Positions 1 through 64,000 of a stretch of DNA of 64,000 nucleotides are shown one piece after another (position 1 is the first letter of the stretch; every line of letters begins with the position of its first letter). The position numbers and the translations under genes are program-made. The DNA comes from Polytrichum commune (lineage: Eukaryota; Streptophyta; Polytrichopsida; Polytrichales; Polytrichaceae). The stretch is from positions 39,957,081 through 40,021,080 of the forward strand of contig OX485809.1 of NCBI GenBank assembly GCA_950295325.1. The letters run 5' to 3'. Under the pieces are notes generated by a model, which saw only the letters and a list, made by a program, of their open reading frames with translations, did not search any database and was not told the origin of the DNA.

Positions 1-1828
1 CACGGCGCTGAGGGAGACACGCCTATAGTTCTACAATGCGCTCAACAATTATCTGGAAATGTCTGGCTTCTACTTCCTCGGCCGCCCTCTTACGGAGGCA
101 AGGAGAAGATAGTTTTCGTAACTACCTACTAGGGCCTCCTATGGCCGTAAGTCCATAGTTCTAACTTCCTACTGAAACTATAGTTCAACTGTTTTCGTTG
201 ATTGGGATGAACTTCATCCTAGTTCTTCCCTCTAGCCTATAGTTGAACTACTTTGCCAAAAAATGTGGCTTACACAAAGCGTTGTGGGAATACCCCTTTT
301 CACAAGGGACAGAGGCCAAAGTGTCCAACCAATCACCTTACTAGTGCCATTTAGCACCGTCATCACGGGTGGAGTGGGCTATTGTAGCTAGTACATGCAA
401 GGACGCCACTTGAGCTAGCGCCAAGACCCAACACTTGGAGAGGAGAATGCCACACTAATTGCCTCATTCATCTTCCAAGAACGTTGTTGCCCAACTTGCA
501 AACAAAGTTCATTGCCCCAAGCTACCTCCCTACGCAACCTTCATTTGCCTCCTTCCATTTTCGTTTGGGGCAATTCTTTGTCAAGCTAGCAATGAGACCT
601 ATGTTTGAATTTGTGTAATGTGACTCTATGACTGTGTGAGCATTGAGTAATGAGGCTTCATGCTAGTGGGTTGTGGACAATGGCTTAGCACTCGATGTTT
701 GTACTAGTAGTTGGAACTTGGGAATGGCGAGTGGGCGGAGTAAGGAACGAATTGCAGATAGGGGTAGGATAGAGATAGGAGCGGCGACATGGACTTTTGG
801 GAAGCATTTCTCCCTATTTTTTCATTTGTGTTCTTCATGTTCTTGCTCATAATTTTGTTGTGTTTGGGTTTGTGCTTGTAACCTAACATGTTGTTGGTTT
901 ACAAGTTTGGTTGATTGCAATTTGTTGCATTCTCATTGTTGCCCTCATGCAATTGCCCTTGTTATTCTCGCTTTGGCTCATCTCGTCGTTGGAGTTGGAT
1001 TTCTGTTCATTTGTTGCTCTCGCCTTGAATCATCTCGTTCTTGTTCATCTTGTTGTTGGACTTCCATTTTGGAATTAACCTTCACTTGGCACTTGCACTA
1101 ATGTTCTTCTAGCCGCCACCTTTTTCTGATTGCCATGTCCCTTGCGATTGCCCTTGTTGATTGCCTTTGTTGGTTGCTCTTTTTAATTGCCTTTGCAATT
1201 GAAATTGTGATCACCTTGACCCTAGTGTTCTAGTGATTGCCTACGCCCTGACCTTCTTGCAATTGCCTCACGCCCTGCGATTACCCTTACCTTTGTGCCA
1301 TCTTTCTGAACGCTATCCATGTGCTTAGTTTTGGGAGGGATGGCAAAGTTGTGCAAAGACACTATCATTGAGCTTTACTTTATCTCCTCCTAAAACTCCA
1401 ATGACCATGGGCCATGGACATCCCACTCACCAAGAAACATGCTAGGTTATTTGCACATTGTGAAGCCTCCTCTAGTTTCTCAAAGGCTTTGGACTCTGAT
1501 TGTTGCACCTCTGCTCGTGCCAACATTACCGTGAAGTTGATATGCCCAAGAGGCTTATGCCACTCAAGTATGTAAGAGTGCAAAGAGGCCAAAGTGGGCT
1601 GATAAAAAATATGCAAGACATTATAACACCCCAAATGCATGGGGTTCATTGTGTCAATCACTAGACGAATTTGGAAATCAAAGACCTAAGTCACTTAACT
1701 GTGATTGCTAAAATTAAAACCTCTTTCATATTCTTCACAAATATGTTGTAAGGTCACCAATATGTTTACCAAGATGTTGCAAGATTGAATTGTGACTTGC
1801 TTGTTGATGTGTCTATCCCCATAGCATT
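1..1828. other. Non-coding stretch, no recognised feature
   Basis: I see no open frame with recognisable motifs here. Short phrases of the CTATAGTT type recur between about 150 and 250, and the stretch 900-1330 is rich in repeated TTGCAATTGCC-like words, which looks like low-complexity or decayed repeat sequence. No terminal repeats were found. Confidence 0.4.
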
Positions 1829-2893
1829 GTGTTGTTTTCTACCTTAAAGTTTATTGGAACAATGCATTCTCTTGTCAAATTTTCCCAACATCGGGACATA
1901 TTTTTTTATGATTATCTTGCCATGGTGAAAACGTGCCAAGGTCAGCTCTACACTTTGTATTGTGACCCATCTACATGTTTTCAACAAGACTCCTTCCGGG
2001 ACATGTTTGATTTACTACAATGTAAGCATGATACCATGTCGCTATGTTGGGCCCCATCACCAATGAACTTCAATTAGGATTCATAGCACCTTGCATTGGC
2101 ATGTGGTTGAGCCACCCGTGCTACATGGCACACATTTGTAGATGGTTTAGGGGAGACCCAACTTGTTAGCCGCAATTTCTTCAACATTATGGTTGAGGAC
2201 GTTAAAGGGCTATGTTCAGGTATGAATTCTTGCCCTTGCTGAACCTTCATTGTTTGCTTTGTTGCATTTTTGCATTAAGATAACCCTTGATTGCATGGTT
2301 ATGTGGTAGGTGTTGCAACCGACCTGATTGCGGAGTTGACTAGCCACTTTCTAGCCTTGATGTTTATGGATGCACTAGGGGTGGTCTACCCCTAATATTG
2401 GTTACAAACAAATGCGGAGGACCTTCTTGAAGCTCACTATTTTGTCCTAAAGGCCCATTATTGTGTTGAAAAAACAGTTCAGGCAGTCGTTTCACCTCCA
2501 TTCATGGACATGCATGCCTTGAACCATCAAAGCATGATGTTTAAGGGGCCAATGATGGCACATGTTATGGATGTAGTGCAATCTCCATAACCTTGAATCC
2601 ACTTACAAAGTTGTGGCGCACTCTTGCAATGTCAAAGGTTCCAAAGAACAACTTCCTTGAATGGTTTCAAAATGGCGGAATTTGTGGGTGTCCAAGTGTT
2701 TGGACCTTCTCGATAGTGTCCTTCTCAAAGTCAAAATTTTGCAACCAGGTATTCGATCATCTTGCAACATGCGTTGGGATTTGTAGTCAAAAGTTCTACA
2801 CTTTGGAGACTTTCCCTTTTGACCAAATATATGAGGAGTGGCACATTGATGATTGGCAGTGTCGATCAAATTGCTAGAAGGTTCTAGCATCAT
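1829..2893 (+). pseudogene. Decayed hAT-like transposase relic
   Basis: Two open pieces, 1829-2077 and 2593-2877, are linked by sequence that keeps reading as protein when stops and shifts are ignored. The first contains KTCQGQLYTLYCDPSTCF. The second contains NPLTKLWRTLAMSK and, further on, FYTLETFPFDQIYEEW, preceded by a region resembling the C-terminal dimerisation part of hAT transposases (a serine/phenylalanine-rich stretch followed by a KSK..N motif). There are at least five in-frame stops (for example after PMNFN and in the VYP/YWLQ region), so no functional protein is possible. The family call comes from the general feel of the motifs, not from a decisive catalytic signature. It could instead be a domesticated hAT-derived gene fragment. 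No terminal repeats were found around it. Confidence 0.35.
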
Positions 2894-4447
2894 GTGTTTT
2901 GAGCTTGCTACTAATATCCTGGTGATGTATTTAGGGGTTCAAGGATGTTGGGTTGGTTCATAATTGCAATCTCCATTGTCTTAGCGATTGAAACTTGCTT
3001 GTAATTGTGGAAATTCGATTTCTTCTTGGTTCAGGTATTCATATGGTTTCAATGGTAAATTTGGTGGTAGCTAGAATTTGGTTGCAAGTTCTGATGTGGA
3101 GCTTGAATTTGGTGCAGCTTGTATTGTCCCTTGAGTGTAGCTTGTATTATGCATTGTGAGCAACTTGCATTGCAACTTAAGTGCAACATGTAACTTTGTG
3201 TGTAGCTTGAATTATTTGAGTTTCTTTCTTCGCTTGTTAGTTAGTTTCCGATTTTGGACCTTGGGGCTTGCATTAAGAGTGGAGTTGCAAATCTGGATAC
3301 ACCACGGTAGAGGCCTGATATGAGGGAACTAATGTGCTAAGTTTCCTTTGTCACTATCGTCATGGACATTTTTTTGGATATGTAAAGCTAATGGCCTAAA
3401 CTCTTTATATATCTAATAACCAAAATTTGGACACTATTTTGTTCTTATATTCACCTCCAATGTTGTATTGTTATTTTATATACAACCACTTTGTATCTTC
3501 CTTACAAAAACCTTGTGGAACCAATTTGCTAAGTTCTTAAACACAATATCATAAAATAACACTACAAAGAGCCAATTAAAGAAGGCGTCATTGATACAAG
3601 TACTCCTTGAAATTGGCCCACCATTCAATATCACAAAATCCCCGAACAAATGGTTGCACTACACTACCAAAAGGATCTCAAAGATCGATGAGAGATCAAA
3701 TCTTGAGCTTGAGGACACGCCCTTGAATGAAGGTTATTCAATTCACCAACAGGAGTACGTAAGAAGAAGGACGTCTTTGTAGCTTTTTATTTACAACGAT
3801 TATTCACGCCCCTACCTTCGGACTCAAGGCTCTTGTCTTATGAAATGCTGTAGGCAATAGTGTCACTTGCACATGAATGCATGCAACCCGAACGTGAATG
3901 CAGCCCAAACTAAACTCTGATAGAATTTGTGGTCAAAGCATTTTGCGAGCATGAGGACTTGCACCTTGTACTTTATATATCTGGAAAGGTTGCAACTCAT
4001 AATCTTCAATGGGCAATACTAACAACACCATCCATACTTCACTCTCTAGCTTATCGGATTGATCTTAAGATGTCCACTATATTTTAGATTAAACCATCGA
4101 ATTTTGCTATAGTATATTATGTGCAAACACTTAAGAGCATTACCACCCATCAGGGCATCCTGAACTCCAAAATTTAAACACAAAACTCGAAGTTCATCAC
4201 AGCTCAATTCAAGTTGCATTCATGTGCCCCACCCACGTGTGTGTTTGTTATTCAGGGCAGGTTTAGGGATTTGATGGGAAACCAGGTGAAAAGTAATCCT
4301 CTACATTGGTTGCTAATGTTTCTAAAGTCATGAACTTCAACCGGTTACTTCTCAAATTCAACTGGTTCATATGTAACTAGCTGTCAATTAGTCCGTTGCC
4401 TTCAATACTAACTCTTGATTTTTTTTATCTCGAAGAATAATATAAGT
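2894..4447. other. Non-coding stretch, no recognised feature
   Basis: No supported gene. The 63-residue open frame near 3591-3782 has no family motif. Part of 3060-3240 consists of repeated GTAGCTTG/CAACTTG phrases and looks like degraded repeat. Confidence 0.35.
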
Positions 4448-4449
4448 TA

Positions 4450-4860
4450 CTCCCTCCGTTTCAAAATAAAAGTTACGTTTTAGAAAATCCGTGGGCTTAA
4501 GGTCATTTTTCGCACTTTTAGCACGAAATTGCGTGCGTCGCATAGCTCTCACTAAGCGCTTTCCAGCGAGCTAGGAGTGTCCATAGTAACACCCGTTCAT
4601 CATCATTGATGATTGACACCAATTGATGTCACACATAAAACCGCGTTGATGTGCGTCGACGCCGTCGAGTCCAGATATTAATTGCTAAGCAAGTGTAAAT
4701 TACTATTTGACTTGGTAGTTCATCAGCAACAACATTTACCTTGTTTATGGCAACATTCCAATTTGTTAGACGGAGTTTGAGAGAAATTTCACCAAATGTA
4801 ACTTTTATTTCATTACGCAGTTTATGTCCAAACGTAACTTTTATTTTGAAACGGAGGGAG
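4450..4860. mobile_element. Stowaway (Tc1/mariner-type) MITE, 411 bp
   Basis: The left end starts CTCCCTCCGTTTCAAAAT and the right end is its reverse complement, ending GGAGGGAG. The inverted repeats match over about 31 bases (4450-4480 against 4830-4860). A TA dinucleotide flanks both ends (4448-4449 and 4861-4862), the expected target duplication. CTCCCTCCGT termini with TA duplications are the hallmark of plant Stowaway MITEs, mobilised in trans by mariner-like transposases. The interior has no coding capacity. The near-perfect termini suggest fairly recent insertion. Confidence 0.93.
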
Positions 4861-4862
4861 TA

Positions 4863-7592
4863 TATGAGTAGACTCATTGCATGTGCCATATATATGTAGA
4901 TATGGATCGGTGTTGGGGAGATTAGTGGGGCATAAACGGTCAGATCCCAATGTTTCCAAGTCCAATCAGTTACATGTTGGCATCATCTGAGTTCTTCTTT
5001 ATTAACATCTTCTTGAACTTCAACCGGTTATTTCTTAAACGGTTCACCTGAACTTCAATCAGTTAACCAAGACTCTCAATCGAGCCACTTAAGCCACAAT
5101 CTACCTTATTAAGAAAACGAGCCAGTTAAGATCCATCTACCTTATGCCACATGAGGAAACTGCAAAGGCCAATGGGACATAGTAAAAATCAATGTGACGG
5201 TGAAATGTTGTAAATACCGTTACCTACAAAGTGACTCCAAATCTATTGGATTTGCCTTGTCTTATTCAAAGTTAATCTCCATTCAAGTCATTTCTCAAAC
5301 CTACAAATATAGGTAGATTTGCAATGTCAACACTGTCCTGAGGCTACCCTCACTTTCAAGTTCATCCAAATTGCAAACCAGAGTGGCAATCTGGCATTGA
5401 ACTGAATGACAAGGCATTTGTTTTGCAGTTCAGTGGTGTCAATAATGGCAATGCTCTAAGTGGGTATCCATTACCGTATGGAAGGATGTGCTACCTTAAC
5501 CGTTTTCTAAGCAAGAAATAAATCAAACAAAACCTCTTACGTATTATTATGAACAAGTACAAATTCGTCTACATAGTATTATCAAGTGAACATGGCTTGA
5601 ATGGTTAGTTTTGATTGTTTGCCACGATTCTCAACTTGGATATAAAACTTGGGGATTTTCTTTGATCCATGAACGTGATTTGAAATTTTAGTAATGATCT
5701 TTGGAAATTTCCGATCTCGCATGTTGTTGGTATGATTTTTCAAGGTCAAAAGTGTTGAAGCCATAAAATGACCATGTCGGTCACCCCCAATTATGTTGAC
5801 TTTCAAGCCTAGAATGGTTAACACATTTTGAGCACATAGTCCAATCTCTTTTAAATACAAGTCTTTTTGGTGTCCGTTCTTAGACCTACACACCAATCAA
5901 ATATACGTGTCCGATAAGGTAAGTAACCAATGAGGCACGTTTACCTTGGATAACTTACCATACATTACATTCAGGTTGGTTTTGGACTTCGATAATAGAA
6001 ACCATGGCATTGCTATTTTCAAAAATTCCAACAATATATCAGTCACAATTTGATATGTCCCTCCCATTTGTTCCAAACCCACAAAATTCAACTTGGTGTA
6101 TCCCTACTCATTGGGCATTCTCCATTTTGTACAAATAACACCCCACTAGGGCCCAATGTCCATGAGATCCATGAGATCTCAAGACGATAAACAAAACAAT
6201 ACAAATTGCCAAATTTTAACGTACAAAACTATGTTGCAGAAGCCGAAAATGCTGACTTCTTAGTAAACCATTAGTGCGCAACTGTGCCTTCTCAATGCAA
6301 TTGTTTTCCATATGTTTGATGAAAAAATTCCAAGGGACGCTTTTTTGAAGGTATTATGGAAAATGAGTTGGAAAGTCATGTTGAAGTACTTGTGATGGTG
6401 ACATACTAGAAAATATCAGAAATTGCTCAAAAAGAAAAAGCAAATTGTGAAAACTGGGGATTGGAAATCACAAGGATAGAGTGACAGCAACCTTCACACT
6501 TAACTAGGGATGCGGGGCATCTAGAACATCGATACTCTTCTATCTGCATCTGTAGCATTTCTTTAAGCATTTGACATCTACTTTTATTTTGAAATATGCA
6601 CTGGAATGCAATTATCAGTATTGTAGATACTACATCAAGCCCCACAGATCAAGCGATGCAAAGAAACATGGTCCAATCACGCAATCCAAGAACTATGTAT
6701 TTAGAGTTCTACTATACCAACTAGCAACAAATCTTACACTACGAAAGTTCATGGCCCTTGTGTGGTCACTCCTCTTAATTGGGCACCTATATTTGATTGG
6801 TATAAGCACGAACACCATTCTAGATTCAGTAGTCAACACAACTGGGACGGCCTAAACTTGAAGAGAATAAAGCATCATCACTTTGACCTCCTAAAACTTT
6901 TGCAACTCAATTCCAATTTGGAAACTTGACAATGACTATCTTAGTGATTTGCAGTTGCGACCAGATTAGACGTTTCCCAATTTGATTCACACAATTTCCT
7001 ACTTGTGCTTGCTGATCAAAAGAAGGTTGCACACATACAGATTGTAAGATCATCTACACCCTGCCTTCCTAAATGAGATGCAGGGAACACATACCAAGTT
7101 AGCTCAGGGGACTACACCACAGCAGCAAGCGAGTACAATCCACCTGAACTTACCTCTGAGTGATGTCAACCACCACTATCAATATTGTCAATGTGCAATC
7201 AATGACTTGGAAACTGGCACACATCACACATTCTTCGTGACATTTACTTCACTAGTTGCTACAAGAAAACCTTTCCTATATATTGACCTAGCAAAATGGC
7301 AGTAGCTATTTCGAATTTTGTCGTATTGAGTATCTTCTGGAAGGTTCTGACAACCAAAAAAGGTTCCAACTTCATATGTACATACATAGTGCTTCAATCA
7401 AAACCTTCCAATGAATGCAATAGATGGTTGAGAAGTGTGGCAACGCAAACAAGGACTAGAGAATTTCTAATCTGCCACATCCGAATGTGGACAAAATGAA
7501 TCAAGATCTCAGCCCTCCTTTACAGTAGGGGTGAGAGATTTCCTCAAAACTGGATGGGGCAGCAATGTTGATTAAAAAGATAAAGACACATA
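4863..7592. other. Non-coding stretch with one dispersed repeat
   Basis: No supported gene. Short minus-strand open frames at 5582-5896 and 5897-6091 carry no recognised motif. The section 5800-5910 resembles 47,450-47,540 on the same strand (both contain CCTAGAATGRTTA, a GAGCACRTNGTCCAA-like phrase and ATTCTTAGA followed by CCACA or CTACA), so a dispersed repeat of unknown class is present. The remainder, including 6100-7590, shows nothing I can name. Confidence 0.35.
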
Positions 7593-9286
7593 CTATACAG
7601 AATGCTTCTTATGAACAAGTGGAGGGAAGCTGACTCCAGTTCTCATGAGTATCCTCAAAATATTACAATCATCCTCATCTAAAGGACTGGACATTGGTGT
7701 GGATTGAAACCTTACAACATCCATCACAGTTTCAGGGCACCTACGTATCCTCCTTGTTGAGCCTTCCACTCTCTGTTTTTCTTGTCCATTCAGCTCTTCA
7801 AAATTGGCCGTCCGCTTCAACTTGCTAGGGTTGCGTTCAATGTCCGTTTCATCTGTTCTGATTTTGACACATTGAGTCAGGTCATCACCACTTCCCTGGT
7901 CAATGTCAGGCGCAGCAGCCACACTGCTCTGCGGCACATCCTGTGTAGTTCTTGAGACGTCTGCACTTTTTCCATGGGGTAAAAGCTGGTCGGCAGGAAC
8001 AACTTCATCTGTGCTTCGTTCTTGTTGAATTTGTCCATCAGGTTGCTGTAACCACATTGAATTCTTTGCTTCAGTGATTTCTTTTTGAACCATCCATTTT
8101 GATTTCAATAATAGGTCCCTAAATAGGTCCCTAAAGGCAGTCATGCAATGCTATTAAATCCTTATTAATTGTCATCTTCATAATCAGCATCCAGAGGCGA
8201 GCAGTTTCAGAATTTCAAAACAGAAGAAACACAGGAAAACATTTCAATGACGTTGATGAGAAATCGGTGGAGTGTATACAATACCACGAAATAAGGACGA
8301 CTTCGAAGCGGAGTTGTGAAAACTTCCATAGGCAACTCAGAAGGTTGAGTTTCATAAGCCGGTTGAGTGATAGGCTGCACACTCATTAGCCCGAAAACAT
8401 TGCGACAAGTGTGGTTTACAGCTGCTGCTCTTGGTGGACTCCAGCAGCGCGTGGATGCACTGGAGAGTTGTGTTTCAGCAGGTCTCTTAAGCGTGGGCTG
8501 AGATTTACAGGCATCCTCCATAGCACCTTGATCTTCTGTTTCTCCTGCCTCTCCATCTCCCATCTGTTGAGTGAGGGGCTGAAAATGCACTGCTTCTATC
8601 TCTCCATCCCCCATTAAGGGTTGAGAATGCAACACTCCTGTCTCTCCATCACCCATTAAGGGTTGAGAATGCATTTCTCCTGTTTCTTCATCATCCATTT
8701 GTGCCAAGGGTTGCATATACATTGCTCCTGAGGCTGGTTCCATTATAGGTTCACCATCTGATTCTGCTCCATCAGACACATCTTCGGGCTCCGGATAATT
8801 TACCGGTTCATGCGAGTGTCGATCCGGGCTTTGAGAGCGATCACTCTCAAAAGCTGCGTTGTAACTTTCTCCCTTCAAGATGTTTGCATTTTCCTTGGCT
8901 TCTTCACGATGCGTAGAGCTGCTCGGGGGAGAGTACCACTCCACAGGTTCCTGAGTATATCCAAGTATATGAAAATCGGAGTCATCGGAGTCCGAAGAAG
9001 AGCCTGCTGACACAGTTTCATTCCCATTTGGGATAGCAGGCGCCACGACATTCGCCATCGGGGGGACATGCTGGCTGGGAGTGTCGTCCAAAACGAAGTG
9101 CACACTCCGCTCCCATTCTCCGCCAAGGTTAGCCAAAACCTCCTCCTGCGAAGCCGAAATGTGGCACTCCCGCTGCAGTGCCGGCGTCACTGAGGGCGGC
9201 ATTGTTGCAACCAAGGAGCCCCTTACAGACCCCCCATCAGCAATGTCATCTCTGCAGCGATCCCAACGCTCCTTCCTTCCTTCCAA
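7593..9286 (-). CDS. Two-exon gene of unknown function, about 514 residues
   Basis: This is the best host-gene candidate in the window. Exon 1 runs from ATG at 9286 to 8280 and exon 2 from 8130 to the stop at 7593. The 150-base intron starts GTATAC, ends TTTAG, and keeps frame in phase 2. A second acceptor 12 bases downstream, made by a GGACCTATT duplication, would drop four residues in frame. The protein is hydrophilic. It has an acidic serine tract (SSSDSDDSDFHILGY) near residue 100, about 3.5 copies of an 18-residue unit built on HSQPLMGDGET at about 184-249, and basic clusters such as KLKRTANF and RRIRRCPE in the C-terminal third. No membrane segment or signal peptide is visible. The acidic, basic and low-complexity make-up suggests a nuclear or regulatory protein, but that is inference. 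I do not recognise the family. The base composition is less AT-rich than the flanks, which supports coding. Confidence 0.6.
8118..8130 (-). other. Tandem splice acceptors 12 bases apart
   Basis: On the minus strand the phrase GGACCTATT is duplicated so that two TTTAG acceptors lie 12 bases apart. Use of either keeps the reading frame and adds or removes four residues. This is seen directly; actual use is untested. Confidence 0.45.
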
Positions 9287-9830
9287 CCACAGATTTCACG
9301 AAAGCCATCCATCACCTTGAGATTCGACAAAACCCTAATCTGTGCCTCCAGAATTTTCATCCACCTCATCTGGTTTCAAGTTGACAAGCAGGCAATTCCT
9401 CGATATCTATCAAAGCCCCCCACATTGTGGCCCCCATCAACAAAAAGCCGCAATTCACCGCATGCAGACGCTGTCCATCAGCTTGAGCTTCAGCAAAACC
9501 CTAATATATGCCTCCAGAAATTCCTTCCACCTCATACAATTTCAAGCTGAAATGCAGGCAGCTCCTCACAGTCCATCCAATCCACCGCATCGTTGGGCCC
9601 CATCACCAGGACACCGCAATCCATTACCACAGATATATCCACCATCTCTGCGAGCTTCAACAAAACCTTACTAACCCATCTTTCAGCCTCGTATCATCCA
9701 ATGTGGTAGAGCAGACCGTTTCCCGCAATCCGTCAATGCAGGCATTGTGATGGCCACATTATCGAACTAATCGAATTCAGGTAACATCCACCATCTGCGA
9801 GATTCAACAAAACCCTAAACCCCTGTTTGC
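9287..9830 (-). promoter_or_regulatory. Repeated 5' flank with telo-boxes upstream of the unknown gene
   Basis: This region, upstream of the minus-strand gene, contains four diverged copies of a unit of about 150-166 bases. Each includes CAACAAAACC-like sequence, and the first two share TGCCTCCAGAA and CCACCTCAT. Exact AAACCCTAA (telo-box; TTAGGGTTT on the gene strand) lies at about 9330, 9496 and 9810, with a degenerate version near 9664. Telo-boxes are known in promoters and 5' leaders of plant growth and translation genes. Several short plus-strand open frames across this region are by-products of the repeat. Confidence 0.5.
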
Positions 9831-10108
9831 ATAAACCCCTTCTTCCGTTTCGATTGATGAAAGCTAAGCTACTAGTGCTCTCGCAGTCCATTCATTCATG
9901 GCCATACTTCAGAAAAACAATTCACCGACTGAACGATCTCGATCATGTTCGACAACAATCCTTAGCCGGTGTCAACTCAAAATCTCTTCCACCTTATAAT
10001 GTCCTACGCCAAAACTCTTGCTGTTATCGATTTTTGAGGTCACTCATGAGATTCGACACAATACATGGCACAATTATTTTTCTTCAAATGATCTTCATGG
10101 TAGTACTT

Positions 10109-10585
10109 CAAACTTAGACAACTAACCAACTAATTCAACTATAAGTAGTTTACGATTTGACTTGTCCAAAAATGTAGTTAACTATAGTTGTTTTAAATTC
10201 GGTCTGTCAAAAAATCTAGTTAACTATAGTTATATCTAGTAAGTCGATTGCAGCTTGGTCATGGAATTATGTTGTACTGTCACTAGTGTGTTATTTGTGT
10301 TGATGGTGTACTTGGAGGTTGTTCCGGAGCCCAACATTCTGAGTGATCGTATAAAGGCCTTTTCTTGATGATCCTCAGTGGCCCGAACATATTAAAAACC
10401 CTAAACTGAAGCAAATCAAGAGGCGAAATTCTTCGAATATATTATAATACATGAAATTTTTCTAGTTAACTATAGTTGTTCTCCAAATCGGTTTGAATTT
10501 CTTTGAGTTGATTATAGTCATTCCCTATAATGTATTTTAAAATAAATCGTTAATTATAGTTATTTTGGCAGTTGTCCAAGGTCTG
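10109..10585 (+). mobile_element. hAT-type MITE, copy 1 (477 bp)
   Basis: The left end reads CAAACTTAGACAACTAACC and the right end reads GTTGTCCAAGGTCTG, whose reverse complement starts CAGACCTTGGACAAC. The flanking 8-mers TAGTACTT (10,101-10,108) and TAGTATTT (10,586-10,593) match at 7 of 8 bases, an 8-bp target duplication typical of hAT elements. The interior is AT-rich with repeated AACTATAGTT phrases. A second copy in opposite orientation lies at 51,851-52,281. There is no coding capacity. Confidence 0.85.
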
Positions 10586-10593
10586 TAGTATTT

Positions 10594-11689
10594 CGTTGTC
10601 AAGAGGATAAATTAATTTTCCTATTTCCAAGTCGAGTTTCAAACATAATGTATATATTTGACTATCAGTAGTTGAAACTTACCCCAATGTAATAATTAGG
10701 TACTAATATTTAGTGTCACCAGTTCTAATTGTCTTGCTCAATACTAATTGTAAACCCCGGTGTCACCAACACTAAATGTTAACCCAACATTATTTGTCGT
10801 TCCTTGTAAAATTTGGGGGGATTATAGATTTAGAGTGTTGCAATTACTATCACTTACACCAAGTGGTTTTTCATCCAACTTTCAATCATCCATGACAATA
10901 TTTCATCACAAGTTGCTGACAAGAGAAGGTAGGGTTTTGGCCAATGGATGAACTCATCCATCATCCATGACAATATTTGTTCACTTATTCATATGAAATG
11001 TCATCCAAACATAGTGACTTTAAATATCATATTTAGTGTAGTTGTAATTGGTTTTAGGTTTAAATTTGCTTAGAGGAGACACTCTCAAATCCATTGTTAA
11101 TTGGTCAAAGACAACCCTAAACTATTGGATGATAATGGAGATGTACTCAAAATTTAATGAAGTAGTTGGTGGTCAATTCCCAATCGTGAAATCTTCTATC
11201 TACTTAACCAAGTAGTCATATGCCTCATGTGTTCCCAAAGAATAAGAAGGGGGATTTCTTTTAAATAATAATAATCCTTAAAGGAATGAAAAATAATGTT
11301 AGATTTACATTGAGTGTTGGTGACACTAAATGCAATATTTAGTATAGTAAACATGATAGAATAAAGGGTTGGGATGAAAATGGGTGTGAATGGTGATGAA
11401 CTACTCAAGAATGTTATGAAACCTTCAATCTTCAATTATGTGGAATCATCCAAATGATGATATTAAATAATGATAATAATTTTGAATTTACATTAAATAG
11501 TGTTATTCGTATCTTATCTTAGTCTTACACGCTTTTAAAATATTTTTTTGGAAAAATAAAAATTGGCAGATGATGCAGATACCCCGATTATTCTTGTGAC
11601 AATGAAGACCTTGAAATTTTTGGTCTAATTATTTTCCTTTTTTCCCTTTCCGAGATAGAAGGCCAACAAAGGGCAGACATTGTGCATTA
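10594..11689. repeat. MITE family M1 copies (minus-oriented 10,699-11,041 and a fragment 11,190-11,350)
   Basis: The segment 10,699-11,041 is the reverse complement of the M1 element split around 28 kb. Both share TGTCATGGATGATTGAAA, GATGAACTCATCCAT or GATGAATTCATCCAT, and ends of the type CTACACTAAATATGATA against GTCACC...TTAGTGTCACC. The fragment near 11,190-11,350 keeps only one end (TTGGTGACACTAAATGCAA). No protein is encoded. The superfamily is unclear because no clean target duplication was found. Confidence 0.65.
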
Positions 11690-11945
11690 AGGGCCACTTC
11701 ACACAAGAGACTGAGAGCCCGTGACCATTACACTTCAAGCACTCTCATTGGTGGAAAAGGCGGAGCTGGTCCAAGTTCGCTTCACACTACACTTGAGGGG
11801 CCAAAGGAGTATGTGATTGCAAAATGGATGTAAAGTCTACATGGACTCCTACGTGGCATCGAATGGATCGTATTTCATGGTCACTTGGATTATTTTCAAA
11901 AACCACCTCTTGGAGGTAGGTCTAACACAAAACCAGGAGACCATG
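11690..11945 (+). repeat. Dispersed repeat family R2, copy 1
   Basis: Shares ordered phrases with 18,380-18,605 and 28,720-28,990: GTCCAAGTTCRCTTYRCACTA, then GAGGGSCMAA-like sequence, then CTACATGRAYTCCTACRTGGCA, then TTTCATGRTC. It is non-coding with no terminal repeats seen. In all three places R2 lies close to an M1 copy. Confidence 0.6.
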
Positions 11946-12484
11946 GCACTCCAAACGCTCACAACCGTTGATGTATCCTATTTTATTATGTGTGAGGACC
12001 CGCATGAATAGAATTTTATTGAAATAGCGTTTGGTTGAGGGCATGGTTATATCCATCCACTCCCACCCAATATCTAATGCTAGCTTTAATTCACAAAATT
12101 CTCTACTATTTTCTCTGTTCATCCATCCTATCTTAATTATACCTACATGTTTTATATTTCTTCATTCCCATGTTAGAACTAAGAATACTAAATTTTAGCT
12201 CCAAGGAATAAGAACAACCAAGTTCTTTTTCTTTTCTTTTTTCTTTTTCTCTCTCAAGGTGGTTTTTAAGATTACTAGAGTCTCTTGCCCAAAGGGGGAT
12301 GCCTAGGATCAACAATGCAAATCAACCGACGTTCACAACTTTTTGGTCTTAATACATGCAATATGTGGTCATGGATATGAGGGTTAGAAATGAAAGGATA
12401 TGAGACCATGTAAAATTCTATTTGATTCAACGCTATGAACATATAAAAATTAGTTATACTTGTGACAAGAGACTCCAATAATTT

Positions 12485-12518
12485 GGGGGGGGGGGGGGGA
12501 AAAAAAAAAAAAAAAAAC
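12485..12518. repeat. Poly-G(15) followed by poly-A(19)
   Basis: An uninterrupted run of 15 G followed directly by 19 A. It is one of nine G or C runs of at least 12 bases in the window. Confidence 0.95.
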
Positions 12519-14468
12519 TACTTATTAAAGAGTTGTCTTCTAAAGTTACAAGCTAATATGTTTTGGCCTTAACACATAGAACATCACCTACTAATACATG
12601 ATATAATCCCTACAATAATCTATCGGCCAATATTATATACTTAGAGATAAAGGGAGATAAATAGGTTTTGAAGCTAGTGATTTGTAATAATAACCAACCA
12701 TAGACAAAGATATGGATGAAGCATGGATGAAAAGATGTCCAACTTGGTGTTGATAAAGGATTTCCAAGGGTTTCAAATCATGTTGTGATACTAGCTTGGG
12801 CCCATGTTATCCCAACCCATGGCGCCCATTCGTATGGATTTATTTACCATGTCAATCCAACCCCATACAACCATGTAACCATATGCACATGTCCATATGC
12901 ATGCCATATGCATGTATGTCCATGTCCATGCCCATGTACAACCCCCCCCCCCCACGATCCTCTGCCATTATTGCCCTTGCCATGTCATGCCTATCTACAT
13001 GGTTCCATGCCCACCACCTCCCCCGGGTTTCTCCCACCATACTCACCCTTTGCACGTGTGATCCCCCACTCTTCCACGTTTGTTTCCTCTTCCTTTATGT
13101 CACATGTTTATTTTGGGAGGAAAACTTTGACATGTGACCCTTTTTCATTTAGAATTCTTGTTCTTTTTCAAAAATGATCGTCGGGAAATGGCGGGGCGAT
13201 GACCACCCCCAGCAAGTCTTTTGTTGTTTATAAATTGTGCGAGATATTCAAAGAGTACATGACAATGAATGATGTGTTTGTCTATAACCCATTAAGCCTA
13301 TTATAAAGTAATATTCCCCAAACATCCCTTAAAGTTTCCTCCAAAACTTTATATGCAACATTGTATCATGTGTATAAACAAAATGATAATGTTGATAATA
13401 TAGAATTTATATCATCAATATAATGTGGAGGTCATGATTCCATTAATTAGAATCATGTTTGTTTCAACCATGTGTATGTCATGAAAACCTATATATGTGG
13501 ATAAATGGAACAATATATTCAAGCATCCTAAGAAGTGATGTGGATTAGATTTTGAGCATTGTCAAATGAACAAAATTGATTATTACACGTAATAAAGATG
13601 ATCTAAATCCACATCATGCATGTTTTTACACCCCACGTGATTTAGTGGAATTGTCAAGTAGTATCATAAGTTCGTTTTATCCACCTTTTAAGCCAAACTA
13701 ATGAAATGATGAAAGAATGGACAAAAGGGTTCACGTGTTAGATTGCAACCCACCATCTAGAACAAGATCTATCCCATTCAACCTAATGAATCTCATCCGT
13801 GGATTTCATTACCGAATTAGATTACCTAGACATTGTGAATCTATATGTCCGTGTTTGTTGGTATTAGGATGGTATAGCCCCAATCTACATTAACCATAAT
13901 TGATCATTCATCCAAGAGCATAAGTGTTTTGAGAACTCGGCGCAATATTGCATCCAAGATCTTATCCACGAGTTGATCAGTTATGTCCAATAACTAGCTC
14001 AAGGAGATGAATGGCTCACCACTTCCTTATCTAGTCCATCATGTGTTTAAGAAAGAATGTGCTAAAATCAATTTCTTTGGAACAAACTAGATTTTTTGAA
14101 GCCATGGAAATGGGCATAATGTGTGGCCTTATGTAGTCTCAGATGCCTATCTTTGAGGGGTGTTTGGCAAGTCTTGTAGTTAAGAATCTGCACCAAAAAG
14201 ATACATGTCACATTAAGATTGGTGTATGTGCTCAAAACTTAACAACTATTGTAAGTTCAATATTGAACACAATTGGGAGGGCGTATTTGATCACTTAACC
14301 TTTGAAGTGTCGATTTACAATTCTTGGCATATGTGGCCATATGTATGAGCCCACAATAACCACCAAACTATAGATTTATTTGGTTCCATGCTACAAAACC
14401 TATGTTTAGTGTAACCAACAACAAGGAGAAATATAAATAGAACTCTATGTGACAATGGTGGTTTTATA

Positions 14469-14471
<3 letters not shown>

Positions 14472-14534
<63 letters not shown>
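14472..14534. repeat. Compound (TA)n-(TG)n microsatellite
   Basis: Alternating TA from 14,472 to 14,499, one C, then alternating TG to 14,534. Confidence 0.97.
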
Positions 14535-14535
<1 letters not shown>

Positions 14536-16029
14536 TTTTATATGAGCCCAAGTCTTCTATTAATTTAGTTTGCATACATGTATGCTTTGGTTGGAAGAAA
14601 GAAAACAACGAGTTAATGATAGATGGGTCACTTTTGGCATAGTGAGCTAAAAACCAACCCGCATTGTCAACAACCATAAATGTATACAGAGTTGAACATG
14701 CCCTCAATAGGTCCACATACCTTAATGCATGACCCTAGCCCAAGTTGCTCCCGACATGAACTTTACAAGTTGCCCACTTGTGCATATACTTCCACCTCGA
14801 CCCCTTGCGTAACTTTCACTTGTTTCCATGTTCCCAATATTCCCAACTGGGTGTGCTTGAGGAGTGTTTTTTGTCTACGTCGTGGGACCATTTCATGCCA
14901 ACAAATGTTACCAAATACAATACTTAATCTTGGTGTAGGCAACCGAACGACAATAGGAGGCTCAAATAGAAGGGCGCATTCAAGGGAGCACTAGAACAAT
15001 GCTTTGGCAACCTAAGTATGCTTAGTTGAGTCTCAAGCGGCGTCCCATGTTCACTTCCCGGCCAATGAAACGCGGTGGCTACGTGGCCCACACCGCTCTT
15101 GGCCAACTAGAAGCAAAAGCGGTAACTCAAATGTGTGACCACACCTGTGTACGGTGTTCCGTGCAATGGGAATCCACATGTTGAGCGATTCAAGTGGGTA
15201 CTTTGCGGTTTGTGTATTCTAACCCTAGTTTTTGGAGGTGTAAACTATAGTAGGATGCCGAAGGTGGACTATGTCGTTTTAGTGGACGCAAGTTTAAGCT
15301 ATGCGAAACATGTGAATCACTCCTTTGAAATAAAATGGGTATTTTTTTAGGGCCTCTTACACACTAAACATATTCGTGGGATATTTTGGAACACATTGGG
15401 TTTGTTTGTTTTTAAATGAACCGTTTCAAAACTTGAAGCGGTTCAATTATTATTAAGAAATAGTTAGTTGAAGCAAAGAAAAGAAAGTGAACGATGTCTC
15501 TTGTTGCACGTACTTTTTTAATACATAAGGAGTGACCCCAAGGATGTTGAATGAAACTATGCATGATGTAGAGGACACCTTGCAACTTGATTTTAAGAAA
15601 CTTCTGAACATAAGAAGTGTTAATGTATTAATGTATAATGCATTAATGACTTAATGCATATGATAGCATCGTTTACGCCATCAATACATGCACTTTGCAA
15701 AATAAAAGTATTTGGCAGTTTTTTTTTTTCAAATGCAAAAGGAAAACTAGAGGGATATGATGATAACCTAACTCTACATACTTTGAGAAGCAATGTGGTC
15801 AATACTCCACTCTAGATGCGTGTTTGTCGCGAACAAAACAAAACAAAAAAACACAATGAACTTTGTTATCTGCTTCATGAAAAGAAGTATTTACAACGAG
15901 AGATGTAGTTCACCAATAAACTTAGTTTCTACTTTTCTTTCTTCTAATCATAGGACCTGCCGATAAAACTCCTTGTATAAAATCACATCATATTTGAAGT
16001 TCATGCCTAAGTCTAGATTTACTCAATAA

Positions 16030-16250
16030 CTACACTAAATAATGTACTTAGTATCTCTTACTATTTGAAATTACGCAATAGTATAACTACTTATTGTATA
16101 TCTCATTTAGACAGCGAACGTCAAAATTGTTGTTTGAACATTATAACGTTATTATCTTTACTTGATAAAAAAAATTCATTAATAGTTTAAAAATATATAG
16201 CATTATGTAACTCCAAACGTAAGTGACAATAAGTACAATATTTTGTGTAG
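16030..16250. mobile_element. Small MITE with M1-like ends, 221 bp
   Basis: The left end starts CTACACTAAATAATGTACTT and the reverse complement of the right end starts CTACACAAAATATTGTACTT. The ends resemble those of family M1 but the interior differs. No clear target duplication was seen. It probably belongs to the same superfamily as M1. Confidence 0.6.
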
Positions 16251-16950
16251 TTTTTATCGGTTCAATTGTTGATGTGCAAGAACATCATGAGACCTTGCGC
16301 CCTTTAAATAATGTGGACTATACCACTTTTTGACACACTTTATCGTAACCCTAGATTGGTTGAGAGAAGTTTGGCAGTGAAAGTCGAAGAATCTAAGAGT
16401 AGGACGAAACCGCCTTTCGCACATTTCACCAAATCTTGATCTTTTATAAAGTAAGAGTTCTCGACCATTGACATGATACTCATATTCGTCAATACAAATG
16501 CCATTGAAAGGACGAGGAGGGTGAGGTGGGGTGGGGATGGTCAATGTGAATGGTTAGAACCATACAAGTGCGTTTTGTTAGGAAGATCTCTTGTGTTTTT
16601 GGGCTTAAGTCATTTTCTAATAGCCCATCCACGATTACTAGTGCGGGCCACCAGTGAATGATGAGTACCAACACTAGTTACATTCAATGGCTCTCACTGA
16701 TTAAACCAACTCTAAAAGTGGCCTTTGCTAATAGGAACCATTCATTGGTGGCCCACACCAGTTTGTGTGTGCAGGCTATAAATCTATAACAATTAATTTC
16801 AACCACTGTGTACATATCTCTCATTTGAAGAATACTCAATAAGAAAGAAAGAAAATGGCTTGAATACCTAGTTAAAATTTGTATTGATGTTTATGTTATT
16901 CAAAATTGTGAGGAGACGCCACTATTAGATCCTAAAACACACTTCCTTAT
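16251..16950. other. Non-coding stretch, no recognised feature
   Basis: No gene or repeat supported. The overlapping short open frames near 16,254-16,674 on both strands lack any motif. Confidence 0.35.
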
Positions 16951-16953
16951 TTG

Positions 16954-17066
16954 ACAGTGGCGGTCATTGCGACATGACCCTCGTTTACATGTGTCGAGTT
17001 TGATCAACAACTATCATGTATTCAACTTGACACATGTAAATGGGGTCATGTCTCACCGACTGCTTG
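16954..17066. repeat. Hairpin-forming inverted repeat (about 110 nt)
   Basis: Arm 16,971-17,003 (starting GACATGACCC, through TTTACATGTGTCGAG) pairs with arm 17,022-17,052 (through TTGACACATGTAAA, ending GGGTCATGTC), leaving a loop of about 18 bases. Pairing continues less perfectly outwards (GCGGTCATTGC against GCAGTCGGTGA). The size and near-complementarity resemble a miRNA precursor or a minimal foldback MITE. No protein is encoded. Confidence 0.7.
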
Positions 17067-18164
17067 GACGTGAAGTTGTATCATTGCTTTGAAACAACTT
17101 GGTGAAATATGAAAAAAAAATTGAAATAAAAGGAGAAGTTGAAGTTTTTTGACCAAACCCATTGACTCCATGCGGTCTATTCCTTTGATCGTTTTCACAG
17201 CATGTGGGTGCTAGGTAGGTTTTACGAAGTCATCAACCCTTCACTTCCCAAGCCCGTGAAAGGGTTATTTTGAGTGCATTTCAGTTAATGTTGGGTGTGG
17301 AATTTTCTTGGACAAGTTTTGAGGTTAAAATGAGATATAACAAGGGAAAAGATGGGCATCAATAATCCTTGGGGTTTTTAGACTATGACAATTGAAGGAA
17401 GTGATGCATGAGAAAATACCATGTTTTATCCCCCCCAAAAAAACTATGACTAGTCAACATATATGTACACATCATATTCATTTAAAAACGGTATGGCTCA
17501 TGTGTCTATGTGTAGATCTCCATGTTGGCTTGATGTTTGTAATTAATTTGATTGTGGATGAATAGGTTAGATGGGGTTAGTGTAGAAAAGAAATCATACA
17601 TCAATCATTAGTTGGTTGCTTGGGAAATTTTGGGTTAAAATTTGAATGTAGCTTGGAAGTTGGATCGTAACCTACTTTAGGGATGTTCTAAAACCCCATG
17701 TGGGGAGGTCGCCTTCAATATAAGTATTGGAATATTTGATGTGTTGGCGTAACATCGTAAAGCAACTACATGATGGTCTCTTTCCAAAGGAAGAGGTTGC
17801 GATCAAAACACTCTAATATTACAATTTTTGTTTTGTCAAAATGTGCACAATACATAGCCTAGTGCTCTCCATAAATAAGGAATCCTAGAATCAGAGAAAA
17901 ATTATGCTCATGTGAGATTTGGTCCCACGAGATGCAACCAAGCAGTTGTGTAATGTTATGGGTCTCCTTTGTTTTTGTGTGCCTACTACCTAGACTGGGT
18001 TGTCCTTAACCTAGTTGGATGAGACGTAAATAGGCGAACCTTATAGTCGGTTCCACGAGGTCAAGGGTTTGATAATATGTGGTGGCCTTGAACCTCCCAC
18101 TATCCATTGTGACTCGTCTTGATGAAAGGACAAAGCTTGTAATTCATGTAGGAAAACTACACGT
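17067..18164. other. Non-coding stretch, no recognised feature
   Basis: No gene, RNA or repeat end supported in this stretch. Confidence 0.35.
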
Positions 18165-18365
18165 ATTATGATATTTAGTGTCAAATGGTAGTTCATGTCA
18201 CTATGGCAACTTTCTGGATGATACTTGCTTTAAATAATTGAACAAATGTTGTCATGGATGATGGATGAGTTCATCCATTGGCCAACACTCCACCTTCTCT
18301 TGTCAGCACCTCGTGACGAAATATTGTCATGGATGATTGAAATTTGGATGAAATTTTAAATGACC
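18165..18365 (+). repeat. MITE family M1, truncated copy
   Basis: Contains TGATATTTAGTGTCAAATGG, then TCACTATGGCAACTT, then TGTCATGGATGATGGATGA and ATTGTCATGGATGATTGAAA. The right half and right end are missing. It is useful because it preserves the sequence into which the Harbinger element at 25,704 inserted in another copy. Confidence 0.65.
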
Positions 18366-18379
18366 CGTGATATACAAAT

Positions 18380-18605
18380 CATGCAGTTGGTCCCGAAGCT
18401 GGAGACGTCCAAGCTCACTTTACACTAGATCTTGAGGGCCTGAGGGACCAAAAAAAAAATCCCAATTGGACGAAAATTTCGCATGACAACTTACATGGCA
18501 CCAAGTGGAGAATGTTTCATGGTCTATCATATATCAAATTAGACCCATATTGGGTTCATCGCAAAATTAAAGACCTTGTAAAGCAAATGAATTCCCATCA
18601 GCTCT
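18380..18605 (+). repeat. Dispersed repeat family R2, copy 2
   Basis: Same ordered phrases as copies 1 and 3 (GTCCAAGCTCACTTTACACT, GAGGGCCTGAGGGACC, TTTCATGGTC). It starts about 15 bases after the M1 copy ends. Confidence 0.55.
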
Positions 18606-19361
18606 TAGAAACATCATACTGGGGTCCCGGACTACCTACTGTTGTGAGTTGTCCATAAAAATACGTTGCGATCCCTTGACACAGTCCACTTTCACTTTAC
18701 ACTAAGATTGAGTGTCCATCAATGGCAATTTTGACTTCTATTTCCCTCGATACGGCCTTTGAATGATTTTCATGGTCACGGCTCTCGGTCCGTGTGTAAA
18801 GCAGCCCTTCTCATCTCAAAAGCGCATGGGATGCTAGAGGGTAGCCCTATCCATCCAAAGTCGGGTCAGGGACAGCCATGGTGCTGCAAAATTTGTGTGC
18901 ACATGGAAGCATTCTACTTCCACCTCATCAACATTACTTCTTCTGCTCACAAATTCCCTTTCGATGCCACAACGGTCAGTTCAAAGGCCCAGTGCATGTT
19001 GGCCAAATCGGAGCCGTTGCCAGGGCTCTCAGTAAGGACATGATGCTTCATCACAAAAAGGCCGTGTAAAAAGATAGGAGAAACAAAACAAACAACCAAC
19101 CAGCGTCTCTAAGCTTACGGTACTCAAAGGCCTTCGCTTATGATGCTCTCCATATCCCTTTGTACGGAATGGAGTGGAGCCTGACTGGCAAAGAAAAGAT
19201 GGAAATGGCAATTTCCATGTGTACCAGAGTTGGTCTCAGTTTGTTTGTTTATATATATATATATATATATATATATCTACAATGAGGGTTTTGACATTAT
19301 TTGATACTAGTAGGGTATGGTGTTTCACGGTTGTAGTGAGGATTTCTCTATCACTTATTAG
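18606..19361. other. Non-coding stretch with a TA microsatellite
   Basis: No supported gene. A short R2-like phrase (CACTTTCACTTTACACTAAG) recurs near 18,689-18,708. An (AT)13 tract lies at 19,250-19,276. Confidence 0.35.
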
Positions 19362-19690
19362 AAGCTAATCCAAGGAAAGCAAATCATGGAATTAGGTCTC
19401 TAAGAAGACGGAGTTAGTGGTGTCTATGAGGATTGATTCAGGTTTCTGATAACAATCCATGTTTTTTACTCCTTTGTTCCTTTTACATCATGTTAAGTTC
19501 ACATTCTTATGGTTCATTTGTGCTTCAATTGCAGTTTGTGGTTATGTCCTACATGTGGATTGCTTATCACTCTTATTTCACCCTCTATGTTAGTTGTGGA
19601 GCTCAATAGTTGGCGAGTAGTCAATGGCTCATAGTGAGGATAAAGTCTGGGGTGTTGTCTTTGAGTGACCGCATAGTCTTTGACTGCCAT
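19362..19690 (+). repeat. Dispersed repeat family R3, copy 1
   Basis: Aligns by eye with 20,283-20,640 (same strand) and with the reverse complement of 23,960-24,245. Shared phrases in order are AGGTCTCWAAG, TAGTG..TGTCTATRAGG, CTRATAACAAT, TTTTACTCCTTT, CATTCTTATGGTT or CATTCTTATGGGTT, and a GTGGAGCTCAA/GTGAAGCTCAA phrase. It is non-coding; the class is unknown. Confidence 0.55.
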
Positions 19691-20282
19691 GAGTTATGCT
19701 TGCGATAATCTCAACATCGAGTTCTCTTGATCAAGTTACAACCATCATGCAAATCTTGGAAAACGGTAGCCACCACCGTCATCTTCAAGAAGTTTTGGCA
19801 ACTCATTTGAAGAATCTCTTACATGGGCTAACACGTGACCAATGCATCAACAAGCTAGGCTATAGCATTTGTTATATGTTTTTGGTACTCGAATAATCTA
19901 CATTGGATGCAAATTTACTCCAATGAGGTAAAATCTTCCTTCTTTTCATGGGAATGTCCTTGACAACCTATAGTCTGCCCAAAGTATCCTTAGGCCTCAT
20001 CACCTCTGCATGTAGACTCATTGCATGTTCTAACAAGGTGCAAGAGACATACTAAGCTATATTCTTCTCTCACTACGTACCCCAAGGTAATGCCTTTCAC
20101 TCTCTTGGCTATCTCCCGCCCTAAGTCTCGGCTATGGCCCATCAAATTCCCTAGGTGACGAATGTGCCCCATCTCAGGCCCTCTTAGTCTCTTCACTCTT
20201 CTTTAGGCTATTGGCCTTCTATCCCCATCTAGTAGTTAACCATCTCTTGACCTCCTAATGGTCATGCAATTACACAATTGTA
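19691..20282. other. Non-coding spacer between two R3 copies
   Basis: No supported gene. The short open frames at 19,696-19,896 and 19,990-20,196 have no recognisable motif. Confidence 0.3.
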
Positions 20283-20640
20283 GTTAAGGTTTTTGCTAAG
20301 GCTCAAACTAACCCAAAGGAAACAACCCAGAGACTAGGTCTCAAGGAATGTTGAGCTAGTGTCTATAAGGATCAATGTCACATTGGATTGAGGTTCTAAT
20401 AACAATGTAGGTCTTTTACTCCTTTATTTCTTCTTCATTAGGCTCAATTTCCATTCTTATGGGTTCTTGTGCGTCTTCAGTTGTGTGTGAGTTTGTACTA
20501 TTTGACCACTCCTATCACTGTAATTTCAGGCTTTCTAATTCCGTCGTGAAGCTCAAGAGCTTTGGAAATAGTCTTTCATGTATTGGCAATAGTCTTTTAA
20601 TCGATTTTCATCCTATTGAGGTTAGTCTCTTCTTCCATAT
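20283..20640 (+). repeat. Dispersed repeat family R3, copy 2
   Basis: Second plus-oriented copy, beginning GTTAAGGTTTTTGCTAAGGC. The corresponding start of copy 3 reads TTAGGTTTTTGCTATGAC. A 62-residue open frame inside it is incidental. Confidence 0.55.
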
Positions 20641-22085
20641 AAAATAATCATTTAATGTCATCAATCGTAATTCAAATTACATTGCTCAAAGAATTTGTTC
20701 CTTCACATTTATCATTCCTTAATTATAATCAACATTCACTTCACAGGGGGGTCACACCCCCTTACATTTTGTAACCACGTGCGATAATGGGGTATTTAAT
20801 GGGGGGGTATTTATGCACCTCTCGGTATTTTTTCCCTCCCTATTTGTAGATATAAAGTTACTTTGACATATTTTTAAGCACCCTATGTTTATTTGTAAAT
20901 TTTTAGAGAGACCAATTTTTGGCATCATATTTTTTTTATAAATCGTACAAGTACCAAATAATGAACGGAATACTATAGCATTGCAAAATCAACTATGTGA
21001 GCAACAAACGTTCCACACCATCCATCTTATCATTTAATCGGTTTCAATTAGTTATACCAATGCTAAAGCATTCAAAATGCCATTCAAAACACAACCAATA
21101 ACACTTGGAGTTTAGTTAAAAGATTACCAATGAACATGAAGATAACAAAATGTACAAGCTAACATAGACAAGTTGTAAACACGGATAGAACAAAACAAGA
21201 ATTATAATCAATTGTCATAAGACATGAAATTTTGCATAATTATCTACTCCAAAACAAAAGATTATTTTCAATTGAAAAAACCAAATACAAAAATTGAAAA
21301 CATTTACTTTAATTGTGTTCACAAACACATTCAACATTGTACCAAATATTTACAATGTGAAGAGTTAGGATATAACTATGCACCCTCCGATACATGTCAA
21401 GGTACATATCGATATCCTCTACAATGTCATGATAAGACAAAATGTTTTGGAGAGGTTTAACACCAATGATGACAAATAACTAAAACTAATTATTGGCATG
21501 AGGCGGGCAACCTTCGAAGTCTCCAACCACTCCATCACGTATCCTCCAAGGCAAAGCGCAATCCTCCGAGTCTACCATGGTGAGGTGCCAAATGTTGTAG
21601 CGCATCATCGATCATCTACAAAAGGTTGTTGTAGCAAAAAGGCAATGAATAGAATGTTGGCATATTAGACACTACTAGCAAGACAAGTAAAACTAATAAC
21701 AAAAATTTATGACGAACGAACTACATTCCAATCTTAATTCTCATAATTTCATGGCTTGAAAACTAGGTTTTTTGAGTTAGAGAATTGAACATGTTTATTC
21801 AAAAATCTATGGGAAACAAGACTTTCACCAGCTTGGATTGTCTGGTAATCATGATTATTTCTCCAGATTTTCTGATTTGTACCAATCGCCAATTCCAATC
21901 ACTACCCAATTTGGTATTTGTTCCTTCCCAGGCTCCTCTGGATGCAACCATTGATGCCCAGAAACACATCCGATCGTATCCCTCGAAATACAAAACCCCA
22001 AGATCCAATCCCACAACGCACACACCCAATACTCGTACTCAACCGCAACCGACCCAACAACTTCTTCACACCCAATACTCTTTCT
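20641..22085. other. Non-coding stretch, no recognised feature
   Basis: No supported gene. Between 21,480 and 21,600 the minus strand reads as a short open stretch, but without a family motif. A small palindrome GGGGGTCACACCCCC lies near 20,745. The left part of this stretch is strongly AT-rich. Confidence 0.35.
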
Positions 22086-22640
22086 TCAGGGTCTTCCCGC
22101 TACGGCATCGGGAGCGGCCTCCTCCTCGTCCTCGTAGTCGAGAAGCTCCTCAGGTTCCGCATAAGTCTCGGTCATTTTCTCCCAACGTTTTGTCTGCACA
22201 ACCAAAAACTATTTGTTTCTTGAAGCAGAAGAGCAGAAACTCCGGCGCTTTGGCTCCAAATTGCACAAGAGGATGAATGACAACCAGGTAATACAAAGTT
22301 GAATCTTACCGCACAACAATCAAGAAAAATCAAGAAGTTGGAGTTCGAAATTGACTCTTACCGCAAGAGGAGCAAGCAGAATCTTTGGCGCTTGTGAAAC
22401 ACCTGTGTGAATGCTATGGAGCAACGAAGAAAGCTCCAAAAAATGTGTCTTACCTACCACCTTTGTACCGCGCTTCACTACTTCACTGCTTCACGCTTCA
22501 CCAACGCAAGACCTCCTACCCAAACGCTTCACCACCTTCACGCCACTATGCTTGTCCAAACCCTAAGCCAACCCAAGGGCCGTTGAGAAGTCACAATGTT
22601 CTTTCCCCCAAAAAAATCCACAACATTTTCCCTCCATACT
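22086..22640 (-). pseudogene. 5' end of a UAP56-like DEAD-box RNA helicase gene (captured or duplicated fragment)
   Basis: On the minus strand, ATG at 22,175 opens a 29-residue peptide containing EELLDYEDEEEAAPD and ending in a stop at 22,086. Plant UAP56/RH15/RH56 proteins (mRNA-export and splicing helicases) begin with a very similar acidic stretch, -EELLDYEEED..PDS-, before the helicase core. The upstream part (22,200-22,640) looks like a promoter and leader: it has TTAGGGTTTGG (telo-box) and two GCGGTAAGA splice-donor-like sites. The helicase core (GYVGIH..., DECD box) is absent downstream. So this is a gene fragment, either a partial duplication or captured by a transposon. The match is short and acidic, so identity is tentative. 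The plus-strand open frame 21,785-22,276 across the same bases is its antisense shadow. Confidence 0.4.
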
Positions 22641-23270
22641 AACACTTTTCATTCAAATTTGGACAGAATTTATACAATTCTTCATCCAAGTAGTCAAACC
22701 CATAATTATTCTATTGATTCTACTACACACATTTGGGGGGATCCAATATCTATAATCCTATTTTTTTTCTACTGATTACTAAAATGGAGGAATTATTCAC
22801 CGCCCTATTTTATATATAATCATGTATCGGACATATTTCCAAAGCTATGGTAGATCTAACGAAGTTATAAAATTTACCCTCAACGAATTAAATTGACCCT
22901 ATTTTTTATCTCACGTGGTTTCTAAAATTCCGATAGTCACCCCCCCCCCCCCCGTGATTCACTTATGTCATATTCTTCATTGTCACACAACACACAAAGG
23001 CTTGCTTTGGTTCTTGTAACATCCTTAAATAATCATATGAATTCATAGGCTATAGCCATCAGATTTTGATGCAATCGACTTCGACGGCTAGCCAAATTCA
23101 TCTCAACATCCAACCATTTCATTATCATTCCTAATCATATCAAAGCATGCTCTTCGTTAATGAGACTAGTTGCCAACAAACACCATCATAACAATTTCCC
23201 TTCTCTCACTTTCGTCTCTCTCTCTCTTACTTCTCTCATGTCTTGGTCACCCTTAACCACCTATTGGTAT

Positions 23271-23310
<40 letters not shown>

Positions 23311-23959
23311 CTTAATCCTCACGCTCTAGGCATCTCTTAGTTCACTCCTCTCTCGCATGGGTCTTTCGCAGGCTATGATCCATAGGTTGTTCCGTTCTTG
23401 ATCATCGGTAATTGCCGCACGAAACCACTTTGCACTCGGGCTCTCTCTATAAGACTCGGACTCTGTTAGAGAGAGACAGGGAAACAGAGAGACAGAGAGG
23501 CCAATTTGATAGAGCATAGCCTAATAACCGTTACAAGACATTACCTGGCGTGAAGCCAATGCAGTGATTGCAGACAAGAATATACTTAGTAGCAGGCTAT
23601 AAGTTGTGGAAGACATTACCATCTCAAGAAAGAGAAGTTGCCTACTTAGTGTAAGACATTACCAAAGGCAAATCTTTTTGAACTTAAAATGTATTTAGGC
23701 TTTAATCAAGAAATATTGCCTAAATTGTTGATGCTTTGATTATATATGATCATGTGGATGTTTGTGGTGACAAGTTGCCATATAAGTTGAAGATGAAGAT
23801 GATGATTACAGTTTTGAGAAGAATGGCCAAATGACTGTAAGTCGAATTAAAATGAATTAACTTGAAATTATTGCAAAGCTTAATTCTTGAGATGCAAAGA
23901 TGATGTGGCATACAAAAGACATTACCCCGGACTATGTCCTGACAAATTGCCAATGACAA
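22641..23959. other. Non-coding stretch with microsatellites
   Basis: No supported gene. Contains a C14 tract (22,940-22,953) and a (TC)18 tract (23,272-23,307). The words GACATTACC or AAGACATTAC recur at about 23,539, 23,610, 23,663 and 23,917, which hints at a diverged internal repeat. Confidence 0.4.
23272..23307. repeat. (TC)18 microsatellite
   Basis: Uninterrupted CT alternation, flanked by further CT-rich sequence. Confidence 0.97.
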
Positions 23960-24245
23960 CTTGCCAAGCTTTTTGAGCTTCACGACTGAAATAGGTCAAG
24001 ACGTAGAGAAATAGAAAATTCCCTGAAGATAGGATGGAATCACTCACGACAGAGAAAGCATAAAGGAACCATAAGAGTGAAAAATAAGTGGAGTAAAGAA
24101 GGAATGAAGAAAGAAAGATTCTAAGTTGTTATTGTGATCCTTAATCCAATGTGACATTAACCCTCATAGACACTATCTCAGTCTTCCTGGAGACTTAGTT
24201 CCTTGGGTTTGTTATTTTGAGTCATAGCAAAAACCTAACTACAAA
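23960..24245 (-). repeat. Dispersed repeat family R3, copy 3 (inverted)
   Basis: The reverse complement contains the ordered R3 phrases (TTTTTGCTATGACTCAAA, GTGTCTATGAGGGTTAATG, ACTCTTATGGTTCC, GTCGTGAAGCTCAA). Confidence 0.55.
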
Positions 24246-25681
24246 GACCATTGCAAGGAAGAATCACACCTTACTCTCAATTTCAAAGTTCAAATTACCC
24301 AAAAATATGAATCACTAGGTTTTTACAAGTCTATCATCTTATCAGCCTAATATCTATTTATCCAATCTCAATCGATTCAGTTATTCTTAAGTCTCTTGCT
24401 TTCTATGCGACTATGCTTGATTTATGCGTATGAAATATGACATGTTTTTTCTTTTAACAACTTCCCTCTTGCAAAGCCAAAAGAAAGGAGATATTAGATG
24501 AGGCCAACAACCATCTTGGAGTAGCAATAACCCTCTAATCTTACCTTGGATGATAAATAAATTACCAACATTGGATGAAAGACATTAAGATCTGGAAATT
24601 GCATGCTCCGGCTAGGCTATAGCCCAAAAAGGTGGCTTGTAAGGGTACCTTTGTTTTTTTATATCATTTGGGTTTATATATCATGCAAGTACCTTCATAC
24701 CCAAGGAAAAACCTGGCTCAACAAAGATTCTCTCACCTTGTCATACCCACCAAATATCATCATTTAATTAATATTATAGTTTTGATATCCATGGGTGGGT
24801 TCTTTGATACCATCATTGATATCGGTTACTAGTATCACGCATTCACCTACATACCCTACCTACATTGGTTTCTACTCGTTTTTTTTCTCAGTCCTTGCAA
24901 AAATACTTAATAGCAATATTGCCAAAGTTGTAAAATAATTACATATAATACATGGTGCTTCATGTGTAAAAATAAATATATGTAATATAACATTTGGCAT
25001 AACATCATAAAATTACCTAAGTGGTACATTTCAAATACCATGGACATAAGGGCTAGATATGCAAAAATTGAAACACATGCATTTCAATTATGAAGAATGG
25101 ATGAGTTGTTGTTGTTGTTGTTGTTGTTGTGTGTTTTTTTTTAATATAATTTTTATTTTGGGTGAAGAATCGAGGGATGGATGAGATCATTCATGAAATA
25201 TTAGCAGCTCCTAGATCATGGTTTCATAGCTCTATGTTTTCAGCCCAATGAATGGGGCTTATAGTTCAGCATACACTTTAAAGACTTTAGCAAATTGGAT
25301 TTTATTTTTATTTTCATAGCATATAAGTAATAAATATGTCATTGAATCAATCATTCAATACTTTAGAATTAATATAAGGTGCTAATAAAGTCCCACAAAT
25401 GTATCATTATCTACAAAATGGCATGCCTTATAATTTATAATTCATTATAGTAGGTAAAGCCCCCCCCCCCCACCCCATCGAAAGTACTTAATCAAGTTAG
25501 TCAAGTCCAATCGTAACATTCTTTATCATTGATAGAATATTAGGAACGCCTTGAAATTACATAGTTACATTATTCTCAAACATGGAACTTGGGATCAAAA
25601 TATTTTACATTATTACTTTGATTTTGAGCTTGTCCATTGCCCCTTGAGACCGCAATAGTCTTGATGTTGCCACGTGTTATG
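24246..25681. other. Non-coding AT-rich stretch
   Basis: No supported gene. Contains a (GTT)n tract at 25,105-25,130 and a C12 tract at 25,460-25,471. Confidence 0.4.
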
Positions 25682-26117
25682 ACTACACTAAATATGATAT
25701 TTAGGGCCATGCCACACGACCGGCAGGTAGAACTAACAGGGAGCTGTGATTGGCCGAAACGAACCCCTAATTACCACACAAGAGGACGTTTGAGGGGAGG
25801 CAACATGACGTGGCAAGGAATCTTTGTTAAGCGAACTACCAAGCGAGGTGCACTGGAAACCCGTGGATTGTGTTGGGCCCATTGTCTTGGACCCTTTCCT
25901 CCAGGTCCAGCTGCCCTCACATAGCCAAGCCCTGCACCCTCCCCTGCGCGACCGCCTACCAAACCTCCCCCTGCACTATCGCCTCGCGGAGCTCTCCTCA
26001 CACGCCATCCCTGCCACAACGCCTTTGCAACCTAGCTACAATCACACCGTGCACTGATTTTTATTTTTATTTGTCGCAATCCTCTCTCCTCTCCAAAATT
26101 TTGTTGGTTTCCTGCTT

Positions 26118-26625
26118 TTGAATTGCATGGATTCGCAAGGACCTCTGCGAGATGTGGGTAGTAGCAATCTAAATGATGTCTCTACTACCAATCCTCCTGC
26201 CGGAGGCAACGAATTCCGTATACAACGAGGTAGCATTCCTCCTGCACCATTTTTCCAGGGTTTTCCACCTGTTGGAGTCAAATGCCGTTTCTATTTCCTC
26301 ACTCCTTCATGCCTCCAGTTCCAGGGGTGGGATTTGCACCTCTGACTCAAGGCGGACCTAGCGCCACCATTGACCTCATGGCAAGGTCTCAAAACCAAGG
26401 TTCCCAAGAATGTGTCACGGACCCATCCAAGTCCAGCAAGAAACGGAGAGGTCCTCGGAAAAAACCAGAAATTGTTGAACTAAATGACGTGAAGGACAAA
26501 GTGAAGCTCCTGAAGATTGGTGGGCATTAAAAGGATCACTGGGTCATCCAATTGATTACCATATGGGGAGATATGTACAATATTTTCTCTGCACCACCGA
26601 AGCAAAGTAATGTTTGTTTTTCCTT
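26118..26625 (+). pseudogene. N-terminal part of Harbinger Myb/SANT-like accessory protein
   Basis: The frame from ATG at 26,118 (containing GSSNLNDVSTTNPPAGGNEF) shifts near 26,280 into one with FMPPVPGVGFAPLTQGGPS and then SSKKRRGPRKKPEIVEL, a basic nuclear-type segment. After a stop at 26,528 the frame resumes as KDHWVIQLITIWGDMYN and FSAPPKQ, which resembles the start of the SANT/trihelix fold found in ORF1 proteins of PIF/Harbinger elements. These proteins help the nuclease reach the nucleus and bind element ends. One frameshift and one stop make it non-functional. The reading then breaks off where an inverted piece begins. Confidence 0.55.
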
Positions 26626-26639
26626 CTTTCTTTTAGCAA

Positions 26640-26778
26640 TGTCAATTCTCCTTGCACATAGTTCTCTGGATGTTTTGCCTTCAGTGCTCATTGCAATCTG
26701 AAATTCTCTGGCAGCTTCATGTTTGATGTATTCTAAGGTTTTTCTTGAGTTCTCCTCGATGCTAGCTAAGCTATGCAA
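26640..26778 (-). pseudogene. Inverted C-terminal piece of the Myb/SANT-like protein
   Basis: On the minus strand the frame reads SLASIEENSRKTLEYIKHEA and then AREFQIAMSTEGKTSREL, an alpha-helical, charged segment like the C-terminal tail of Harbinger ORF1 proteins. It lies head-on to the N-terminal part encoded on the plus strand just to the left, so an internal inversion or deletion junction lies near 26,625-26,640. The C-terminal assignment is inferred from composition and position. Confidence 0.4.
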
Positions 26779-26802
26779 AACATGGTTTGCTACTGCAAGT
26801 CT

Positions 26803-27815
26803 CTATTGTGTTAATGCCCCCGGAACTTTCCCGAGTGTGAGGCCGTTATGGACTTCATTTAAAGCCTCCTGCATCCACTCATTTTTCCAAAAGTTGTCCC
26901 CGAAAATGATGCAGATGTTGTGCAAAACCAAACACGTGCTAACTAATTCGGACACATTCTTCAAATGTACGTCAATCCTCTTCAAGAGAATCCGCCATCC
27001 GCCTTTGAGCATACTGAATGCTCACTCGATGCACATGCATGTCAAGTTTTGGACAAAGTTCTAGTGGTACTCCTCTCGTGACAATCCGTCTTTGTGTCCA
27101 TTGAACATAGCCAACATCTAGGGACAATATGGGTATGCAATATCGCCAACCAAAGCATACGGCGAGAGTTTTCCAACCTCACAGAATTGTCCGATCGCAG
27201 TCATTCCCTACATATTGGCATCATGCATTGATTTCGCCCAGTCTATGTTAAAATCCCAAAACAAACATTTGCTTGATACCACTCCCTACAAGAAGGATTG
27301 AATGAAATTATTTGCGATTGTAATAATCAGCAGCATGCAGACGGGTTGCGACGATCAGTATGTGCGATCCGTCGACCGCCCCCACCACGTATGATATTTG
27401 ATGTATATTTTGAAATTTCCGTACAAATTTGTCCATCATGGTGGTAGAAAGCTCTCTGATGAATTTATCGACCATAATTATTTTTATGACACTATTGAAT
27501 TGAGAGAGTGCTAATTGATTTGTTAAGAGGCCAATCTCATACAAATTTACAATGCTATGCACGGGATTATCTGTGGCCAATTTTGAGATCGATACAACTA
27601 TCTTAATTTGAACTGGAATGGCCGACCGCATGTTCGTATCTTGTTTCTGCAAGAAGGGTGCGAGAGTGAAACACAAATATATTCAAATGTTGAGACGTTC
27701 ACACACATGCGTCATTTGAACTCCCTCGCATTAAATGATCCGAGTAGGTTTTGATCGAAAAAACCAAGTTATCGCAACCCTCTCTCGTGAGCCCACAGTT
27801 GTCGTGGCCGCCTCA
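26803..27815 (-). pseudogene. PIF/Harbinger DDE transposase (HARBI1-like), broken
   Basis: Read right to left, the frame gives FEYICVSLAPFLQKQDTNMR, then VVGAVDGSHI (first DDE aspartate region) followed by RLHAADYYNRK, then, after several stops, a degenerate GDIAYPYCP region, and finally GGWRILLKRIDVHL and VLHNICIIFGDNFW. These are the ordered landmarks of plant Harbinger nucleases (DDE_Tnp_4). At least six in-frame stops (for example before the GFFDQ segment, after DANM, and within PYCP/MLAMF) show it is dead. Roughly 330 codons remain, against about 400 in intact members. Confidence 0.85.
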
Positions 27816-28719
27816 CATGCACTCACTTGAATCCTTGCACTGCAAGGATCATGCAACAGAGTTGTTGCCAGTGACATACAGAAATCACCCCTTCATCTCT
27901 TGACAAATTTTCCAACAGACAGAACAATAAGAGCTAAAAGATAAGTAGAATTATGAGCTTCTGGACCTCGATGTCCATCTTGACAGGGTGTGTGGTTTCC
28001 TAGACAAGCAACTACCTTGAAACCGGAGCAGACAGAAATGAGCGCTAACTGTGAGGTTCTAGAGAGGTCATCTTCCTGCTGTGTCGAAGTATGTTGGTCT
28101 CTCTAGCAAAAGTGGCTTCGGAGGTCCTGCTTTTCCAAGTGGCCCTCTGTCGCTCATGTGGTAACTCTATGCTGGATTCGGTGACCTGGCTCTATCTACC
28201 CTATAGACCTTCATAGCCTCCGCTGGCAAATTTCCTACCGTTCGTGTGGCATCCACCTTAATGTCATATGGTATTCAATGTCACTATGGTAACTTTTTGG
28301 ATGACACTTCTTATGAATAAGTGAACAAATATTGTCATGGATGATGGATGAATTCATCCATTGGCCAAAAACTTTACCTTCTCTTATCAACAACTTGTGA
28401 TAAAATATTGTCATGGATGATTGAAATTTGGATGAAAAGTCACTTAGTAAGTGATGGTAATTGCAACATTGTAAAGCTATAACCCCCCTCTCCCAAAAAA
28501 TTACAATGAATGACAAATGATGTTGGGTTAGCATTTAGTGTTGGTGACACTATACTGAAGTTTACAATTAGTATTGAGGAAGACAATTAGAATTGGTGAC
28601 ACTAAGTATCATATTTAGGATAGTTAGCATGTTATCTTTCCATGTTTAACCCTACCTACAAGCCAACTAATCATCAACATAGGCATTTGTCATCTAATCG
28701 AACATTTAACAACTATGCT

Positions 28720-28990
28720 AGACTAACGCCCCCTTCACACACAAGATTGAAGGCCCGCGACCATGCATTTCAAGATCTCTCTTTAGTCCAAAAGTCCGAG
28801 ACCGTCCAAGTTCACTTCGCACTAGAAGGTGAAGGCCTGAGGGCCAAAGTAAATTATCATGGATAAAAACTCTACATGAATTCCTACATGGCAAACTATG
28901 GGTAATGTTTCATGATCTGTTGGAATTTGCATCAAGTCTATCACTTGGAGGTGAGCTTAACATAAATTCCAACATACCAAGTTAGTAGTA
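28720..28990 (+). repeat. Dispersed repeat family R2, copy 3
   Basis: Contains CCGTCCAAGTTCACTTCGCA, GAAGGCCTGAGGGCCAA, CTACATGAATTCCTACATGG and GTTTCATGATC in the R2 order. It begins about 90 bases after the end of the M1 copy. Confidence 0.6.
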
Positions 28991-29802
28991 TTACCTCTGG
29001 ATGAGAATCAAAGGCCGTCATAATTACATGATCATGGCCCTTGGCTTGTGTCTAAAGTGGCCCTAAGTAAGGTGTCAAATGTGAAGTAGAAGAAAAATGG
29101 CTACTAGATAATGTTATAGGCAAGTTTTGCTTTGTGAACACTTGTACTGAGAGTATCAAAGGAGATTAAAGAGTGACATGAATGTAATGTAATACACATG
29201 CGACCAATGTAAGGTTTATGATGGTTTGTAGCTGAGGAATTACCCCTTATTTGGTTACATGTCTTATTTAGGACACCTATATTTGAGTGGTGATGTGGTT
29301 TGATGTGGCTCCAAGAACAAATATCAATATATCAATATATATATATATATATATATATAAACAGAGTGTGTGCTCTCAAATATGATGACCATCCAAATAG
29401 GTTCAATAGTCGACATACATGGGGTACATGTATGACCATGTAATGATCATGAGAATCTTCACTTTGATAATGAATAAGGTATTCATGTGTGCTTCAAAAA
29501 CTTTGGGAAAGTGGCTACAACCTTGATTTAGATTTGCTAACCATCTTGTACTAATTGCATGTTTCATATTAATGAGAAGTGGGCTAATCACTAAGAACAA
29601 TCATTTTTCTTATGGTTGTTTTACATGTGTAACCACGTGTCAGGAGAAAAAATAATACATGATTTCTTGTCATCATGGTCGGTTGTCCGAAGACCACGGC
29701 CATGAGAAATCCACATCACTTTTCAAAAGTTGTGGTCATGGGGACATAGTGTAAAGTGGACTTAAACCAAGAGTTGAAAATAAAATGAAAACTTATGGAA
29801 TT
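28991..29802. other. Non-coding stretch
   Basis: No supported gene. Contains an (AT)n tract near 29,336-29,359. I see no element ends. Confidence 0.35.
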
Positions 29803-29806
29803 TATG

Positions 29807-29841
<35 letters not shown>
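29803..29841. repeat. (TG)n-(TATG)n microsatellite at the left edge of the tandem array
   Basis: Alternating TG followed by three TATG units. It sits directly before the first long tandem-repeat unit, where the other units start with (GA)n. Confidence 0.95.
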
Positions 29842-29842
<1 letters not shown>

Positions 29843-30436
29843 GAGAGCTGGCTTTTCAAAACTTTTACAAAGTTTGAACTTCCTCTTTTCAGAGGCCAAA
29901 TCCTTCAACTTCTTCATTATTGCAATACAAGGGTGGGTGGGTGGGAATTTCCACAAGACTCTTTCTATTTGTTTTGCATCTTCTTATTTGGTAACACAAT
30001 AACATTTGCATAATAGAGTTGTTTGCAATCATGCCTAGCTATGTGTTGTACAACATTGACATTGTGTGTTATAACCTCCTTGCTTTGCAAGAATATGTAC
30101 CTTACTTAGGGTTTATGCTATCAAATGATATCCAACAATAAATGTTTGATTTTGACTGCCCCATACCTTGGAAGTTTAATCACCTATCTTCTTGCTTCAC
30201 CTCAAAGCACATATAGCTAATCCACCACATGTATGGAGTCCTTACAATGGAAATGTTTCTAGTATCTTCAACCAATAGATATACATAAAATGTCATAATC
30301 ACAATACATCATTGTATTGAAAGTGTGAAGGGCATGGCCTCACCCCTACCCATGCAACCAACCAACAAACATTTGAGGATTAGTTACATACATGAGGTAA
30401 ATAACAGCAGGACCCAATTGTCATCCATGTCGCACA

Positions 30437-30468
30437 CACTATAAGAAACCCGTGTTTTTTGTGATGTT
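30437..30468 (+). repeat. CACTA left terminal inverted repeat
   Basis: Thirty-two bases starting CACTATAAGAAACCC and ending GTGATGTT, identical to the reverse complement of 43,580-43,611. Transposase cleavage occurs at its outer edge in this superfamily. Confidence 0.97.
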
Positions 30469-31846
30469 TTCAAAAAACGTAGACGTTTCGTTGGACATCA
30501 ACATTGTGGTCGAAGAGATGTCGGAATGAACGGGACGTTGTAAAAAACGTGGAGATGTTAGTTGGCAAACGTCGGCATGTTTGCTTACAAACATGTGGAT
30601 AACAACTACCAAACACGGGTATGTTAGAAAGGAACGCGTTAATGTCTGCGGAGACGTTAGCGTGTAGTGAGACATTACGCAGGACATGAAGGGAGACGTT
30701 TAAGTGCCACGTCGGCAAGGGGTTTTGGGGTTGACTATGGGGAAGTATTCGAAATTTATTGGGACCTCAGTTTAAGGGCTGCCCGGCAGTAAGAAAATCA
30801 GGTGGCTGGGCAGGTTTTCAAAATCCGTTAAAAAAATTAAAAATTAAAAAATCATTGTCTGGTTGCCGTCGGTTTCAATATTTTTAAATTATAAAAATTT
30901 CCATATTTTTATATTTTTATATTTTGATTTAAATAAATTTATCCACAATTTTGTGAAATATTTCAACATAAGCAATTTCCACGAATTTTGTTATATTTAA
31001 TAGAAGGGGAAATTTTAGGCTGACTTGGAATCCGGATTACGTTGTCGGGTAGAGAGGGTTCCGCCTTGGGAAAGCACTGGGCTTCTGGCTGCAACTAGAT
31101 TTTATCGGACCCGTCGAATCTTCTGGTCTTCAATCGAGTCTTCTGGTCTTCTAATCTTCAATTTCTTCAATTTCTTCTAATCTTCAACCTCTTTCCCGTC
31201 GACCTATCCTGTTGTGGCTCTATATGGGTAAAGGGTAAGGGTAGTGTGATAAGAAACCACGGGCTTCGGACGGGTAAAACGGGACATCAGAACACGAGCT
31301 GACGTCCGAAAGATTGGCTCCTAAACTTTCAAACCCACGGTGACCAACAATCGCGCCTCACCAGTGGGAACGACAGAAAACAACCTTGTGGGTGATCAAT
31401 CCCACTTCGTTGTCACAAAAAACCGGCTTGGAATCACACACACAAGAAAAAGACAACGTGCCACAAGCAACCACACATTCGAGTCTTGAAACCTTCAATT
31501 CTTCAATTTGTCCGTCTTCTATGGTCGGTCGAAGTCTCAGCTCTTCTTTTAAGAACCAACAGACTTCCCTCCACTCAAACAAGCACAAATCTTGATTGCT
31601 AACTTCCAAAACAACAAGTGAGATCTCTCATGAATTACAAATTCCTCGTATTTTATTTCATATTCTTCTCAAAAACAACTCATACCGTGAGCTTCGAATC
31701 CACTTCTCTCCCTCAACAACTTCTCTCCCACAATAATCACATAACATCTTTCCTTCACCACCTCTCACTATCAATGCGAGAGACAAAGTTCTCTCTTATC
31801 CTCATCACATGGCTTCTAATCACCCATTGGTCCAAAGTAACTCAAG

Positions 31847-32035
31847 ATAACTAAAAGACAAAAATAAACTATGAGTAAATAAAAAGGTAATCTATTTCTA
31901 TCATTTGGTAAAGGTAACTAAGAGTAACTATGAGTAAACATAAAGGTAAGCAACTTCTATCCACTTCTATCCTTAGGTAATGATAACTAAAATAAACTAT
32001 GAGTATATAAAAAAGTAATCTACTTCTATTCTTTA
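31847..32035. repeat. About 70-bp tandem repeat, three diverged copies
   Basis: The phrases GATAACTAAAA, AACTATGAGTAAA, AAAGGTAA and CTACTTCTATYC recur three times in the same order. It is a minor internal minisatellite of the CACTA element. Confidence 0.7.
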
Positions 32036-32073
32036 TTATTTTTCTCCAAGACCAAGAATCACAATGCAATATT

Positions 32074-32106
32074 AAATACGTACACATCTATATAGTGTAC
32101 GTATTT
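32074..32106. repeat. Perfect 12-bp inverted repeat
   Basis: AAATACGTACAC (32,074-32,085) and GTGTACGTATTT (32,095-32,106) flank a 9-base loop. The position, just upstream of a GACGTC-like cluster and about 650 bases beyond the transposase stop, could suit a terminator-like structure or a protein-binding site, but that is inference. Confidence 0.7.
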
Positions 32107-32758
32107 ACATCACGACAACGTGGAAATTGCACTAGGATTGTGCAATTACAGGTCTTTTATTGCGTGGCAAGCAAAATTCCATGTCAGCAAAGTTGGGGGC
32201 TCGCACGGTGTCAGGGCCAACGTCAGATGCAACATTGGCAGTGGCAACGGGTGCATACCAATTCCATGTCCCAATGAATGTTCTATTCGATATCCATCCA
32301 GACGTTTGTAACGACGACGATTATAACTGGAGATGCTAGAAGTCGTCAGGCACTATGACTTGAAAAACATCCAAACCAACATTCACATAGGAGATGGTCA
32401 CGGTTTCCTGGAACGTCTACCATCTCATTCGTGGTGCCCATGATAGAACTTGTGGGATATGGTTGACGTTGTCCAACAAAACGTCCGCACTAACAATCTG
32501 ACGTTTTCTAGCAACGCATGTCAATGTTGCCCAACAAGACATTGGGAACGCTATTGACGATGTTCATGCCGACGTGCATCATAGCATCTCCATAAACATG
32601 TTGATTTCGGGTGTTGTTGTAGTAGGGGCATCCATAAAACACACAGTCCATAGTGAAGCACGCTGAACATTCAAAAATGTGTTCATTACGACGTCCAATC
32701 TAAGTAATTTACATTATCATCAACAAGGTTGCATGTCCCGGCATAGAACACCCATTTC

Positions 32759-35700
32759 TCATTCCTCTTCATGAGTGTCCGCTGTTGTTGTGTTTGTTGC
32801 TGCTGTAACGTACTTGCCGCCAGCGGCGGCAGGTCTTCTGAGCGGTTCAGTTTCTTGTATTGTTGGTTGTAGCCCCCCGAAGTCCTCGTCGTTCCCCACT
32901 GCAATCACGGCGGCGGCGGGCTGTGGAAGATGTATTGCTTGACGTCTTCCCCTGACGTCAGTGCGGAGCACAATCTTCCATCCGCGTCTTGTTGAATCGT
33001 CTGCTAGGAATACTTGTTGGCAATGCAAGGGAAATGCAAATGAATCGGAGTGCACCCTACTGTCCATGTGGTTGAAGTTTGCCAATGTGAAGCCGTATCG
33101 GTCGCGCTCAATGTTGGGAAATCGCGCATCGCGTGTTGGCTTAACCCATTCGCACAACAATATTGTGGTGCAGTGATTTCGGTAATCAAGCTCTAGTATT
33201 TCTTCGATGAAGCCTACATGTTCAGCGGTTCTCTCAATGGGCCTCCCATTGCGAATCCCCCAACGAAGCTGCTGTGTGAAGGCGGCTACCACACATGAGT
33301 CCCTAGTAACAAGGCCGCCTTCAGAACTCCGAACACGCAGGTGCATTCCAAAAGCGTACACTTGTCGGTGTGATGTTGCGTACCGCTCGGGCGGGCATGA
33401 GTACTGTATGACGTCTGCGTCCAACTGCTCGCCTGCATGTTCGGCGTGTTGCACACGCTCCTTTAGCCAGTCTACAAAGGGAGGGATGTCACTTAGTTCG
33501 GGGGGGTATGTCACAGGTCGGCCTGGGCGATGACGCCGTAAATGTCGCCGAAATGCCTCCCGCTCTTCCCACCTGCGACCCTTTGCATCAATGTATTCCT
33601 TGCGCATTGAGCGTGTATTCAGTGTTACATATGTGCTCCTACATGTGGACGCAAATAATACTGCACATGGTGCTGTGGATTCTGTGCGCCGAACTTCTGT
33701 TGCAACATTGCAATTTATGTTGTCAATGACGTTTGCTGTGACATCTGCTATGGCATGTACTACTTGTATGAAAATGTTTATGCATTCCGCAGGATGTTAT
33801 GGTAAACGTCCACAATGACATTACTATGGGGGTAGTAGAGCTCACTCTCGCCACGGTTCCAGGCACGGTGCGTTGTCGATGACAAATGCATGGGCGTAGG
33901 CCCGCACCTCGTCGGACAATCTGCGCATTGTGTGTTCGTTTCGTCGCAATATCTCATCGTTCATCGTTCATCGTTGCATCTTCATTGGGATCCCATACAC
34001 GGTGAGTTGTTGCCCTGTAATGTTTCATGTATTCTGTGCAGAAGCCAAGCGTGTCCGATTGGCGATACCCTTCTGCGATGCTCCCCTCAAGGTGTGCATA
34101 GGCCCTAACGTAATCTTTAAGCGTCTTCATGTATCTCTCAATCGGATACATCCACCTACAATGGACAGGCCCGCAAATGAACAACTGCTCCACAAGATGC
34201 ACTGGAAGATGTGCCATGATATTCAAGAACGTCGGCGGAAACTCCTTCTCCATCACACATGTTGCCATTATCACATCGCGCATGACATCCTCCTGGGCGT
34301 CTGCCCGGACCTCTTTCTCACAAATTCGTTGAAACACCCGGCACATTTTGATGATTGCCAAACGCACTTCTTCATCTAGGAGATTTCGAACGGCCACCGG
34401 GAGTATCTGCAAAAGCCAATATATCTGCCACATGAATCATGTCATCTTGTTAGGGAGAACATGCAAAGACAGAATAAGTGTGCATTTCATAGCTTGGGGA
34501 TTGTGGCATCCGTTTTTTTCCATGTTGCACGTCGTCCATGTTTCTTCAAATTGTTGAACGTTAGGCCGGATATGCATGATGACATGTGTGCAATGTTGTT
34601 GGGCACATACGTGGCGAAGTCTTCATGACATGAAAAACATCTATAAGGGCATGGAAGATGTCAGCAATGACATCAGAGTTGTCTCCACTGGCATCTATAC
34701 TTACAAACCTACATGTACAAGGAACGTTAGAATTTATTACTTGCTGCATTAGGACGTGATAGTCATGGGATTTCATGTACTGCAACTTCCCATCTTGTAG
34801 TCGCTTATGAATGGCCCCTACGTAGTTTGTTGGAGTGCGTATACTTGACACAATGTGCACAAATTCCCTCCTCTCGTTTGGCTTCAGTATGTAAGGGGCA
34901 TGCGGCATGTAATATTCGTCACCCTGCCGTTGTGGTGGTTGCAACCAAATCTCCTGCCGTATGTTCAAGTCCTGCACGTCTTGACGGCTCCCCGGGCTAT
35001 CGTTCATACCGAATAGAGTTTTCAATATGTTCTCGCATAAATTCTTCTCGCAATGCATCACATCCAAAACGTGTCGGATCTTCAGATGCTGCGGAAAGTG
35101 CAAGGATAGAGGGTTACCGAGAGCATCCTTTTGTCTTGGGAATGCCATACTATCACTACATGAAAGTCATAATGTCCCTGACATCCAATCAGACGCGGGC
35201 ATAAACATCCCAGTGCAATGGAGACATCCAAGAATACATGTGAAACGTCTCCACTGTTTGTTTAATGTATCCTAATTTTGTGCCAAGGTGGACCAACTAT
35301 TAAGCTGCAAGGTATCAACGCAAAACCTGCCAATACGGAAGTTCAAAAAAAGCGCTTAGCCGCTTGACGCCCGTGATGTGAACATGGTCGTTTTTTGCGC
35401 CTTTCGTGCCACCTAGATCAAGGTATGATTGCCGCCAAGGGGCGTATTTGATGACGTCCAATCCTGTGACTGCATGCGGTCTTGTCCTAGACTCGCGTTG
35501 GCCATTAAACCTAGTGTTACGTCGATATGGATGGTGACGAGCTAGATATCTGCGTATTCCACCAAACACAATCTTGGAACCTTTGGTGCTCCGGTCAAGA
35601 CGCAAGTCACCTGTCTTTGCCATGCGAGCTTCCGTGTCTGGGCCGCAACAGGGACAACCTTTATATCCCTTACAGCAGAGGCCGGAGATGAGCCCGTACG

Positions 35701-37105
35701 CGGGAAAATCGGAGATGGTCCACATCAACAATGCCCTCATGTTGAAACGTCGAGACCCTCTAGGTTGGGAGAAATCGAGTGTTGGTACGCCTTGCCACAG
35801 TTGCTTCAACTCATCCAACAAAGGCCGTAGATACACATCTATGTTTCCATCGGATGGTGACCGCTTGCCCGAGATCAAAATGCATAGTGAAATGAAGAAC
35901 TTCTTAGTGACAAACCAAGGCTCCAAGTTGTATATCAGAATCAACACAGGCCACGTCGACCAATTTGTATTGCTCAACTTGAAGGGATTCACACCATCCA
36001 GCGCCAATGCCAGCCGCATGTTTCTACTCTCCTTGCCAGAGTTGTCGAAAGCGACGTCGCTGTCGATGTGCTTCCAAGCGGGACTGTCAACAACCAATCG
36101 CATGATGCCGTCCTCACTGACATGCTTTGTGTATCCCATCAACATGCCGCCAATCTCTGGTGACCGCCACATACGTTTCAGCCTTGGTATTAGTGGAAAA
36201 TGTCGAATAACCTTGCTGGGGACATTGTTTGTGCCCTCCATCCAACGTGACTTTGAACATTTGGGGCACACATTTGATTCTGCATGTTCACCGTCATAGA
36301 GCACACATCCATCTGGACATGCATGGATGTTGTTGTAGTTCATGCCCAAATTTCGGATGGTCTTCGCCGCTACGTAGTGACTACGTGGTAGTTTATTGCC
36401 CTCAGGGAGCAAGTGTTCAGACAAATACTGCAACAGTTCCGAGCTGAAGTTGTTGCTGACACCAAAGACATGACACATGTTCATTAGCACAATTGTGGCG
36501 GAGATAACGCTGGTCTTCGAGCCACTGTACAACGGAGTTGTGGACTGCTGGTACAGGTTCTCCAGGCCCTGCAGAGTGTCGTTCTCAACGTCGTCCTCAA
36601 TGTCGGGTTCACTCGCGAATTCCCTGTGCAACGCGTCCCCTCGGTCAAGAGCCTCCATCACCTGTCTCTGCACATCATGATACTGGTCGAGTGGCGTGTC
36701 GGCGTTGCTGAATGGATCCTCCCTTTGGACATCAGCTGTGTTGTCGTCGACATTGATGTTGAACATGCCATCTGGGTTGGCGTCGACTACATCATCATCA
36801 AACGGCATGTCCTCAACCCAAATACCGCGAGGAGGGTATCCTTCAAGGGGGTCGCCTCCTATGACGGACTTTGTCAAGAAAGGGTCTCTACCAACCGATG
36901 TGTGATGCTCTCTGATCGCGACGATCGATTTGCGTATGCCTCCGTGACAGTTTACGCACGGGCATGGGTAGGCCTGTATGTTCCGCTGTGTAGCAACCCG
37001 GAGCTCTATTTGCAGGATGAGATCGCCAAGGGAAATATGTCGCAGTGTACGTCCGTCATCAGTGAATCGGATTCGAGCAGCGCGAGATCGTAAATCCGGA
37101 TCCAT
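32759..37105 (-). CDS. CACTA transposase (TNPD/Tnp2-like), four exons, frame broken in exon 3
   Basis: Catalytic protein that cuts and joins the element ends in the nucleus. Exons: 37,105-35,327; 35,088-34,741; 34,406-33,825; 33,660-32,759, total about 1,200 codons, the usual size. Introns 1 and 2 are phase 0 with clean GT/AG ends (CAG/GTTTTG...TTCCGCAG and CAA/GTAATA...TTTTGCAG). Landmarks in order: CPCVNCHGG near residue 45; a CPDGC...CPKC finger near 262; LALALDGVNPF near 365; PLLDELKQLW near 430; TISDFPAYGLISG near 465; then HLKIRHVLDVMHCEKN right after the first junction, SHDYHVLMQQ at the end of exon 2, a full DUF4218 domain in exon 3 (ILPVAVRN through FPPTFLNIMAHLPVHLVEQL), and a DUF4216-like end in exon 4 (YGFTLANFNHM through QVFLADDSTRRGWKIVL). 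Exon 3 loses frame at a triple CATCGTT at 33,955-33,975, where one unit too many gives a stop. A second one-base slip near 33,850 is likely. The third intron (33,661-33,824) is less certain. Confidence 0.9.
33955..33975 (-). other. Triple 7-bp repeat that breaks the transposase frame
   Basis: CATCGTT occurs three times in a row on the plus strand. Because 7 is not a multiple of 3, one unit more or less switches frame. With two units the frame would continue into residues resembling the helix that follows DUF4218 in relatives; with three, a stop follows at 33,954. Confidence 0.7.
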
Positions 37106-38330
37106 GGCCGAAGCCTACAGGGGACGTCCGTTATGTTCCCCAAATGAGCTGCCACAAACATATTGTGCAGTACTACGTTAGACTTTACTGTAACCAGGCT
37201 GAATGCAGGGGCTATGCTAGAACCTCGTCAGCGAGCGTGGATGCAACATATACAATAAGTGTCAACATGGACATTCACCGAGACGTCTACAATATCACGT
37301 TTGTGTTTGTGTTGATGTCCACAATGACATCCAATATCACAAGTGTACAACATGTACAATGCCACGAAGGGCGTCTACAATGACATCCCATTCCCTGTGC
37401 AAACAGACGTTGGGTTGAACAACAGGGCAGCCACTCCCCATGTGTCCCACATTCTGTATCTGCTTGTGCTACGAGCGCCACTTCAGGAACGTGCGCACGG
37501 TGCAGACACAAATATTTTGGGGGAAGGTTGGCGGAGACCCTCACTTGCTGCATTTCATTAGCGACAGATCGCAAGGTGTCATGGCTCTAAGTGCAGAATC
37601 CATCCAGCAGGCTACGATTGTAGGAGAGAGAGAAGGAGTACCACAATTACAGACGGAAGGGTTGGGGGTGACAGAGGCAGCAGTTGATGTTTTCCACAAT
37701 TTTGTTAAGCACATCGCAGGAAATGCTCCAGAAAGAGGTACAGTGCAGGAAAACCCCCAAGAAAGAGGACCCCAACTCCGGCGGAGCAAGTGGTTTGCGG
37801 CCACTGTCGAAGCTGAAGCCCCCTGTCCGGTATTGCTGCATGCGCCCCTCCTGCAGAAGGTACAATCCGAGGCTCCGTGTCGTGTCTCCATGGGCGAGGT
37901 TTAGGGTCCGCGGTGCCCGGCGCGGTAATAGGCCCCGCATGGTACACGGCCATGGGTCCCACCTGCTCCACGGCCATGGGTTAAGCCCGCGTGGCAGTAG
38001 TACAACCCGCGCAGCCATTACTTCATGGCTGCTAGACATCCTCAATACCCCGTTCACGTCCTCACAGACGTCCAATGTGCAGCGCGGGTTGCCGCCGCCG
38101 TCCGGGATGTTGTAGCTGATCCAATCGATTGTGCCCAATCAGCAGGTTGTGCTCAGCCACATTCCTGGTGTGAGAGCCCAATTGCCATAGGAGATAGCTC
38201 GGAGAGACAGTTTACCTGTGAAGCCGTGATCGGCTGTGTGTGGATGTGCTGACTAGGGTTTGTGTGAGTGTGGACCTCTGTGCAGGTGCGGGGCGAGGCT
38301 TTTGTGCCCTGGCGTGCAGCACGGCGGAGG
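37106..38330. promoter_or_regulatory. Divergent promoter region between the two CACTA genes
   Basis: The transposase start (minus strand) and the accessory-gene start (plus strand) face away from each other across about 1.2 kb. The half next to the transposase (37,230-37,400) is packed with GACATT, GACGTC, GATGTCC, GACATCC and GGCGTC words like those of the termini. The 37,560-38,250 part is GC-rich, with open frames on both strands (for example ATG at 37,580, and minus-strand frames at 37,541-38,138), but none carries a recognised motif or a convincing continuation. One could be an unrecognised 5' exon of the accessory gene. In En/Spm the accessory protein binds terminal motifs and controls the promoter; the same logic may apply here. 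Confidence 0.5.
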
Positions 38331-41300
38331 ATGCCGCAGCGGAGCGGAACAAGGACAAAGAGGCCGCGGTCCCCACCTCGGCACCGAGTGCCGAACAGCT
38401 CGGACCGGGAGGTGGAGGAGACGGACTGTGACGAAGAGGAGGTGGGGCGCCGGACGAAGCACCGCCACGATGTGCGGTATGTGGCTTCGCTTCGCAAAGG
38501 GAAGGCTCGAGCTCGGACGCCTCCCAAGAGAAAGCGTTGGGTCGTCACCATATCCTCCGAGGAGCCCGGGGAACAATCTTTATCGCCGCAGAGAGACGAC
38601 GATGAGCTCAAACAAGATTTCAGGTGAGTTTGTCGCAGCTGGGAAGATGTGCCTCCGTGTTCATCGTTTGTGCAGGCTGGTAGTCAAGACGTTGCCCATG
38701 ACGTCCGCATGGACACTGGCTACGCCACAACATACATCTTGTTGCACTGGGAGATGTCCCCCTGGACATCCAGGCTAGAACCCCAGAACCCTTGTCCTGA
38801 ACCCTAAACCTAGGCGAGCTGCTCCACAATCCCCCCTTTTTTGGGGTGCCTTTCTCACACATGCATGTGACACTCATGCATAAATTCTTTCGTAGCTCGA
38901 GGCATCCTTGGTGTTTTTTTGATGTCTCCCGAGACATCAAGATGTCCGTTCAGATATCCTGCTCAATTGGAGCACATTTATTTTCCTCTATGTATGTGGT
39001 TTTGGCCATGCTGCAGTGCTTTCTGCAGGTAATTTTCTTCTCTTCTTTGGCAGGCAGTGTTCCACATTTGTATTTTTGTCTCAACATGATTCTGGAAATC
39101 CACATATGTGGGTGTTTTTTTTTGCTTACCCCCACTAGTCGGCTAAGTGCCCCCTTCTGATTTGCTCCTGTGCCGCCTTCTACTCTTCTGGTTTTGGTGG
39201 ACGTCGCCCGGGACATGCAGATTTATGTTCAGATATCCTGCCCAATTGGCACGCCCTTATTTTCATCTTTTGGCCATGCCCTCATGTTTTGTGCAGGTAA
39301 TCTTCTTCTATTCTATGATAGGCAGTGTTCCTCATTTGCATTCTTGTCTCTGCACGAACCTTCTCCATCCACATCTATGGGTGTTTCTTTTTGTTTTTTA
39401 TTTGGCTTACCCTCACAGACAGGCCAAGTGCACCCTTCTGATGTGCTCCTGTCTAGCCTTCTACTCTTCTCGTTTTGTCCGCATTTAATATTCTGTTCCA
39501 CTTTCATAGGCTCCCGTGAAATTTGTAATCTTGCCTTCGCACGCTTCTTGAAAGCCACATCTCACGGTGTTTAGTATTTTTATTGTCAGGTTTGGCTTAC
39601 CTGTCATTAGCAGGCTAAGTGTCCCCTTCTGTTATTGTCAACCCTACCCTTGTACAGCTCTTGTATTGTTGGACGTCTCCCGAGACAGGGAGATGTCTAT
39701 GCAGACGTCCTTCTACAGCTCTTGTATTGTGGGACGTCCCCCGAGACAGGAAGATGTCTATGCAGACGTCCTTACACAACTCTTGTATTCTGGGACGTCT
39801 CCCGAGACAGGGAGATGTCTGTGCACACGTCCTTCTACAGAGGTTGTATTGTGGGACGTCTCTCGGGACAGGGAGATGTCTGTACAGACGTCCTTTACAA
39901 CTCTTGTATTGTGGGACGTCTCCCGAGACAGGGAGATGTCTGTACAGACGTCCTCTCAGACATAAATCCCTAACAGTCGTCTCTTCCACAATATGTATGA
40001 ATGCATCTAATTTTTTCGCACTTGTCCGACTTGGCATAGCCGCGGGTATGACACTCACACAACTGAGTCAGATGGCAACGAGGGAGCTGAGTACTCTGAA
40101 TCGGACACGGAGGAGGATGAGACGATGCCTCGAAAGCGGCGCATGAAATCAAACACCCACACCGAGGACATGAAGAAGCCTGTGTTGGTGGATTCCAAGG
40201 GCATTCCGTACGGGACGATGAAGAAGGTGCTAGAGCAGGAAGTGAAGCTCTTGGCGAAGGACCTTGACCCCCGCCATAGTTGGGAAGGGCAACCAAAACA
40301 TGCCAAGGATCGGTTTTTCAAGCGGGTGTATGCAGGTATGGCCCCTCCATTGCCTCTGAGCCTCCATGTTGTTTCTGGACATCTAATGCAACGTCCAATT
40401 TAACATCTCCAGCTCATGAAATGGCATGTGTTGCGATGACAGAGTGGGAGATCAAGGGTAAAGGCAATGGGAAGAAAATTGATGAGATGTGGTTCCAAAA
40501 AATCGTTACGAAGGTCCTTATAAATCTCCGATTTCGACTGGGGCGCCTGATTGACACCAAGGCTCCTAAACCCCCGGAAGTGTCCACGGAATGTTGGAAC
40601 GATCTCGTCGTCTGGCGGGCCTCCGAGCTGTCCAAGAAGAAGTCCGCACAGATGCGTTCCATCTCTCGTCGCAGGGTGTCTAAGGCATCCCAATTGCAGG
40701 CTCTTCGGGAGGTTGTGCTTGTGAGGCTGGTACGCTCCCCTCACCGCCTTTCTCTACATGACCAGATGCATGTTTGTTCTGTCGCGGTTGACATTTGTGA
40801 TGTTTGCTTTGACATTTTCATCATCCATTGCCAACGTCTTATCTGTCACAGAGTATACGTCTTCAACGAGAGCCGTTTGAGACGGAGATAAACGAAGAGG
40901 TGGATAAGGAATACCAGAGGCTGGAAGCAGAGCGGCTCGACGAAGAGCAAGGTCCAGAGAAGAACATCGCAGATATGGCCACGAGGATGGAAGAGTTGGA
41001 GGCGAAACTGGATGCATCCAACGACCGGCTAGAGGCCAAGATTGATGCTTCCCAGTCGCGACTAGAGGCGATGTTCCAGCAACTCCTAGCTGGGAGACCA
41101 CCTATCTCTCCTGCCCCAACTGTATCACCTGCCCCCATTGTCTATCCTACCATTACTATTCCCCCTGCCCCCACTGTATCCTCGGCAGACATCGCCCCTA
41201 TGATTGGTGTCGTGTTGCCAATGCGGGTGGAAGAGCCCAGGAGTGCAGACATGAAAGATGATGTGGGAAGCGGAGATGCAACGTTGGCGCTTGGAGAAGG

Positions 41301-41997
41301 TGCATCACAATCGTTGGCGGTTGAGGTGTGCGAAGCGGACAGGGCGCAGGAACAAGAGCAACTTGCACGGGGACTGGACACCCACAGCTCTGGGCCCCAG
41401 CCAAGTTCGTCAGTGAGGCCGGAGCAGCTCGAGCAGGTATCCTGAACGTATGAATGTACATATTCAACGTAGGGGCAGTTTGTCGCTAGATGTTGCTGGA
41501 AACATGTCTTCCAACATCTCCGGTGACATGAGGATTTTTATTGACATCTCGGTTGACATCTATTTAAACAGCATGCGACAAAACACATAAACTAAGCTTC
41601 TTTGCAATTTTTTATGCAATGCTCATATATTTGTTGTTTTCGTCCGCAAAAAATGGTCTTGTGTTGCGTATTGTGCTTGGCCGATTGGAATGTCCTGGCG
41701 CATCCTGCATAGCTAGATGTTGAATTGCATGTTCAGGATGCGGTGGACACAATCGCCGACAACGTTGGTCCTCGACCTCGGCGACCTGAACAACCCGAGA
41801 AGACAATGAAAGGAGTGAAAGTGGCAGGCTTGTCGAAACCCTCGAAGGCCGAAGGACCGAAGCCCCTAGGATCCACAAAACCAGCAGGCTTGTCAAAACC
41901 CGGAAAGGGTGCTGCAAAGGTCGGGAGCTCAACAAGAGCAGAGGTTGCGAAGAAGAAATCTGCTAGCGCGCCCAATGTATTTGGCGAGTCGTCATAG
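38331..41997 (+). CDS. TNPA/Transposase_24-like CACTA accessory protein, five exons
   Basis: Likely the DNA-binding partner that recognises subterminal motifs and helps the transposase align the ends. Exons: 38,331-38,623; 40,040-40,335; 40,413-40,720 (or 40,729); 40,852-41,436; 41,737-41,997, giving about 580 residues without stops. Every junction keeps frame: phase 2 (CAG/GTGAGT...GCATAG), phase 1 (CAG/GTATGG...CTCCAG), phase 0 (...GTCACAG) and phase 0 (CAG/GTATCC...TTCAG). Exon 1 is charged with a nuclear-type PPKRKRW. Exons 2-3 carry the plant Transposase_24 pattern: DSKGIPYGTMKKVLEQEV, then HAKDRFFKRVYAG, then KVLINLRFRLGRLI, and PPEVSTECWNDLVVWR followed by a KKKSAQMRSISRRR basic segment. 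Exon 4 has a coiled coil (MEELEAKLDASNDRLEAKID) and a proline-rich stretch (ISPAPTVSPAP). Exon 5 repeats AGLSKPSKAEGPKP and AGLSKPGKGAAK. I chose ATG 38,331 because an in-frame stop lies at 38,265; an upstream leader exon is possible. Confidence 0.8.
38890..39650 (+). repeat. About 280-295-bp tandem repeat inside intron 1 of the accessory gene
   Basis: The phrases GTTCAGATATCCTGC (38,951 and 39,230), GCAGGTAATTTTCTTC or GCAGGTAATCTTCTTC, GGCAGTGTTCC, CCCTTCTGAT.TGCTCCTGT and CCTTCTACTCTTCT recur in the same order, giving two good units and a partial third. The units carry the same GACGTC/CGAGACATC core that is amplified in the 61-bp array downstream. The short plus-strand open frames here (39,147-39,574) are repeat by-products. 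Confidence 0.75.
39654..39957 (+). repeat. 61-bp minisatellite, five units, in intron 1 of the accessory gene
   Basis: Units start at 39,654, 39,715, 39,776, 39,837 and 39,897, each beginning ACARCTCTTGTATT (unit 4 ACAGAGGTTGTATT). Each contains GGACGTCTCCCGAGACAGGG, AGATGTCT and CAGACGTCC. The core is quasi-palindromic: GTCTC faces GAGAC, and GACGTC or GATGTC words sit at both sides. Open frames on both strands across this array are artefacts of the repeat. Confidence 0.95.
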
Positions 41998-43579
41998 TGG
42001 AATCACATATAGTTTTCCTTGACACTGATAGATCTTCATTGTCGGCAACGGTTGCTTGCAAGTATAGGTTCGGATTTTTGAAACACCTTCGACATGCTTT
42101 GCTGGCACGCACCGGAAACGAGACTGTGAACGGCGGTCTTCAAATGTACGCATGCACAAACAATGAAATTGTTCTTCGGTAACTATAAGACCCGAAGACT
42201 ATTTTTTTGCTTTACTGTAATTTCTCATGTCTCTATCAATGTCTGTGCATTTTCGGGATCATTCTCAAGCGCTTTGAGCGACCACCATTGCAACCGGCAT
42301 ATACGGAGCAATAGACAATACAGTAGACAGCCATTCTGCACCGCTTGTTGCGTGTGTTGTCGTCCAATACATTTGCCCGCAACGTCGGCGGCGTTTTTTC
42401 ACATGCCCACTCAAACGCGGGTATGGTCACAATTACTTATTGAAGGCTGTCGGAGACATTCATACAGACATCCAGCATAACACCACTGACATCTAATTCA
42501 ACATCGTGAACATCTACTTAGACATCAGAGATAATGGAGTCTCTTGCCTTGCATAGTGACGACCACATGCCCCTGAAATTTCGTGGATGTCCCAATTGGC
42601 ATCTCTCACCACGTGACGAATACTTTGAATAATGTTTCACGCAACATCACAGATATTTGTTCAGATTTTTTGACATGGCTCTGGTAATGCTCACTGAGCT
42701 CAATGGATGCTCTAAGGGACACCTTCCATAACGTGATGGACAACCTATTGGATGTCAAGAAGGACGCCACAAAAAATAACTCGTGCACAATCCATGCCCA
42801 GTAAGAGAAACGAACCCCAAAGGTGTGCATTTTTTGGAACATGCCCGACGCACTCTTGAACAAAAAGAATGTCAACAAAAATGCACCCACATGTCTCATG
42901 GCCTGTCCGTGACGACGTGCATTAATTCGCCACGACATCTTCAATGTCTCTAATAACGCACATGATGATAGCGTGAAGACACACATTAGTCACATTAAAT
43001 GAATGTCGCGATGTCCGCACAAAGCATACCATAATATATGCTTTCAATAATGACATCAGGTGTGCTTGCGATAACATCAAATTCTACATACAAAGTGTCA
43101 AAACATGCATCCTAGCAGAGACCACTAAACAATAGATAGTGTCTGCCTAAACACGGTTGTGTTGCTCGGGACATCCAAATGAACACCCTTTTAAACCCTA
43201 AACCGCCCAAACATTTGCTGACATGGCATGCCAAGTCATCGCATTGTCATAATCCACGTCAGATGCCACCGTTGCCATGTCATATTTTGGCAGGACCATG
43301 TCATCTTCCACATCACCAACGGGCCGGATGAAAATCATTTCCATGTGGCATTGCCCGTTGAAAAGGGCGCTGATGTGCCCCCCCCCCCCCCCCGTGGCAT
43401 CCACATGGCACCACTTCTAAGCACCCAAACACATGTTTCATAACGCATGTTAAGGTAAACATTGTGCATGTTGAGTTCAATTTTTGGCATGTTTTGGCAT
43501 GTTTTGGTTGATCCGATTTTAGGTGATGTTTTCATAAACATCATCCATGTTTTTTTAGACATTTTTCCGCATTTTTTCG
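41998..43579. promoter_or_regulatory. CACTA right subterminal region
   Basis: Non-coding. Dense GACATC/GACATT/AACATC words occur at 42,450-42,530 (five within about 80 bases), with further ones at 42,590-43,080 (GATGTC, GACATC, GCGATGTCC). The last 400 bases have repeated ACATGGCA/CATGTCAT words and a C16 tract at 43,378-43,393. This parallels the left subterminal region, as expected for binding sites near both ends. Confidence 0.6.
43378..43393. repeat. Poly-C(16) tract near the CACTA right end
   Basis: Sixteen consecutive C, about 220 bases inside the right terminus. Confidence 0.97.
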
Positions 43580-43611
43580 AACATCACAAAAAACACGGGT
43601 TTCTTATAGTG
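43580..43611 (-). repeat. CACTA right terminal inverted repeat
   Basis: Exact reverse complement of 30,437-30,468, ending GGGTTTCTTATAGTG and followed by the ACA duplication. Confidence 0.97.
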
Positions 43612-46180
43612 ACACATTTAGTTCATTGCAAATGCATCATAGTATTTCAAAATACAACAATCGTTGTAAAACTACATATGGGTGTTCAAACATGTTCCTT
43701 GGCCATGATTGGGTCACTCCGAGTAGAATTCTCCCCTTGGTGATGAGTCCTCGTTTCTCTTACTTTTAGCATGTATCTACTACCCAGTGAGTATACACAA
43801 AGCTCGCTACACCTCTCACTTGCATGAATGGTAAAAAAAATGTTTTTTAGGGTCACGGGCTTATATTGGAGTTCTTACCTATGGTAAATTTTCGTAAACC
43901 CTAATTTGACCATGGATTAGAGACATGGGTCATGTCTGTAAGTATGGTTATTTTGCTTTATTCATCTACATCCTTGTTACATCCATTTCATGGTAAGTAT
44001 GATTTCTTTCCATGTATGTAGACTTATTATCATCCGAGCCTAGAATCGTCTATTTATAAAGAGGACCATTGCTAAGTAGATTAATGTAAGAGTTTAAAAT
44101 CTAATTTTTTAGTGGCATGGCATTAATCAAGAAATAGAGATAGCTGACTTTTCAAAACTTGTACAAAGTTTGAACTTCCTCTTTTCAGAAGCCAAATCCT
44201 TCAATTTCTTCTTCTTTGCAATACAAGGGTGGGTGGGTGGGAATGTCCACAAGACTCTTTGTACCTCTTTTGCATCTTTCTATTTGGAATCACAATAACA
44301 TTTTGCATGATAGAGCTTAATATTTGCCATCATGCCTAATTGGGTGTGTTGTACAACATAGACATCTTGTCTCATAATCTAATTTGTTTTGCAAGAAAAT
44401 GTACCTTCTTAAGAATTTATGTTGTCACATGGCTTCCTACAACAAATGCTTGATTGTGCCTACCCCATACCTTGTAGTTTGAACATCTATCTCCCTGTTT
44501 CACTTCAAAGTACACATACTTAATCCACCACATGTATGGAGTACTTACAAGGGAAATGTTCCTAGTAACTTCAACCAATGGATATGCATAGAATGTCATA
44601 ATCACAATACATCATTGTATTGAAAGTGTGAAGGGCATGCCTCACATGTGCCCATGCAACCAACCAACAAACAATTGAGGATTAGTTACGTACACGAGCT
44701 AAATAACAACATGGCTCAGTTGTTATCCATGTTGCACACACTTAATCCATTTCAAATGCATCATAGTATTTCAAAATATAACACTCGTTGTAAAACTACA
44801 TATGGGTGTTCAAACATGTTCCTTGGCCATGATTGGGTCACTCCAAGTAGAATACTCCTCTTGGTGATGAGCCCTAGTTTCTCTTACTCTTAGCACGCAT
44901 TTATTACCCTAATGTGTATATACAAAGCTCACTGCACCTCTCACTTGCATGAATGATAAAAAAAAAATTGTTTTTCTAAGGGTTAAGGGTTTATATTGGA
45001 GTTCTTATCTATGGTAAGTTCTCGTAAACCCTATTTTTATCATGGATTAGAGACGTGGTTCACATTTGTTACTATGGTTATTGTTCTCTATTCGTCTACA
45101 TCCTTGTTACATCCAATTCATGGTAAGTATAATTTATTTCCATGTATGTAGATTTAGAATAACCTAAGCCTATAGTCCTCGACTTATAAAGAGGACCATT
45201 GCTATGTAGATTAATGTAAGAGTTTAACATCAAAATTTGTGTCCTAAGAGAGAGAGCTGGGCATTTCTTGAGTGAAGCTATGCTTACTTTCAAGCATATT
45301 TCTTTCTACAACATCCTCTTGTCAAGAGGCCATTCCATTCTTTCATATATCTATGTATCTATCAAAACCTGGGAGGGTTGGTGGGATCTTCCCTCCATGT
45401 TAGTACATTGCACATTTTAACTTTCACACTTTGGAGCATTTTGAAAATACTTGCAATATGTATAACCTTGGAGTATTCACATCACTAAGGTTTGCAAGTG
45501 TATATCCTTTCCAAACCAATTTGCAACTTAAGTCCATCATATGCAAAGTCAAGTTTAATATGACAACCTAATATCCTTTCAAAGTCACTAACAAGGTAGC
45601 ATTGTAAAACATGCCTTCTAACTTGTGGAATGTTTACTTCCTCTATACACACTATTTCGTAATAAGATTGTATACAAAACCTAATAAGGCCGTCAAATTT
45701 GTGAAGGGTCTGCCTCACTTGTGCCCATGCCACCAACCAAATCCACGGAGAGGGTTAGTAACGTACACGAGGTGAATAACAACAAAACCCAATTGTTATC
45801 TATTTCACACGAATACATGAGGCATAACCATACATTTTGTATTCCAAAATACTCACTATCCTCAATGAGTATTCTACCTGTTCTTTGGCCATTTGAAAAT
45901 CCACAGCTTGTAGTAAGTCACTTTCACTTCCAACAAGCTCCCACCTTGCTTACCCTAATCACAAAAATTACCTAAGGTAAAATGCTTCCGCGGCTTACTC
46001 TTGGAAAGGAAGTACTCAAGTGGGCTTCCTCTTATTATATGATTAGGTAATCATTTAGGACCGTAGATTTGCAACCTCATATCTATGGTCGTTTATCCTT
46101 AGTTGGCCATTGCCTAGTACTAAGGTAAAACCTTTTAGGGTACATATTACTAAGTGGTGCCAGTTGGTTAAGATCTGACC

Positions 46181-46182
<2 letters not shown>

Positions 46183-46222
<40 letters not shown>
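46183..46222. repeat. (GA)20 microsatellite at a unit junction
   Basis: Uninterrupted GA alternation at the start of unit 4 of the tandem array. A similar (GA)15 tract lies at 47,123-47,152, where the array ends. Confidence 0.95.
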
Positions 46223-46223
<1 letters not shown>

Positions 46224-47119
46224 GTTCAAGCATAGCCCTTCTTATAGCATCCTCTTGTTTAGAGGCCAAACCGTTCTTTGACACATCTATGTACCTATCA
46301 AAATCTGGGAGGGTGGGTGGGACCATCCCTCTTGGCCATATCCTTGCATACTTATCTCTAAATTGTTATTACTATCTCCTCTTGGCATGTATCTTCAACA
46401 GTTAAACCCTTGAGTACCCAAGGTACTAAGGTTGTAACCTTTGTGCCCTTAAACTTTAAATATTTAAACTTTAATGGCATTCCAAATCCAATATTTGCAA
46501 AGTCAAACTCAATGGGACTACTTATTCACAATGTACTTCAAGATTCAATCACAAATCAAAAATGCTTTGTATCTCATCATATACTTAAGCATTATACACA
46601 TAATACTTTTGCATGAAGATGGTATACAAAACCTAGGAGTGCCGTCCGAGTTGTGAAGGGTCTGCTTCACATGTACCCATGCCACCAACCAAATCCAAAG
46701 AGAGGGTTAATAACGTACACGAGGTGAATAACAACATAACCCAGTTGTTATCTATGTCACACAAACAATTACGGCATAGCCATATATTGTGTATTGATTC
46801 ATACTCAATACCATCATTGAGTATCTACTTTCTCCTTAACCATTTGAAACTTGAGGCAATTTACAAGCACTTCCCACAAGCCCACACACTTCATACTAAT
46901 CCTTGAAGTTAACTTAGGGTAAATGGCCACTGCAGTCTAACCTTAGAAAGGAGGCTCTCATGTCTCCTTCCTCTTAATATAGGATTAGATAAACATCCTT
47001 GTATGTAGATGCATACTACTCGATCTACGGTGGATATTTTCTAGATATACCTTTTGAAGCCCTAAAGTAAATAATTATTAGGAGTTATGTGTTAAAGGTT
47101 GTGCAAGTCATTTATGGCC

Positions 47120-47122
<3 letters not shown>

Positions 47123-47155
<33 letters not shown>

Positions 47156-48545
47156 TGTTGCTAAAAATAAACATTGCTTAAAATTGAAAATGGCTATGTG
47201 GGTCCATGAGGTACAAAGGCAGACGTGCTTCACATGGATACTATTTGTCTTTGCACCCATTTTTCATGTAATATGAAACACACAATAAGTGTGAGATGAT
47301 TACGAAATACAAATCATATTCATAGCCATTTGTCTCGAAAAATTCGAAGCTCATATTCATATCAAAGTGAAGATTCTCATTCTCATTCTCCTAAAGCGAT
47401 CAAATAGGTCCCCTCACTTCACTTCTATTTCATTGAATTGAATTAAACGAACCTAGAATGATTACCACATTCTGAGCACGTCGTCCAAAGACACGCCTGC
47501 TTGGTGACCATTCTTAGATCCACAACTAACCACATATACTCAAAATTATGGGTGTCCAAATTTATGGCTGTGTTGGCATTAGGCACTTTACGGGATCTTA
47601 AACCTTTCATTGCACCAGGCTTGTTGTGGAATGTGTCAAAATTGTACAATCTCGGTTTGTTGGCTTTTCCCATTATGAGATGACAGCCTAGGGCACACAC
47701 TTTCGCGGATTATTGGATCCCATCATCCCCCAACCAAAAAACAAGGGTAAAATTGTTATAGAAAAACTATTCAATTCTCCCTTCTCTTTTACTAGTACAA
47801 AAGGAAGAACATCATGCCTCTCTCCATTTGATATTCGTTTATACTCGCAACTATTCAATTGAAAATTTCACGAATCAAATGACATTGTCGCACACTCCAA
47901 CACATCGTCAACCGACTTTCCGAGGCCAAAAAATATCGATGGGTTTTATATGTTCATATGTAACCAAGTGGTCGGTGCATGCCGCTTGATAAATGTATCA
48001 CAATTTAACTAAGGAAAAGAAATCAAAAGGTCAAAGTAGATTTTACCTCAAAAGAAAACCACGGTTGTATGCTTTCAATCGCAATGCTCACGTGAGCAAC
48101 TTATAACGAGGAGAAGGCATTGCTCATTGCTCATCACGCATTCTAGTCAGACGTGTCGTAAGTAACTACTGATTGCATATGACATTTGTCACGAGTAACC
48201 ACTATTGTCAAAACTGGGCACTAAGAGGAGTTCTGATTTTTAGTCTAACAAATTACTAAGTAATCACATTATTTGTGGGCCCATGTTGGATGAGAATGAT
48301 TGAACCATGTCCACGAAATAGTTTAGTTGAAGAGATGAATATTGAAAGACAATGAAGCATGTCACAAAATCATAACATTACTTAGTTGACGAGTTATGTT
48401 CGGCTTCATGTTCAATTATAAGCGTTGGGATTCCGGCATCCAGAGGTTTTGTTCTTGAATCTACTACGGGGGCCCATGAACACAACTCATGAATTGGATA
48501 ATGTTATGATGACTACAATAGGAGAATTGTTTCAATGCATACAAC

Positions 48546-48591
<46 letters not shown>

Positions 48592-49856
48592 TGGTGATTA
48601 TATAAAAATAGATTGTAGTGCCTTTGCAAAAATGGGGTGAAACAACTCAACCTTGAAATTTGAAGTTATATTTTACTTACAAGCTAAAACCTACTTTCTA
48701 GTAGAAGGTATTAAAGTTTGGTTACTCAGACAAAGGCTTCACCATAGTGCCCTAAACATGCACTTGCAACAACACAACACAACGAAAAGAAAACCAAATT
48801 CCACAAGTGGAAATCTACAACTCTTATGGAAAATGGTAGATGCTAGGTAGAGTCTCCAACTCTAGTCTTTGAGTCATAAGTCACGAACCTTGGCTCCAAA
48901 CGTAAACACACATGTTACCCAATAGCTCGGATAGCTCAGAGCTATTAACAAAGGCAAAGGCATGGAACCATGTCCCATGCCAAGTTCCCACAATCTCGTA
49001 CCACAGGAAAACACACACACACACACATACACAACCTCCAATGATCAGTCTGCAAGTAATTAAGAGGACATGCCTAAAGTGAAAATGAAGCTCAAAACCG
49101 AACATTAAAAAAATGACCAAAATGTAGAAATCAGAAATACCACCTAATGGGCCAAGTGTAGGTGCGGATCCCATCATTGAGAAGAAGGGAAAAAAACAGT
49201 GCCTTTGGTGCTTTTCAAGACTGTCCGACTTGGCCGCCCATAAAGATAGGTTGTTGCCCTTCAACTTTTGAGCAACTTCACCCTCCCCATGGCAAAATGC
49301 TCGCCATCTCGAACCATTTCTTCCAAGGGATGCACGAAGACCCACACATTTCGGCACCTCCGGACAACCTCGACATGTTTTTGTTTTTGTTTTTTGTTTT
49401 GTTTTTTAATTATTATTTTTTTTAATTTTTTGGTATTTTTGCTTTTGCTTCAATCCCCCTTTTGAATCCTCCATGACATGGATAACCTCGACAATCTTCA
49501 CCCGCCTCTATTGACATTTCAAGCTTGGAAATGCCTTACAATATACAAGGGTTTTAAATGAGCTCGAAAACCTTGTTGGTGCAAAGGATAACTTGGACAT
49601 CGTCGTCGTCATCGAAAATCTTGTTGCTGTAGGATGAAGTCATAAAAGGGCTACTAAACAAAGGACTTTGGGTGTTTAGGCGGAAAAACTGGGTAATTCT
49701 AATGGACTAGGATCTACAAGATTGTGACCATGCACAAAGTAGGGTTCCAAGACACTAGATTAGCAATATCTTGTTGATGGCCAACAACACCCAACATTGA
49801 CTCCCCTTGTCAATATACTCAGAGTGCAAGAATCCTTTGACACAAACTACGAAGAA
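47123..49856. other. Non-coding stretch with microsatellites and a dispersed repeat
   Basis: No supported gene. Contains (GA)15 at 47,123-47,152, (GA)21 at 48,547-48,588 and (CA)n at 49,009-49,028. The 47,450-47,540 part resembles 5800-5910. The minus-strand open frame 47,443-47,700 has no recognised motif. Confidence 0.4.
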
Positions 49857-50265
49857 CACGGGGAGGTCACTTCATTGTCAAGTTGACACCACGTGCGGAC
49901 AAAGTTTGCTACCCCTATATTACATGCCATATATAACTTTAAAATTTATGATATTTTTTCTACATATACATAACCATTGATAGTATCTTTTGTATATATT
50001 TTTGAAATTTTTAGTCATCTTTATTTTTTTAATAAATGTTTTAGTTCAATTCTGTGTCATTCTAGTTAGAAATGGTATGTTTTATGAAAAACAAAAATCA
50101 TCAAATTTAGTTACCACTTTTACCTATGTCATAGGTACTATGTATATCTACTCATGAAAAAAATTTGATAAAATTTTGACCCATTTTGGTGGTGCAACTT
50201 ACCAAAAGAAGATTTTTTTTGGTCGCACGTGGTGTTCAACTTGACAATGGAGTGATCTACCCGTG
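49857..50265 (+). mobile_element. MITE family M4 (8-bp duplication, about 45-bp inverted repeats), copy 1
   Basis: The left end starts CACGGGGAGGTCACTTCATT. The right end, reverse-complemented, starts CACGGGTAGATCACTCCATT. The inverted repeats extend about 45 bases and include ACTTGACAAT.GA.. and CACGTGC words. The flanks ACGAAGAA (49,849-49,856) and GCGAAGAA (50,266-50,273) agree at 7 of 8 bases. A second, inverted copy lies at 59,478-59,887. There is no coding capacity. The 8-bp duplication fits hAT-like (or P-like) transposition, though the CACGGGG end is not the usual CAGG. Confidence 0.85.
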
Positions 50266-50804
50266 GCGAAGAAACAACAACAACAACAACAACAACAGAG
50301 TGGAATGCAAGTGAGAGGGAAGGGAAAGGCTTAACCACTTCGTAGTGGCAAAGTTCACTATCAAGGTTGATCAATCAACACAAATTCACAATGTTGTTGT
50401 ATCCCTCAGTGACACATAATCCACACTTCAAAGTGCAAGAGCTCCCTCACCCCACTTAGCCCACTCAACCACCCCATTGTTGCACCAAAGCCCATGATGC
50501 ACCATTCACAAAAATCCCAAAGGTTGCAAGTTCCAACACAATGAGTAACGCCCCTTCATTAGAGAACCTAAATGTGTTATTTAAGAAAAAATCATCATGG
50601 CGATGAAAACTTTTGCAACTATAATATAAGACGGCAATAAAAAAACGCTTTGCAAGTGAAGTAAGACATGATGATGAACGTTCACTTATGCGCTACTGTC
50701 TTGTTTATCCAAAGAGAGGGAGGGAACTATTAGACCTTCACAATCTGCTATGTGGCGAGAAATATTAAAGTAAGCGGCTAATGTGGTGTGTGGTGGCGCT
50801 ACTA
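50266..50804. other. Non-coding spacer with a (CAA)n tract
   Basis: No supported gene. (CAA)n lies at 50,275-50,297, directly after the MITE duplication. Confidence 0.4.
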
Positions 50805-51633
50805 TAGTCCACCCTCTATAAATGTTACACCTATAAGTGTTAACCCTCTCTAAATGTTAACTTTCTTCTACTCCCCACATATTGCACACTACAAATGTTA
50901 AACGTGTTAACTGTTAACAAAATGGTACTCCCTTCTTTGTAAATTTGACTCTATAAGTGTTAACGAATGAAATACAACCATAATATGGATGATAAAAACT
51001 ACACATCTAGTTACATTCCTCTCTCTCTCACCATGCGTTAGACTAAGTTTGGCTACTAATAGTTCTAGTGATGGAAGTTCAAGAATGGAGGCACAAGAGT
51101 ATGTGCAATACAAATTAGACTTTGATTTGAACAATCCATATGAGGTCACCAAAGAGGATGTATGGGATGTTTCAGGCTCTATTGGTGGGACTTCTAATGT
51201 CTCAGATGATGATTGTGAGGGAGAGGAGTGTGAGGTGGAACCCATTCCATCTTATAGTGACTTGCAATCTAGTTGTGGTACCATTAGAAGGTACATGGAA
51301 TCACGTTCATGTGATGTGTCCAAGTATGTGGGTTTGTTGGTGCAGATTGAGAAATATTTGCAAGTTGTGCATGCAGATGAATCTCACCAAAGAACCATTG
51401 ATTCATACTTCACCCGTGATTTGTAAACTTGATATTGAATAAAGTTTTGATTGGGTTTGCAATTTTATGAATGGTATTCTCTCACAAGGACTCTTCACAA
51501 TTGCTTATATTTATAAATGTTAAGATTTGTATATTGTTCAAAAAAGTAATTTTATAACTGTTAACTGTTAACACCTCTATAAATGTTAACTTTGATCCAC
51601 TCCCGAGGGTTAACATTTATAGAGGGTAGACTG
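50805..51633 (+). mobile_element. pogo/Tigger-type element, internally deleted, 829 bp
   Basis: The left end reads TAGTCCACCCTCTATAAATG and the right end, reverse-complemented, starts CAGTCTACCCTCTATAAATG. TA lies outside both ends (50,803-50,804 and 51,634-51,635). CAGT....CCTCTATAAAT termini with TA duplications are known from plant pogo-like elements and their MITEs (Emigrant/Lemi1). GTTAAC and AAATGTTAAC words repeat inward from both ends. The interior keeps only the tail of a transposase gene, so this looks like an intermediate between an autonomous element and a MITE. Confidence 0.88.
50989..51426 (+). pseudogene. C-terminal remnant of a pogo/Tigger transposase
   Basis: The open frame of 145 residues is acidic in the middle (NVSDDDCEGEECEVEP) and ends with SDLQSSCGTIRRYMESR, then VSKYVGLLVQIEKYLQ and QRTIDSYFTRDL. 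Tigger/pogo (CENP-B-like) transposases typically finish with a helical segment and a QT.I..FF or QTTIDSYF tail after an acidic linker. The N-terminal DNA-binding domains and the DDE catalytic core are missing, consistent with internal deletion. Its location inside pogo-type terminal repeats supports the call. The first 30 residues or so may be non-coding sequence read through. Confidence 0.7.
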
Positions 51634-51850
51634 TACTTGCAACACTTATGTCGCTGACCACAACAAGAAGTGGCGACGAACGAGAGGGAGACACACCACT
51701 TATTGTGCTAAGTGGCGCAAGACTAAGCTAGAAGTTTAGCCCAACAATTACACGGCCACAGTAAACCCAACCATTTTTAAAGACCCATCTTTGCCCACCA
51801 TTTTCCCATTTCACTTTGTGGCTTCATTTGGCCTCGATAAACAAAGGTTG
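51634..51850. other. Spacer between the pogo and hAT-type elements
   Basis: Nothing recognised. Confidence 0.4.
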
Positions 51851-52281
51851 CAGACCTTGGATAACTGTCAAAACAACTATAGTTAACTAGAAATTTTTCA
51901 AACCGATTAAAAGAACAACTATAGTTGACTAAATTTTTTTAAGTATCATTCTACATTTGAAGAAGTTTGCCTCTTGATTTGTTTCAATTAAGGGTTTTTC
52001 ATATGCTCATGCCGTTAAGGATCATCAAGAAATGCCTTTATACAGTCACTCGCAGTGTTGGGCTCTGGAACAACCTCCATGTTACACCAACACAAACAAC
52101 ACACCTATGAAACTATAACACTACAACACAATTCCGTGAACATGCTACACTCAACTTTAGTTAACTAGATATAACTATAGTTAACCACATTTTTTGACAA
52201 GTCAAATCGCAAACAACCATAGTTACGAAAGGCAACTACTTAACTGATAGTTGAATTAGTTGGTTAGTTGTCCAAGGCCTG
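51851..52281 (-). mobile_element. hAT-type MITE, copy 2 (431 bp)
   Basis: Starts CAGACCTTGGATAACTGTC; the right end, reverse-complemented, starts CAGGCCTTGGACAACTAACC. The flanks are identical 8-mers AAAGGTTG (51,843-51,850 and 52,282-52,289), a perfect hAT-type target duplication. Its interior is the reverse complement of copy 1 at 10,109-10,585, including AACTATAGTTAAC words and the GGAGCCCAACA/TGTTGGGCTC phrase. Confidence 0.93.
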
Positions 52282-52289
52282 AAAGGTTG

Positions 52290-52794
52290 TTGACGACTTT
52301 CATTTTTTTCCTCATGGCAAAGCACCCTTTGGAAGGTCATTTTGATCAACATCTCTATCTACCCTTGCAACATATCAATGCGACTAAGCCCCTGCTGTCC
52401 GAGGAGTTGATCACACCAACCACTTATGACACCATCCGTCAACATCTGTGGCTGCAATAGTGTGAAAAGTGGTGGGACAACATCTATTTCTCAACATAAT
52501 ACCCATCACTTTCATGGTTGGAGCTGGACGGAAACTATGGTGTGATCGGGACATGAGGTGTGGGCGGCCACAATTGGCAAATATGGCATGTGACCTAGCT
52601 AATACCACCTTGTTTGCAACCACATTCGGTGAACACTCTGAAGTGGCAAGTCACATAATCTCTTTGGTGCATGACTTCCTTCATGCTTTGATATAGTCTG
52701 CAGCTTGGAGGTTGCTTCTTAATGATGATTTGAGATGGGATTTAAGTTTGAAGAACAAAACAATATAAAGACACATGTGTTGGAAGAAATTGCA
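52290..52794. other. Non-coding spacer, no recognised feature
   Basis: Short open frames on both strands (52,260-52,696) have no family motif. Confidence 0.35.
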
Positions 52795-53250
52795 CTACAC
52801 CCTAAACTCCGTAATATCAACCTCCATAATGTCACTCACTCTCTAATATCCTGAAACCCTAGGGAACCAATGTTCATAGTTCAAATCTCACTCCTTATTG
52901 TCACCTTTCTGTCCCTTATATCACAAATTTCGTCATCAATGCAAACCACCAAAGAAGTCAACCCACACCCTTGCATTGCGCCATGTGTCAATATGTGGAG
53001 TGTCACCTTCTTCTTCTTCTTCTTCTTCTTGAGTTACTTGTTCAATGTTGATGCATGCATATGCCATATCGCCCGGGAAGGCCAAGTGGAGTGGACCGCA
53101 CCACACCATTTAAAATGTTGCACTTTGTGTTACTCCATAGTGTCACATGCTACACTATTTCTATAGAATCACGCATCCATGCTAACACTACAAAACTCCG
53201 TAATATCACATACATTGTGGCTGCCACAGGTGTGATACTGCGGAGTTTAC
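52795..53250 (+). mobile_element. Foldback-type MITE (family M5), copy 1
   Basis: The left end reads TAAACTCCGTAATATCAACC and the right end, reverse-complemented, starts GTAAACTCCGCAGTATCACA. The right end is itself a hairpin: AAACTCCGTAATATCACA (53,193-53,210) faces TGTGATACTGCGGAGTTT (53,231-53,248). A (TTC)8 tract lies inside at 53,007-53,030. No clear target duplication was found. An inverted relative lies at 63,150-63,505. Confidence 0.6.
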
Positions 53251-56200
53251 AATGTACATCATCCAATTATGTTACTATTCGACACTCAATAGTGATCACA
53301 AGTGAGATGATGACCTATGTATTAAGTTAACAAGGAACCAACAAACATGCACTTTCGATAACCATCACTTAATCTAGAAAAAATCCGAATTTTGTTGATG
53401 CTTCATCATAGATTTGTTACTGCAACACAACGACTTTTTGTTGTGTGAATTCAAGCGGAAGAGTTGGAATTACCACTCATTCTTCGGGGAAATTTGACTC
53501 TAGCTTCACAGCCTGCCAGGTCTTTGCTGGAAGGACAACAATAAATTGCGAATGGTGGATCTAACGGCTACGTGACACGTTCCAGTTTCAAAGGCTGTTG
53601 GGCTGTTTTCCTGACATTGCTGAAAAAGTGGCTTGCATTTAATGAGTGAATATCGAAAAAGGTCCCGACTTCCAAGCTCTTTTGAAATCTAAGGCGCTGT
53701 TTAATTACATCATGCACCATGAAGGTGTCCCATGTCAGAAAGCATGTTTCCGTGGTCACACTTCATGGTCCAATTTTGAACAAATGCGATCTTAAAGTCT
53801 TTGGACCCCATACTAGGTGTAAACCGATCGTGGACCAAGAGAAGTGACCATGCACCAAAAAGTGGATGTGCTGATTTTTAAAAATATTTGTTCAAAAAGG
53901 GAAATTTTGGAGATTTCTTCATGTTTGATCTTGTTGTCCCCTCGTTCTTCCCTTGTAATTATGGAATCATGTGGCAAAAAAATTAAAACAAATCAAAACG
54001 ATGTTTCTTTGTCGTCGTCCCCGCCTTTTGCAGTGAGAAAACCTCTTTTATCTCTCCCACCGCAAAACTTGTTGGATCATGACAATGGATAATGTAGGCA
54101 TGAAATAGGACTTTTGGGGACCTCAAGTTCCATGGTCACTCTTACATTTTATTTTTTTCTTGATGTAAACCGAAATGGTCCCAGGACGAGTTCAATGGCC
54201 AATCATATATTTCAGAGGAGCAAGGAATGACTTCATGATCCATGATGCAAACAACCCCTGAGGCAGCTAGGAAAAAGATCCTAAGCCATTGAAGGCCTTG
54301 ATCATAATTTAGAAGGTCCTTTGCAGGGGGGCGGCATCCAATACGGGAGTTGTGATGTCTTAAGGTATGTGCATCTAAAGTGGACACTTCCAACATTCCA
54401 ACATAGGTAGGGATTCGACAATCCAAAAAACTTACATGAACACATTAGCAAACCTAAATAAGGTACATGAGAGTTGGTCTTGCTATTTTTGGAACGAAAG
54501 TTAATATCTTATGAATTCTTGAAGTGGTGCTCGTAGATCTTCTTCTTCTTCTTCTTCTTCTTCTTCTTGAGATATGTATACTTGAATGTGTACTTTTACA
54601 TCCTAGAAATTGTTTAAGATCACATATCACTTTAGGACTACATACCTTACCATGGGTTCTCAACCACAACACTACTTATGGTAAGGTTATGTGGGTGCTA
54701 TTTGGTTTGATTTTCATGTTTTCCAACATATACCAATCAAATTTACACAACAAAACTTGTGTTGCATTAGCAAGTCCAAGATGAAACATCCACAAAAGAA
54801 GGATTAAATATCAAACTTCCCGTGATGTACTCATGGTTATCGGAAGTACATGTTTGTTGAATCTCAACTAAATACATAAGAGCTCCAAATTGTGTTCACT
54901 ATTAACTTCAGTGATCACTAGTTAATAATATTGAAAATGTCATCCAATCTCTTCAAAACATGAGTCTTTGCATTATATGTAATCAAGCAATATTATGACT
55001 TTCTTTTTCAAGGATAGTATTTGGTTCACATTTGCAAAGTTCAAAGGTGTCATTTGAATGGTATAGAACATACAAGACATTTGGTAAAATTGAAATTCTT
55101 AGTAAACATGTTATAATAACATATAGGGAGTAAGCACAATCAACTATACGAAAAAGTCTCTTGGTATACTAACAACATAATTTTTTTGGTCAAACACTTA
55201 AAAGTAGTAGTGCTCAAAGTGTTCTTCAACTTTTTTTTCATGATGACCTCTATTGTTGTGTTAGATACTCAAACATAGAATATCAATATGAGATCTTTAA
55301 AACTTATCATTAAAAGTGAATGGCTAAATGTGATTTTGGATGTAGATTTCATGACCTTAGATATTTTGAAGTTGGATTTTTTCTTTGGTCATGTTCCTTT
55401 TATTTATTATAAACTTTAGGAAAACATTACAATTTTTTGTAGAAAAGCATCAATTTAATGTAATTTTTTTAATTAAACAATTACTTGTTCAATATTGCCT
55501 ACTTGCACACCACTTACACCATCTCCTAAAGTATGTAGACTTTTATTGAAAATTTTGTCAACATAAATTGATTGGCTTGTACATCAATGTGCTTTTAGAA
55601 TGTTTATGATTGTTTTTCTTCACAAAACTCAAAGTTAGTATATAGTTATTGATCACTTTGATTTAAACCTATGTAGGGTACTAGAGTTGTCCATTTGTTT
55701 GTGTTTGTACCCTATAAGTCCAAATGTAAATGACATTTAACACCATAAACAATATGCTAGTGGTAAGACCTCTTGATCCATGTGAATCCCAATGGTGATC
55801 TTCCACTCATTGTAGAAATTCAACAATACTAAACTTTTGCACATATTTTGCCCCTAAAGGCCAAAACAAATTCTTTCCAAATCATCTAGAGCAATTTAGT
55901 CAATTTAAAAAGCTTATTGAAAAAATCAACACCTCTTATGATAGATCTAACCGTACAGATGAAAGTATATATATATATATAATAAGGATTTTGTCCCTGT
56001 TGAGCTATTTACGTGTATAAAACCAAAATATTATTCAATTTAAACATGTACCCTAATGTTTTAAGGTAGCGGTGATTGCCTAGTCAAAAATGTCCGCCTT
56101 GGCCTTGAGAGACTTTGTGTGTGTCCATTTTGCTTCATTCAACAAATCCCAAGAGTTACATCCACATTTACAGAGCACTTTGCATGCATCCTTCACCTCA

Positions 56201-58454
56201 TTCACCGAATATCAAGTACACAAAGTGCTCAAAGGTCAAGTGTAGGATTCATAGTGCATGCGTGAATGGTATACAAGTGTAGGGTTTCTATGCATTTGGA
56301 AGAGGACATTTTAACAATGGTGGAGTATTGTACGTGGAGTTGAGCAACCTCACTTGCTTGTACACCTTTTTCTTTGTCAAACGATCTCCCATCCAGGTAC
56401 ATAAGCTTAGAGGACATATTATAATCCGATTAGGAGATTGTTTTAACCCTTAAACGCTCTTAGCCGGTTCAAACTAATTGTATGTTCTCTATTTATATTG
56501 GATGCCATGAATGATGAAATATTTATTGAACTCTTAATTCTAAGTTTCTTTTTGTGTAGTGTCAAGAAATATAACCTTTGCAAGACAACAACCTATCAAT
56601 CTCTATGCAAAAAGCCGTATCACAATGCATGTTCATGTTCTAAGTTTTTCAAAATGTTGTATGTAGGATGCTCCAAGAATCCTATTATAAAGCTCTAGAA
56701 AATCTTTAGTGCAACATTTTGCCACTTGCACCAAGGACTATATGGAAGAAAGTGACAAGTGTGGCCAATTGTAACCTAGCAATTGTTAAATTCTTATTTT
56801 TTTTGTTAGTTGCAAATGTCCTCCATGCCCATTGCTAAGATTGAATGATGAGGATACCTAAATAAATAAATAACATCAAGGAATGGCCTTTATGCCTTTG
56901 ATTGTTTACCCCTTTGCCTCACTTGCATGGGAGGAGGAAATTCATTAAATTTTGTTTAGTTGTATCATGGTTATTAGTCTTATGAATTGCATACGTGGAT
57001 CTTGGCCAAGAGCCCAAACGATCAACATGGCGCACAAGTTCCAATCTTGTTAACACGTGTTTTCCACATGCAATCCTTTCCAACTCTTCATTTACAAGAT
57101 GATTTGTATTTTGGGTTCCCACAATATTGTGTAGTAAACTAGACAAGATTCTCAAAGGGACTCATCTCTTGGTACAAGAGCACTTTGTAGCTTGGTGTTA
57201 GAATGTCTATTTTAAGCTAACTTGTAAAGCTTTTCACACAATTTGGCACTTGTGACTTTTTGCATAGTACTGTTCAAACTTATGTGTATTATATATTATG
57301 AGGATTGAGTTGATTCTCATCGGTGACTCGCCCGTGGATACTAGGCAAACTTAGTATAATGAAAGAGACCAACACTCCGGTGTTAGCTTAAAAGGTGATT
57401 CTTAAGAGAAATAAATAACTACAAATTTGTATGGTTGTCAAAAGGGTGGTCCAATGATACAAGGAGCCTTCCATAGTGAGAATAATTTGACAACGGAATC
57501 ACATAGGAATCTTCATTGGCCGCCTATTGCGTACGTTTGTTGCATCACGTACCGTCACTTGGCTTCTTGTTATCACATAGGTATCAACTACCTAGTTAAT
57601 CAATAATATGTAAAGTCATATGATTGATTGATTAATTCAAAAGGTTCCTAGTAGCTCCAATTGTCCAGGGATTATTTATATTAAACAATGAGCTTTTGAC
57701 TTAGTGACTGCCATGCATGTTGCAATTACCTCACTTTCCAAGATGCCACACTCTCTTAACTTAATAACAAGTTTTGGCCCATATTGTTAGAATCTTTGAT
57801 TGTTTTTGTTTACTGGATTTAGCAAATAATATCACACCTATCCACTCCTGGGACCATTAGTCTCACCCCCTTGAATTAACCTCTAATTGTCTCATCGACC
57901 AATTATGGTCGTTGAGTTTTTTTTGGAGGGGGTTCATAGGTTCCATAATTCATATTCGACATATCTAGGAGTTTTATAGTTTTAGGTGGGTCAGGAGATT
58001 GAATGCTTGCAATGTACACAATATGGAGGTTTTCTCAATTTATAGGAAAACAATGTATGCTCGATCATGTGTTCATGCCAATTTCTTCCTTATGTCAACA
58101 AATAGTTAGGTGGTGGGCATGTGTTTAAGAAAGTCTTAGTTGTGTAGGGTGAAGGGGGGGGGGGGTCGTTAAGAGAATTCTCTCCCAAAACATGAGGCAC
58201 TACCTATGGTACATGCATGCGGTGTAGAAATTGTAATGGTGTAGGAATCCAAGTTTTTAAATTTTCATAATAATTTATTATTTATTTCCCTTTTTTTTGT
58301 TATTGAGTGAACGGTGCAAACATTAAACTACCCCGATGTTAGAGGAGCTATGAAGGTTGCTATTGAGAATGTTCCTAGCCCTAGATTAGATCCTATGCTT
58401 CCCATGAGCAATGTTGTCGACTCCCCCCATGGTTTGAGCTACATGTGAGAAGGA
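53251..58454. other. Long stretch with no recognised gene
   Basis: Five kilobases without a supported gene. Contains (TTC)11 at 54,537-54,568, a (TA)n tract near 55,970-55,981 and a G12 tract at 58,154-58,165. Open frames up to 94 residues (for example minus 54,142-54,426) have no recognised motif. The 53,560-54,430 part has R2-like words (CATGGTC, GGACCAA) but no clean alignment. Confidence 0.4.
54537..54568. repeat. (CTT)n microsatellite
   Basis: Uninterrupted TTC/CTT repetition across about 32 bases. Confidence 0.95.
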
Positions 58455-59072
58455 GATGTAGCGGGAGGGAAAGGGTGAAGGAGATTTTGAGCATTGCGAG
58501 GACGATCAACCCCCCTCAAGTTAATTAATCCAATCCACACAAAAGAAGGAGATGAGGGAGGTGTGGGAGGCAATCAAAGAAGTCATAGTGAGGGAGTTGG
58601 ACAAAATGGCAAGTGGTTGGTAGCTGGAAGAAATAGGGAATGCAAGGGAAGTAAGAGGAAGATGTAGCGGGAGGGAAAGGGTGAAGGAGATTTTGAGCAT
58701 TGCGAGGACGATCAACCCCCCTCAAGTTAATTAATCCAATCCACACAAAAGAAGGAGATGAGGGAGGTGTGGGAGGCAATCAAAGAAGTCATAGTGAGGG
58801 AGTTGGACAAAATGGCAAGTGGTTGGTAGCTGGAAGAAATAGGGAATGCAAGGGAAGTAAGAGGAAGATGTAGCGGGAGGGAAAGGGTGAAGGAGATTTT
58901 GAGCATTGCGAGGACGATCAACCCCCCTCAAGTTAATTAATCCAATCCACACAAAAGAAGGAGATGAGGGAGGTGTGGGAGGCAATCAAAGAAGTCATAG
59001 TGAGGGAGTTGGACAAAACGGCAAGTGGTTGGTAGCTGGAAGAAATAGGGAATGCAAGGGAAGTAAGAGGAA
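58455..59072. repeat. 206-bp tandem repeat, exactly three copies
   Basis: Copies start at 58,455, 58,661 and 58,867, each beginning GATGTAGCGGGAGGGAAAGG. They are essentially identical; the one difference noticed is AAAACGGCAAG in copy 3 where the others have AAAATGGCAAG. Such uniformity means the triplication is very recent or kept uniform by conversion (or, less likely, an assembly effect). Repeated short open frames on both strands follow the 206-base period and are not evidence of genes. Confidence 0.97.
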
Positions 59073-59477
59073 AGGAGGAGTGGGGAGTTGCGTGGGAGAA
59101 GAAGTGCAGCCCCAAGCTTGCAACATGAACCCAATAGCCAACACCTTGCAAGTTGCGCCATGTAGCTTCGAGTGCCAAACAACTTTACCATGCCTCCCAT
59201 GCTGACTCCCAAGTTGGATGCATTGAGCAATATCCATGACTTGCCCGTGAGCAACACCCACAATCCATGCTCCACATAATTGATTGTACTTTACTAGGCT
59301 CCATCAATTTCCCCCTGTCTTCATTTGATTAGAGTGTGAGTGGAAATTTAAGCATGGTTTAAATGAGTGCCCTGACAAAGCATAAACATTGAAACCCTAG
59401 TTAGTCTTTTGTCCCTCCAAAGTGCTGCCACATCATCGTGTCATTGTGCGTGCTATCCCGTTCATCAAATGCGGCTT
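59073..59477. other. Non-coding spacer
   Basis: Nothing recognised beyond the run-out of the tandem repeat's flank. Confidence 0.35.
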
Positions 59478-59887
59478 CACGGGGAGGTCACTCCATTGTC
59501 AAGTTGAAAACCACGTGCGAACGAAAAAAATCTACTTTTTCTAAGTTGCATCAACAAAATGGGTCAAACTTTTATCAAAAAAAAATCATGAGTACATATA
59601 CATTGTATCTATTACATAGTAAAAATTGATTACCAAATTTGATAATTTGTTTTTTCTAGAAAACATACCGTTTCTAACTAGAATGACGCAGAATTGAACT
59701 AAAACAATTACTAGGAAAACTAGGGATGACTAAAAATTTCAAAAAAATATACAAAAGATATTATCAATGGATATGTATATATAGAAAAAATAGAATTTTT
59801 AAAAAATTATCTATGGCATATAATATAGGGGTAGCAAACTTTGTTCGCACGTGGTTTTCAACTTGAAAATGAAGTGACCTCCCCGTG
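59478..59887 (-). mobile_element. MITE family M4, copy 2 (inverted relative to copy 1)
   Basis: The ends start CACGGGGAGGTCACTCCATT (left) and, reverse-complemented, CACGGGGAGGTCACTTCATT (right). The flanks are identical 8-mers TGCGGCTT (59,470-59,477 and 59,888-59,895). The interior is the reverse complement of copy 1 (for example TAACTAGAATGACGCAGAAT against ATTCTGTGTCATTCTAGTTA). It is 410 bases long, close to copy 1's 409. Confidence 0.93.
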
Positions 59888-60227
59888 TGCGGCTTCAAAC
59901 CTATTGGCAACCCTAAACAACCTTAACAAAACAAGGAGCGTTCTTCCACAGGAGAAGTTTGGAGCCACCCCCCAAGTGAGACCCAATCCTTCTCCATTTT
60001 GTCCGTTGAGGTGGTGGCTACATTGGTTGGTGACATGGTGGGTTGATGAAGTTGACAAACCCTAGGTCTGAACTATACACTGGATAAATTTGTTGTTTTG
60101 GCCAATGACCTTTGACAATCTTGATATGTCAAATTTGCCCCCCACATATTTCCAATTTCCATGTGGGTGGAAATTCCAAATTATGGGCCACAAGTGAGCA
60201 CTAATTTTGTGTGCGTGTGTGTGTCAA

Positions 60228-60245
60228 GGGGGGGGGGGGGGGGGG
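60228..60245. repeat. Poly-G(18) tract
   Basis: Eighteen consecutive G, the longest G run in the window; preceded by a short GTGTGTG tract. Confidence 0.97.
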
Positions 60246-60869
60246 AGCGCATGCTAAAATTTGAACCACAAGTGAATTCAATTTTGCATGGGAATAGAGC
60301 ATCAAATTTTGGTGGGGATTGAGGGTTCAACCTTTCATGTGGGAGGAATGCCCAATTTTCATGTGAGATACTCGGGTCATGTAGTTGAGGGTGGCATGAC
60401 TATAGGAGAAATTGGAGAGAGTTCACATGTACATACCATGGTACATTGTAGTCAATTCCCAACGCTGGTGAGAGTACCTCACACATGGTTGATGATCTTT
60501 TAATTAACGGGGATGAGGATGAATGTATGTGGTCATTTGAAACGGCTCTAAGGATCTATTTGGACCATGGTTTCAACAATACCATGCTTGAGGTATGTTT
60601 TTCAATGATGTTATAAAGCATTTGCCACTTGGCTCGGTTGGATTTTTATTAAGAGTTGAAGGTGTTGAGGGTGACTATGGTGAGAATGCACTTGATGGTG
60701 GTGTGGAAATTGACCACGCCTATGCATATTCCCCAAGTAAATATTTTGGTGAGTCTGAGAGAGGTGGAAGAAGATATCATAAGTGAGACAAAATGTGAAT
60801 TTGATGAGATAAATGCCAATAATTATTTTGATGGTGTGTGTGTCTTTATTTTTATTTTTATTTGTATTT

Positions 60870-60886
60870 GGGGGGGGGGGGGGGGG
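60870..60886. repeat. Poly-G(17) tract
   Basis: Seventeen consecutive G following a TTTATTTTTA-rich stretch. Confidence 0.97.
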
Positions 60887-63149
60887 AGGGGTTGTGTGTG
60901 GGTATTTGGTCTTTTGAATTGCAAGTTTAAATGGCATCCAAGTAGGGGCAATGCGCAACCCAGTACAATGTACAAAAACTGTCCAAGGTATGCCTAAACA
61001 ATTGTTGTTGCAACAACTAGGATGGTATCATCTGCTTGGTTGAGAGATCCATTATACTGTAATTTAGATTTAAAAAATAATGAGCAAGCTCTTGGGAAAT
61101 GATGGGTAAGCCTTTGAAAACCACATCCATGCTATGAATTTTTGGGATTTGGCCTCTAATAGTGGGTTTTATGGCTCTCCCCATAGTACAAGGCAATGAG
61201 CCCTAGATGGAGCCTGTAGAGAAACTTGACAGCTAGGGGTAAAGCTTATTATTGCCAAATAACATGAGTCCAACTAGGAAAAAAAGAAAACCATTACAAT
61301 CAATCTACCAATAGGGTGGGGACATGCTTGGATTGTTATAATGTTGATGTTTTGACGTGGAGAGAATTGTTTATGGACAATGGCTAGACAATGTAATACT
61401 AATTAGGAATAGCCTACACAAAAATGCTTACTTATTTCTTCCCTCTATAAAATAAAAAATTAAACCTTTTTTAGGCTCTTCTTCCATGTAGTGGGGATCA
61501 TTTGGAAAGCTTTCAAATATAGTTGTTTGCAAATGTTCGTGAAAAAATGACCTTTTGTTTTATTTTTTTAGTTTTTATTTTTTGTTGGGGGGGGGGGGGC
61601 GGTGTTGGTGTGGAGGCTCCTTTGATTAAAATTCTTCAACAAAGAGCTTGATTGATTACAAATCTATAAAATGATTGAAAACAATTATCCCAACCAACGG
61701 GTTGATTGTCTCATAGAAGGGAAATGCTTACCCCTTGCATGCAAAATGGAAGTTGGCCATTATTCATAGGCTTGGATGCCTATGCCAGATCCACCTCGCA
61801 CTTGAGGCAACCACATATGAACATTTTGTCAAGAAATGTCAAAATGAGGGTCCATCGCGAGTCATGACCACAAATGAGCAAGCATATAAGTGTGGAGTCT
61901 CCTTAAAATTAGTCAATATTGTCTTCATTTAACTCTGGAAAGCTTTTTTTTTGAATAAAATGCTTGTCCCATGGATGCATGGAAAGCTTACCAATACACT
62001 TGGATGCCATGGCCAGATTAACGACACACCCGGGCAACTTGGCACGGACGGCTTGTCAAAAATGCCAAATGTTAAAGTTTGTTGCGACCATGAGCATTTC
62101 GGTGTTGAGGCTCCTCCTATGAAGAAGTGTGGCGGATTTTATGATAGAAATGAAAGAACATAGGCTTAGATGTGGACTAGGTAGGTACATCTCTTGTTGT
62201 AAACACGTTTTAATCACAATGTGTACATTTGTGTTATTTGTGGAAATACACATATAGAGTGTTAGTGTTTCAACCATGTTCCTTCCCAAATTATGTACAG
62301 TTTAGGATTTTAAAACATTATTATGGTTTTCTCCCCCCACGTTTTTTTAAATTAAATTATTTTAACATTGTTGCATTTGAAAAGTCTCACTTGAATCATA
62401 CTTTTATTTATAATCATTTCTTGAAACCACAATAATGATGATTATAATAGTGAAAATTATGATTGGAGGAGCTTCTACGCAAAAACCAATTTCTTACTCG
62501 TGGTCACAACAAACTCTAATTTGGCATTTCTCAATAGGGTGCCCATGTTGGGTTATGCATGGGGTAGACTTTTCATACCACATACGAACTAACATGAATG
62601 TAGAAAAATGGTATTATTGGAGGCATTAACGTGAATAGTATATAGAAGGGAGAGGTATTTATTTTTCTCCAGTGTGTGCATTTAAATAAGCTATTGATTC
62701 TTTAAAACTAAAGGTAGATGTAGAGAAGGGCCCCTAAGGTGTAGAGAAAATTTGATAGTAGATGTGCTAGTTTCATCCAAATCACCTTATTAACCAAATG
62801 ACATGTGCTTTATGGTTAAATTATTATTGGTTATATCCTAAAATTGAAAAAAAAAAGTTTAGTGACATTCTCATTAGAAAGTAAAAGGGGACTGTTAATG
62901 TACCAAAGGCATATTCATTGCATGGTTTATATTTTGTGTATGTTGTGGAGGTATTGATCACATCAAATTGAAAATACATAAGTCCATTTTCTAGGCCATT
63001 TAGGTGTCCAATGAAGAGTCACCCCTTGGAGAGGTTTAGGCCACCCGAGTGTCAAGTTGGTCCAACCAAAGCGTCCAAGCTGTCACTAAGGGCTACTTTC
63101 CATAAAGACAAGGGGCAAGCAAATCATTTAGGAGACTGTGTCCTATACA

Positions 63150-63505
63150 CTCTAACCTCCCTAACATCACGCTCGTGGCGACCAAAGTGCACGGGATATT
63201 AAGGAGGTATGTAGTGTTAACATGGATGCATGATAATAAAGGATGAGTGTAGCATGTAACATTACATAATAACACAAATTTAACATCGCGATAATAATCA
63301 CAACGATGGCAATGTGATGCGTGCGAGTGTGTTGTTTGGTTTCTTTGGTGGATTACTTTAATGCCAAAACGCGTAATATATGGGAGAGAAATGTGACAAC
63401 AAGGAGGGAGATTGAATCTGAGCACATCCATTCCCTAGGGTTTTGGGATATAAGAGAGGGAGTGACATTACGAAAGGTGATAATATGGAGGTCAAGGTGT
63501 TCTGG
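63150..63505 (-). mobile_element. Foldback-type MITE (family M5), copy 2
   Basis: The reverse complement of this stretch aligns with 52,795-53,250: CCTCCATATTATCACC against CCTCCATAATGTCAC, AAAACCCTAGGGAA against GAAACCCTAGGGAA, and CATCCATGTTAACACTACATA against CATCCATGCTAACACTACAAA. The left end again forms a hairpin (TAACCTCCCTAACATCACG facing GGGATATTAAGGAGGTA). The (TTC) tract of copy 1 is absent. Confidence 0.6.
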
Positions 63506-64000
63506 TTAGGACAGAGGTGCTTCTAAATACTTCCATTAAACCACAATCAATTGACGTCTATGTTGACTCTAATGTGGCATTTAACGGCCCATCGAGAAAA
63601 GGCAAATTAAAGTCTGTTGCTAGCACGTGCCTTAGATAAGGATTGTGGTGTAACTTATTTTGATTTTGTCTAGCCCAAATAGGACTAAGGTGAGAATACA
63701 ACTACACTTGAACTAGTAAAATCACAATTGGGAAGGTCTGAATAGGCAAGTGCCTTGAGATTTTAGAAAGTAGGGATTGGAAGGTCTATCATCTGAATAG
63801 AAGGGATGTGGATGTTGAAATCTGCACGTGTCAATTAAAGAAGATGTATAGGCTAGTATCCTTTTGAAAAAGGACATACTACAGTACTTCTGGAGCTTCA
63901 GGGAAACATTGAGTCCATTTCTTGTGTGTATAACTGCTTTAATTGTCTGACGAGCATATACGTCGATTATGTGTAGCACTAGAGGGGTGATTTCTAAGCT
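63506..64000. other. Non-coding stretch at the window edge
   Basis: No recognised gene or repeat. The minus-strand open frame 63,722-63,979 has no motif. Confidence 0.35.

Follow-up and report, generated by a model that had tools for sequence, protein, structure and literature searches.

Paired words recur through the introns, center, and ends of a CACTA element in Polytrichum commune and may form a binding array for an element-encoded protein

Introduction

VANDAL transposons are Mutator-like elements, and the known sites of TnpA in maize En/Spm are subterminal. En/Spm, a CACTA element, combines a transposase and a second protein with arrays of short words near its ends, and CACTA subterminal motifs have so far been described as end-located cis-determinants of transposition. 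Outside this group, the available portions of two reports on Arabidopsis VANDAL21/VANC21 and VANDAL6/VANC6 (PMC5735166, PMC10398659) describe an element-specific motif (YAGTATTAY or AGTTGTCC/AGTTGTAC) that is enriched in introns, intergenic DNA, and terminal non-coding DNA, absent from the coding probes tested, arranged in tandem repeats, and different between related families. VANC21 reaches these regions via its motif (PMC5735166), and activation of Spm by TnpA correlates with demethylation (PMC10398659). In the text accessible for soybean Tgmt* and TgmR* (PMC2613891, PMC4219821), paired subterminal repeats able to form palindromes are described in the borders, and families within the species differ in motif, which is thought to parallel different DNA-binding proteins; the same sources name the 12-bp repeat of En-1 (PMC2613891) and propose that the TgmR* transposase, at the subterminal repeats, blocks splicing of a host-gene intron (PMC4219821). 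For the CACTA element Jozin of Chenopodium, a 12-bp subterminal motif that varies among species is reported in 19 to 23 copies, with counts restricted to the 5′ and 3′ termini (PMC8978399). We found no report of subterminal motifs inside CACTA introns in the literature searched, which consisted largely of open papers without supplements.

Here, we describe a CACTA element in the window (the whole 64,000-nucleotide stretch analyzed) that resembles each of these systems in part. As in the VANDALs, its words are enriched in introns, intergenic DNA, and terminal non-coding DNA and are scarce in exons. Its family word differs from those of four other CACTA loci, which share one TGACT core. Its words are unlike the VANDAL motifs, however, and its tandem repeats form a 61-bp minisatellite in one intron, with dispersed pairs elsewhere; such paired dyads are not described for VANDAL in the available parts of PMC5735166 and PMC10398659. 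Moreover, binding and demethylation are proven for VANDAL and only predicted here, and the present element is a CACTA element with an accessory protein lacking a Pfam match rather than a VANDAL with a VANC homologue. Its two genes and its word arrays near the ends are like those of En/Spm, but unlike TnpA sites the words also fill the introns and the center, and the accessory protein, set against En/Spm TnpA, has no PF03004 match. The paired repeats of Tgmt* and TgmR* and the subterminal motif of Jozin are further likenesses, although the words here are also intronic, in contrast to the border and end locations given in those sources.

Results and Discussion

A CACTA element with two divergent genes

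The element spans positions 30437 to 43611 (13,175 bp), starts with CACTA (terminal inverted repeat [TIR] CACTATAAGAAACCCG...), and has 40-bp inverted arms that are 93% complementary. A 3-bp target site duplication (TSD), ACA, flanks it on both sides, and an empty-site paralogue in the window carries a single ACA, with 87% identity over the joined element flanks. The transposase gene (32759 to 37105, minus strand; exons 37105 to 35327, 35088 to 34741, 34406 to 33846, and 33696 to 32759) matched PF02992 (Transposase_21, tnp2; E = 2.5 × 10−62) and PF13960 (E = 7.3 × 10−33), and a match to PF13952 (E = 1 × 10−6) fell just under its cut-off. Its frame is shifted in exon 3, which is 561 nt long in the window and 554 nt in related copies A, B, C, E, and F. 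TIR and 3-bp TSD, tnp2 domain, and short-word subterminal repeats together identify a CACTA (En/Spm) element.

The accessory gene (38331 to 41997, plus strand) has an open frame of 583 amino acids with phase-consistent splicing of five exons (38331 to 38623, 40040 to 40335, 40413 to 40729, 40852 to 41436, and 41737 to 41997); gene models of the window element were set by splice phase and splice sites. The protein had no Pfam match above cut-off and none to PF03004 (Transposase_24, an optional CACTA feature) at E values up to 10. Exon 3 had 80 matches in the genome, and its single-sequence AlphaFold2 model was poor (pLDDT 49.6).

Words are concentrated in introns and other non-coding DNA

The original prediction had located related short words in both subterminal regions, in the center, and in every intron, and had proposed dinucleotide-shuffled controls for their density. 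Using its word set (GACGTC, GACATC, GATGTC, GACGTT, and AACGTC) and expected counts from dinucleotide shuffles, we found the words where they had been placed. Density per kb was 13.3 in introns, 6 to 7 in other non-coding DNA, 2.2 in exons, and 0.3 to 0.4 in flanks. Introns held 35 words (2.82 expected), the left non-coding region (30437 to 32758) 16 (2.97 expected), the right non-coding region (41998 to 43611) 10 (2.09 expected), and the center between the divergent genes (37106 to 38330) 8 (1.25 expected), with pairs at 37270 and 37314. Pooled exons were not significantly enriched (12 versus 8.06; P = 0.114), with a slight excess in transposase exons alone (11 versus 5.82; P = 0.038) and none in accessory exons (1 versus 2.25). 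The 10-kb flanks contained 4 and 3 words (7.52 and 6.92 expected). These shuffles and the unenriched flanks rule out chance or base composition as the cause. Likewise, the intron excess persisted without the minisatellite (21 versus 2.08), ruling out that repeat as the only cause. Without preselection, GACATC/GATGTC ranked first among the hexamers in the non-coding part of the element (34 observed, 4.8 expected).

All seven introns contained at least one word, and five were individually significant (P < 0.05). On the minus strand, transposase intron 1 (35089 to 35326) has three words, or four with a degenerate set, at spacings of 24/19/21 and with no 12-bp pair; intron 2 (34407 to 34740) has two (P = 0.074), including a perfect dyad, GATGTC-N6-GACATC, at 34657; and intron 3 (33697 to 33845) has three, with 12-bp pairs at 33728, 33793, and 33805. 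On the plus strand, accessory intron 1 (38624 to 40039) has 22 words and eight 12-bp pairs and encloses the minisatellite (39648 to 39965), whose unit of ∼61 bp carries up to three words (GACGTC at +0, GATGTC at +20, and GACGTC at +32). Accessory intron 2 (40336 to 40412), only 77 bp long, has two words of the set, and its half-sites GACATC, AACGTC, and AACATC follow one another in exact 12-bp steps. Accessory intron 3 (40730 to 40851) has one word, AACGTC near the acceptor, and a weak pair, GATGTT-N6-GACATT; alone, it was not significant with this word set (P = 0.239). Accessory intron 4 (41437 to 41736) has two words, which form GACATC-N6-GACATC at 41543, in addition to degenerate words.

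Words pair at a 12-bp distance

A feature absent from the original prediction is that words pair at an exact start-to-start distance of 12 bp (RAYRTY-N6-RAYRTY). Introns held 16 such dyads (0.08 expected), distributed over six of the seven; 13 lay in other non-coding DNA, and exons had 1 (0.13 expected). When three copies were pooled, 43 pairs were 12 bp apart, whereas the other spacings between 7 and 80 bp averaged 3.3 pairs; in copy C, 9 pairs had the 12-bp spacing and just as many were 33 bp apart.

An inverted dyad like GATGTC-N6-GACATC might fold into a 6-bp stem in RNA, as would be expected if the words acted at the RNA level as pre-mRNA splicing enhancers or hairpins. Several of the 12-bp pairs are direct rather than inverted, however, and the ends and center are word-dense too. 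In addition, sense-strand counts of intronic GACATC versus GATGTC (6/12 in the window copy, 4/6 in B, 5/2 in D, 6/7 in E, and 6/10 in G) revealed no consistent strand bias among these copies. Given also the different word at other CACTA loci (see below), we consider an RNA-level signal extremely improbable.

Intronic words in related copies

We scored the introns of related copies A to G; copy H was excluded, most of its exons being missing from the stretch fetched. Across these seven mutually non-independent copies, 45 of the 46 introns measured carried at least one word, and 33 had P < 0.05. The original prediction had named motif-free introns in family members as evidence against it, and the sole such case was accessory intron 4 of copy D, which is poorly delimited and has no GT start. 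Exon ends in the copies came from tblastn, and several "introns" without a GT start or AG end are a few bases off; accessory intron 2 of copy C is undelimited, and copy F, with exon 2 split, contributed no accessory introns 1 and 2. Transposase intron 3 of copy G, a 7.35-kb stretch, showed no excess (4 versus 5.0), and intron 2 of copies B to F had one word each, which was not significant.

When the window copy was aligned with B, D, E, F, and G, word columns in five introns were 83 to 90% identical, compared to 55 to 70% elsewhere. Composition-matched, motif-avoiding control classes reached the observed conservation in 3/38, 0/36, 1/37, and 1/47 cases for four pairs, and in 2/28, 1/25, 3/27, and 0/32 cases in another run, such that some control classes equalled it in three of the four pairs in both runs. 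Word columns of transposase intron 1 were not conserved between the window and the diverged copies; this intron has turned over, the window aligning to B to G at 49 to 55%, with both sides word-rich.

One route by which words enter introns

A further option in the original prediction was that subterminal sequence gave rise to the introns. This held for a single intron, and in five sister copies: in a profile search, transposase intron 1 of copies B to F contained a left-terminus piece from the TIR on (E = 6 × 10−21 to 1.3 × 10−23), with a right-terminus piece after it (E = 7 × 10−5 to 2.4 × 10−3). Judged by these matches, the insert is a nested inverted miniature derivative of the element. In the window introns, sister A, and copy G, the left-terminus profile detected no terminus-like piece at E values up to 0.1, and this origin was rejected for the window introns. 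Since no such piece was found in these three, the profile evidence makes subterminal derivation a genuine route into introns, though not what explains intronic words in general.

The miniature, the 61-bp minisatellite, and the unconserved words of transposase intron 1 are the observations that favor the words being a functionless by-product, brought into introns by nested deletion derivatives and minisatellite growth. We regard this as quite unlikely, since the window introns lack detected terminus homology, five introns conserve words above background, the excess survives minisatellite removal, and four other CACTA loci repeat a similar pattern with another word.

Other CACTA loci carry another word

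Those four loci in the same genome (X, L059, L060, and L056) have TAGTCA or ATGACT words in their introns, with a TGACT core that differs from the word of the window family. Nine introns contained 25 words versus 2.6 expected (5 of 9 with P < 0.05), while exons had 6 versus 6.3; the words of L059 and L060 were chosen on the full 4.1-kb piece with its introns, so these tests were not blind, and that of L056, sixth among its hexamers, was picked by analogy with L060. The X word was also the top hexamer in the outer 3 kb of X alone. Among the four introns tested in X, where accessory introns are approximate, one had no word and one gave P = 0.062; the L060 introns gave P = 0.050 and 0.070. L059 is related to X (55 to 69% amino acid identity) and shares its word. 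Neither window-type nor comparator-type words were clearly in excess in introns of the other kind. The accessory proteins of the window element and X were not significantly similar by BLASTP, and a profile comparison gave E = 0.0084 for the single pair, with a probability of 4.7%. The flanks of X are TCT and TCC; its duplication is thus not intact.

TAGTCA and ATGACT overlap in ATGACTA, making the four comparators one core with variants rather than four codes. The commonest spacing in X was 31 bp (9 pairs), with fewer pairs at 10 bp (6), and N4 dyads numbered one in L059 and none in L060.

Dyads cluster around accessory homologues

GATGTC-N6-GACATC occurred 125 times genome-wide versus 12 for its control, and 28 of the 50 places listed among these 125 had an accessory homologue at most 10 kb away (random expectation, 0.17). 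For GATGTC-N6-GACGTC, 41 of 67 did (random, 0.25), and its genome-wide counts were only 36/31 versus 24/24 for the control. Homologues here comprised 69 of the 80 matches, with the 11 lowest-scoring left out. This clustering could reflect only shared membership in an element. One window-type dyad, chosen by eye and the single such pair computed, lay 214 bp from a transposase domain.

Arrays that recruit host activators (bZIP or WRKY) would draw on half-sites resembling known plant cis-elements: GACGTC resembles a bZIP core and TTGACT a WRKY W-box. However, GACATC/GATGTC, not known as classical bZIP sites, exceed GACGTC in the element (38 versus 21). Together with the strict 12-bp pairing and the grouping of dyads around accessory homologues, this makes a host factor very improbable as the reader of the words.

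A putative binding array across the non-coding body

Coating of the element by its own DNA-binding protein, also proposed in the original prediction, is supported indirectly by the 12-bp pairing, the conservation of intronic word columns, the lack of consistent strand bias, the different word at other CACTA loci, and the clustering of dyads around accessory homologues. Such a protein may thus cover the entire non-coding body. Our best reading is that the introns are part of the accessory protein's putative binding array, in a TnpA-like element with a VANC-like layout. The words would be half-sites of a paired site, RAYRTY-N6-RAYRTY, kept across all non-coding DNA; because introns are free of coding constraint, the array could traverse transcription units. 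By analogy with reports for Spm TnpA and VANDAL VANC, binding over the whole body would mark the element as self and keep or restore an active, less methylated state, and terminal sites would additionally serve synapsis for transposition. We infer DNA binding by the accessory protein, its binding to these sites, and its anti-silencing role from the pattern of sites, and we give the full reading, in which the protein reads paired half-sites in ends, center, and introns and thereby counters silencing, an even chance.

Alternatively, the accessory protein on intronic and central sites could be a roadblock or repressor of both genes, with no anti-silencing. The sites do lie within both transcription units and the shared divergent center, and the splicing block proposed for TgmR* in the accessible text of PMC4219821 offers a precedent. 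Autorepression would need few sites, however, whereas the array takes in the entire non-coding DNA out to both far ends; we regard it as unlikely, although sequence by itself does not separate it from self-marking.

If the introns are indeed filled with these sites as a paired code, the accessory protein would be expected to act along the entire element, the target site of a CACTA accessory protein would be predictable from sequence only, and En/Spm TnpA demethylation and VANDAL VANC anti-silencing would be linked as convergent solutions. It is possible, though doubtful, that CACTA elements at large have acquired self-recognition of this kind independently of VANDALs, each family's accessory protein reading its own paired code (a half-site word plus a spacing, 12 bp here, over introns, center, and ends). 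Introns would then be kept because they are the only seats for an anti-silencing protein inside transcription units. The comparators' shared core word and the 31-bp commonest spacing of X make this extension less probable.

Word variants and CpG content

GACATC and GATGTC are both single C-to-T products of GACGTC, and the double product, GATATC, was not clearly enriched (3 versus 1.4). This pattern is consistent with a single ancestral word having lost its CpG by decay. Deamination of an ancestral word was set aside as an explanation, since it leaves the 12-bp spacing and the conservation unexplained. The observed/expected CpG ratio was 0.58 in introns, 0.47 in flanks, and 0.93 in exons. Being nearer to flanks than to exons in this ratio, the introns look unprotected from methylation over time.

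Paired words fill the noncoding DNA of the element

The CACTA element is complete within the window (30437 to 43611), with 40-bp terminal arms that are 93% complementary and a target duplication of ACA. The surrounding host DNA is duplicated in tandem (unit of ~1.1 kb; 29842 to 30436 and 44138 to 44738), and the element occupies one unit; the second (44441 to 45044) is an uninterrupted empty site with one ACA and an 87% match to the joined flanks. The two genes are divergent: a transposase gene on the minus strand with three introns (PF02992 and PF13960; PF13952 just below the cutoff) and an accessory gene on the plus strand with four introns and an open frame of 583 codons. All seven introns start with GT and end with AG, and phases are consistent except at the frameshifted transposase exon 3. 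There, a 7-bp unit stands three times in tandem (33954 to 33974); in related copies A, B, C, E, and F from the same genome the exon is shorter by 7 nt, and in the window copy the frame meets a stop at this point. No stop interrupts the accessory frame of the window copy; sister copy A carries one in accessory exon 3. In accessory exon 4, 18-bp repeats (41105 to 41194) encode a proline-rich stretch.

The original prediction held that a set of words (GACGTC, GACATC, GATGTC, GACGTT, and AACGTC) fills the introns of both genes as well as the ends and centre of the element. Counts against dinucleotide shuffles bore this out: introns held 35 words (2.8 expected), with at least one in each of the seven (P < 0.05 individually in five), and the remaining noncoding parts held 34 (6.3 expected). 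Exons held 12 (8.1 expected) and the two 10-kb flanks 7 (14.4 expected). Without preselection of words, GACATC/GATGTC was the top overrepresented hexamer of the element's noncoding DNA, and none of the predicted words featured in the list of 14 top exon hexamers. The left noncoding block at 31050 to 32100, with just two words and its own 49- to 69-bp direct repeats, is possibly a nested insertion.

With AACATC and GATGTT added to the set for pairing counts, 18 pairs in the element lay exactly 12 bp apart, start to start, and no other distance up to 60 bp had more than 8 (14 and no more than 6, respectively, with the minisatellite masked). The 12-bp peak was highest in all seven related copies (A to G), tied with 33 bp in C. 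Pooling the masked window copy with E and G gave 43 pairs at 12 bp, with other distances averaging 3.3 (runners-up, 21 and 65 bp; 12 pairs each), and the 72 words in the window outside the element formed no 12-bp pair. The 18-bp dyad, RAYRTY-N6-RAYRTY, was counted 16 times in introns (0.08 expected; 12 versus 0.04 outside the minisatellite). The ends and centre had 13 dyads (0.19 expected), exons 1 (0.13), and the 50.8 kb outside the element 3 (1.68). Six of the seven introns contained at least one dyad, the exception being transposase intron 1, whose words lie 19 to 24 bp apart.

Words are conserved in five introns of related copies

A genome search with the left end yielded 27 matches, from which eight other copies were retrieved and seven with both genes (A to G) were measured. 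Copy A exons were 94 to 100% identical to those of the window at the protein level. For B to G, identity to the window was ~81 to 95% in transposase exons 1 to 3 (main matches), 61 to 72% in exon 4, and ~79 to 90% in accessory exons 2 and 3. In B to E and G, accessory exons 1 and 5 matched at 53 to 57% and 56 to 67%, and exon 4 was mixed (51 to 58% in B, E, and G; part at 79 to 86% in C and D). In copy F (L047 to L050), exons 1, 4, and 5 reached 80 to 88%. Because these exons are window-like while B to G all share exons 2 and 3, copy F appears to be a mosaic, suggesting exchange between lineages.

Across the seven copies, 45 of 46 introns held at least one word (P < 0.05 in 33), transposase intron 2 being weak in B to F (one word per copy). 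When five introns of the window copy were compared with B, D, E, F, and G, word columns were 83 to 90% identical and positions outside words 55 to 70%. Control word classes that were matched in composition but avoided the motif had median identities of 57 to 65%; in four pairs, 3 of 38, 0 of 36, 1 of 37, and 1 of 47 such classes reached the observed identity (2 of 28, 1 of 25, 3 of 27, and 0 of 32 without motif avoidance).

Transposase intron 1 of the window aligned to B to G at 49 to 55%; none of the 8 or 9 aligned words was kept with B, D, or E, and two of three were kept with G. Nevertheless, this intron holds words in every copy. The prediction had offered, as one of two options, that introns derive from subterminal DNA, which was upheld for this intron in B to F (L039 to L050): it contains a nested, inverted miniature derivative of the same family, in which the left terminus, starting from a decayed TIR, is joined to a piece of the right terminus. 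Self-insertion is therefore one route of words into introns.

Other CACTA loci carry a different intronic word

In element X (C1:3401676-3418142), a CACTA locus with a transposase 46 to 50% identical, the top word was TAGTCA/TGACTA (26 in the outer 3 kb; 2.63 expected). Its four introns held 3, 2, 2, and 0 (0.18, 0.35, 0.13, and 0.23 expected; P = 0.004, 0.062, 0.014, and 1) and its exons 2 (1.83 expected). Spacings of TAGTCA and CAGTCA words peaked at 31 bp (9 pairs), followed by 10 and 41 bp (6 each). TGACTD-N4-HAGTCA occurred nine times (0.03 in shuffles), four falling in tested introns by position; L059 had one N4 dyad and L060 none. Introns of three further CACTA loci held 4 and 6 words (L059; 0.35 and 0.29 expected), 2 and 2 (L060; 0.33 and 0.41; P = 0.050 and 0.070), and 4 (L056; 0.34). 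Together, the nine introns of the four loci contained 25 words versus 2.6 expected (P < 0.05 in five) and the exons 6 versus 6.3. Since TAGTCA and ATGACT share a core, the four loci carry variants of a single other word. The window's words numbered 0 or 1 per comparator intron, and the window introns held one TAGTCA and one ATGACT (1.25 and 1.97 expected).

Dyads lie near accessory gene homologues genome-wide

Accessory exon 3 had 80 genome matches, nine at ≥82% and 60 of the remainder at 39 to 49%; these 60 loci make up a second, larger related family. Many share the same 115-codon open frame. Proximity was counted for 69 homologues, leaving out the 11 lowest scoring. GATGTC-N6-GACATC occurred 125 times (12 for the reversed pattern); among the first 50 places, 28 were within 10 kb of a homologue (random, 0.17), 18 of them near homologues of other families, and 21 of 30 homologues in the stretch covered had a dyad within 10 kb. 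GATGTC-N6-GACGTC showed a small total excess (67 versus 48 reversed); 41 of the 67 places were within 10 kb of a homologue (random, 0.25), 27 of them near homologues of other families, and 19 of the 69 homologues were involved. At other-family loci, this dyad lay 31 and 236 bp downstream of an exon 3 match (intron 3 by distance only), and a GATGTC-N6-GACATC picked by eye lay 214 bp downstream of the transposase domain of a different family (intron 1 by distance only). TGACTA-N4-TAGTCA occurred 735 times versus 19; five X-type dyads lay 287 to 465 bp downstream of three of 11 transposase domains examined, placed by distance only.

Possible function of the paired sites

Sites are element-wide, noncoding, paired, conserved in five introns, and co-occurring with the accessory gene. 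Family-specific subterminal motifs in CACTA elements and intronic motif arrays in VANDALs are already known. No earlier description of such arrays in the introns of CACTA elements turned up in the open literature searched, although one may exist. The accessory protein may bind the paired sites, and by analogy its binding could keep the element active against methylation, as is reported for VANC21, which localises to introns and intergenic and terminal DNA of VANDAL21 (PMC5735166); for Spm, activation by TnpA is correlated with demethylation (PMC10398659). The main rival is autorepression instead of anti-silencing. Intron CpG loss is neither proof nor exclusion of anti-silencing in short active phases. 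Observed/expected CpG was 0.58 in introns (0.49 without CpG words), near the 0.47 of flanks and below other noncoding DNA (0.86) and exons (0.93), suggesting that introns, like flanks, have lost CpG.
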